In this document: positions 1 through 36,733 of the stretch, piece after piece | Layout of the letters: each line of letters opens with the position of its first letter | Position numbering within the stretch: position 1 is the stretch's first letter | Assembly (NCBI GenBank): GCA_025455065.1 | Contig: JALONG010000046.1 | Location: forward strand, 1 to 36,733 | Origin: Candidatus Kapaibacterium sp. | Lineage (GTDB): Bacteria; Bacteroidota; Ignavibacteria; Kapaibacteriales; UBA4661 | DNA length: 36,733 nt | Direction: 5' to 3' | Program-made: the position numbers and the translations under genes | Notes under the pieces: model-generated | Told to the model about the DNA's origin: nothing | What the model saw: only the letters and a program-made list of their open reading frames with translations | Databases searched by the model: none

Positions 1-779
1 ATGACATTGGTGAATTCATTGAATTCTTCAACATCGGTCTTAGGCGTTAATTCTATAAGAGATCTCTTCCGCATAGATAATCCTGAAAAACCTAGATTGA
101 AATAACGGAGAAAAGACTCAATCTCAAGAGCATTATCAGGTAATTTTGTGCTTAAATAAGCAAATTCAGTTACTCTGTCTAAAAAGGTGTTGTTGAAGAT
201 GGCAAAATTTCCAACTTTACGAAGAATATTAGTGGCAATCGTAACATTGAACTGAGCCAATACCGATAGAAACAAGGCATTATCACGTGTTCTCGGTTCT
301 AAGCCTTTTGCTTGTTTGAAGGAGTTGGAAAGAGTAAATATGCCGCCTTCTCGTGTAAAAAGGGCTTTCTCGCCATACTTTTGCTGATGAAAGAGCCATT
401 CTGTTACGATTACACGATCATTGAGTTGAAAACCATAGCGGTAACGGGCTCCATCTACAAGAAACGTTATTTCAAAAAGAGAAGGCTTATTCCAATTGGA
501 AGTATCTAATAAAAATGGCTCAAAACGGAGTTTCTCGCCCGTTTGTGTGTCTTTAGCGGAGGAAATGATGAACCTCAGCATAAACTCAAGTGCCTTCAGC
601 AAATTACTTTTCCCGCTAGCATTCGCGCCGTAGATTGCGGCACTTTTCAGCAACTGTAGTTTGTTTCCTGCGCTCACGGTATTGGAGTGACGTAATTCTT
701 CCGAATCATTGGCGACCATGCTGAGAGTAATGCGCTCTTTGAACGAACGGAAATTTTCTACGCTAAATTCGATAAGCAT
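1..779 (-). CDS. AAA family ATPase, 5' part (runs off the left edge)
   Basis: An open frame of 259 codons reads from an ATG at 779 to the window edge with no stop. The N-terminus (MLIEFSVENFRSFKE) and a Walker A motif GANASGKSN near residues 42-50 are those of the COG1106-type, OLD/RecF-like ATPases, which hydrolyse ATP and often act in DNA repair or phage defence. The Walker B and signature regions would lie beyond the window, so the subfamily and any partner such as a RloB- or TOPRIM-type protein cannot be seen. No good ribosome-binding site precedes the ATG, which is common in this phylum. The start is well supported because the hydrophobic beta-strand plus NFRSF motif begins at residue 2. 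A stand-alone housekeeping ATPase is equally possible. Confidence 0.85.
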   Translation of the reverse strand, partial: MLIEFSVENFRSFKERITLSMVANDSEELRHSNTVSAGNKLQLLKSAAIYGANASGKSNLLKALEFMLRFIISSAKDTQTGEKLRFEPFLLDTSNWNKPSLFEITFLVDGARYRYGFQLNDRVIVTEWLFHQQKYGEKALFTREGGIFTLSNSFKQAKGLEPRTRDNALFLSVLAQFNVTIATNILRKVGNFAIFNNTFLDRVTEFAYLSTKLPDNALEIESFLRYFNLGFSGLSMRKRSLIELTPKTDVEEFNEFTNV

Positions 780-900
780 CGGGCTTGGGGAAGGTTTGTG
801 CGGAGTGAGTTGTAAGAGAATTTCAAGATAAGAAAATCGTAGAGATTATGATAAAAATTCTGCTTGAACCCTTAGCTTTACATAATATAGATTCTTTTGC

Positions 901-952
901 AAAAATATCTCAAGCAATTATCGTTTTTTTTAACGGATATTTGCTTGAGATA
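901..952 (-). terminator. Rho-independent terminator of the secreted nuclease-like gene
   Basis: A perfect 12-bp inverted repeat (TATCTCAAGCAA at 906-917 with its complement at 941-952) has an inner CGTT/AACG stem. On the minus strand it is followed by a short T-run at 901-905. It lies about 60 bases after the stop of the minus-strand gene ending at 1012 and before the ATPase start at 779, so it separates the two transcription units. Confidence 0.7.
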
Positions 953-1011
953 CTTCGTATAAACTCTTGTAATCAAATAACTTTTTTCAAATATGCAGAT
1001 TCATTTCAGAA

Positions 1012-2868
1012 TTACCGCCGAACCACAACCATCGCACGCTGTATCATACCGTTTGCATACTCCACGCGGCACGAATACACGCCTGACGGCAATTCACTCA
1101 AGGAAATTTGATGCTGAAGTTCTTCATGTTGAACAACATGAAGCGTGGCAACCGCTACATTTTGCCCCAAAGCGTTGTCAAGGCTTACTTTCGCTTCTCC
1201 GAGCGCAAGCGGCACAATACGCAGCACCGCTCTGTCCTGAGACGGATTCGGAAACACGCTTAATCCTGTTTCGGTACGCAACGGCGCTTGGACGCTGGTT
1301 ATGCGGTCAAGAAAAAACCGGGCTGTTACGGGAAAATGGTCTGTTGTACTGGTTGAATATCCCGTAATGTAGGTAAATGGCGACTCAATTTTCTCGCCGC
1401 CCGCAAGAATACTTGCATTCATCTCATTACTAACGACAACATTATCAATCATCCCACCCGCATTGATAGACGAAAGCCCTTGACGAGCCAAACTCGCCGT
1501 TACAAACGTGTACCGCGCAGAATCACGCACAAACGGCAAATACGGCGTTGGCAAACTCTGAAAAATTGATGCCGTTGGGCTGTCGTTAAAGTCTCCCGCC
1601 ACAATCACGTTTTGCGTAGGATAATTCGTGTTCAAAAAGTCGTACAACAACTGTGCGTCAGTTGTGCGAAGGTCGTAATCACGTTGCGTTGAGCCTGCTT
1701 TTGCGTGAATGTTGAACGCATGAATACGGCGACGAACACCTTGCACAGCAGCATCAAACTCCAAGCGAAGCGGAAAGCGCCCTGCGGCAAATTGTGAGTT
1801 GGTTAGAACCATTTCAGACCGCACCGTATCAATCACCGAGCGCTTAAAGAGATACGCCGTGCGCTGCGGAACAAATTGCGGTTGCGGCGGCGCAAATCCG
1901 GCAATAATCGCTCCGTAACGCGGCAATGAATCCAAAATACGCAAAAATAAGGGCGAATTGGAAATCTCCTGAAGCGCGTACAAATCCGCATCAATGCTGT
2001 CCAAAACACGAATAACATTGCGAAATTGCAGCAAAGAATCCGCTGGACCAAGCCGCGTAACGCCGTCATTATCAAACGGGCGACCAAACCAGCGTAAATT
2101 CCATGTTGTAACATCCAACGTCCGCGCTTTAGGGATAGTGTCTGCGGGATTAACTGACAACGAAATGCCTAAATCCGCCGCTGTGCGTGGTAATATCTGG
2201 TACGTGCCGCGAAACTGTCCCAATGCACCAACCACTGATACATTTCCACGCGGAATACGTTGATTGATGGGGTTCGTACCGGCGGTGATACGTACCTGTG
2301 CCGTTGTTGAGCCATCGAACACCTCATAATTGGTCGCACTGCGAAATGTGGCTGTATCGCGGAACTGAACTCCCGATACACGAACCAACTGCCCTTCTAG
2401 CGCTTCACCGCTTGCTCCAACAAGCTCCGACAAACGAACTTCCCTTGCAACAGGTATCACTCGCGCAACAGGTATAATGCGAAAAGTCACGCGCGAAGCG
2501 CCACTGCCTGATATTTGACCAAGCCCGGAACCCAGAACACCCGTTGTAGCTTGAAATTCCGTGTAAGGACCACTCACTTCCACGGAATCTCCAAGAGCAA
2601 CAGCACGGCTTAATGGCGTATCAAACACCGCCAAACCACCCGTACCGTCCTGTATATGGGCTTGTCCGCCAAATTCTGCGGCAACCGTAACACGTCCCGC
2701 AACATACAACACCGTTCCAAGCGGCTGCCGACGCGCTTCTTGGATCGTGCGAAATGTGGCGGTGGTAAAAGGTGCGGTTTGTGCAAAAAGCGCATTGGGC
2801 AATAACGCCGCTAAAATCAGGCTTGACAGAAGAATACCTTTGCAAGAACGAAGAATCAACTGTTTCAT
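1012..2868 (-). CDS. Secreted endonuclease/exonuclease/phosphatase-family protein with T9SS sorting domain
   Basis: The 618-residue product has an N-terminal signal peptide (about 1-29, ending ALFAQ). Two OB-fold-like segments follow at about 47-115 and 145-235. An endonuclease/exonuclease/phosphatase domain spans about 250-520, and a T9SS type A sorting domain about 536-618 (begins LSVFPNPSQD). Family catalytic motifs are visible: N257 in TTWNLRWF, E301 in LQEIS, H388 in FNIHAK, D426/N428 in GDFND and D510-H511 in TDHFP. A metal-dependent phosphodiesterase acting on extracellular DNA or RNA is the likely role, with export by Sec and then T9SS to the cell surface or medium. Specificity (nuclease or phosphatase) cannot be decided. 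It is the last gene of its strand and is followed by a terminator. Confidence 0.88.
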   Translation of the reverse strand: MKQLILRSCKGILLSSLILAALLPNALFAQTAPFTTATFRTIQEARRQPLGTVLYVAGRVTVAAEFGGQAHIQDGTGGLAVFDTPLSRAVALGDSVEVSGPYTEFQATTGVLGSGLGQISGSGASRVTFRIIPVARVIPVAREVRLSELVGASGEALEGQLVRVSGVQFRDTATFRSATNYEVFDGSTTAQVRITAGTNPINQRIPRGNVSVVGALGQFRGTYQILPRTAADLGISLSVNPADTIPKARTLDVTTWNLRWFGRPFDNDGVTRLGPADSLLQFRNVIRVLDSIDADLYALQEISNSPLFLRILDSLPRYGAIIAGFAPPQPQFVPQRTAYLFKRSVIDTVRSEMVLTNSQFAAGRFPLRLEFDAAVQGVRRRIHAFNIHAKAGSTQRDYDLRTTDAQLLYDFLNTNYPTQNVIVAGDFNDSPTASIFQSLPTPYLPFVRDSARYTFVTASLARQGLSSINAGGMIDNVVVSNEMNASILAGGEKIESPFTYITGYSTSTTDHFPVTARFFLDRITSVQAPLRTETGLSVFPNPSQDRAVLRIVPLALGEAKVSLDNALGQNVAVATLHVVQHEELQHQISLSELPSGVYSCRVEYANGMIQRAMVVVRR

Positions 2869-2926
2869 AAAAAAGTGATAAGTGTGTTAAACGTGAAAAA
2901 TTTATCGTCAATTATAAAGTCCGCTT

Positions 2927-3262
2927 TCAGTCAAAAGGCTCTTCATCATTTTCCGCTATCCAGCCAATATTTGCCATTCCAACAAAAAATGCGCATAATG
3001 CAACATCGGCAACAGAAATTGTCCATCCTTTGAGCATGACAACAAGCAGAGTACAAGTACCCCCAATCATCAATAAAGCGCTGGAAGTCGCAATGAGCCT
3101 TTGCCCCCAAAGTTGTGTAACAATAGAATGATGAACGCGGGTTTTCATCACTAAAATCGCTCCTAAGTACAGAAGCGCAAGAATCGAATACAGCATAAAT
3201 AGTGGCGTTTGGAAAATACGGCAAGAAAAGAGGAAATGCACCGTGAATATACCAATACTCAC
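2927..3262 (-). CDS. Small integral membrane protein, unknown function
   Basis: A short hydrophobic protein with three likely membrane segments: around LYSILALLYLGAILVM, SSALLMIGGTCTLLVVML and VADVALCAFFVGMANIGW. It ends in an acidic tail (ENDEEPFD). I place the start at a GTG at 3262 because it overlaps the stop of the upstream vWA-OmpA gene in a GTGA arrangement, with a GGAAAG stretch just upstream; that gives 111 residues. An ATG at 3301 (124 residues, 43-base overlap) and an ATG at 3196 (89 residues) are alternatives. The overlap suggests translational coupling with the vWA-OmpA protein. I recognise no family. Confidence 0.55.
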   Translation of the reverse strand: MSIGIFTVHFLFSCRIFQTPLFMLYSILALLYLGAILVMKTRVHHSIVTQLWGQRLIATSSALLMIGGTCTLLVVMLKGWTISVADVALCAFFVGMANIGWIAENDEEPFD

Positions 3263-6200
3263 TCCGCTTTCCAAATTTTCATTACTTCCACGCGGCGGCA
3301 TCGGGCTTTGTAGGTAAATGCTGATTCTTTCGGATTACGCGGCAAAAGCTGCGAATTTCCTTGCGAAGTCGCCGTTACAAGGCTTTCAGGCAGACCACGC
3401 TTCAAGAGTTCCTGCCGGACAAACTCCGCTCTTTGCCACCCTTCCGCCTGATTTGCATCGGGTGAAGCCGTTTCGTCCGTATGTCCGATAATCACAACTT
3501 TAGCAAGCAATCTCTTCTCACGTTTCAATTCCGCCGCAAGCCGCTCTACGACTTCTTCCCAAGGGCGTTTTGAAAGCACTCCCGCCGAATCAATGACCAT
3601 CGGCAAGACGGCTTTCGTATCGGCGAAACTCAGCATCAATGCTTTGATTTCGGGCATTCGTACCTCGCGTCTCGGCAATTCGAGAACAGTCTCCTGCACA
3701 GGCATTTGCGAAATTGCCTGCCGAAGCTCTTCTGCACTCGGCTTCGACTGTACATTACGCGCTTCGGTTAGCACAGTTTCGAGCGATTGTTTAGCGGAAC
3801 GCATCTCATCCTCATCGGTGCGCAAGCGCCTCGAAAGCGTTGTTATTGCCCTCGCAACCGCCAATGTATCAGACTTACGAAAAAATGCTCTCCAGCGCGA
3901 CGGCGTATATCCCGACCACGAAGAAGGCTCAATCACGATTTCAGCACTCACACCCTTTGGCAGACGAAACGTATAAATGCCGTCGGCATTAGTTTCAGTA
4001 ACTTTTACAACATCGTTATTTGCCTGATTTCGTACCGTTACCCGCATCCCGCTCAACGCTGATGCACTCTCACGGGAAATGGATTCGGAAGAAACAGTTT
4101 CAGGAGAAACGCCTTGTTCTTCGCCAAAAAGCACCGTCCCTTCTACCAAAACATATTGCTGCACTGGGCGCAATGTGAACGTTTGCTCAAGTGTATCACC
4201 AGCCTTAAAACTCCTTGCATCTAGTTCGTACTCCAACGGCTCAAAAAGGGTCGAGCGCACGGGAACTGCTTTCACACGATACTTTCGACCGGGAACGATG
4301 ACAAGTTTGTAATTCCCCGTCATCTCGCCTGATTTCAGGCGCTTTGTTGCCGTGACGGGAAATTCAAACCCTAAATTATCCTCAAGGTATATGTCTGCCT
4401 GAAGCGGCGCACCACGCTCATCTCGAACATTCCCTCGTAAAATTGTCGGCGGAAGCAGCATCACATCTTGCTTCAGCGTGTCTCCTTTCAGCAAACGGCT
4501 TGCATCCAGCGTTCTCACAACAATACCAACACTGTCCGAATGAAGCGGCTGCACAAAGAGGCGATATTTCTTCCCTTCAGGAATGGCTTGGCGAAACGTT
4601 CCGTCTGCTGCCGTGCGAAATGGTCCAATGATATTTGCTTCGGCATCGGTTAGTGTTATGAACGCTATCTGTGGCTGCCCGTCGCCGGAACGCACTGTGC
4701 CGGAAAAATAGGAACTGGTCATATTGACAGGCGCGGTCATAACAGCATACAGCGCCGTTTTTTCCCTGCCGATACTCCTCACAATATCCGTAAACGGCTC
4801 ATTGAGGCTGTATTCCCGCCCCAACGTCAAATACGCAGAGGCTTCACCATTATTTGCACAGGGCTTAATCACTTTATGCAGCGAAATCCCTTTCGCCCAA
4901 AGGTCTCGTAACGTCAGCAATTCACGCAGCATGGGTTTTCGATTACTATACATAATTTCATCTGTCAGCACAATCCCAATCCGCTCTGCGTCAGTACGAA
5001 ACTTCATCCCGACAAGTTCATCCAGTGCAGCAGGTGTATATTCGTTATTTTGCGAGGCAGTAGCGCGAGCGAGAAATTCTTCAACGCGGTCTAAATGTTC
5101 CGTCGGCTGCAAAACATCCAAGACTTCAACACCATACGAAACAGCACCAACACGAGCATTTGCACCACTTTTCCGCAATTCATTCAAAAAATACCCAATC
5201 TGCTCACGAACTTCAGCAATCGTATTGCGCATACTGCCCGAACAGTCTAAAAGCAAGACTATATCAACGGGAACGGTCGTTACACTGTCCAAACGCCGCA
5301 CCGAAACAATACGGCGCGAGGTGTCTCGTGTGCGAAAATCAAGTGAAGATAAGCCCGTAAGCGTTCTTCCGGCACTATCAACAACACGAACAATTTTTGC
5401 TTCAAGAGGAAACAAGGTCTTATCAATCCGCTTCAACTCAATGCCGTATCCCTTTGTACTTTCAACACCAACACCCGAACTTGCATTGTCACTACCCTTA
5501 GTCGAGCCGATTGCCGCAGCCGCCACAGAACGCCCATAAAACTGCTTACGCACATTCGCATAAAGCGCAGCAGAGTCGCTTGCTAAACCATTTTCAGCAA
5601 GCATTTCAGCTAAATAGGGATTAAGTTTGGGTAACGCGGCTAAAAAGACCGCCGCGTCATCAAAGGCAGCCACAGGTCGCCCAATGCACAGCGCAGATTC
5701 CGCATCCGCGCGAAGCGAGCGAATCTCGCTTGCACTGTTAATTTTATCAGATGAAAAACGCAATACGACGCTATGCTCTAATTGCTGCGCTTCTTGCAGA
5801 CGTAGCCCGTACAGAGCATCAAAAATCTCACTGTTTACCTCTAATCCCAATCGCACTGCGGGCTGCGGAAGCCATTGCACCGAACCGGAAAGCACCACCG
5901 CCGCATTCAGCAGATTCCAACTCACCCCCGTTTCAAAACCCGGCAGCGTAGGATTGAGCAGCGACGCAGAACGAGCCGACGCAAGCAGCGTCAAATCACC
6001 TCCGGGCAGCGAATACAACGCATTTCCTAAAAACTGCACCAAACCGGGCGCTACTCTGCGATAATTGTTGTCCGTAGCAGCGCTGTACATATCCATTGCC
6101 ATAGTCGTTGCTCCGAGAGAAAACAGTAAGCCCGGCACAAGAGGTTTGAACAGAAAAGACCCGTTGTAGTCCAAATATGGCGCAGGAGCAGCTAAACTTA

Positions 6201-6642
6201 ATCGTGCCGATGCGCCGCCCCACAGAACATCATCCACAATGGGCAAGCCAAATCCGAAATACAACTCACCCGAAGAATTCCGCGCTCTCGGATTCCCGGA
6301 ATACCCGATACCAAAGGAATGAATCTTGAGAAAAGCACCAAATTTCGCCGATGTGGTCATGAAGGAACCCGAGACGGCAGAACCCGAAAACACCGAAGAA
6401 AGCGCCAAATCAAACTGCGGTCGTACACCCAGCATAGCAGGATTCCAGCCGACAGCAGTGGCATCGGACAAGTAGTCTAAGCGCCTGTTACTAAGTTGTT
6501 CCGGCATCAAGACCGTTTCAGAGGGACGAATTGGTGGCAATAAAGAAGATTGCGCCAAAAGCGCAGATTGAGCGCACAAAACACCAACGATGCTGCAAAC
6601 CATCCTTGCAATACAACGCAAGCAATATCCATACAGATTCAT
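3259..6642 (-). CDS. Large envelope protein: beta-barrel-like N-terminus, vWA domain and OmpA-like C-terminus
   Basis: The 1127-residue protein starts with a signal peptide (about 1-30, ending ALLAQ). Residues about 55-300 resemble outer-membrane barrel proteins of Bacteroidota (alternating strands, many Gly and aromatics). A von Willebrand factor A domain covers about 459-640, with MIDAS motif DCSGS at 466-470. Two or three carboxypeptidase-regulatory-like beta-sandwich repeats lie between about 645 and 920 (for example GTVRSGDGQPQIAFITL and GNVRDERGAPLQADIYL). An OmpA-like peptidoglycan-binding domain occupies about 1005-1127, with GHTDE at 1053-1057. Such proteins link the outer membrane to peptidoglycan, and the vWA domain may bind a metal-dependent partner. 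The domain boundaries are read by eye. The signal peptide supports the ATG at 6642. Confidence 0.88.
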   Translation of the reverse strand: MNLYGYCLRCIARMVCSIVGVLCAQSALLAQSSLLPPIRPSETVLMPEQLSNRRLDYLSDATAVGWNPAMLGVRPQFDLALSSVFSGSAVSGSFMTTSAKFGAFLKIHSFGIGYSGNPRARNSSGELYFGFGLPIVDDVLWGGASARLSLAAPAPYLDYNGSFLFKPLVPGLLFSLGATTMAMDMYSAATDNNYRRVAPGLVQFLGNALYSLPGGDLTLLASARSASLLNPTLPGFETGVSWNLLNAAVVLSGSVQWLPQPAVRLGLEVNSEIFDALYGLRLQEAQQLEHSVVLRFSSDKINSASEIRSLRADAESALCIGRPVAAFDDAAVFLAALPKLNPYLAEMLAENGLASDSAALYANVRKQFYGRSVAAAAIGSTKGSDNASSGVGVESTKGYGIELKRIDKTLFPLEAKIVRVVDSAGRTLTGLSSLDFRTRDTSRRIVSVRRLDSVTTVPVDIVLLLDCSGSMRNTIAEVREQIGYFLNELRKSGANARVGAVSYGVEVLDVLQPTEHLDRVEEFLARATASQNNEYTPAALDELVGMKFRTDAERIGIVLTDEIMYSNRKPMLRELLTLRDLWAKGISLHKVIKPCANNGEASAYLTLGREYSLNEPFTDIVRSIGREKTALYAVMTAPVNMTSSYFSGTVRSGDGQPQIAFITLTDAEANIIGPFRTAADGTFRQAIPEGKKYRLFVQPLHSDSVGIVVRTLDASRLLKGDTLKQDVMLLPPTILRGNVRDERGAPLQADIYLEDNLGFEFPVTATKRLKSGEMTGNYKLVIVPGRKYRVKAVPVRSTLFEPLEYELDARSFKAGDTLEQTFTLRPVQQYVLVEGTVLFGEEQGVSPETVSSESISRESASALSGMRVTVRNQANNDVVKVTETNADGIYTFRLPKGVSAEIVIEPSSWSGYTPSRWRAFFRKSDTLAVARAITTLSRRLRTDEDEMRSAKQSLETVLTEARNVQSKPSAEELRQAISQMPVQETVLELPRREVRMPEIKALMLSFADTKAVLPMVIDSAGVLSKRPWEEVVERLAAELKREKRLLAKVVIIGHTDETASPDANQAEGWQRAEFVRQELLKRGLPESLVTATSQGNSQLLPRNPKESAFTYKARCRRVEVMKIWKAE

Positions 6643-6718
6643 ACAACACCCTAATGAAGAAAGGAACAGAAACCATTACGGCGCAAAGATGAATCTGAAC
6701 TCACAATAAGACAAGATT

Positions 6719-6757
6719 TTTGGGGCGAAATGACAAGCGTTTGGGGCGAATGGCAAG
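6719..6757. repeat. Imperfect direct repeat upstream of the vWA-OmpA gene
   Basis: Two adjacent copies of a roughly 18-21 base unit starting TTTGGGGCGAA lie at 6719-6739 and 6740-6757. They are in the 194-base gap between the divergently placed ends of the vWA-OmpA start (6642) and the DUF948-like stop (6837). A regulatory role is possible, but nothing else supports it. Confidence 0.4.
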
Positions 6758-6836
6758 GAGACAATGAGAAGCAACACAGAGTAAATATCTTAATACTCAA
6801 CGACATACAACACACTTTAGCGATCAACAAAAAAGA

Positions 6837-7268
6837 CTATTCGTGACGACGGGGCTTGCGAAGCGTTTCACTAAACGCCTCCGTTCCTTTACTGAGCGCA
6901 CTGATAGTGATGGCGATATTTCCCAACGGCTGAATAATTCCCGTTTGCAGGTATTCTCTCAGGCGCTGCAACTGTCGCGTGAGAGCATCTATTTCCGCAA
7001 AGATTCCGGTGGAAGACTGCATATCATCGTTTATTTTCTGAGAAATTTGTGCTACATTTTTGGTCGTATCTTCCATATTTTTCAACGTCCCCAGAAGCCG
7101 CATACGAACTTCCTTCAACTCCGACGGAAGTTTTTCCAATGAGGTTTCGATGTTTTGTACCAAACCTAAGATTCTGCGTACATCTTTGAGCGTGCCTATT
7201 GCATACAAACATAGCAAGGCAAAGGACAGCAACGCAAGGATTGTAGCGGCTTGTACCCAAATCTCCAT
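6837..7268 (-). CDS. DUF948-like membrane-anchored coiled-coil protein
   Basis: The 143-residue protein has one N-terminal membrane segment (about 5-25, AATILALLSFALLCLYAIG). A long helical, coiled-coil-rich region follows (about 30-110), with the pattern of DUF948 proteins (repeated hydrophobic heptads such as ILGLVQNIETSLEKL). The tail is basic (RKPRRHE). DUF948 proteins often sit next to YtxH-domain proteins, and here a YtxH gene lies immediately upstream on the same strand (7458-7889). The two probably form a small envelope or stress-related unit, but the function of both families is unclear. Between them lies a long palindrome (7307-7378). Confidence 0.7.
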   Translation of the reverse strand: MEIWVQAATILALLSFALLCLYAIGTLKDVRRILGLVQNIETSLEKLPSELKEVRMRLLGTLKNMEDTTKNVAQISQKINDDMQSSTGIFAEIDALTRQLQRLREYLQTGIIQPLGNIAITISALSKGTEAFSETLRKPRRHE

Positions 7269-7306
7269 AACACAACTGAATAAATAAAGTCAGAAATGAC
7301 AAAAAT

Positions 7307-7378
7307 AATCCACGAATCTGCACAAATCCTTGCGAAAACCAAAGAAGATTCGCAAAAGTTCGTGAAGATTCGTGGATT
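7307..7378. repeat. Nested palindrome (72 bases) between DUF948-like and YtxH genes
   Basis: An outer perfect 13-bp inverted repeat (AATCCACGAATCT at 7307-7319, complement at 7366-7378) encloses an inner 7-bp pair (TTGCGAA at 7330-7336, TTCGCAA at 7349-7355). The whole can fold into one long hairpin in DNA or RNA. It contains repeated GAAGATTCG words. There is no T-run, so it does not look like a classical terminator. A dispersed intergenic palindrome of the genome is the more likely explanation, which cannot be tested from one window. Confidence 0.6.
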
Positions 7379-7457
7379 CTCAATAAGCACGACCTAGCAC
7401 CATGCCAATTATATTGTTATTTTACAACAGCTTCAGAAGAGCCAAGAAGCCAAAGTC

Positions 7458-7889
7458 TTATGCAACATCGTTACTCTTCATGCGAGCCATTTCGCCTTGA
7501 AATGCCTCCGCGCCTGCGCGGGCAGCATCTTGAATTCGACCGACATTATCCTTAATGCCATACTGCGCCGTGTTGATACGGGAACGAGCATCATTCATCA
7601 GCACTTCTGCCTCAGAAAGCAGTGAACCCGCTTGCTGACGTGCCGTACGAACAAGTTCATCTGCACGAACTTTGCCCTCATTCACGTATTCACCAACTCT
7701 GCGGGACTGCTCTTGCGCAAAAACACTGGCTTTGTCATATACTTCGCCAGAGCGTTCCGCTAAGTCTTGACGTAATTCTTTACCGCTTTTCGGCGCAAAT
7801 AGAAGCGCTGCCAATGCCCCCACAGCACCACCGATGATAATTCCGGCTGCCAAGCCTTTGGAGAACGAACCTTCATTGTTGTTTGCCAT
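7458..7889 (-). CDS. YtxH domain-containing protein
   Basis: From the ATG at 7889 the product is 143 residues and begins MANNNEGSFSKG. A Gly/Ala-rich membrane segment follows (about 12-30, GLAAGIIIGGAVGALAALLFAP). Next is the YtxH signature APKSGKELR and a long charged amphipathic helix to the end. The longer reading from 7952 would add 21 residues of AT-rich upstream sequence and is rejected, because YtxH proteins begin just before the Gly-rich helix. YtxH proteins are small membrane-anchored, stress-associated proteins of unknown activity. The upstream gap is very AT-rich and carries ACAGTGAAA words, probably the promoter. Confidence 0.85.
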   Translation of the reverse strand: MANNNEGSFSKGLAAGIIIGGAVGALAALLFAPKSGKELRQDLAERSGEVYDKASVFAQEQSRRVGEYVNEGKVRADELVRTARQQAGSLLSEAEVLMNDARSRINTAQYGIKDNVGRIQDAARAGAEAFQGEMARMKSNDVA

Positions 7890-7966
7890 TGTACTATAAA
7901 TAATTGTAATATAAAACAGTGAAATTTTTGCTATTTTTATACAGTGAAACAAATATAAAACAACTG

Positions 7967-8548
7967 CTATACTGTATAGAATTTCTTTTGCGCTACCAGA
8001 ATAAGTTCGGCAAATTCTCTTAGCGCACCATCACCACCATTGCTTTGACAACAATACTGTGCCAAATGTTTAATTTTGGGCGCTGCATCCGCAGGACACG
8101 CCGATACGCCGCAATACTGCATCGCAAGTTCGTCATTAACATCATCGCCGATATACGCAATTTCGTGCGATTGGACGTGAAGTTTTTGCTCAATATCATT
8201 GAAGTACAATGCTTTATCTTCTGCTCCTTCATAAACCACTTCAACACCGAGTTTTTTTGCTCTTGCAGAGGCAATGCCTGAAGAATCACTCGTAAGCAGT
8301 ACAACTTCTATGCCGAAACGTTGCAGAAGACGTATTCCCATGCCATCATGCGCTGAAAAGCGCTTCATTACTTCACCTTGCGCCGTATAATACATTCCGC
8401 CGTCGGTCAAAGTACCGTCCACATCTGAGACAACGACTCGAATTGAGGCACAGCGCTTGATAAATTCTTCCGGCAAATCACGCCATTGCGGATAAAATCT
8501 TTCAGCCCATGTAGGAAGATTCGGAAACAAATTTGAGCGAAATTCCAT
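7967..8548 (-). CDS. kdsC: HAD-family phosphatase, KdsC type (KDO-8-phosphate phosphatase)
   Basis: The 193-residue protein has the HAD type III layout: motif I DVDGTLTDG (nucleophile D42 and acid D44), motif II in LLTSDSSG, and motif IV in YIGDDVND (about 137-144). The C-terminus has SNGGDGALREF, typical of KdsC and related sugar-acid phosphatases. KdsC removes phosphate from 3-deoxy-D-manno-octulosonate 8-phosphate during LPS inner-core synthesis in the cytoplasm. The N-terminal extension of about 30 residues before motif I is a little longer than in E. coli KdsC. A related nonulosonic-acid phosphatase remains possible, since no kdsA/kdsB/kdsD neighbour is present. It is divergent from prmA, with about 140 bases between them. 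Confidence 0.75.
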   Translation of the reverse strand: MEFRSNLFPNLPTWAERFYPQWRDLPEEFIKRCASIRVVVSDVDGTLTDGGMYYTAQGEVMKRFSAHDGMGIRLLQRFGIEVVLLTSDSSGIASARAKKLGVEVVYEGAEDKALYFNDIEQKLHVQSHEIAYIGDDVNDELAMQYCGVSACPADAAPKIKHLAQYCCQSNGGDGALREFAELILVAQKKFYTV

Positions 8549-8688
8549 GAAAATTCGTTATCTATGCCGCAGGGATTTGGGAAGAAACACGAGAAATCGT
8601 AGTTTGCCTTGCGGACGCAAATCAACTCTCTGCGGTATGGCATTATGCCGCTAGCCAATACCCTGTAAAATTACGAATTATCGCCACG

Positions 8689-9555
8689 ATGACCAAACAC
8701 TACCTTTCGCTTCGCTACGATGTGCCGGAAGAGCGCTTTGAAGATGCTTACACCGCATTAGCGGATGTGGAGCATCTCGGTATCGCCGAAGCACACGACG
8801 AAATAACAATTTGCCTACTCCACAATGGCAGCGCAGATTTCGCAACACAACAAGAAGCACGATTACAAGGGCTGTTTGAGCAATTCAATGTTCCGGCTAC
8901 CCTTGCGGAATCAACAATAATTCAAGAGGAAAATTGGAATAAAGAATGGGAAGACAGCATCGAACCCGTGTGGGTGAATGAACGCATCGTCATAACTCCT
9001 ACTTGGAAAAAAGACACCGTCAATGCCCCGCTTACACTTATCATTAATCCCCAAATGTCCTTTGGAACGGGACATCACGAAACAACCCGCATGGTTGCTG
9101 CCTTATTGGAGCAAAGCGTTCAAAAAGGTGATTTTTGGGTTGATGCCGGAACAGGAACGGGTGTACTGGCAATTTTAGCACTGAAATTAGGCGCAGAAAG
9201 AGTTTTTGCCTTTGATAATGACGAGTGGTCAGTAATGAATACAGATGAAAATTTTCATCACAACAGTATAACAGTTGATAGTGGCAAAAGTATCACTGTT
9301 ACACAATCTGACATCAATACTGTATCAATACCGTCATGCAACGGAATCACCGCAAACCTCCACAAAAATCTTTTAATTGGCAGTATGGCAAAATTCGCAC
9401 AAGCACTACGTGAAACCAATGGTATCCTTATTGTTTCCGGCTTATTACGGTACGACAAAGAAACCGTTATCAACGAAGCCGCCAACCACGGCTTTCAGCA
9501 TATTGAGACAAAGAGCGAGGGCGAATGGATTGCGATTAAATTCACTGTCTCATAA
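8689..9555 (+). CDS. prmA: Ribosomal protein L11 methyltransferase
   Basis: The 288-residue protein matches the usual PrmA length. It has the family motif INPQMSFGTGHHETTRM (about 123-139) and the SAM-binding motif DAGTGTGVLAI. PrmA trimethylates ribosomal protein L11 with S-adenosylmethionine. The N-terminal substrate-binding domain (about 1-100) contains NWNKEWEDSIEP, another PrmA hallmark. The motif-IV region reads TANLHKNLL where many homologues have NI after the Asn-preceding strand, a small deviation. The ATG at 8689 begins immediately before the conserved N-terminal strand. The next gene, on the same strand, is a Ppx/GppA phosphatase 67 bases downstream. Confidence 0.93.
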   Translation: MTKHYLSLRYDVPEERFEDAYTALADVEHLGIAEAHDEITICLLHNGSADFATQQEARLQGLFEQFNVPATLAESTIIQEENWNKEWEDSIEPVWVNERIVITPTWKKDTVNAPLTLIINPQMSFGTGHHETTRMVAALLEQSVQKGDFWVDAGTGTGVLAILALKLGAERVFAFDNDEWSVMNTDENFHHNSITVDSGKSITVTQSDINTVSIPSCNGITANLHKNLLIGSMAKFAQALRETNGILIVSGLLRYDKETVINEAANHGFQHIETKSEGEWIAIKFTVS

Positions 9556-9622
9556 CTATACCATTCTCAAATCCAACACTTTACATTACTGATACATATT
9601 GATAATAAATGAGTACACTTCT

Positions 9623-10570
9623 ATGAAAATAGCCTCTATTGACATCGGCACAAATACGCTCCTTATGGTGATTGGTGAACAAGTATCGCCCCAATCCGAT
9701 ATTGTTCCCTTGTATGACGAACACTCAATCGCACGACTTGGCGAAGGCGTTGATAAAACAGGACAAATTTCCGAAGAAGCCTTTGAACGCGCAGCAACAA
9801 TCGCAACCACATACCGCCTACTCTGCTCCCGCGAAGAAGTTCGTCATATCGAAGCGGTTGCAACAAGTGCGGTGCGGGATGCCGCCAATGGCGAAGATAT
9901 TTGCAAACGACTTTCTGCGATACTTGGGACTACCGTACAAACAATTAGCGGTGATGAAGAGGCTCGATTTTCTTTCATTGGTACAAGTGAATCAGAGAAA
10001 AAGTGTACAGTTGTAGATATTGGTGGAGGAAGCACGGAATATGTTACAGGTGAGAATAAAGTTATATTGCAGCGCATGAGCCTTCAAATAGGCGCTGTCC
10101 GCCTTCACGAGCGGTATTTGAAATCGCTTCCACCTTCTGAAGAAGCTGTAGCCAATGCCCGTGAAGAAATTCGCAGACATTTGGCACATCTTCCGCAAGG
10201 CAAGACTAAAGGCGAAGATACATTTACCGATAGAGGGCTTCAAACAGGAGAAATAGTCGGTGTTGGCGGTACGTTTACGACGTTGGCTGCTATTGACCTC
10301 AATCTACCCGTGTTTGATTCTGCTCGTGTTCACAATCATATCCTGAGCGCTCAGGCTGTAAGCCGCATTACGACCTATCTCTTGAGCAATTCCCTTGAAG
10401 AACTACTCAAAAATCCCGCTATTCACCCCAAACGAGCGGATATTTTGCCTGCCGGCACTCTTATTCTCGAAGAAACCTTGCGTTTTTTTGCAGCTGATTC
10501 GTGCAAAGCAAGTACCAAAGGCTTACGCTACGGCGTTCTTTATGATGCCTTTCAGCGCCTTCATTCGTAA
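9623..10570 (+). CDS. Ppx/GppA family phosphatase
   Basis: From the ATG at 9623 the product is 315 residues starting MKIASIDIGTNTLLMVIGE, the phosphate-1 motif of the ASKHA fold. Further family motifs are VATSAVRDAANG, VVDIGGGSTEY (phosphate-2) and VGVGGTFTTLAAI (adenosine region). Members hydrolyse inorganic polyphosphate or convert pppGpp to ppGpp. This short form, without the C-terminal HD domain of E. coli Ppx/GppA, does not reveal which. A TTG at 9599 would add eight residues before the conserved strand and is not chosen. It probably shares a transcript with prmA. Confidence 0.9.
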   Translation: MKIASIDIGTNTLLMVIGEQVSPQSDIVPLYDEHSIARLGEGVDKTGQISEEAFERAATIATTYRLLCSREEVRHIEAVATSAVRDAANGEDICKRLSAILGTTVQTISGDEEARFSFIGTSESEKKCTVVDIGGGSTEYVTGENKVILQRMSLQIGAVRLHERYLKSLPPSEEAVANAREEIRRHLAHLPQGKTKGEDTFTDRGLQTGEIVGVGGTFTTLAAIDLNLPVFDSARVHNHILSAQAVSRITTYLLSNSLEELLKNPAIHPKRADILPAGTLILEETLRFFAADSCKASTKGLRYGVLYDAFQRLHS

Positions 10571-10831
10571 CACAAGATTTATCATTTATCATCAAACTTG
10601 GTCGCCAATGCAAGGTTTTAAGAGCAATAGTCTGGACATTTTTTTTACGGCTCTCTGAAAATTTTGCCGAAAGCTGCATAAAACCTAGATTTCAAGCAAA
10701 AAACAGTATAACTTGAAACCCGCATAGAACCTAGGTTCTTCAAAAATGTCCAGACTATTGAAGAGGATAATTTTGTATATTCATCTTCTTGAACCAAGCA
10801 TTTACCTACTCTCTCACCAAGCCTCAACGCT
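10571..10831. other. Gap between the Ppx/GppA gene and the Uma2 pseudogene
   Basis: This 261-base stretch has no supported gene. Its main content is the MITE-like element at 10625-10760. The 71 bases after it are AT-rich (TTTTGTATATTCATC at about 10771-10785) and may hold the Uma2 promoter. Overlapping frames on both strands run through the element but show no protein family features. Confidence 0.6.
10625..10760. mobile_element. MITE-like element with 19-bp terminal inverted repeats and AAGAG duplication
   Basis: The ends are perfect inverted repeats: CAATAGTCTGGACATTTTT at 10625-10643 and its exact complement at 10742-10760. The 5-base word AAGAG directly flanks both ends (10620-10624 and 10761-10765), as expected for a target-site duplication. 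The 136-bp element has no credible coding capacity. Its interior has a second imperfect symmetry: CCTAG...TTTCAAG near 10685-10697 opposite CTTGAAA...CCTAGG near 10711-10735, with GCATAAAACCTAG and GCATAGAACCTAG as near-direct repeats. The transposase that would mobilise it is not in the window, and the family is unknown to me. It ends 71 bases before the start of the frameshifted Uma2 gene. Confidence 0.8.
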
Positions 10832-11598
10832 ATGGAAGCACTTCTTTCCAAAGAGATGTTCCCCGCTATGCGGAATATCGTTACGGAGGACGACGAACCG
10901 GTGGGCAATATTTTTTCTGAAAACAGCAGCGACTTCTTACCGAGACGCTCAACACTGGATGGGACAGCAAAGGACGCACGTTCTTTACGGCTGCCAATGT
11001 GGGTATTTTTTACGCCATTCACGAACCGCCGCTTGTGCCGGATGTTTTTGTCAGCATGGACGTTCAACCCCGCGAAGAATGGGAGGATAAAGACCGTCGC
11101 ACGTATTTTTGCTGGGACTTCGGCAAACCGCCGGAAATTGCCGTTGAAATCATTTCTAATCGCAAAAGCGGCGAACTCACGCGAAAACTCCGCGATTATG
11201 CACGGCTCAACGTTTGGTATTATATCGTTTTCGACCCATTTGGCGATCTCAAAAAAGAACTTGGCGGTGATAATTTTCGCCTGTACGAACTGCATCACAG
11301 CGCCTATTCGCCGATGAATGATTTTTGGATGGAAGAAATCGGCTTAGGAATACGCCTTTGGGAAGGAGAATACGAAGGCTGGCACGCTCCATGGCTGCGG
11401 TGGTGTGATGAACGAGGAAACCTCATTCCAACGGGTAAAGAGCGTTCGGAACAGGAAAAAACCAGAGCAGAACAAGAAAAACTTAGAGCAGAACAGGAAA
11501 AAGTTCGCGCCGACAACGCCGAAGCGAAGGCACAGCTTTTTGCAGAAAAACTTCGTGAACTCGGCATCAATCCGGACACACTAAAAAGTACAGGTTAA
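10832..11598 (+). pseudogene. Uma2-family (DUF820) putative endonuclease, frameshifted
   Basis: Two overlapping frames together encode one protein. From the ATG at 10832 the first frame reads MEALLSKEMFPAMRNIVTED and continues through DDEPVGNIFSEN. From about 10915-10923 the family sequence continues in the -1 frame (QQRLLTETLNTGWDSKGRTF) to the stop at 11598. A single missing A in the GAAAACAG stretch explains the shift. The fused product has the PD-(D/E)XK pattern of Uma2 proteins (VPDVFVSMD, then PEIAVEIISNRKSGE). It ends in a Glu/Gln-rich coiled coil made of three 7-residue repeats. Uma2 proteins are numerous in cyanobacteria and some Bacteroidota and have no firmly established role. A sequencing error is possible. 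The gene lies between two MITE-like elements. Confidence 0.8.
11449..11511 (+). repeat. Three 21-bp in-frame repeats in the Uma2 C-terminus
   Basis: Three consecutive 21-base units encode EQEKTRA, EQEKLRA and EQEKVRA. They form a heptad coiled-coil tail on the Uma2-like product. The unit length is a multiple of three, so copy-number change would keep the frame. Confidence 0.75.
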
Positions 11599-11618
11599 GA
11601 ACTACAACGTATTAAAGT

Positions 11619-11732
11619 TAGAACTTTCGCAAAAACAATTCACAATGGGCTAAAGCCCATTGTTAAACAATGACTTACGCAACAAGGGGTTTCAACCCCT
11701 TGCCTCAAAAGTATGGTTTTGCGAAAGTCCTA
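11619..11732. mobile_element. MITE-like element with 16-bp TIRs, two internal hairpins and AAAGT duplication
   Basis: The left end TAGAACTTTCGCAAAA (11619-11634) matches the complement of the right end (11717-11732) at 15 of 16 positions. AAAGT flanks both sides (11614-11618 and 11733-11737), consistent with a 5-bp target duplication. Inside are two perfect hairpins: ACAATGGGC/GCCCATTGT at 11642-11663 with a TAAA loop, and CAAGGGGT/ACCCCTTG at 11683-11702 with a TTCA loop. A third TIR-like word, GACTTACGCAA, sits near 11672-11682. There is no coding capacity. Hairpin-bearing elements of this shape are usually dispersed in many copies; that is an inference here because only one copy is visible. 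Confidence 0.75.
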
Positions 11733-11752
11733 AAAGTACAAGAATCAAGAAT

Positions 11753-11797
11753 AAAGCCGTTCAATCGCTTGTAAACTCAAGCATTGAACGGCTTTTT
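11753..11797 (+). terminator. Strong Rho-independent terminator after the Uma2 region
   Basis: A 13-bp stem (AAAGCCGTTCAAT at 11753-11765 with its complement at 11783-11795) is extended by an inner GCTTG/CAAGC stem. On the plus strand it ends in a T-run at 11793-11797. The AIM24 family gene on the opposite strand ends at 11825, so the hairpin lies between convergent genes and may stop transcription from both sides, though the T-run favours the plus strand. Confidence 0.8.
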
Positions 11798-11824
11798 CAT
11801 ACAATTTCTTACGGAATCACCGCG

Positions 11825-12496
11825 TCATTTTTCACCTGCCAAACCACGAATCAACTGCGCAAACGCGCTCAAATTGCGGGTTTGATACCATAATGTTCCA
11901 TATCCGCGAAACCGACACACAAGCCCCTCGCCGGAAGCAAGACTAGACCAAATACTTTTCGAGGCAAGCTGCACATCGTATTGCAGCGTATCTTCAAAAG
12001 CGACGATATGCCCGCTATCCACGATAAAACCTTCGTCCGGCTCAATCGTCTTTTCAATAATCGCTCCGTAAGAATTCAAAAATACCAAACCGTGACCGGA
12101 AATTTTTGAGAGGAATAAGCCCTCACCCCCCAACCAAGATTTCAATGAACCTTGCGTAGAAACAGTAAGTTGTGGATCTCCGGCAAGATACGCACCTCCT
12201 TGAGCAAAAATCGTGTTTCCATGTAACTCAAAAGGTAAAATATCCCCCGGTGCCGACGGAGCAAGTACCAACTCACCACCACCGGATTCTGCCGTGTACA
12301 GCGAGGCAAAGAGCGATTCACCACCAATCGCGGCTTTTATTGACCCCAAAATACCCTTGCCACTACCTGCCGTTTTTAAGCCTATTGTTGGCGACATTGC
12401 TATCATCGCCCCTGATTCTGCCTTGAAAGATTCTCCCTGCCGAAGGTAAATAGTCAAGGTTGTAAAAACAGGACTGTTGTCAATTTCATAGTTCAT
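11825..12496 (-). CDS. AIM24 family protein (TIGR00266 type)
   Basis: The 223-residue protein is rich in beta strands and Gly and carries family features: an early QGESFKAESGAMIAMSP segment (about 20-36), GGESLFASLYTA (about 58-69), GDILPFEL, a QGGAYLAGDPQL turn, GGEGLFLSKISGHG and SGHIVAFE. The family forms a double beta-helix-like fold found from bacteria to yeast mitochondria (AIM24). Its bacterial role is not established. The length matches typical bacterial members (about 220-260). It lies downstream of the lysozyme-like lipoprotein gene on the same strand, with an 81-base gap holding a strong hairpin. Confidence 0.87.
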   Translation of the reverse strand: MNYEIDNSPVFTTLTIYLRQGESFKAESGAMIAMSPTIGLKTAGSGKGILGSIKAAIGGESLFASLYTAESGGGELVLAPSAPGDILPFELHGNTIFAQGGAYLAGDPQLTVSTQGSLKSWLGGEGLFLSKISGHGLVFLNSYGAIIEKTIEPDEGFIVDSGHIVAFEDTLQYDVQLASKSIWSSLASGEGLVCRFRGYGTLWYQTRNLSAFAQLIRGLAGEK

Positions 12497-12527
12497 ATTT
12501 TTACTGATTTATATGTATTTTGCATAG

Positions 12528-12557
12528 GTGATACAGTATAAAATAATACTGAATCAC
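12528..12557. repeat. Hairpin with ATACAGTAT-type core between lysozyme-like and AIM24 genes
   Basis: Arms GTGATACAGTAT (12528-12539) and ATACTGAATCAC (12546-12557) pair at 11 of 12 positions around a 6-base AT loop. No T-run follows on the minus strand, so a classical terminator is doubtful. The arm contains ATACAGTAT, which recurs at 12585-12593 and, as ATACTGTAT, at 7969-7977. Confidence 0.6.
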
Positions 12558-12577
12558 TGTTTTATATTTCGATTAAT

Positions 12578-13513
12578 TTACTTCATACAGTATGTTTTTA
12601 TGCGTCGTTTCCATCCGGGCAGCCAGCGATGTTCGTTGCGTTCGGGTGGTGCGTTTTCAACGCGCTCAGTTAAACGAGCTTCGGCTGATGCGGCAAATTC
12701 TCGAAGCGCTTCTTTGCCTTCTTCTTTGCCGTTCATTCCCTGCAAAACCTGTAATAATCCCCAGCCTCGATGCCCATAATGCTCGGAGGTGCGAATCCCC
12801 TCACCTTTGAAGTTCACGTAATCCGCAAGCACATACAACCCCATTGGCGCAGTGGCAACACGATAGAACTGTGATTTAATGCGCTCTCTGTCTTCTTCCT
12901 GCGCAGCATTTAGCATCTTAGGCAGTGACGCTTCCAAACGATTTGCGATGTACCGTGCTTGAATACTGACCGTTGAAGCAAGCATCGTTCGAAGTTCACG
13001 CATTTCCTCGCTTTGCTGCGCCGCCTGAAATTCCTCGCGTGTTTGCCAAGGACACGTGCGCTCGCCTCGTGCAAACGCATTTTTGAGCCATTCGGGAACA
13101 TAATTTACCCCCTGTTCATGCGCCATAAGCGCATCAACGAGTTGAGGAAATGCCTCACCAAAAGGCGCTGTACAACCAGCAGGAAACCAGATAAAATGCC
13201 CAATGCCCAACGAAGCAAATTCTTCCCCTTTATTCCATGACGTTAAGCCCTCAATGCTGCCTCTGCACTCGTTTTTCCAGATTTTGTAACCGATAGCCAG
13301 CGCTTCGTCATCATCTAAGACCAACGGTAATTTGCTTAATTTTTTTGAGGGTGAGTTTTTTGCAATAGCGTCAATAGAATTAGAAGAAGTATTCGTTGAT
13401 GCCTGATTTGGCAGCGATGACGTTGAAGCGCAGGCACTCCAAAGAAGAGCGCTTATACTGCTTCCGGCAGCCCATTGGACGGCTTTGCGGGTAAATCGTG
13501 GGTGTTTCTGCAT
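12578..13513 (-). CDS. Putative lipoprotein with lysozyme-like motif, unknown function
   Basis: The 311-residue protein begins with a basic, then hydrophobic leader ending SALLWSAC-AS near residue 28. This looks like a lipoprotein signal, although Trp at -3 is unusual. After a Ser/Asn-rich linker the folded part starts near residue 65. The segment from Glu in WKNECRGSIEGL to FASLGIGHF (about 84-110) recalls the catalytic Glu and GxGH turn of GH24 phage-type lysozymes, and is followed by FIWFPAG. The rest is helical (RERIKSQFYR, YGHRGWGLLQVLQGM). A peptidoglycan-cleaving role is a guess from that one motif. I know similar uncharacterised proteins in Proteobacteria but no name. A RodZ-like gene lies upstream on the same strand, separated by a terminator. 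Confidence 0.7.
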   Translation of the reverse strand: MQKHPRFTRKAVQWAAGSSISALLWSACASTSSLPNQASTNTSSNSIDAIAKNSPSKKLSKLPLVLDDDEALAIGYKIWKNECRGSIEGLTSWNKGEEFASLGIGHFIWFPAGCTAPFGEAFPQLVDALMAHEQGVNYVPEWLKNAFARGERTCPWQTREEFQAAQQSEEMRELRTMLASTVSIQARYIANRLEASLPKMLNAAQEEDRERIKSQFYRVATAPMGLYVLADYVNFKGEGIRTSEHYGHRGWGLLQVLQGMNGKEEGKEALREFAASAEARLTERVENAPPERNEHRWLPGWKRRIKTYCMK

Positions 13514-13577
13514 ACAATAATGATAAGAATATGAATAACAATTATTTACAGAAATATATTCATTGCGAACTCAGAAA

Positions 13578-13619
13578 CAAAAAGCGGAAGCACTTTACCC
13601 CCCGGCAAGGACTTCCGCT
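13578..13619 (-). terminator. Rho-independent terminator after the RodZ-like gene
   Basis: On the minus strand a stem AGCGGAAG (complement of 13612-13619) pairs with CTTCCGCT (complement of 13583-13590). A run of five T follows (complement of 13578-13582). It lies about 45 bases after the stop of the gene ending at 13665. The loop is G-rich (GCCGGGGGG). Confidence 0.78.
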
Positions 13620-13664
13620 ACTTTGCGTTTCTATGAAAAATAGTCGTCAAGCGAGTTTCGAGAA

Positions 13665-14909
13665 TTATTGCTCCGGAGAGTATTCATGCGGCATTGTGCT
13701 TGGAATATCATGCGGAACGTTAGGCAATTTGGGCATTTCTACGGGAACAAGCACTTGCGCTGCCCCTGCCTTTGAAGCCTTCCACGATGCTGAAGGATTC
13801 ATCATCGCTACTTGTAGCGGTGCGTGAACAGGATTGGAACGAAGTTCAACCGTGCTGATTTCAAGTACGCCGGAGCGCAATCGCGGACTCAGCAAGGACA
13901 ATTTCATCGCTATAAGGCGCATGGTTACTCGTTTTTTTGCTGACTGAACATCGCCAATCGAAATGGTTTCTACACCTTCAACCAAAATGCCTGCTTTGGC
14001 ATTTGGCATATTCGCCACAGCGCTAGGCTGAAAACGATTCTGCTCAATAGATACCTCACTAATCGTGCCAATTTCTTGCTGCTCCGCCGTATTTTTTTCT
14101 TCTGGTATTCTCGCCAACATTTCCGATGCGATACTGGAGACGGAGCGACGTGATGCGTCGTACCCTGCAGACATTTTGTCACGAGGTGAAAGGTCATCAA
14201 CCGCATGAACAAGTGCATCGCCGACGGCGTAGCTCACTGCCGCTCCGTGTTTAACGGCGAATGTCTGTACAGCCGCTAAATCCACATTCATAAGTGAGGA
14301 AAGCTGCACTGTGCGCATTTCATCGTTTGTGCTTACCGCCTCATTTGAAGAGCGTTTTTGCGCATTGTGTTCTACCGAAAGCCTATTTTGTGCCGTTTCG
14401 CCGGAGAGTTCGGCAAATGGTGTTCCGCGCATTTCCAACGGTGTTGCGACAAAACGGGTTGCAAGTGCCGTACCAAGTGCAGCGCCGCCGTTATGCCCCA
14501 CAGACCAGCCCAGTACACACGTTACAAGCAGTACAAGTGCTTTCATTGCGTGTTTTCCGGCGAACTTGCTCACACGCTTCATAAACGCAGGATGCAGCGC
14601 ATCGTACTCCTCTTGCAGTTGAGTTGTCGCAATTTGCTGTAAAGTACGTGCATACAGGCTTCCCGTCAAGTGTTCGTGCTGCGGAAGAGTTGTTTTGAAG
14701 GACTCTGCGAGTTTATAGTGCGAAACACCGAGAAAATCGCTGTACACCGGCAAAAACGCTTGCATATATTCTGCCGGAAAGCGCTCAAATGCGTCATTTT
14801 CCATTGCAATAATGGCACTTTCACGAATCCGAACAAAATAACGAATATCACTCACCGACAAGCGACGCTCTTCTCTGGCGAGGCGCAGAAGTGTTCCGGG
14901 GGTAAACAT
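13665..14909 (-). CDS. RodZ-like helix-turn-helix membrane protein
   Basis: Residues 1-70 form the HTH_25 domain of RodZ proteins (GTLLRLAREERRLSVSDIRYFVRIRESAIIAMENDAFERFPA), with the typical YMQAFLPVYSDFLG helix after it. One membrane segment lies at about 121-141 (AMKALVLLVTCVLGWSVGH). The remaining 270 residues would be periplasmic and are low in obvious family features. Residues about 340-400 (RLIAMKLSLLSPRLRSGVLEISTVEL) could be the beta-rich domain seen in RodZ. RodZ links MreB to the elongasome and helps set rod shape. The match rests on the N-terminal domain and topology only, so a different HTH membrane protein remains possible. It is divergent from the heparinase-like gene. Confidence 0.72.
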   Translation of the reverse strand: MFTPGTLLRLAREERRLSVSDIRYFVRIRESAIIAMENDAFERFPAEYMQAFLPVYSDFLGVSHYKLAESFKTTLPQHEHLTGSLYARTLQQIATTQLQEEYDALHPAFMKRVSKFAGKHAMKALVLLVTCVLGWSVGHNGGAALGTALATRFVATPLEMRGTPFAELSGETAQNRLSVEHNAQKRSSNEAVSTNDEMRTVQLSSLMNVDLAAVQTFAVKHGAAVSYAVGDALVHAVDDLSPRDKMSAGYDASRRSVSSIASEMLARIPEEKNTAEQQEIGTISEVSIEQNRFQPSAVANMPNAKAGILVEGVETISIGDVQSAKKRVTMRLIAMKLSLLSPRLRSGVLEISTVELRSNPVHAPLQVAMMNPSASWKASKAGAAQVLVPVEMPKLPNVPHDIPSTMPHEYSPEQ

Positions 14910-15157
14910 GGCGAAGTTCCTTGAAATTGTTAGTGTGATGTTGTGTTCTTGTGTAAGTTTGTCGTTGGCATTTATTCCTAAGCGGTATCGTTGATAGAAT
15001 AAGCGCTGAAGGGACTTTTTGCATTACTGCCAATCTCCCAATCAATAATGCAATTTTCATGCCGTAATTTTCTCAAAACACCCCTCAAGACCGCATAAAA
15101 CCTTGCTTCGCATAAAGCATTACATTCAATAATTCTCCCAACATCTTGAATTTGAAT

Positions 15158-17134
15158 ATGCGTACACTTTTTCACTATTTCCGCGTTGTGTATTACCAAA
15201 TTTTGAAGCCTCGTTTTTGGAGAACATTCGTGCTAAAGCGCACTCGTGATGCGGCACAGCGCACATTCCCCACCATAAAACCATTATTTTTCAATGCAGA
15301 AGAGCAATCTTCGATTGGTCCGTTTCTTGAACAATCCCTTTCCCGTGAACTCATTCTGACACAAGCAGATGCAGCAATTCACCACCGTTTCGCGCTTTTT
15401 TCCGACGCGCTGCGTGACCATGGCGAAGCTATAAATTGGCACAAAGATTACGCAAGCGGTAAAGAGTGGGACAAGCACAAACCCGCAGAAATGCTGGATT
15501 TTATGACTTCCGAACACGGTAGCGATGTAAAATATACGTGGGATTTGAACAGGTGCTATTGGTTTACGTGGCTGGGAATGGCGCATTTGCTTGATGCCGG
15601 AGACACTCGCTCTGCAAACGCCTTCGCACAAGATGTGCGCTCGTGGATAGCGGAAAATCCGCTTGGAATGGGCATCAACTGGGCAATGCCGATGGAAGTG
15701 GCTATTCGCGCAACAAATTGGATTTTAGCGCATTCGTTTTTTCACACCTCATCCGCATGTTCTGATGAATTTTGGCAAGGATTTATGCGGGTTTTGTGGC
15801 AGCACGGGAAATTTCTTTCGTATAATCTCGAATACGTCCGCCATAACGCGAACCACTTTAGTTCCAACGCAATGGGGCTTGTTGTTTTGGGGGCATTTTT
15901 TTACCATACTCGCACAGGAAAACGCTGGTTTCAGACCGGAAAACGATTCTTGGAAAAGGAAATACTGCGGCAATTCACCAAAGACGGCGTAAACTACGAA
16001 AAATCAACATCGTATCACCGTTTTGTTGTTGAAATGATGAGTATCGCTGCCGTAGCCGCAGAGCGCGTCGGTTCGCCCTTTTCCGCACAATTTTTTGAAC
16101 GACTTCACGCGGCGACTTCATGTATTGCCGCGTACACACGTCCCGACGGCTCTGCACCGATGATTGGCGATAACGATAACGGGCGCGTCATCAAACCTTT
16201 GGCTTTAGAAGATTGGAATAATCACTTGTCAATTCTAGCGCTTAGCGCAAATCTTCTTCGCAAAGCGGAACTCTTCACCCAATTTCATACAACCAGCCCC
16301 ATTGCTTTGACCGAAACTGCTCTTTGTGGCGTTAATATTCAACAAATTACCAGCATCAACTCAAGCATCAATTCCAACCCACATTCCAGCACCCAAGCCG
16401 GAGAAACCTACTTCATTCATGGCGGTTATATCATTCATAAAACAAGCACTTCTCATATTTTTACTGATGTTGGTGATTACGGTATGAACGGTTGGGGTGG
16501 GCATGGGCATAACGACTGCTTGTCGTTTGAATTTTGGCTTCAAGGTCAAACAATTATCACCGACAGTGGAACAGGCTGCTACACCAGCAATACAGCGCTT
16601 CGCAATCGTTTACGCTCCACCAAAGCGCATAATACCGTGATGATTGGCGGGAAAGAACAAACAGAATGGCTTTCGGGGAGCCTTTGGCGGATTCAGAAAG
16701 ACGAATTAGCGCCAAACGTGTTGGAGGTGCGAAGCGGCAAACAAGGTGCAGCACACACATTCGCACTTTCGGCGGAACATTCGGGATACAGACAGCGATT
16801 CGGTGTGATTCATCGGCGATATATGAAATTTCACAGCACCCTAGAACACGGAAAACTCGGTATTGTTGATGAACTAATTCCCGTAGAACAAGCAATGATA
16901 GGCATTAGCGGCAGGGCGTATTTTCACATTCCGCCGGAAATTACCGTTACGCAACAAGACGACAAAACATTATTGCTCAAAGCACCCGCACAAACACTCA
17001 CCCTCAAGGCAAAAAGCCCCATTGAACTTGAACACTGCCTCATTTCTCGCTTTTACGGCGACGTGCGCCAAGCGTGGCAATGCAGCGTGGAATGTAGCTT
17101 GGAAAGGGCTGCGGAAGTGGTGTTGGAATGGTGA
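15158..17134 (+). CDS. Heparinase II/III family protein
   Basis: From the ATG at 15158 the product is 658 residues; a TTG at 15146 would add four. The N-terminal helical toroid domain (about 1-370) includes the conserved NANHFSSNAMGL and GDNDNGR segments. The C-terminal beta-sandwich has GGHGHNDCLSFEFWLQG, with its HxH pair, followed by RSTKAHNTVMIGG, the marks of Hepar_II_III polysaccharide lyases (PL12/15/17/21-like). Such enzymes cleave uronic-acid polysaccharides by beta-elimination or act in capsule and exopolysaccharide clusters. No signal peptide is evident: the first residues (RTLFHYFRVVYYQILKPRFW) are like cytoplasmic members found in capsule loci. The substrate cannot be told. Confidence 0.88.
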   Translation: MRTLFHYFRVVYYQILKPRFWRTFVLKRTRDAAQRTFPTIKPLFFNAEEQSSIGPFLEQSLSRELILTQADAAIHHRFALFSDALRDHGEAINWHKDYASGKEWDKHKPAEMLDFMTSEHGSDVKYTWDLNRCYWFTWLGMAHLLDAGDTRSANAFAQDVRSWIAENPLGMGINWAMPMEVAIRATNWILAHSFFHTSSACSDEFWQGFMRVLWQHGKFLSYNLEYVRHNANHFSSNAMGLVVLGAFFYHTRTGKRWFQTGKRFLEKEILRQFTKDGVNYEKSTSYHRFVVEMMSIAAVAAERVGSPFSAQFFERLHAATSCIAAYTRPDGSAPMIGDNDNGRVIKPLALEDWNNHLSILALSANLLRKAELFTQFHTTSPIALTETALCGVNIQQITSINSSINSNPHSSTQAGETYFIHGGYIIHKTSTSHIFTDVGDYGMNGWGGHGHNDCLSFEFWLQGQTIITDSGTGCYTSNTALRNRLRSTKAHNTVMIGGKEQTEWLSGSLWRIQKDELAPNVLEVRSGKQGAAHTFALSAEHSGYRQRFGVIHRRYMKFHSTLEHGKLGIVDELIPVEQAMIGISGRAYFHIPPEITVTQQDDKTLLLKAPAQTLTLKAKSPIELEHCLISRFYGDVRQAWQCSVECSLERAAEVVLEW

Positions 17135-17171
17135 GAATATGCCTTCCCCCACAACAATAAACCACAAAAAC

Positions 17172-17726
17172 TTATGGCTGATACTTCAACCCCGTTACAA
17201 CTGCATTTCCTCTGCGAAGCGCCGTAACAATAAAGATATTATCGTAATCCGCATCATTGATTTGTGCATAGTGATTGCTTCCAACGAGTGTGTTGAGCAA
17301 ATGCGGAATTGTATTGGAATGACCGACAATCAGCACCGTCCCACCGTTGTATTTGCTCAAAAGAGAATCCGCCAATGCCGTATTTTCTGCCGCATTTGTG
17401 GAGGCGTTGTAGTGGTGAATGCTCATTCCAAGCGCTTTAGCGAGCGGTTGTGCAGTATTGACGGTACGCTTAAACGGCGTTGCATACAGCGCGGAAAACG
17501 GCACATTGCGAAACAGCACGGCAAATTTTTCTGCCCGTTTCTGCCCTTCAGCACTGAGTTCGGGGTCGTTTGAAGGCGGGTTCAGTACCTTTTCCGCATG
17601 GCGAATGAGAATGAATGTCGTTTGTTTTGGCTCTCTGACTTGAGCGCTTGTTTGAGAAATGCCAAACAGCACTTGTATCACGACATAGCCTACAAACGCA
17701 AGGAAATATCGGTATTGCAGCATCAT
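17172..17726 (-). CDS. Exported histidine phosphatase family protein
   Basis: The 184-residue protein carries a signal peptide (about 1-29, ending TSAQ) and the histidine phosphatase core. The core has the catalytic LIRHAEK motif (His near residue 43), YATPFKRTVNTAQPLA with the second conserved Arg, a Glu in the AENTAL region, and VGHSN with the second catalytic His. Short exported members act on unknown phosphoesters in the periplasm. Its ATG overlaps the stop of the chemoreceptor gene (TAATG), and AGGAG lies a few bases upstream, so translation is probably coupled to it. A functional link to signalling is not implied by sequence. Confidence 0.87.
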   Translation of the reverse strand: MMLQYRYFLAFVGYVVIQVLFGISQTSAQVREPKQTTFILIRHAEKVLNPPSNDPELSAEGQKRAEKFAVLFRNVPFSALYATPFKRTVNTAQPLAKALGMSIHHYNASTNAAENTALADSLLSKYNGGTVLIVGHSNTIPHLLNTLVGSNHYAQINDADYDNIFIVTALRRGNAVVTGLKYQP

Positions 17727-19465
17727 TACGCTCCTAATTCCTTTCGTATTCTATCCGCCATTGTCGAAGTGCGGAAACGCGATACAAGCTGGCGTACACC
17801 CTGCATATGGTCGCTGAGTTCCCCAACGGCATGAGTGATACGTTGCATTCCCACCGATGAATCGTGAACAACTTTGTTAATCGTGTCAATATTGCTGGAA
17901 ATCATTGCAATTTCTTGGGACTGCTTGCGGCTAATGTCCGCCAACTGTGCATAAGTAAAGGCATTTTGCGCGGCATCATTCATAAATTCTCCAAAAAGCT
18001 GCCCTGTTTGCGACACAAGGTCTTTTCCGCGCCGCACCTGCTCTGAGCCTTGCCTGATGATACTTACCGCATCATTGGTGTCGCGCTGAATAGCCCCAAC
18101 CATCTGAGTAATTTGCTGCGTAGCTTTGGTCGTGCGCTCGGCGAGTTTTCGCACTTCGTCGGCAACAACGGCGAAGCCGCGCCCCGAATCACCCGCTCGT
18201 GCCGCTTCAATGGCAGCGTTCAGCGCAAGAAGATTCGTTTGGTCAGCAATTTCATCAATGACCTGCACAATTTCACCGATTTGTCGGCTGTTTCGCCCAA
18301 GTTCTTCAATCGTTTGTGTGGATTGCATCACGGCGCGTTCAATGGCATTCATTTCTTCGACGGTTTTGGTAACGATTCCTCCTGCATCATTGGACTTTTG
18401 TGCGGTTTGTTGTGCGCTTTCCGAAAACTGAAGAGCGGTGTTGGCGCTGCGTTGCATGGAACTTGCCAGTTGAGCAATAACGGCAACAGCATTGGACAAC
18501 TCCGTTGATTGCTGCTGTGTGCCGCCAACGAGTTCGTCTGCGCTGGAAGAAATCTCTACGCTGTTCGTTGCGGTTGCTTCAATCGCTTCAACAATTTGCA
18601 ATAACATCGTTCTAACACTTTTGAGCGCTTCGTTGTAGCCTTGATACAGCTTTGCAATATCGTCATCACCTTCGGCTTCGAGGTACGCCATAAGGTCTCC
18701 ATGCGAGAAACGCTGTACACTTTCAAGCATATATTCTACGCATTGCGACAAGTACAGCCTCGTATTTTCCGATTCGCGCATTGCCATTTCAACGGCGGTT
18801 TTCTGCCCTGCAACTTGGTCTTTCATCGTGCGTAGCCCTTGATTCATGCGGTACATCTCCTCAACACCTTCCTGCATCTGCTTAAACGCCTTCAAACGCC
18901 CCGTTTCAAAGAGATACGCAATAAACGTCAGCACCGCCATTGCGCCCAAAACAGCGACAAGTTCGGAACGAGCAAGGTTTTCAGGTAGAATCTTGTTTTG
19001 AAACGGTAAGTGGAATCGTTCTCCGACGAAGTAAAAAATTGCTGTCAAACAGACACCCACAAACCACTGCACCATTGAACGACGACTAAGCAGTAATGCG
19101 CTTAAAATCGGGATAAAACAAAGCCATTGCAACACGGTGGAATAAATTGCGTGGGTCGTCCAAATAAGGCTGTTTAGCATGGCGTAAATCGTCCAACAAA
19201 GTAGCTGCGCACAAAGAAGCTGTGAACCTGTTCGCCGAAAAAGAACGGGAATGGCAAAATACATCACCATACCTATCAACACCGTAACCACGCCGAAGTA
19301 GTGTTTATGCCCCACGTAGGAAAGCGCCATAAGTGGCGAGGTAATTCCGGCTACGAGCGAAACCCCCACCAATAGTCGCGCGCGACGCAAACCGTCGTTG
19401 TCGGTATCAAGGTCGGAAGGGATAAAGCGTGAAACAGTGCGGTCAAAAAGTTCAATGGCAGTCAT
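17726..19465 (-). CDS. Methyl-accepting chemotaxis-type receptor with multi-pass membrane N-terminus
   Basis: The 579-residue protein has about six N-terminal membrane segments (about 30-195), with no large periplasmic sensor. A HAMP-like stretch follows (around [29 protein letters not shown]), then a full MCP signalling domain to about 560. The hairpin tip is well conserved: [37 protein letters not shown]. Such proteins control a CheA kinase at the membrane. A multi-pass sensor suggests detection inside the membrane or of small permeant signals. AGGAGG lies 5 bases before the ATG, the best Shine-Dalgarno in the window. No cheA/cheW is visible here. Confidence 0.92.
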
Positions 19466-19558
19466 ATTTTCCTCCTAAAATCAAGAAATGCTGTTGGATT
19501 GACAAGTGTACGGAATTTCTGTTATTAGAACAAAAAAACGTGCAGCGGCGAATAACGG

Positions 19559-19972
19559 TTATTCTGCCACTTGTTCCTGCGTTCCTTCGGCAAGCGTTCT
19601 GAGCAGTTTTTCCAATGCGAATCGCTGTAAAAGCGCATCAATGCGATAGAGTTTTGTTTGTTGAATCACCGCAGGCTCAATGCCGAAAGCAGCACCGATG
19701 ATTGTTACCCCTTCCGATGCCTCCCCAAGCAATTCTTTCACCTCACGAGCGAGTTCATAGCCCTGAAACGATTTCGCATCTAAGTCAATACAAACGTAGA
19801 TTCGGTGCGCGTTGTCTGATGTGCCGATAATACGGAGAATTTCCTGCACCTCATGAGAAAAAACCACCGATAGAGGACTTTTGGCAAAAAGTCGCTCTGC
19901 TTTTGAGCGCAATCGTGCGTCGTCGGTGGCAAGAATAATCGGCGGAGGGTTGAGTAGTGACGCGGTTTGCAC
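19559..19972 (-). CDS. Degenerate receiver-domain protein
   Basis: The 137-residue protein starts at a GTG (19972). It has a CheY-like layout: acidic pair D17-D18 after strand 1 (IILATDD), a likely phospho-acceptor D63 (IYVCID) with the conserved Gly eight residues later (G71), and a TIIGAA strand at 90-95. The conserved Thr/Ser after strand 4 is replaced by Ala, and the Lys-Pro after strand 5 is missing (LLQRF). It may therefore bind or signal without normal phospho-switching. No output domain is present. It lies 93 bases upstream of the chemoreceptor gene and on the same strand, which suggests a joint role, but this is inference. Confidence 0.65.
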   Translation of the reverse strand: MQTASLLNPPPIILATDDARLRSKAERLFAKSPLSVVFSHEVQEILRIIGTSDNAHRIYVCIDLDAKSFQGYELAREVKELLGEASEGVTIIGAAFGIEPAVIQQTKLYRIDALLQRFALEKLLRTLAEGTQEQVAE

Positions 19973-20026
19973 GAAGAATCAAGGAAAGTATGGAGGAAAA
20001 TATATGAGGCATGAAATCAAGAAAAT

Positions 20027-21031
20027 TTATTCCTCTTCTTGATTCATCGCTTCGATAATAGTGGCACTCAGTTCATGGAGGGCTTCAACCTCCCATTCTG
20101 CTTGCATTTTGGTATAAGCAAAAATCAAATTACGAATCATACGCAGCAAAATAGCGATGTTTGAGGATTTTTCCAGCATGGATTCTTCAAAACTAAACCC
20201 GGCATCGCGTATGAAGCGCTTGCAATCATCCCGTGACAAAAATGCGCCCTTTCCAAAGGCATCAATAAACACATCCAATTCGGGATGATACACGACAAAA
20301 TGCGCCGGCATACCTACGCCGTAAACGCCAACATCTGCCCTTTCGGCAACCAGCAAATACGCCACGCACAGTGAAATCGGTATGCCAAGCCTGCGCCGCA
20401 TAACGATATGCGCATATGTGTTGTCGGGGTGATGATATTCGTCGTCGGCAGCACCGGAAAAACGTGATTCCTCGAAAAATGCTTGATTCATGGACAACAC
20501 CAGCCCAAGTTCGTTATGCTGTTGGGATTTCATAAACAGCGCATGAACTCTGAGCGCTATGTCATCAAGCCCCTTACGAAGTGCTTCTGCATCAGTTTCA
20601 GGATAGCCAAACTGCGAAAGTCCAATAAACATTTCTTCCAAATTCAAATCCCGCCGCGCTTCGCTACATTCTCGCACCATATCAAGTAAACCATCTATTG
20701 CTTCACGCTGGAAACTGCGTAATACCGCCGTTGCTATTGTTATCGCCTGCGGGTCGGTGATAATATTTTCTCGAAGGTCTGTACGAAGCACAGGCGATAT
20801 TTTCGCTCCATAACTCCGCAATTTTTCTTTGGCAGCGCCGGAAATGCGGGAATCGGGGTCATCCAACAAACTCCGCACGGCTTCGTACTCCTTCAGTGTT
20901 GCATGAGGAGGAAAGTACGCCTGTTCCAAAGAAATCCTGAGCGTCTCAGCCGTAAGGCGGTTGAGCTCGTCTTGATATTCTTCTTCGGAAGAAAAGTTAT
21001 TGCGGTCTATGGAAATGTGGTCGTGCGACAT
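20027..21031 (-). CDS. Transglutaminase-like (SirB1-type) protein
   Basis: The ATG at 21031 gives 334 residues; a TTG at 21046 would add five. The core resembles the Transglut_core2/SirB1 family: ADDEYHHPDNTYAHIVMRRRLGIPISLCVAYLLVAERADVGVYGVGMPAHFVVYHP (about 210-265), followed by an IDAFGKG turn. The N-terminus has HEAT-like helices with Leu/Asp repeats (RSLLDDPDSRISGAAKEKL). The family is found near many housekeeping genes and has no proven enzymatic role. The stop of the upstream LOG gene is 23 bases from the start, so they are co-transcribed. Confidence 0.8.
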   Translation of the reverse strand: MSHDHISIDRNNFSSEEEYQDELNRLTAETLRISLEQAYFPPHATLKEYEAVRSLLDDPDSRISGAAKEKLRSYGAKISPVLRTDLRENIITDPQAITIATAVLRSFQREAIDGLLDMVRECSEARRDLNLEEMFIGLSQFGYPETDAEALRKGLDDIALRVHALFMKSQQHNELGLVLSMNQAFFEESRFSGAADDEYHHPDNTYAHIVMRRRLGIPISLCVAYLLVAERADVGVYGVGMPAHFVVYHPELDVFIDAFGKGAFLSRDDCKRFIRDAGFSFEESMLEKSSNIAILLRMIRNLIFAYTKMQAEWEVEALHELSATIIEAMNQEEE

Positions 21032-21054
21032 ACAATTCGGCGACAATCGGTTTC

Positions 21055-21906
21055 TCAGAGTTTGTAAATGCGGGATAGTTCCCGCTTCAGATAATCAAAC
21101 GCCTCTTCGGGATTATCGGCGTAATGGAACAACATCAGGTCTTCTTGGCTAATCATGCCTGTATCGGCAAGATATTCAAAATTAAACGTGTTCTTCCAAA
21201 ACTCCCTGCCGTAGAGCATTATCGGCATTTCTTTTGTGATTTTTTGTGTTTGTACCAGCGTCAAAAGTTCAAACAGTTCATCCATCGTCCCAAAGCCACC
21301 CGGAAAGACAATAAGCGCTTTGGCGAGGTTCATAAACCAAAATTTTCGTATGAAAAAATAATGAAACTCAAAGTTCAATTCCGGCGTGATGTAGGGATTC
21401 GGAAACTGCTCAAACGGCAGGCTGATATTGAAGCCGATTGATTCGCCCCCGGCATTGTACGCTCCACGATTTGCCGCTTCCATAATGCCCGGACCACCGC
21501 CGGAGCAAATCAACAAGCGCTTGCTTTTGGGCAGCGTTAAAGACCAAGCCGTGAGTTTTTCTGCGAGTTCGACGGTATCGTTGTAATAATTTGTAAAATG
21601 CTTTTGACGGTACAAGCGATCAAGCTGTGCCTCAAGCGTTCTTTTCTCTTTTGGTTTTGCCGTCAGGAGTTGCTGTTTCAATTTGTTTTCTGCGGCATCA
21701 AACTCTTCTTCGGAACGAATCCGCGCAGAACCGAACATCGCTATTGTTCCCAACATCGGAATATGGCGGAATTTTTGTTCGGGATACAAATACTCCGCTA
21801 AAATACGAATGATACGAGCATCTTTACCATTGAGAAAATCCAAGTCTTTATACGCTTTTGGAGCGCGCTCCAAGGTTTTGGGTGCTGCTTTTTTTGCTTT
21901 TTTCAT
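21055..21906 (-). CDS. LOG family protein (TIGR00730-type Rossmann fold)
   Basis: The 283-residue protein contains both LOG signatures: GGGPGIMEAANRGA at about 136-149 and PGGFGTMDELFE at about 202-213. LOG proteins include cytokinin-riboside 5'-monophosphate phosphoribohydrolases and nucleotide 5'-monophosphate nucleosidases. This one is longer than classical LOGs because of an N-terminal extension (Lys/Ala-rich first 12 residues) and an inserted charged helix (about 65-100, EEEFDAAENKLKQQLL). The exact nucleotide substrate is unknown. It is the likely second gene of the unit after marR. Confidence 0.9.
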   Translation of the reverse strand: MKKAKKAAPKTLERAPKAYKDLDFLNGKDARIIRILAEYLYPEQKFRHIPMLGTIAMFGSARIRSEEEFDAAENKLKQQLLTAKPKEKRTLEAQLDRLYRQKHFTNYYNDTVELAEKLTAWSLTLPKSKRLLICSGGGPGIMEAANRGAYNAGGESIGFNISLPFEQFPNPYITPELNFEFHYFFIRKFWFMNLAKALIVFPGGFGTMDELFELLTLVQTQKITKEMPIMLYGREFWKNTFNFEYLADTGMISQEDLMLFHYADNPEEAFDYLKRELSRIYKL

Positions 21907-21972
21907 TGGATATTATTGTATGAATTGCGAGGATATATGCGACTTATACGCCATTTCAGGACAAGAGTCGCG

Positions 21973-22028
21973 TTAATTCGAGGAATTTAATTCGAGGAAT
22001 TTAATTCGGGGAATTTGATTCGGTTAAT
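21973..22028. repeat. Four 14-bp tandem repeats spanning the marR stop codon
   Basis: Units TTAATTCGAGGAAT (21973-21986 and 21987-22000), TTAATTCGGGGAAT (22001-22014) and TTGATTCGGTTAAT (22015-22028) follow one another. On the minus strand the last two encode the C-terminal residues of the MarR protein and its TAA stop; the first two are downstream. Because 14 is not a multiple of three, gain or loss of units inside the gene would shift the frame, but TAA recurs in each unit. Confidence 0.8.
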
Positions 22029-22459
22029 TTTACACACAAACGCGATAATTCTCGAAACTCCTCCGGTGTGAGCGTTTCGCCCATCGCGCTCATCATCGCG
22101 TAAAAGTGCGGATCCACGTCCGTAAGCGCCTGTATGCCCTTTTCCGTAATCGTTGTGACGGACAAACGGCGGTCTTCCTCAGGACGCGCCCGCAGCACAT
22201 AACCCTGACGAATTAAACCGTCTATGGAGCGTGTAACATCAACGCTTTTCTCAATTAGATGCTTCAAAATATCGGTACGGGAAAGTCCTTCAGGATACGA
22301 CCGTTTCAGTATTCGCAAGATATTGTACTGTACACCCGTGATTTGAAGCGGTGCTACGGCTTTATCAACTTGCGTTCTGAGGAATTCCGAAGCCATAGCG
22401 ACGTTGATAATCGCATCCAGCGCGGGATGACTGTGTTGATGAGGTTTTTGTGGGTTCAT
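22001..22459 (-). CDS. MarR family transcriptional regulator
   Basis: The 152-residue protein has the winged-helix layout of MarR: helix 1-2 (AIINVAMASEFLRTQVDKAVAPLQITGVQYNILRILKR), the DNA-reading helix in GLSRTDILKHLIEKSVDVTRSIDGLIRQGYVLR and the wing RPEEDRRLSVTTITEKG. MarR proteins act as dimers and usually repress neighbouring genes until a small ligand binds. The targets may be the downstream LOG-transglutaminase unit or the divergent histidine kinase gene at 22709; the 249-base gap between them shows no obvious long palindrome. The C-terminal tail is encoded by a 14-bp tandem repeat. Confidence 0.87.
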   Translation of the reverse strand: MNPQKPHQHSHPALDAIINVAMASEFLRTQVDKAVAPLQITGVQYNILRILKRSYPEGLSRTDILKHLIEKSVDVTRSIDGLIRQGYVLRARPEEDRRLSVTTITEKGIQALTDVDPHFYAMMSAMGETLTPEEFRELSRLCVKLTESNSPN

Positions 22460-22708
22460 GCCGTTTCAAAATGAAGATTCAAAAATGTAGCGAAGTGGGA
22501 CGTAGAGAAGTTTGGAAATCCGCCAAAAGAACGATTGAGCAAAGATACACGATTTTTTTGATTGTACGCAAGAGAAGAAACGCGGATTTGTCGGAAACGC
22601 CGATTTTTTCTTTCAATCACAACACCAAAAGCCGAAAATTCTTATTGCGGAAAACGAATATATCGCTATCTTCTTTAGGTTATCAGTTCACCTCCTTCTT
22701 TAATTGCT

Positions 22709-24904
22709 ATGGTGCTACGCTGTTTACATTGTCTTCGTCACTTAGGCAGGGCTTTCGCTAGAGTTTCTCTGCGTGGCTTCCTTGTGCTGGTACTTTGTGC
22801 ATATTTGCTGCAAACACAGCCAGAGAGCCGCGCACAGGGAATTAAACAAACCGTAGATAGCATCACCTCAGAATACAATAAGGCAAAAGCAGCGCAAAAC
22901 GACACCCTCAGCGCATTATTGCTTGGGGAAATTGGCAAGGCGCTCTGGGGAACGTATCCCGATTCGGCAATGGTCTATGAACAAGAAATGTTGCGCCTTG
23001 CAGAAAGCATCAACTTTGAGCGCGGCAAAGCGATTGCCTACAACAATATCGGGTACATTTACCGCAAAAAAAGTCAGTATGACGAATGTTTGGAATACAG
23101 CCATAAAGCCCTTTCCATTCTTGAGCCGCTCGGCGATAAATCTATGGCGGCATGGTGTTATCACAACATTGCGAATGTGCATTATGCTCGCGGACGCTCG
23201 GATTTGGCATTGGAAAATCACTTCAAAGCCTTACGATTACGCGAGGAAATCGGTGAAAAGAAATCAGTAGCGTGGTCATTGAGCAATATCAGCGATATTT
23301 ACCGTGACCAAGGCTACAAAGAACAAGCGCTGCAATACACCCAACAAGCAGTTGCCAAATTTCAGGAAACCGGCGACAAACACGGCGCAGCAGTGGCTTT
23401 GAACAGCATCGGCGTGATGTTACAAGAAGAAGGTCGTTACGAAGAAGCCGCAGCGCAGTTTTTACAGGCACTTGCTTTGGATGAGGCAATGGAACACGGA
23501 ATCGGAATGATTTGGTCGTTGCGCTATTTAGGTGAAGTTTCCATGCGACAACGCCGCTATGACCAAGCGGAAAAATACTTTTTGCGAGGGCTAACCATCA
23601 GCCGCAAACTCAATGACCGCAAGCAAACTATTTCTGCATTACTGAATTTGGGGCGACTTTTTGAACAAACAAAACTTATTCCTCGCGCTTTTTTCTGCGC
23701 CAAAGAAGCACTCGCGCTTGCCGATTCGGTACATTCGGAACAAGCACGGCAAGAATCCTTCCAACTCCTCAGTAATCTGTATGCCGCAACGGGAAACTAT
23801 AGATCGGCATATCGCTATCATATCCAAGCCGCATCGTTACGCGATTCTCTTTTTACGGCTTCCAGCGCAAAAAAGGTTGCTGAAATATCCACGCAATACG
23901 AAGCAGACAAACGCAAGCAAGAAATAGCGCTGCTCACGAAGGATAACGCCCTCCAAGAAGCAGCCATCAAGCGGGATGCAATGACGCGCAACGGGCTTAT
24001 TGTCGGGGTTTTGGTGCTATTGGTGATTGCTCTTTTGCTTGTGCAACGGTATCGGCTTGCTGAACGCGCCCGAACGGAACTTCGCATCAAAAACGAGGAA
24101 ATCACTCGGCAACAGCAAATTTTGGAAGACCAAGCAGCAGAAATCGAGATTACCAATACCCAACTCAATGAACAGAATCTTGCTTTGCAGCAGCTGAACA
24201 CCGAAAAAAATGAGTTTTTAGGTATAGCCGCACACGACCTTAAAAATCCCCTCACCTCCATCACCATGAACGCTTCGGGTTTGCGTGATAATTTACAACG
24301 CTTTACGCCCGAAGCACTGCAAGAACGGCTTGGCTCCATAGTTCTTTCTTCGCAGCGTATGGCAAGCATTATCAACAATCTACTCGACATCAATGCGATT
24401 GAAACAGGAAATCTCAATATCGCTTGCAAGCCCACGAACATCCGACCTATTGTGCAACATTCAGTAGCAGATTACACAGAACGCGCAGCACAAAAATCTA
24501 TTGCGCTCACCTTACAGGATACATTCTCCGAAGGCGGCATAGGATCACCCGCCCTGAACATTGACGCGGGAATTTTTGCGGAAATACTTGACAATTTGAT
24601 TTCCAATGCGATTAAGTATTCACCGCAAGGAAAGCGCGTAACGGTGCAGGTAGAACTGAACGACACCTATCTTCGGATAGCGGTCAAAGACGAAGGTCCG
24701 GGAATTTCGGAGGAGGACAAAAAGCGTTTGTTTCAAAAGTTTGCCCGTCTTTCCGCGCAGCCAACAGGCGGCGAACACAGCACAGGGCTTGGGCTATCCA
24801 TCGTTAAACGTCTCACCGAAGCAATGCGGGGACGAGTAGGATGCGATTCGGTGTTGGGAAGCGGAGCAACGTTTTTTGTGGAATTTCCCCTACAATCGGA
24901 GTAA
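22709..24904 (+). CDS. TPR-repeat sensor histidine kinase
   Basis: The 731-residue protein has an N-terminal hydrophobic segment (about 22-36, probably a signal peptide or anchor). About seven tetratricopeptide repeats follow between 70 and 390 (for example AIAYNNIGYIYRKKSQYDECLEYSHKAL). Then come a membrane helix (429-446), a coiled coil (455-500), and a histidine kinase core with H509 in AAHDLKNPLTS, N-box LISNAIKYSP (around N633), DEGPGIS at 671-677 and STGLGLSIV at 692-700. The TPR domain would face the periplasm. No response regulator gene is adjacent, so it is an orphan kinase here. The gene is convergent with the alpha/beta hydrolase, only 7 bases apart. Confidence 0.92.
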   Translation: MVLRCLHCLRHLGRAFARVSLRGFLVLVLCAYLLQTQPESRAQGIKQTVDSITSEYNKAKAAQNDTLSALLLGEIGKALWGTYPDSAMVYEQEMLRLAESINFERGKAIAYNNIGYIYRKKSQYDECLEYSHKALSILEPLGDKSMAAWCYHNIANVHYARGRSDLALENHFKALRLREEIGEKKSVAWSLSNISDIYRDQGYKEQALQYTQQAVAKFQETGDKHGAAVALNSIGVMLQEEGRYEEAAAQFLQALALDEAMEHGIGMIWSLRYLGEVSMRQRRYDQAEKYFLRGLTISRKLNDRKQTISALLNLGRLFEQTKLIPRAFFCAKEALALADSVHSEQARQESFQLLSNLYAATGNYRSAYRYHIQAASLRDSLFTASSAKKVAEISTQYEADKRKQEIALLTKDNALQEAAIKRDAMTRNGLIVGVLVLLVIALLLVQRYRLAERARTELRIKNEEITRQQQILEDQAAEIEITNTQLNEQNLALQQLNTEKNEFLGIAAHDLKNPLTSITMNASGLRDNLQRFTPEALQERLGSIVLSSQRMASIINNLLDINAIETGNLNIACKPTNIRPIVQHSVADYTERAAQKSIALTLQDTFSEGGIGSPALNIDAGIFAEILDNLISNAIKYSPQGKRVTVQVELNDTYLRIAVKDEGPGISEEDKKRLFQKFARLSAQPTGGEHSTGLGLSIVKRLTEAMRGRVGCDSVLGSGATFFVEFPLQSE

Positions 24905-24911
24905 ACGATGT

Positions 24912-25808
24912 TCACACTGTTTTTCGTATAAATTCCTCCAGCGCCTGCAAAACCTCGTCTGGCGCTTCTTCCTCGACAAAATGCCCTGCTTCGGGAACAT
25001 CCTTCCACGTGAGATTATTCCACACCTTTCGCCAAAGCGGAGCCATGAGCGCATACGGCACAAAAGCGTCTTTCATCCCCCAAATCATTAACACAGGCTT
25101 GTCGGCAAGGGCTTTCTGGCGCTCTTCAATTCCTTTGTACCATTCATGCGTATTGGTGAACGATTGCACCAAAGCATAGGTAGAGAGCCGATTTTGGGGC
25201 GTAGAAAGCGGCTCCAGGTAGTGCCGATGAATCTCTTTTGTCAGAAGTTTTTTGTTACCATATGCCTGCGGAATCATAAATTTCGCGGAAAAACCATACC
25301 GAAGATACAACCATCGTCCCAAAGCAGTATTAAAGAGCTTTCCTCCTTGTTCCAATCGCGGCAATAGCCACATCCACGAGTTAGCAATAACGAGACGCTT
25401 GATTTTATCGGGGTTACGCCCTGCGAAATCCAAGGAAATTGGTCCGCCAAAATCCTGCGTGATGAGCGTTATCTGCTCCAATCCCAGTGCCGCAACAAAT
25501 TGCTCCAAACGTTTTGCATGAGCCTCCGGGCGATAATCGCCTTCCAAGGGTTTATCAGAAAGCCCAAAACCCAAGTGGTCAAGCGCTATACAACGATAAT
25601 TCTGTGATAAGCGCTTGATGCAGTGCCGATACAAAAACGACCATACAGGAGTTCCATGCACCATGAGCAACACCTCACCCTGCCCCTCATCCACGTAATG
25701 GAGCCTATTTCCATCCAATGTCTGAAAACGGGACATAAAAGGGTATTCGTGAGTATGTAGCCACGAAGGTTGATTGTATGCGGTATTGGAGGATTGTAGC
25801 GTTTCCAT
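24912..25808 (-). CDS. Alpha/beta hydrolase of haloalkane-dehalogenase type
   Basis: From the ATG at 25808 the protein is 298 residues. The longer reading from 25874 adds an atypical 22-residue head and is rejected. The oxyanion motif is HGTPVWSFLYR (51-61). The triad is probably D119 (TQDFGG), D247 (WGMKD) and H276 (EAGHF). An Asp nucleophile is characteristic of haloalkane dehalogenases and epoxide-type hydrolases rather than Ser esterases. Dehalogenases normally have Trp just after the nucleophile to bind halide; here it is Phe120, so the substrate is doubtful. The gene lies 68 bases downstream of a TetR gene on the same strand and is probably under its control. Confidence 0.83.
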   Translation of the reverse strand: METLQSSNTAYNQPSWLHTHEYPFMSRFQTLDGNRLHYVDEGQGEVLLMVHGTPVWSFLYRHCIKRLSQNYRCIALDHLGFGLSDKPLEGDYRPEAHAKRLEQFVAALGLEQITLITQDFGGPISLDFAGRNPDKIKRLVIANSWMWLLPRLEQGGKLFNTALGRWLYLRYGFSAKFMIPQAYGNKKLLTKEIHRHYLEPLSTPQNRLSTYALVQSFTNTHEWYKGIEERQKALADKPVLMIWGMKDAFVPYALMAPLWRKVWNNLTWKDVPEAGHFVEEEAPDEVLQALEEFIRKTV

Positions 25809-25876
25809 ATTTTTCCCGTTGAAGGTAAATTGATGTAAAAAAATGCGAATAGATAATGGTTTGACCGAAATCATGG

Positions 25877-26506
25877 TTATTGAAGAAAACGCGAATCATA
25901 CTGCGGCTTGAGAAGGCGCAGAACATCATTAAGAGGGTAGGTTTGAGGATTCTGCAAGGCATGATGGCATATTCCGTCAATCAACGCAAATATCAACCGT
26001 GCTTCTGCACGTACTTTTGCTTTAGAAGCCGCTTTGCTCCTTGCCTCATGAGAAGAAACATCAAAGGACGGCGCACCACAGAACTGTTCTATTTGAGCAA
26101 GTATCATTGCTTCAAAAGCAGAGACCTTGTCGCCAAGTTCAGCAAGAATTGTCGGCTGTGAGCGTAACACGTTTACAAAGCGCCAAAATTCTTGATGTGC
26201 AACTGTTAAGCGGCAGGCATTTTCGATAAAATCATACAAACTTGGCTTTTTGCGCCCCTTGCGAGGCTCGATAACAAAAGAACGTTGCACTTCCGCCCAC
26301 CCTTTTTCAAAAATTGCCAACAAAAGCGCTTCTTTGCTTGGAAAATAATTATACATCAACCCTTGAGAAATCCCAGCTTTTTGAGCAATAGCGCTCACGG
26401 AAGTCTGCTCAAAACCTTTTGTGGAGAAGAGTTCCAACGCGGCTTGGAGTATCTCTGCTTTGCTGGCTTCCTGCATTTCGAGGAATTGTTTTTTTGTGCG
26501 TGGCAT
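25877..26506 (-). CDS. TetR/AcrR family transcriptional regulator
   Basis: The ATG at 26506 gives 209 residues starting MPRTKKQFLEMQ. An upstream ATG at 26539 lies inside the palindromic operator and is not used. The helix-turn-helix is ALELFSTKGFEQTSVSAIAQKAGISQGLMYNYFPSKEALLLAIF (about 23-66), a good TetR_N domain. The C-terminal ligand domain is unremarkable. TetR repressors usually control themselves and a neighbouring gene. Here the co-directional alpha/beta hydrolase gene follows, and the palindrome just upstream of the start fits autoregulation. The ligand is unknown. Confidence 0.9.
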   Translation of the reverse strand: MPRTKKQFLEMQEASKAEILQAALELFSTKGFEQTSVSAIAQKAGISQGLMYNYFPSKEALLLAIFEKGWAEVQRSFVIEPRKGRKKPSLYDFIENACRLTVAHQEFWRFVNVLRSQPTILAELGDKVSAFEAMILAQIEQFCGAPSFDVSSHEARSKAASKAKVRAEARLIFALIDGICHHALQNPQTYPLNDVLRLLKPQYDSRFLQ

Positions 26507-26523
26507 GGTGTGGGTATTTTTTA

Positions 26524-26543
26524 TTGAATGATTGTTCATTCAA
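26524..26543. promoter_or_regulatory. TetR-type palindromic operator
   Basis: TTGAATGATTGTTCATTCAA is an exact inverted repeat with 8-bp arms and a 4-base centre, 18 bases before the TetR start. It has the same shape as the TGAATGA...TCATTCA sites bound by FadR-like TetR repressors of fatty-acid catabolism. It lies in the 189-base divergent gap with the frameshifted coiled-coil gene and could affect both directions. Confidence 0.8.
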
Positions 26544-26631
26544 AAATAAGATATTTTTTCCATGTCTCAAATTTTTTTTGTCGAGAATAACAATGCGGGG
26601 CGTTTTTCAATAGAAGATATTTCTTTCACCC

Positions 26632-26660
26632 TTGATTCTAAGCGGTCTTTACGTATATTG
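26632..26660 (+). promoter_or_regulatory. Candidate Bacteroidota-type promoter of the coiled-coil gene
   Basis: TTG at 26632-26634 and TATATTG at 26654-26660 are separated by 19 bases, close to the TTG-N19-TAnnTTTG pattern of Bacteroidota promoters. The ATG of the coiled-coil gene follows at 26696. Confidence 0.4.
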
Positions 26661-26695
26661 CAGAGAAGTTTTTCTTGTTTTCATTGAGCGATATT

Positions 26696-27074
26696 ATGGC
26701 ATACTCCATTCCCCTTGATTGTTACCAATACATCGAAGAAAAATTTGGTAAAGAACTTGCTACTGAGGTGGCAAAGACAGTTGAAAGCGGCATCCAACAA
26801 ATGGAATCGCAAGCAAAAGAGCTTGCGACACTGAAAAAAAATTGAACTCAAAGATGAACTCTCGAAAGAGTTGGCATCGAAAGCCGATATTGCAGAATTG
26901 CGCGGTAAAATTGACACAGTGGAGAGCAAAGTTCAAGGCGAAATCAAAGCGCTCCGCGAAGAAAGGAACGGCAGATTTACTTCGATGAACCTCAAAATAA
27001 ATTTCCTTATCGGGCTGATGATTTTGGCTCTCACCGCTATGAACCCTGTTGTGGCAGAATTACTCAAAAAGTAA
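26696..27074 (+). pseudogene. Coiled-coil membrane protein gene, frameshifted in an A8 run
   Basis: The ATG at 26696 reads MAYSIPLDCYQYIEEKFGKE and on through QAKELATLKKN to a TGA at 26843-26845. In the +1 frame the family-like sequence continues from the same point (IELKDELSKELASKADIAEL and onward) to a TAA at 27072-27074. One extra A in the run at 26834-26841 explains it. The fused product of about 125 residues would be a Lys/Glu-rich coiled coil with a C-terminal membrane helix (INFLIGLMILALTAMNPVV). It resembles the plan of the protein at 30507-30959. Its stop is 1 base from the convergent stop of the kinase at 27076. The lesion could be natural or a homopolymer sequence error. Confidence 0.78.
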
Positions 27075-27075
27075 C

Positions 27076-28434
27076 TTACACCGTAAGGGGGCTTTCTTCC
27101 AGCCTGTGTTGATGAGGCTTTGGGCTATCGGCGGCGCTATTCTCTTTTTTCAAATTCGGCAGCTCAATCGCAAAGACCGTTCCTTTGCCGGGCGCGGTAT
27201 CTTTCACATAAATTTTTCCGCCGTGATAATCCTCAATAATCCGCTTGCAGAGGCTCAAACCCAATCCCCAACCACGCTTTTTCGTGCTGAACCCCGGCTT
27301 AAATACTTCCCGCTTCACTTTTGGTGTCATACCCTTTCCATTGTCGCAAACGAGAATGACAGTCTTTGTGGTGCGTTGTTCTAAGAGAATATCAATGATG
27401 CCGCCGCTTGATTCCATCGCTTCGGCAGCATTTTTAACGAGATTTTCAATCACCCATTCAAACAGTTCGGAATTGATGCGAAGATTGATGTTGTCTTGGA
27501 TACTCTTCTTAATTTTAACACGCTTACCGAGATTTGGCAAGCGCCGCTCAAAATAAATTATCACATTGGCAATAATCGAAGAGATGTTCTCTTCTTTCAT
27601 TTCCGGCAACGAACCAATTTTCGAGAAACGGTGTGAAATCTTGCTGAGTCGCTCCACGTCTTGCTCCATTTGCGAAACAATCTCCCGCACCTGTTCGGGA
27701 TTTTCTGCGTCTAATTTTGTAATCTCCAACCACGCCAAAAGGCTTGAAAGCGGCGTACCAAGTTGGTGTGCAGCCTCTTTCGCCAAACCAACCCAAACAT
27801 TCGATTGCTCCGCAGTGCGCACATAATTGAACGCGATATATCCCAAAAAAATGAATCCCGCAACGACCAAAATTTCGATGTACGGAAACAGCATTAAGTT
27901 CCTGATAAGATTGGAGTTGGCATAATACACTTTTTGGATGACCATCTGCCCAAGTTTTATTTCCAAAGGCGGATAAATTTCGCGCATTTCCGCCATTGTT
28001 GCTTTCAAAACGTAATACACCTGCTGTTCGCTCATCTTTGATGCCGTTGCCGAATCAAGAACATTCAGTGAAGAGGATAAATAGGGCTTTGCAGGCTCAT
28101 CATCCGGCTCGGCAATGATGACGGGAAAGTTTATTGTCGGAGTAATTGCCTCCAAATAGTAGGTGTAATCTTGCTCTTTCGTATTTTCCGTATCGCTGGT
28201 GTCTTGTGCAAGCCCGATTTCTGCGTAATGCTGAATAGTATTTGCATAAAATTTAACGATACGTTCTTCTTGGTCACGCAGTTGCCGCACCAGATATTGC
28301 GTATAAAGCAGCACCGTTGCGCTAATGAGAATCCCAATACCCACAAGAAGGCTTTTGATTTGATTGGCACTCAAACCGGGCTTCCCGGCTTTTCCGGGTT
28401 TCAATCCGGCAAGTTTTAGCGTTGGTGTTTTCAT
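27076..28434 (-). CDS. Membrane sensor histidine kinase
   Basis: From the ATG at 28434 the protein is 452 residues beginning MKTPTLKLAGLK. The longer frame from 28548 would collide with the divergent hpnC start and is rejected. Two membrane helices (about 27-46 and 180-203) enclose a periplasmic sensor domain of about 130 residues. The kinase core has H223 in KEAAHQLGTPLSSL, N-box VIENLVKNAAEAMESSGG, VCDNGKGM and a G2/F region FKPGFSTKKRGWGLGLSLCKR. The HQLGTPLSS phospho-acceptor motif and STKKRGWGLGLSL belong to a kinase type common in Bacteroidota. No response regulator is adjacent. Confidence 0.9.
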   Translation of the reverse strand: MKTPTLKLAGLKPGKAGKPGLSANQIKSLLVGIGILISATVLLYTQYLVRQLRDQEERIVKFYANTIQHYAEIGLAQDTSDTENTKEQDYTYYLEAITPTINFPVIIAEPDDEPAKPYLSSSLNVLDSATASKMSEQQVYYVLKATMAEMREIYPPLEIKLGQMVIQKVYYANSNLIRNLMLFPYIEILVVAGFIFLGYIAFNYVRTAEQSNVWVGLAKEAAHQLGTPLSSLLAWLEITKLDAENPEQVREIVSQMEQDVERLSKISHRFSKIGSLPEMKEENISSIIANVIIYFERRLPNLGKRVKIKKSIQDNINLRINSELFEWVIENLVKNAAEAMESSGGIIDILLEQRTTKTVILVCDNGKGMTPKVKREVFKPGFSTKKRGWGLGLSLCKRIIEDYHGGKIYVKDTAPGKGTVFAIELPNLKKENSAADSPKPHQHRLEESPLTV

Positions 28435-28549
28435 GGTGGCGGTGTAGATTGCAAAATGGAAATGCTTATCAAGCGCAAAAATACGCCTCAAATCTACGCA
28501 GAGATGAACAATTCGCCAAAGAATAGAACTTCGTTTCTTCCCTTCCATT

Positions 28550-29509
28550 ATGAAATTTTCTCACGAAGAACTCCTTGACCTTACCACACCGCACGGCGGG
28601 CGCTTTGCAGCAACAACACGCGAAGAAAGTCATCGCTTTTGTCGCCGTTTGGCGTTGGGGCATTACGAAAACTTCCCCGTTGGTTCGCTCTTGATTCCAC
28701 GCCGATTGCAGCAGCATTTTTACAGCATTTATGCCTTTTCACGGCTTGCCGACGACATTGCCGACGAACTTGCGCAGGAAAACACCGTAGAAAAATTTAC
28801 TGCTCTGAAACGGCTCGAAACATTACTCATGCAGCCCGAAATTGTGTGCGGGAACCCGATTTTTACGGCGCTTCACGAAACTATCAGCACCAAAGCTATT
28901 CCAACACTTCCTTTTCAAAAACTGCTCACCGCATTTCGGATGGACAGTGATTTCCGCCAAGCAAGGAATTATGAGGATTTAGAGCATTATTGCGCTCATT
29001 CGGCAAATCCTGTCGGGGAATTGGTCTTGCGGCTGTTTGACCTGTACACGCCAGAGCGAGAGCCTTTGTCCAATGCGGTCTGCACAGGATTACAGCTTGC
29101 GAATTTTTGGCAGGATTTTTCGCGTGATTTACCCGTCGGGCGAGTATTTATACCGCAGGAAGTCTTGTCCGAGTGTGGTTTGGCTGCATCGGAACTTTTG
29201 GCTATCTACCCCAATGGGCGCTTGGAGGCTGACACAAAGGCGTTAAAAGTAGTTAAAGACCGATTTTTTCAGTGCTTTACACTTCTTTTTCATCAAACAA
29301 AATCGTATTTTGCAGACGGCAGAGCGCTACTTCCGACTATCCCTCATAAACGGCTTCGTGCGGAACTTGCTTTGACCATTGCAGGCGGAGAGCGCATTTT
29401 GGAGCAATCTTTTCACCTTCGGCATGACATCCTAATTCGGCGTGTGCAGCTCTCAAAACGTGATACTCCGGCGCTCCTTGCGCAGTCCGCTCGGTACTTT
29501 TTCGGATAA
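28550..29509 (+). CDS. hpnC: Squalene synthase HpnC (squalene/phytoene synthase family)
   Basis: The 319-residue protein has the trans-isoprenyl diphosphate synthase motifs: YAFSRLADDIADE (first Asp-rich motif) and LANFWQDFSRDLPVGRVFIP (second). The segment ENFPVGSLLIPRRLQQHFYSIYAF is typical of HpnC. In bacteria HpnC converts presqualene diphosphate, made by HpnD, to hydroxysqualene, and HpnE then reduces it to squalene for hopanoids or sterol-like lipids. The next gene is hpnD, 65 bases downstream on the same strand. HpnE is not in the window, so the final step would have to be encoded elsewhere. Phytoene synthases are close relatives, but the tandem hpnC-hpnD arrangement favours squalene. 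Confidence 0.88.
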   Translation: MKFSHEELLDLTTPHGGRFAATTREESHRFCRRLALGHYENFPVGSLLIPRRLQQHFYSIYAFSRLADDIADELAQENTVEKFTALKRLETLLMQPEIVCGNPIFTALHETISTKAIPTLPFQKLLTAFRMDSDFRQARNYEDLEHYCAHSANPVGELVLRLFDLYTPEREPLSNAVCTGLQLANFWQDFSRDLPVGRVFIPQEVLSECGLAASELLAIYPNGRLEADTKALKVVKDRFFQCFTLLFHQTKSYFADGRALLPTIPHKRLRAELALTIAGGERILEQSFHLRHDILIRRVQLSKRDTPALLAQSARYFFG

Positions 29510-29574
29510 ATGATTCTCATGAGTTATTCGGAAGAACAATTTCTTTTTCAACCTCGCATAAATGGGGTGCTTGT

Positions 29575-30510
29575 ATGGCTACACTGCTCGTCAATTCTGA
29601 CTCCTCGCTGGAAGATATGCTCCCGCTTCCCCGCCAGAACACGACCAATTTTTTCTACTCGTTTTCGCTTCTGCCAAAAGAAGAACGCGAAGCGATTCAT
29701 ACGGTCTATGCGTTTTGCCGCTATACCGATGACATCGTAGATATGGATGCTCCACTTGGTACACCGATAAGCACAGTTCAAGGCATATCGGGAACTACGC
29801 TTGCTGATGCCGCTTCCACACAGCGCAAACGAGAACGGCTTGAGCGCTGGCGACGCGAGGTAGAACGCTGCTACAACGGCACTTCGACGCATCCGATTAT
29901 GAAGCCGCTTACCTCGGTGGTGAACCGCTTTTCCATTCCCCAGCAATACCTTCAAATCCTGATTGACGGCTGTGAGCGCGACCTTGTGCAGAATCGCTAC
30001 AAAACCTTTGACGAGTTAAAAGAATACTGTTACAGCGTCGCAAGTATTGTCGGCTTAATTTCGATTGAAATTTTTGGCTACAAACACGATGAAACCAAAG
30101 AGTACGCGGTAAATTTAGGCTACGCGCTGCAACTGACCAATATCTTGCGTGATATAAATGCCGACAAAGACAAAGGACGCATTTACTTGCCGCAAGAGGA
30201 TTTGGAGCGCTTTCATTACAGCGAAGAAGAGTTGTTGCGGAACGTTTACAACGAAAATTTTGTTGAGTTGATGAGATTTCAAGCACGCCGTTCCCGTGAA
30301 TACTACCACAAAGCCCGTGCTGCCTTGCGCCCTGATGAAAGTATCACGATGTTCGCCGCGCAAATCATGGATGCAATTTACTACCGTTTGTTGGAAAAAA
30401 TCGAAATCGCTGATTACAACGTCTTTCGCGGTAAAATATCCGTCTCAACATCGCATAAAATCTTGATTGCGCTCAGATTGTGGATGAAATCGCACTTATT
30501 GATGAAATGA
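29575..30510 (+). CDS. hpnD: Presqualene diphosphate synthase HpnD
   Basis: The 311-residue protein carries FFYSFSLLPKEEREAIHTVYAFCRYTDDIVD, containing the first Asp-rich motif, and LTNILRDINADKDKGRIYLPQEDL, the second Asp-rich motif. These patterns match HpnD. HpnD condenses two farnesyl diphosphates to presqualene diphosphate. Co-directional hpnC immediately upstream supports the assignment. The segment at about residues 60-85 (GTPISTVQGISGTTLADAAS) between the first motif and the next helix looks like a loop insertion. The gene's TGA at 30508-30510 overlaps the ATG of the next coiled-coil gene. Confidence 0.88.
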   Translation: MATLLVNSDSSLEDMLPLPRQNTTNFFYSFSLLPKEEREAIHTVYAFCRYTDDIVDMDAPLGTPISTVQGISGTTLADAASTQRKRERLERWRREVERCYNGTSTHPIMKPLTSVVNRFSIPQQYLQILIDGCERDLVQNRYKTFDELKEYCYSVASIVGLISIEIFGYKHDETKEYAVNLGYALQLTNILRDINADKDKGRIYLPQEDLERFHYSEEELLRNVYNENFVELMRFQARRSREYYHKARAALRPDESITMFAAQIMDAIYYRLLEKIEIADYNVFRGKISVSTSHKILIALRLWMKSHLLMK

Positions 30511-30959
30511 GAAAGACAATGATTGAAACAAACATCTTTGAGAAATGGCTTGATGCCGAAGCAGACCGTGTTGCGGGAAAACTCGCTAACAACGAAAATC
30601 TTAGCCCGGACGACAAACTGACGATTGTTTTGAAGGGCTTAACGAATCACGTTGCTCATCTTGACGTTGAGTTACGAGGTGAGATTTCTGCTGTACGCAC
30701 TGAGTTAAAAGCGGAAATTGCGGAGATTCGCACTGAATTGAAAGGCGACATTGCGTCTTTTCGCGCCGAAACCGACAAACGTTTTGAGCGCTTAGAAACT
30801 GATGTTAAAGAAATACGCACGGACATTAAAGACCTGCGCAAAGAGGTTGTTGATATTCACAAAGCCTTGAATAATCAGGTGTGGAAGATAGTTGGTTCAT
30901 TGTCGCTCATTGGTGCTGCTGCCGGAACGGCAGGATATTTTCTCAAACTCTGGCGATAA
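30507..30959 (+). CDS. Coiled-coil protein with C-terminal membrane helix, unknown function
   Basis: I choose the ATG at 30507 because it overlaps the hpnD stop (ATGA), giving 150 residues. An ATG at 30480 (159 residues) is possible. A short N-terminal helix (IFEKWLDAEADRVAGKLANNENL) precedes a long repeated coiled coil (EIRTELKGDIASFRAETDKRFERLETDVKEIRTDIKDL, with AEIRTELK-like units). One membrane helix follows near the end (KIVGSLSLIGAAAGTAGYFL). The design recalls DUF1640/CCDC90-like coiled-coil proteins, and it is similar in plan to the frameshifted gene at 26696. The function is unknown; its position after hpnD suggests co-expression but no specific lipid role. Confidence 0.7.
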   Translation: MRKTMIETNIFEKWLDAEADRVAGKLANNENLSPDDKLTIVLKGLTNHVAHLDVELRGEISAVRTELKAEIAEIRTELKGDIASFRAETDKRFERLETDVKEIRTDIKDLRKEVVDIHKALNNQVWKIVGSLSLIGAAAGTAGYFLKLWR

Positions 30960-31070
30960 ACATTCGAGTTCTCATGCTCTTATTCCTTGATTTAACATAC
31001 TCTCTCACAGAAAAAATTGTAACTTTCTTGCTCTTGATTCGTTTTTTCCACAAAATTGTGTAAGTTGTGA

Positions 31071-31084
31071 GTTGATGAATCAAC
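31071..31084. promoter_or_regulatory. Short palindrome upstream of nuoE
   Basis: GTTGATGAATCAAC is an inverted repeat with 6-bp arms, 67 bases before the nuoE ATG. It could be a regulator site in the 191-base gap between 30959 and 31151, which otherwise shows only AT-rich sequence. One palindrome of this length is weak evidence. Confidence 0.3.
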
Positions 31085-31150
31085 GACCTTGAAAGGCGTG
31101 ATTGAATCTCCATTTTGCACCGTTTTCCCCATTCATTTGTTTCGCTGTCT

Positions 31151-31624
31151 ATGAACAATACATTTACATCGGAAGAACTCCAAAAAATTGACCAAATCAA
31201 ATCCCGTTATCCCGAAGCAAAAGCAGCTATCATGCCCGTTCTCTGGATGGCACAGGCAAAATGGGGCTGGCTCTCGGAAGATGTGATGCGCACCGTTGCT
31301 ACAACGCTTGATTTACCATTGGCACACGTGAAAGGCGTTGCAACGTTCTACACGATGTACTTCAAAAAACCCATGGGCAAACACCACGTGCAGGTCTGCA
31401 CTAATGTTTCTTGTATGCTGCGCGGCGGCGACACAATTTTTTCACAAGTCAAAGCACGTTACGGCATCGGACATAACGAATGTACCGCAGACGGGCGGAT
31501 TTCGCTGGAAGAGGTTGAGTGTATGGGCGCTTGCGGCGGCGCACCGATGATTGCCATTAACGAAGATTATTACGAAAATGTAAGTTTTGATGAAGTAGAG
31601 CGCTTAATTGCGTCGCTTCCATAA
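31151..31624 (+). CDS. nuoE: NuoE-type [2Fe-2S] subunit (NADH:quinone oxidoreductase 24-kDa family)
   Basis: From the ATG at 31151 the protein is 157 residues; a TTG at 31115 is not chosen. The thioredoxin-like 24-kDa fold is indicated by AIMPVLWMAQAKWGWLSEDVMRTVA and VKGVATFYTMYF. The [2Fe-2S] ligands are C83 and C88 (CTNVSC) and C124 and C128 (CMGAC). In complex I the subunit passes electrons with NuoF. NuoE-like subunits also occur in NAD-reducing hydrogenases and formate dehydrogenases. No nuoF or other complex I gene is adjacent, so whether it belongs to complex I cannot be read here. The next gene encodes a Rieske protein. Confidence 0.9.
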   Translation: MNNTFTSEELQKIDQIKSRYPEAKAAIMPVLWMAQAKWGWLSEDVMRTVATTLDLPLAHVKGVATFYTMYFKKPMGKHHVQVCTNVSCMLRGGDTIFSQVKARYGIGHNECTADGRISLEEVECMGACGGAPMIAINEDYYENVSFDEVERLIASLP

Positions 31625-31704
31625 AATTTTGCATCTCAAGGCTTTGGAGGGAAAGCCGTTGCAACACTGTATTTCCACAGGCAGAATAAAGAAAGGATTC
31701 GTTT

Positions 31705-32502
31705 ATGAACGACATTCACCATATCGTTACTTCAGAACCGACACGAATTTCATCGCGCCGTGATTTTTTACGGAGCGCCTTGGCGCTATCCGTATTTAGC
31801 GCCAGTTGTGGCTCAAGTAGGCTTCTAGCCAGCGTTTTGCCTGATGATGTTTGGGAAAAAGATGCCAAGCTAACAGGGTTGTACACCTTGCGTTTTGGTG
31901 ATTTTCCCGCGTTGCGAAATGTGAATGGCTCCATTCGTTTGCAGGTTCCGGGCGCTCCGTTAAGTTTGGGGCGCATTGTGGTTACCAGAATCTCCAATAC
32001 TGAAATCACCGCTCTTTCGGAATTGTGTACTCATGAGGGCTGTCCGGTTGATCCTTTTATGGGTGGTCGCTTCACCTGTCAATGCCACGGTTCGGTCTTT
32101 GATTCACGAGGACGTGTACTGGTCGGTCCTGCAAACCGCCCCTTACCCTCATATCCCGTGACGTTCCGTATGGGAGACGATTTTGTCCAAATTGATGTTC
32201 CGGGCTTGGTTGCATCATCGGTCAAAGGCGATAGCCAGTCGGGTTTTGCCTTAAACCAAAATTATCCGAACCCTGCTTCAAATCAAACGACAATCGAATA
32301 CAGCGTTGAAAAACAAAGTTTCGTTGCCATTTCGCTTTTATCCATTTTGGGAAAAGAAATTTCGGAACTTGTACGAAAAGAACATGAAGCCGGCATACAT
32401 CGCATTACAACCGATGTTTCGGGCTTGAGTAGAGGCGTGTACCTTTACCGCATGGAAACATCCACAGGATTTACCCAAACAAGGAAACTGACCGTTATTT
32501 AG
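31705..32502 (+). CDS. Tat-exported Rieske [2Fe-2S] protein with T9SS sorting domain
   Basis: The 265-residue protein starts with a twin-arginine signal (SSRRDFLRSALALSVFSASC, Arg 18-19). A Rieske domain follows with the canonical ligands C108 and H110 (CTHEGC) and C125 and H128 (CQCHGS), plus the disulfide cysteines C113 and C127 of high-potential Rieske proteins. Residues about 178-265 form a T9SS type A sorting domain (FALNQNYPNPASNQTT ... GVYLYRME). Tat export would carry the folded iron-sulfur protein to the periplasm, and T9SS would take it across the outer membrane. Such a combination is unusual. The FSASC segment could also be read as a lipobox-like site, although its -3 residue is Ser. 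AAAGGA lies upstream of the ATG. Confidence 0.88.
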   Translation: MNDIHHIVTSEPTRISSRRDFLRSALALSVFSASCGSSRLLASVLPDDVWEKDAKLTGLYTLRFGDFPALRNVNGSIRLQVPGAPLSLGRIVVTRISNTEITALSELCTHEGCPVDPFMGGRFTCQCHGSVFDSRGRVLVGPANRPLPSYPVTFRMGDDFVQIDVPGLVASSVKGDSQSGFALNQNYPNPASNQTTIEYSVEKQSFVAISLLSILGKEISELVRKEHEAGIHRITTDVSGLSRGVYLYRMETSTGFTQTRKLTVI

Positions 32503-32726
32503 AAAAGTATGAAGTATAATGATGAAGTATGAAATTAAGAAACACAGTGCTGAAGCGCTTCTGCGGCATACCAGATTGGGTGCAATCTTCTTGATGTTCT
32601 ACTTTACCCACATATTTTCACCTTTTTTTAGAATACTCTTTCTTCCTATACATTCCGGTAATTGACCGACAACAAACCCGCACCAATACTTCGTTCTCTC
32701 CCCCATTGCTTTTTTCAGGAACATCT

Positions 32727-33611
32727 ATGCTGTTTTGGCAACTGCTTCCGACTTCGCACCGAGTTCTGCTCTTTTTGGGCGTGGTGTATTTTGTCAATGT
32801 TGCAATGCGCGGCGCGCTCACACAATGGCTCGCGCTCATGCCGTTTTCATCGGTGGGAGGCGGTCAGTATTGGCGTTTTCTCACCTATCCCCTTGCATCC
32901 AGCAGCTTTTGGGAGATGCTTTCTTCCAGTGCAATTTTATTCTTTTTTGCACCGGAAGTAGAGCGCATCTTGTCTCCGCGCCGAATGTTGCTCATTATTG
33001 GCGTTTTTGTTGCTGTTCATGGGCTTGTTTACGCGCCTGTTCTCTGGATTGCCAATGCTCCACTCGCCGGAACAACAGCAATCGCCTTGTTTGTACTGAC
33101 GATGTATGTGTATCTTTACCCGACTGGCGAAGTTTCGCTTTTTGGCTTGATTCCGCTTCGGGCAACGATGGTTCTGGGAATTGTCTTTATTGCTGCTGTT
33201 GCGGGCAGTGTATTGAGTCATTCATTCAATCCGACTGCGCTTATCAACGCCTTTGCTGATGCGGGATTTGGGATATTTTTTGGGTTTATTTTCTCCCATC
33301 TGTATTTCGGACGCTTTTCCGGCGGAGAGCCATTTTCTTCGCGCCGCGATTCCTCCTCCGGCTACCAAGCATCCACACGCAGGGCTTCAGCCCCTTCTCC
33401 TGCTTCGGTTGGGCGTTCTTCTTCCTACATGAGTGATGCAGAGCGCCGTCTGGCTGGCATAGAACGCCGTACAGACGATGATTACGATGAATCCACACCA
33501 CTTGACGAAGAACATTTGAACGAAATTTTAGATAAAATCAACGAAAAAGGTCAGGCTTCGCTTACTCCTCAAGAGCGAAAATTTCTGCAGGATTATGCGA
33601 ACAAATTATGA
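32727..33611 (+). CDS. Rhomboid-like membrane protein, probably inactive, with DUF6576-like C-terminus
   Basis: The ATG at 32727, with AGGA just upstream, gives 294 residues; a TTG at 32706 is less likely. Six or so membrane segments (about 15-190) have the rhomboid layout (WRFLTYPLASSSFWEMLSSSAILFFFAPEVE, then helices from RRMLLIIGVFVAV). The catalytic GxSG Ser is replaced (PLAGTTAIAL), and the His of the sixth helix is absent (AGFGIFFGFIFSHLYF). A Ser-rich linker leads to a C-terminal helical hairpin (DEEHLNEILDKINEKGQASLTPQERKFLQDYA), as in many Bacteroidota rhomboid-family proteins. It is likely a pseudoprotease that binds membrane proteins. Confidence 0.75.
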   Translation: MLFWQLLPTSHRVLLFLGVVYFVNVAMRGALTQWLALMPFSSVGGGQYWRFLTYPLASSSFWEMLSSSAILFFFAPEVERILSPRRMLLIIGVFVAVHGLVYAPVLWIANAPLAGTTAIALFVLTMYVYLYPTGEVSLFGLIPLRATMVLGIVFIAAVAGSVLSHSFNPTALINAFADAGFGIFFGFIFSHLYFGRFSGGEPFSSRRDSSSGYQASTRRASAPSPASVGRSSSYMSDAERRLAGIERRTDDDYDESTPLDEEHLNEILDKINEKGQASLTPQERKFLQDYANKL

Positions 33612-33682
33612 TTTCCTAATCGTAAACACCTGTATTCTGAAAACTTTATAGACACTCAATCTTTAATAATTGTCATTCCTGC

Positions 33683-33716
33683 AAGAGCCTTGTTCATATA
33701 CAAGGTTCTTTTTTTT
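33683..33716 (+). terminator. Rho-independent terminator after the rhomboid-like gene
   Basis: Arms AAGAGCCTTGT and TACAAGGTTCTT (about 33683-33710, one G-T pair) enclose a TTCA loop. They are followed on the plus strand by eight T (33709-33716). It lies 72 bases after the stop at 33611, between this gene and the convergent arsM. Confidence 0.85.
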
Positions 33717-33813
33717 GTACCTGCATATACCACCCCAAACTGCATTGTTATGCGCTTGAGGCGGTAAGTGCAAGGGATAATGTGATGAGTCGCGTTGCTC
33801 AAACGAACATTCG

Positions 33814-34635
33814 TTATGGTTTGAAACCGACGACCGTAATGCTCAATAGCCGAGTGTTAGAGGCTCGAAACACCGCAATTTCCGCCTCCGTGATGAATGC
33901 TCGCAAAAGTTCGTCGGGGAGAAAGATTTCGCGCTCTTTGGGTACACCGACATTGATAAAGCCTTGTTCTTCAATGATTGATTGATAGTCGTGTTTCTGA
34001 ATTGCGCCTGAAACGCATCCCGCATACATTTCCGCAGCCCTCTGAATCCCGCTTGGTAATGCGCCTTCCAACACAATATCGGAAATCGTGAAATGCGCAC
34101 CCCGCTTCAAAACACGGAAAATCTCGCCAAAGGCAGCACGTTTATTGGGTACAAGGTTCAAAACACAGTTACTTACAACGACATCAGCAATTTCGCTTTC
34201 AAGCGGCATGGCTTCAATATCTCCTTGCACAAATTCAACATTTGCGAAGCCCAGTTTGGCGTTGTTCTGCCGTGCTTTGTGAATCATCGCTTCCGTGAAA
34301 TCCACGCCAATCACGCGCCCTGTGTTGCCGACGATTGCCCGCACAATAAAGGCATCATTACCAGCACCGGAGCCTAAATCCACGACGGTATCGCCCGCTT
34401 TGATATTGGCAAATTGCGTCGGAATGCCGCAGCCAAGCGACAAGTCGGCATCCTGAACATAGCCCTGCAAAGCAGAATAATCCTCGTTCATAATGCTATC
34501 GGTGCTGATGGAGACAGGTCCGCAGCCGCAGGAAGGTCCGCAGCCGCTTCCAGATTGAGCGGCGATTGCGCCGTACTTTTCTTGAACAATCGTTTTGAGT
34601 TCAAGCGTAGAATCAAGTGTTTGTGATGTGTTCAT
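33814..34635 (-). CDS. arsM: Arsenite methyltransferase ArsM
   Basis: The 273-residue protein has the SAM motif VDLGSGAGND (85-94). The three cysteines conserved in ArsM sit at C69 (SLGCGIP), C157 (SNCVLNL) and C207 (AGCVSGA). An unusual Cys-rich N-terminal stretch (GSGCGPSCGCGP, residues 29-40) may add metal-binding capacity. ArsM methylates As(III), with S-adenosylmethionine as methyl donor, to mono- and dimethyl forms and on to volatile trimethylarsine. It is the last gene of the arsR-peptide-arsN2-arsM array on the minus strand, 50 bases after arsN2. The cysteine set and the neighbours make this a secure call. Confidence 0.95.
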   Translation of the reverse strand: MNTSQTLDSTLELKTIVQEKYGAIAAQSGSGCGPSCGCGPVSISTDSIMNEDYSALQGYVQDADLSLGCGIPTQFANIKAGDTVVDLGSGAGNDAFIVRAIVGNTGRVIGVDFTEAMIHKARQNNAKLGFANVEFVQGDIEAMPLESEIADVVVSNCVLNLVPNKRAAFGEIFRVLKRGAHFTISDIVLEGALPSGIQRAAEMYAGCVSGAIQKHDYQSIIEEQGFINVGVPKEREIFLPDELLRAFITEAEIAVFRASNTRLLSITVVGFKP

Positions 34636-34685
34636 GGTATTGTGCCAAAAGGGTGGAATAGAAATTTATTATTGAAGGTTGATTG

Positions 34686-35162
34686 TTATGCACACTCAAA
34701 GGTGTGCGGGAGCCGTTCCGATGGTACACGGAGTGTTTTTCGCATGATAACAGCCGAAGCAGGACACAATCCGCTAAATTCCTGCGTTTGACGTAATTCA
34801 TCGGGTGCATCTTCGCGCTGAAGTCGCTCAAAACCTAAGCGTGTGAGCCAATCCGCAATCGTCGTTGTAAGCGCATACACTTCCCGCAAGCCCATTGAAC
34901 AAGCGTGGTTTTCGGCGGCGGCAAAGAGCTTTGCAGCAATGCCTTGACCACGTACATCCCCACGAACTGCGATTGAGCGCATCAAACCTACAAACTTCCC
35001 AATTTGTTCCACTCCCGCTACGCCGAGAATTTCTTCTCCCTCGCGCATAACAACAAAGTGGTGTAAATGCTGCGTTGTAAGGTCATTTGTGGGCAATGTT
35101 GCTTCGTTGAGAAGCCTGTGAATAGATGCTTCATCATGCTCTTGTGCAAATCCGAGTACCAT
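34686..35162 (-). CDS. arsN2: ArsN2-type GNAT acetyltransferase
   Basis: The 158-residue GNAT protein has the acetyl-CoA loop VRGDVRGQGIAAKLF (about 65-82; the R/Q-x-x-G-x-A pattern is visible as RGQGIA) and the ArsN2 hallmarks LLNEATLPTNDL, LTTTIADWLTRLGFERLQREDAPDELRQTQEFSGLCPASA. ArsN proteins acetylate arsinothricin or related organoarsenicals and are usually encoded in ars operons. AAAGGAAAC precedes the ATG. It lies between the Cys-rich micropeptide and arsM on the same strand, so it is very likely co-transcribed with both. Confidence 0.92.
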   Translation of the reverse strand: MVLGFAQEHDEASIHRLLNEATLPTNDLTTQHLHHFVVMREGEEILGVAGVEQIGKFVGLMRSIAVRGDVRGQGIAAKLFAAAENHACSMGLREVYALTTTIADWLTRLGFERLQREDAPDELRQTQEFSGLCPASAVIMRKTLRVPSERLPHTFECA

Positions 35163-35214
35163 AGCTGTTTCCTTTGATAATGTTGAACAAGGTTATTCAA
35201 TTTCTGTGAAAAAT

Positions 35215-35270
35215 TTCCCGCCAACCATCGCATCATGCCTTACCTCGCAAATTGCCTTGCTTGGCGGGAA
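35215..35270. repeat. Perfect 10-bp inverted repeat between the Cys-rich peptide and arsN2
   Basis: TTCCCGCCAA (35215-35224) and TTGGCGGGAA (35261-35270) pair exactly around a 36-base interior. On the minus strand the stem is followed by a short ATTTTTC stretch. It may be a weak terminator or an mRNA structure that sets the ratio of the short peptide to arsN2-arsM, since it begins 16 bases after the peptide stop. Confidence 0.5.
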
Positions 35271-35285
35271 TACGTGTTTGTTCGA

Positions 35286-35372
35286 TTAGCAGCAACCCGT
35301 ACTGCCACAGCAAGAATTCGATTCCTCACCGCAGCAAGCATCGTTGCAGAGATTCACAATGTTGGCATTCAT
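35286..35372 (-). CDS. Cys-rich micropeptide (28 aa) in the ars cluster
   Basis: A short frame from an ATG at 35372 to TAA at 35286-35288 encodes 28 residues with seven cysteines: C9, C13, C14, C21, C22, C27 and C28. Three are CC pairs and the peptide ends GSTGCC. Between the cysteines are polar residues (ND, GEESNS, GST). It lies between arsR (stop at 35581) and arsN2 (start at 35162) on the same strand. Composition and position suggest a thiol peptide that binds As(III), similar in spirit to metallothioneins. No Shine-Dalgarno is evident and no homologue was checked, so the frame could be chance, but such a cysteine density by chance is unlikely. It is too short for automatic callers. Confidence 0.6.
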   Translation of the reverse strand: MNANIVNLCNDACCGEESNSCCGSTGCC

Positions 35373-35580
35373 GATTGTTCTCAAAAAAGGTTAAAAATGA
35401 GTTTCCATGCGCCTTCTAAGGGACAAAGTGCTAGCTGCTCTGCACCCTTTTCAAGCGCGAGTGGTATTGTTGGTGTTTGGTTGTTGAATTTGCTTTCGAG
35501 GCTCTTCAAACATCGCATTGCGATACTTGTGGCATTTCTTTCCCCTGATCCCCTTGCCCTCATCCTTCTGTCCTTCCAAA
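35373..35580. other. Gap between arsR and the Cys-rich peptide
   Basis: This 208-base stretch has no supported gene. The minus-strand frame from 35662 across it shows no family features and starts inside arsR in another frame. On the minus strand the sequence is purine-rich (AAGGACAGAAGGATGAGGG). It may be leader or spacer RNA for the peptide-arsN2-arsM part of the transcript. Confidence 0.5.
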
Positions 35581-35904
35581 TTACCCGCAGCATTTTGCTG
35601 CCGCCGTAAACAAGCCGGAAAGAAGCTTTTGCGCTCGTTGCAAGCCTTCGGGGTTGATACAATAACAGACCGACGGTCCGTCAATCGTGCCTTGAATCAA
35701 GCCTACCTCCTTGAGTTCTTTGAGATGCTGCGACACTGTTGCTTGCGCGAGAGGCAATTCCTCCACAATATCCCCGCAAACGCAGGATTTACGCTGTGCC
35801 AAGACCTTCAAAATCGCTACCCGCGCCGGATGCGAGAGTGCTTTAGCGTAAGAAGCACACATAATCTCGTCTTCTTGAAATAAATCTGCTTTCGTTTGTG
35901 CCAT
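35581..35904 (-). CDS. arsR: ArsR/SmtB family repressor
   Basis: The 107-residue protein shows the ArsR winged helix (YAKALSHPARVAILKVLAQRKSCVCGDIVEELPLAQATVSQHLKELKEVGLI). The As(III)-binding cysteine pair C41/C43 lies in CVCGD at helix alpha-3. Other cysteines are C16, C80, C82 and the C-terminal CC (105-106). ArsR dimers repress ars genes and release DNA on binding arsenite. The three downstream genes (Cys-rich peptide, arsN2, arsM) point to arsenic. A candidate operator lies 55 bases upstream. The ATG at 35904 fits the family. Confidence 0.93.
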   Translation of the reverse strand: MAQTKADLFQEDEIMCASYAKALSHPARVAILKVLAQRKSCVCGDIVEELPLAQATVSQHLKELKEVGLIQGTIDGPSVCYCINPEGLQRAQKLLSGLFTAAAKCCG

Positions 35905-35958
35905 TAGTGGGTTTTGGTTTGTCGTTTTTGGTTTTTTTTTGCTGCTTGCTTATCGTCT

Positions 35959-35974
35959 ATCGTAGATTTACGAT
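35959..35974. promoter_or_regulatory. Candidate ArsR operator
   Basis: ATCGTAGATTTACGAT is an inverted repeat with 6-bp arms and a 4-base centre in the divergent arsR/DUF1801 gap. It lies 54 bases before the arsR ATG. A further half-site-like word ATCGTCTATCG overlaps at 35952-35962. The shape fits ArsR-family sites. Confidence 0.6.
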
Positions 35975-36139
35975 TAAACTACAAAAAGTTTCATATCCTC
36001 GCAATTTTTTTTCTCAAAAACTGCATCAAAACCTGATAAATACTTATTGTCAGCGCTTGGTTGAAGTATTTGTGTTTGGTCAGCAATTCCCGTATATTTC
36101 GCATACAACGATTTCGTATATCAACAAGGAGAACAATAT

Positions 36140-36559
36140 ATGGCTACAAACAAGACTGCACCGACTTCGGAAAGCGTTACAGCATTTTTGAGCACCGTTG
36201 CTGACGAGACACGAAAACAAGATTGTTTCGCACTGCTTGATTTAATGAGCTCTGTAAGCGGCGAAGAAGCCGTCATGTGGGGTGCAAGCATTGTTGGCTT
36301 CGGGAAGTATCGGTACAAGTATGCAAGCGGACGCGAAGGCGAACACTGCCCTATCGGTTTTTCTCCACGCAAAAACGATTTGGTGATTTACATGATTTCC
36401 GGCTACGAAGATTCTACGGAAGAATTGGCTCAACTTGGTAAGCACAAACTTGGGAAATCATGCCTCTATATCAAGCGTTTGAGCGATATTGACGTGAATG
36501 TTTTGGAGAAAATGCTACGGGAATCACTCAAGCGCACGAAAGAACGGTATCCGGGATAA
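36140..36559 (+). CDS. DUF1801 domain-containing protein
   Basis: The 139-residue protein is a full-length DUF1801 (YdhG-like) member, with SVTAFLSTVADETRKQDCFALLDLM near the N-terminus, WGASIVGFGKYRYKY and CPIGFSPRKNDLVIYM in the middle, and GKSCLYIKRLSDIDVNVLEKML at the C-terminus. The family adopts an iron-chaperone-like fold and its biochemical role is not established. AAGGAG lies a few bases before the ATG, a good ribosome-binding site. It is divergent from arsR and could share the operator region, but it is not a known arsenic gene. A terminator follows at 36579. Confidence 0.9.
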   Translation: MATNKTAPTSESVTAFLSTVADETRKQDCFALLDLMSSVSGEEAVMWGASIVGFGKYRYKYASGREGEHCPIGFSPRKNDLVIYMISGYEDSTEELAQLGKHKLGKSCLYIKRLSDIDVNVLEKMLRESLKRTKERYPG

Positions 36560-36578
36560 ATAGTACAAAGTTCAGAAA

Positions 36579-36611
36579 AAAGCCGCTCCACACAAAGTGT
36601 AAAGCGGCTTT
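36579..36611 (+). terminator. Terminator after the DUF1801 gene
   Basis: AAAGCCGCT (36579-36587) pairs with AGCGGCTTT (36603-36611) around a CACAC/GTGT-containing loop. The T-run is short (CTTTCC), so efficiency is uncertain, but it is well placed 20 bases after the stop. Confidence 0.7.
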
Positions 36612-36733
36612 CCATTTTCAGCAACGATGCCCTTTTATACCAATTTACGTTGAGGATTGTGCATTATTTTTTCAATGCTTTTCTCTGGAAGCAGCATAAA
36701 TACTCGCACAGACAAGAATGTCTGTGCCACTGA

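What the first reader, a model, noticed from the sequence alone, without database searches (positions are those of the whole stretch)
35286..35372. Unannotated 28-residue peptide with seven cysteines inside the ars cluster
Seen: ATG to TAA, 28 codons, Cys at 9, 13, 14, 21, 22, 27 and 28, co-directional with arsR, arsN2 and arsM. As(III) is bound by three thiols, and CC pairs plus a GSTGCC tail fit a thiol ligand or chaperone. Below the usual 30-residue cut-off, it would be missed by standard callers. It might deliver arsenite to ArsM or buffer it, but both are inference.
Basis: partly seen in the sequence, partly recalled or inferred. Interest (0 to 1): 0.68.

Follow-up and report, generated by a model that had tools for sequence, protein, structure and literature searches.

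The report
Tiny cysteine-pair peptide of arsenic operons
A 28-residue gene that standard annotation would probably miss turns out to belong to a conserved family of very small cysteine-pair peptides inside bacterial arsenic-resistance operons, most likely a ribosome-made arsenic-binding thiol, although the chemistry is untested.

Summary
In detail: window 35372..35286, minus strand, encodes MNANIVNLCNDACCGEESNSCCGSTGCC* between arsR and arsN2-arsM. It is not chance. A homologue lies at the same place in a genome of the same genus. Position scans, a profile search of whole genomes and a DNA pattern scan gave 32 members (29 distinct genes, 28 distinct peptides of 16-34 aa) in Bacteroidota and, twice, in Chloroflexota, each in a locus with ars genes. 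All 28 end in CC; 24 keep at least three CC pairs. The window's Cys9 is not conserved.

27 of 29 are followed by a strong hairpin, against 9 of 73 other ars-gene ends. In one lineage the peptide gene is last in its operon, which argues against a cysteine-codon leader peptide; in 21 of 29, however, an ars gene follows.

The same CC-x(about 5)-CC element ends ArsM, DUF6428 and zinc-ribbon proteins in ars loci, and ArsD, where a paper ties those pairs to regulation.

Most likely it is a free-standing As(III)-binding dithiol peptide (buffer or hand-off ligand). Conservation and ars linkage are shown; translation, arsenic binding and delivery to ArsM are inferred. No family model matched it, and the papers searched showed no description.

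The parts
35286..35372 (-). micro-ORF, 28 codons + TAA: MNANIVNLCNDACCGEESNSCCGSTGCC (shared with the family: MN at the start and the pairs C13C14, C21C22, C27C28; C9 not conserved)
35373..35404 (-). leader just before the ATG (..AACTCATTTTTAACCTTTTTTGAGAACAATC-ATG); similar in G005 (..AACTCACTTTTTACTCTTATTGGAGAACAACC-ATG) and in G091 (..TTTTCTAACCATAAAATGAAACAATC-ATG)
   Evidence: compared by eye
35215..35270 (-). terminator-like hairpin starting 15 nt after the stop codon: 10-bp outer stem TTCCCGCCAA/TTGGCGGGAA followed by ATTTTT (35214-35209)
   Evidence: -30.4 kcal/mol for the 94-nt stretch, z = -4.1, 0 of 200 shuffles as good; not listed by the pattern scan, which allows loops of 3-8 nt only
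35581..35904 (-). arsR, ArsR/SmtB-family repressor, C-terminus ..AKCCG
34686..35162 (-). arsN2, GNAT acetyltransferase
   Evidence: NF040501, 136.2 bits against a cut-off of 125
33814..34635 (-). arsM, arsenite methyltransferase; N-terminal GSGCGPSCGCGP motif, no C-terminal CC tail
   Evidence: NF008823, 321.4 bits against a cut-off of 263

Best explanation
It is a real micro-gene of the ars operon, presumably controlled by ArsR with the rest (inferred). Its product is a short, probably unstructured peptide whose conserved working parts are vicinal cysteine pairs, typically CC-x5-CC followed by a last CC at the very C-terminus. The pairs bind trivalent arsenic as thiolate, like the CC-x5-CC end of ArsD and the CC tails of ArsM. 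The peptide would be a diffusible As(III) buffer that hands arsenic on to ArsM or to the efflux permease. The terminator-like hairpin after its stop codon would let it be made in excess over the genes behind it, as suits a stoichiometric binder. Shown: the gene, its conservation, its ars linkage, the conserved CC pairs, the hairpin. Inferred: translation, arsenic binding, hand-off, excess expression.
For: Same-position homologue in G005 and in G091. Profile search of 294 whole genomes of one family: 38 with a hit at E <= 0.05; 28 of the 30 fetched loci hold an ars gene; 10 genomes beyond the training set carry a copy (9 intact, one degenerate), all beside ars genes. Reversed-spelling control: 1 of 181 genomes, inside a 588-aa frame with no ars gene near. 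Pattern scan of one genome for each of 84,980 species: 50 stretches, 19 with a family-type micro-ORF, all 19 in loci with ars genes (18 by ArsR and/or ArsM, one by ArsP_1). All 28 distinct peptides end in CC; 24 have at least 3 CC pairs. Closest Bacteroidota pair: 2 synonymous and 0 amino-acid changes in 84 nt. The two Chloroflexota copies have GGAGG 8 nt before the ATG. A CC-x(2-7)-CC end on 50 distinct ArsM, 9 DUF6428 and 2 zinc-ribbon-like proteins in the fetched loci and on ArsD (SCCGGKTSCC); PMC4562236 (passages) names the E. coli ArsD pairs Cys112-113 and Cys119-120 and cites the proposal that they serve its regulatory function. Hairpin: 27 of 29 against 9 of 73.
Against: No translation, binding or phenotype data. 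The family is patchy: 4 of 335 genomes sampled across the phylum and, by my count, 18 of 294 (one degenerate) in the best-populated family. Some members have only two CC pairs (16-aa forms, G433, G146), and the G499 copy has an internal stop that removes the last pair. PMC4562236 links the ArsD C-terminal pairs to regulation, not to its chaperone role, so 'buffer or hand-off' is not given by that likeness. Search design favours the pattern: the position scan asked for cysteines at the end, the pattern scan asked for ATGAA and DPGCC, and the codon-position counts use pairs picked by protein likeness.
Confidence: 0.6

Rival explanations
1. Cysteine-codon leader peptide: ribosomes stalling at the TGY pairs steer the hairpin that follows and so tune the genes behind it; the peptide itself does nothing.
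For: A strong hairpin follows the stop in 27 of 29 members, and in 21 of 29 an ars gene follows on the same strand within 400 nt, as in the window. Cysteine-rich regulatory sORFs acting as cysteine-responsive attenuators are known in mycobacteria (Canestrari et al. 2020, seen only as cited in PMC9094748). An intergenic hairpin that lowers downstream expression is reported in a Bacillus ars operon (PMC4562236, passages).
Against: Of 8 loci looked at for this, the next ORF of at least 80 aa is on the opposite strand in 6: L214, L244, L248, L251, L255 (one lineage by their shared neighbour genes, so not independent) and L228; in L229 and L238 the next same-strand ORF is 179 and 723 nt away. Residues other than Cys are conserved (MN/MK start; DPG in 13 of the 18 distinct peptides found without the DPG pattern). 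The same CC element sits at the ends of enzymes. No alternative pairing was tested.
Confidence: 0.15
2. Small metal-binding or redox peptide for something other than arsenic (Sb, Cu, Zn, or general thiol exchange) that happens to live in ars operons.
For: CC pairs bind several soft metals (general knowledge).
Against: Every member counted lies in a locus with ars genes, many beside arsM, arsN2, ACR3 or arsC, genes for arsenic chemistry.
Confidence: 0.13
3. Regulatory co-sensor or adaptor that binds ArsR, ArsM or the pump and changes its activity, using CC pairs as an arsenic-dependent switch as proposed for the C-terminal pairs of ArsD.
For: PMC4562236 (passages) cites the ArsD C-terminal pairs as regulatory. 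In 4 of 29 distinct members, the window included, arsR is the gene just upstream within 400 nt.
Against: Little conserved sequence for protein contacts beyond a short N-terminus; arsR is not the neighbour in most members.
Confidence: 0.1
4. Chance ORF or non-coding DNA.
For: 28 codons is short, and most sampled relatives of the window lack it.
Confidence: 0.02

Closest known systems
C-terminal tail of ArsD (PF06953), e.g. the Citrobacter freundii plasmid copy ending SCCGGKTSCC
   Same: CC-x5-CC at the extreme C-terminus, ars operon; a paper cites these pairs as important for the regulatory role of E. coli ArsD (PMC4562236 passages)
   Different: Here free-standing, 16-34 aa, usually with a third CC pair; none of the ArsD body; no ArsD match in Pfam. 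ArsD itself does not always have the tail
C-terminal CC tails of ArsM and DUF6428 in Bacteroidota ars loci
   Same: CC-x5-CC end, same operons; the L232 micro-ORF has CCEPGSLCC, its ArsM ends CCEPGSGCC
   Different: Tails are part of a longer protein. Codon-level likeness of tail and micro-ORF is no higher within a locus than between loci (0.67 against 0.66, 16 loci), so no sign of recent local duplication. The window's ArsM has no such tail
Bacterial metallothioneins (SmtA/BmtA; features recalled)
   Same: Small, cysteine-rich, would bind soft metals
   Different: No Pfam or NCBIfam metallothionein match; CC pairs; tied to ars genes
Polycysteine leader sORFs of mycobacteria (Canestrari et al. 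2020, seen as cited in PMC9094748)
   Same: Short ORF rich in consecutive Cys codons in an operon
   Different: Position varies within the operon and it is last in at least one lineage; conserved residues beyond Cys; same element on enzymes

Membership tests
ArsD (PF06953) | match to the ArsD profile | tested here: not met
   no ArsD match for 7 family members at E <= 10
ArsD (PF06953) | C-terminal vicinal cysteine pairs CC-x5-CC (E. coli type) | tested here: inconclusive
   19 of the 27 distinct peptides that hold two plain CC pairs space the first such pairs by exactly 5, the rest by 3-8, the window by 6; in most the x5 pairs are followed by a further CC; ArsD tail
ArsD (PF06953) | binds As(III) and passes it to ArsA, or represses ars | not testable with these tools
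   needs biochemistry
Metallothionein | match to a curated metallothionein model | tested here: not met
   NCBIfam 0 hits for 6 peptides at E <= 10; Pfam only a meaningless NOL9_C hit, E 0.34, for 1 of 7
Metallothionein | binds metal(loid) through clustered cysteine thiolates | not testable with these tools
   needs titration
Cysteine-responsive leader peptide | lies upstream of genes it controls | tested here: inconclusive
   an ars gene follows within 400 nt in 21 of 29; opposite-strand next ORF in 6 of 8 loci looked at for this, five of them one lineage
Cysteine-responsive leader peptide | terminator-like hairpin after the Cys codons | tested here: met
   27 of 29 have a hairpin of -12 kcal/mol or better; 20 of 29 also start within 12 nt and have at least 4 T in the next 10 nt; the window's
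Cysteine-responsive leader peptide | mutually exclusive antiterminator pairing | not tested
   -
Known RNA element | Rfam match in the ars region | tested here: not met
   0 matches at E <= 1 in window 33500-36300

The most novel reading that the evidence does not exclude
A portable arsenic-thiol module: CC-x(about 5)-CC units occur either fused to the ends of ArsM, DUF6428, zinc-ribbon and ArsD proteins or as free micro-peptides down to 16 residues. In hosts that make bacillithiol and show little sign of glutathione synthetase, the free peptide acts as a gene-encoded, chelating substitute for glutathione that carries As(III) to ArsM and the pump, and so would be one of the smallest metallochaperones (size comparison recalled).
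Probability: 0.3. Interest if true: 0.85.

Novelty: new variant of a known kind. Interest (0 to 1): 0.72.

Why it matters
Arsenic operons are among the best-studied resistance loci, yet I found no name for this conserved part in the family libraries or papers searched, probably because of its size. If it binds As(III), it suggests how cells without glutathione present arsenite to ArsM and to pumps, gives a 16-34-residue arsenic ligand for sensors or clean-up, and shows that the CC tails scattered over ars proteins are one reusable part. It makes the question of the thiol partner of ArsM in such bacteria directly testable with a synthetic peptide. It is also a case of a micro-gene recovered by position plus profile where a plain protein search failed (one search missed the same-genus copy).

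Tried and rejected
Plain protein search of 61 genomes (the window's own and 60 relatives) with the 28-mer gave, besides the window itself, only weak hits; the four that I checked (L002, L003, L012, L013) overlap longer open frames, and it missed the G005 copy. tblastn of the peptide on plasmids: no match. Four Bacteroidota plasmid ars loci (two Adhaeribacter, one Hymenobacter, one Pontibacter): by their annotation arsR and the next gene (arsN2 or DUF6428) leave no room for the peptide between them; I ran no micro-ORF scan on them. Members in the window's own order beyond G005: none at E <= 0.02. Other phylum hits are CC tails of ArsM (G161), DUF6428 (G250, G084, G264), a zinc-ribbon protein before arsD (G130), and three with no ars gene found (G105, G270, G258). 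The profile is not fully sensitive: it missed two of its own training members in the genomes searched (G146, G540). Origin by recent duplication of the local arsM tail: not supported. Rfam: nothing. Solved structures: only granulin fragments, E 0.049-0.99, taken as cysteine-pattern likeness. Glutathione-substitute idea: BshC in 13 of 13 member genomes tested (of 19 with a G handle); the glutathione synthetase profile PF02955 over its cut-off in 1 of the 13, and that one is the window's own genome (24.9 against 23 bits, partial); no other glutathione gene was searched. Papers: 10 searches showed no description of such a peptide; only listings and abstract starts were seen, except passages of PMC4562236 and PMC9094748.

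L214, L248 and L255 repeat the DNA of G668 or G496 and are counted among 32 members but not among the 29 distinct genes. For L246 and L228 I took an inner ATG, in line with the family, as the start.

Full report
Observation. The ORF exists as described, on the minus strand: 35372..35286, MNANIVNLCNDACCGEESNSCCGSTGCC, TAA. It lies 208 nt after the stop codon of arsR (35904-35581) and 123 nt before the ATG of arsN2 (35162-34686), with arsM (34635-33814) behind. In 300 dinucleotide shuffles of the window an ATG ORF of 16-32 aa with seven or more Cys appeared in 5, and one of the form CC..CC..CC-stop in none.

Homologues found by position. In G005, a same-genus genome with a 68% identical ArsN2, the gap between arsR and arsN2 holds MNTNEIICCGGASASTTDCCEGNTSCCGGTTGCC. 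Scanning arsN2 loci across the phylum gave G091, MNTDIQLQNDPGCCTTDEGCCTITDWGCC, 30 nt after the arsR stop and 24 nt before the first possible arsN2 start, and G146. Scanning arsN2 loci of the family of G091 (the named records suggest Chitinophagaceae) added G540, G452, G629, G576, G625 and G568. In 100 loci fetched by ArsN2 match or position (387,093 bases; a few overlap), ATG ORFs of 16-40 aa ending CC..CC..CC number 10, against 0 expected from 10 shuffles of each. The 10 include the window and two views of the G091 copy.

Searches not tied to position. A profile of nine members was run on 294 whole genomes of that family: 38 had a hit at E <= 0.05. It missed two of its own training members there (G146, G540), so it is not fully sensitive. 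Of the 30 fetched loci, 28 contain an ars gene by tblastn (not L189, L198). Hits outside the training set that read as family members (G570, G699, G702, G670, G496, G668, G531, G433, G623, and a degenerate copy in G499) all lie beside ars genes. Many weaker hits are CC tails of ArsM or DUF6428. A profile of 16 members spelled backwards hit 1 of 181 genomes of the family, inside a 588-aa frame with no ars gene near; it is a fair but not exact twin of the nine-member search. A phylum-wide sample of 335 genomes, searched with 16 members, gave 12 with a hit at E <= 0.02: four family members (G000, G005, G091, G146), five CC tails on longer ars-locus proteins, three without ars genes. A DNA pattern (ATGAA..DPGCC..CC) scanned over one genome for each of 84,980 species returned 50 stretches; 19 hold a family-type micro-ORF, and all 19 loci hold ars genes (18 by ArsR and/or ArsM, one by an ArsP_1 permease just upstream). 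In L228 (Cyclobacteriaceae) the micro-ORF is on the strand opposite to arsM, about 1.3 kb away. Three other loci of the scan hold short CC..CC ORFs unlike the family (L213, L220, L234). Named members include the cultured Lacibacter luteus and L. cauensis (16-aa forms) and two Chloroflexota (L229, L238).

The family. 32 members, 29 distinct genes, 28 distinct peptides. All 28 end in CC; 24 have three or more CC pairs and 4 have two. All begin MN or MK and 23 contain DPG, but the pattern scan asked for both; among the 18 distinct peptides found by position or profile, all begin MN or MK and 13 contain DPG (my count). The first gap between plain CC pairs is 5 in 19 of 27, and 3, 4, 6, 7 or 8 in the others. 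The window's Cys9 is not shared. Coding signs: G629 and G576 differ by two synonymous changes and no amino-acid change in 84 nt; L229 and L238 differ by one third-position change and one codon's length; over 103 pairs with at least 70% amino-acid identity, differences by codon position are 271, 310 and 1007, a set chosen by protein likeness and so leaning towards coding. In the Chloroflexota copies GGAGG stands 8 nt before the ATG. The leader before the ATG is alike between the window, G005 and G091 (by eye).

Neighbourhood. Within 400 nt on the same strand the gene upstream is arsM in 20 of 29, arsR in 4, and none of my reference genes in 5; downstream it is arsN2 in 7, arsC in 7, ACR3 in 5, arsM in 2, none in 8. 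So the micro-ORF moves within ars operons, which argues for a product tied to arsenic rather than to one fixed neighbour.

Hairpin. 27 of 29 have a hairpin of -12 kcal/mol or better just after the stop codon (not G670, G531), against 9 of 73 other ars-gene ends in the same loci (Mann-Whitney p = 2.6e-13); 20 of 29 against 1 of 73 also start within 12 nt and have a T-rich tail. The stems differ in sequence between genera. The window's own hairpin (35270-35215, z -4.1, then ATTTTT) is longer than the scan allowed, so the window is not among those 20. Where ars genes follow, this could be a partial terminator, as reported for a Bacillus ars operon (PMC4562236, passages). Of eight loci looked at for what comes next, the next ORF of at least 80 aa is on the opposite strand in six (L214, L244, L248, L251, L255, which share neighbour genes and count as one lineage, and L228); in L229 and L238 the next same-strand ORF is 179 and 723 nt away. 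In those lineages a leader-peptide role makes little sense; in the window and in 20 further distinct members it is not excluded by position.

The CC element elsewhere. In the fetched loci, a set partly brought in by the CC profile itself, 66 distinct frames of at least 75 codons end in CC-x(2-7)-CC: 50 ArsM, 9 DUF6428, 7 other. Of the 7 others, two are small zinc-ribbon-like proteins in ars loci (L200, Zn_ribbon_8, between arsM and arsD; L017, by eye), one is ArsD, two are micro-ORFs read in a longer frame and two look like chance. ArsD from a Citrobacter plasmid ends SCCGGKTSCC; the Priestia ArsD lacks such an end. PMC4562236 (passages) says that E. coli ArsD has C-terminal pairs Cys112-113 and Cys119-120, that these were predicted to serve regulation, and that N-terminal cysteines serve the chaperone role. 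Tail and micro-ORF DNA are no more alike within a locus than between loci (0.67 against 0.66, 16 loci), so recent local duplication is not supported.

Hosts. 13 of 13 member genomes tested carry bacillithiol synthase BshC; the glutathione synthetase profile passes its cut-off in 1 of 13, the window's own genome, and only just. That leaves room for a gene-encoded chelating thiol, which is inference.

Mechanism, with marks. Shown: gene, conservation, ars linkage, CC pairs, hairpin. From established chemistry: As(III) prefers two or three thiolates, and vicinal pairs are good ligands. Inferred: ArsR-controlled expression, translation, As(III) binding, buffering and hand-off, excess over downstream products.

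Novelty. No match in NCBIfam (6 peptides, E <= 10), none meaningful in Pfam (7 peptides), none in Rfam, none in the paper searches listed under Tried and rejected. The searched library lacks most subscription papers, so 'undescribed' means not found there. I class it as a new variant of a known kind (a CC-pair arsenic ligand), because the ArsD tail is the same idea in fused form.

Noticed in passing
L120 (G237), about 2194-3687, minus strand: An open frame of about 500 codons looks like ArsM fused to ArsN2 and ends ACCTPNSGCC: a methyltransferase-acetyltransferase fusion with a CC tail.
   Followed up: partly
L183, L185, L190, L192, L193, L201 (DUF6428 genes): DUF6428 proteins next to arsR end in CCTPxSGCC, suggesting an arsenic role for this unnamed domain.
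   Followed up: partly
L200 (G130) 1318-1551 and L017/L122 (G377): Small zinc-ribbon-like proteins (Zn_ribbon_8 in L200) with a C-terminal CC tail, one between arsM and arsD, one before arsC-arsN2.
   Followed up: partly
L016 (G005) 2032-2610: A 192-aa apparently membrane protein ending SCCLPA sits between arsN2 and arsM in the sister genome, with no Pfam match at E <= 0.001; the window lacks it.
   Followed up: partly
L176 (G499), about 1500-1590, minus strand: A degenerate copy of the micro-ORF: TTG start and an in-frame TGA before the last CC pair.
   Followed up: no
L079 (G091) 1701-2375: An aquaporin-like gene sits in the arsR-micro-arsN2-aqp-arsC cluster.
   Followed up: no
window 36140-36559, plus strand: A DUF1801 protein gene is divergent from arsR.
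   Followed up: no
window 28550-29509 and 29575-30510, plus strand: Two neighbouring ORFs read by eye like squalene/phytoene synthase relatives (possible hopanoid genes); no search was run.
   Followed up: no
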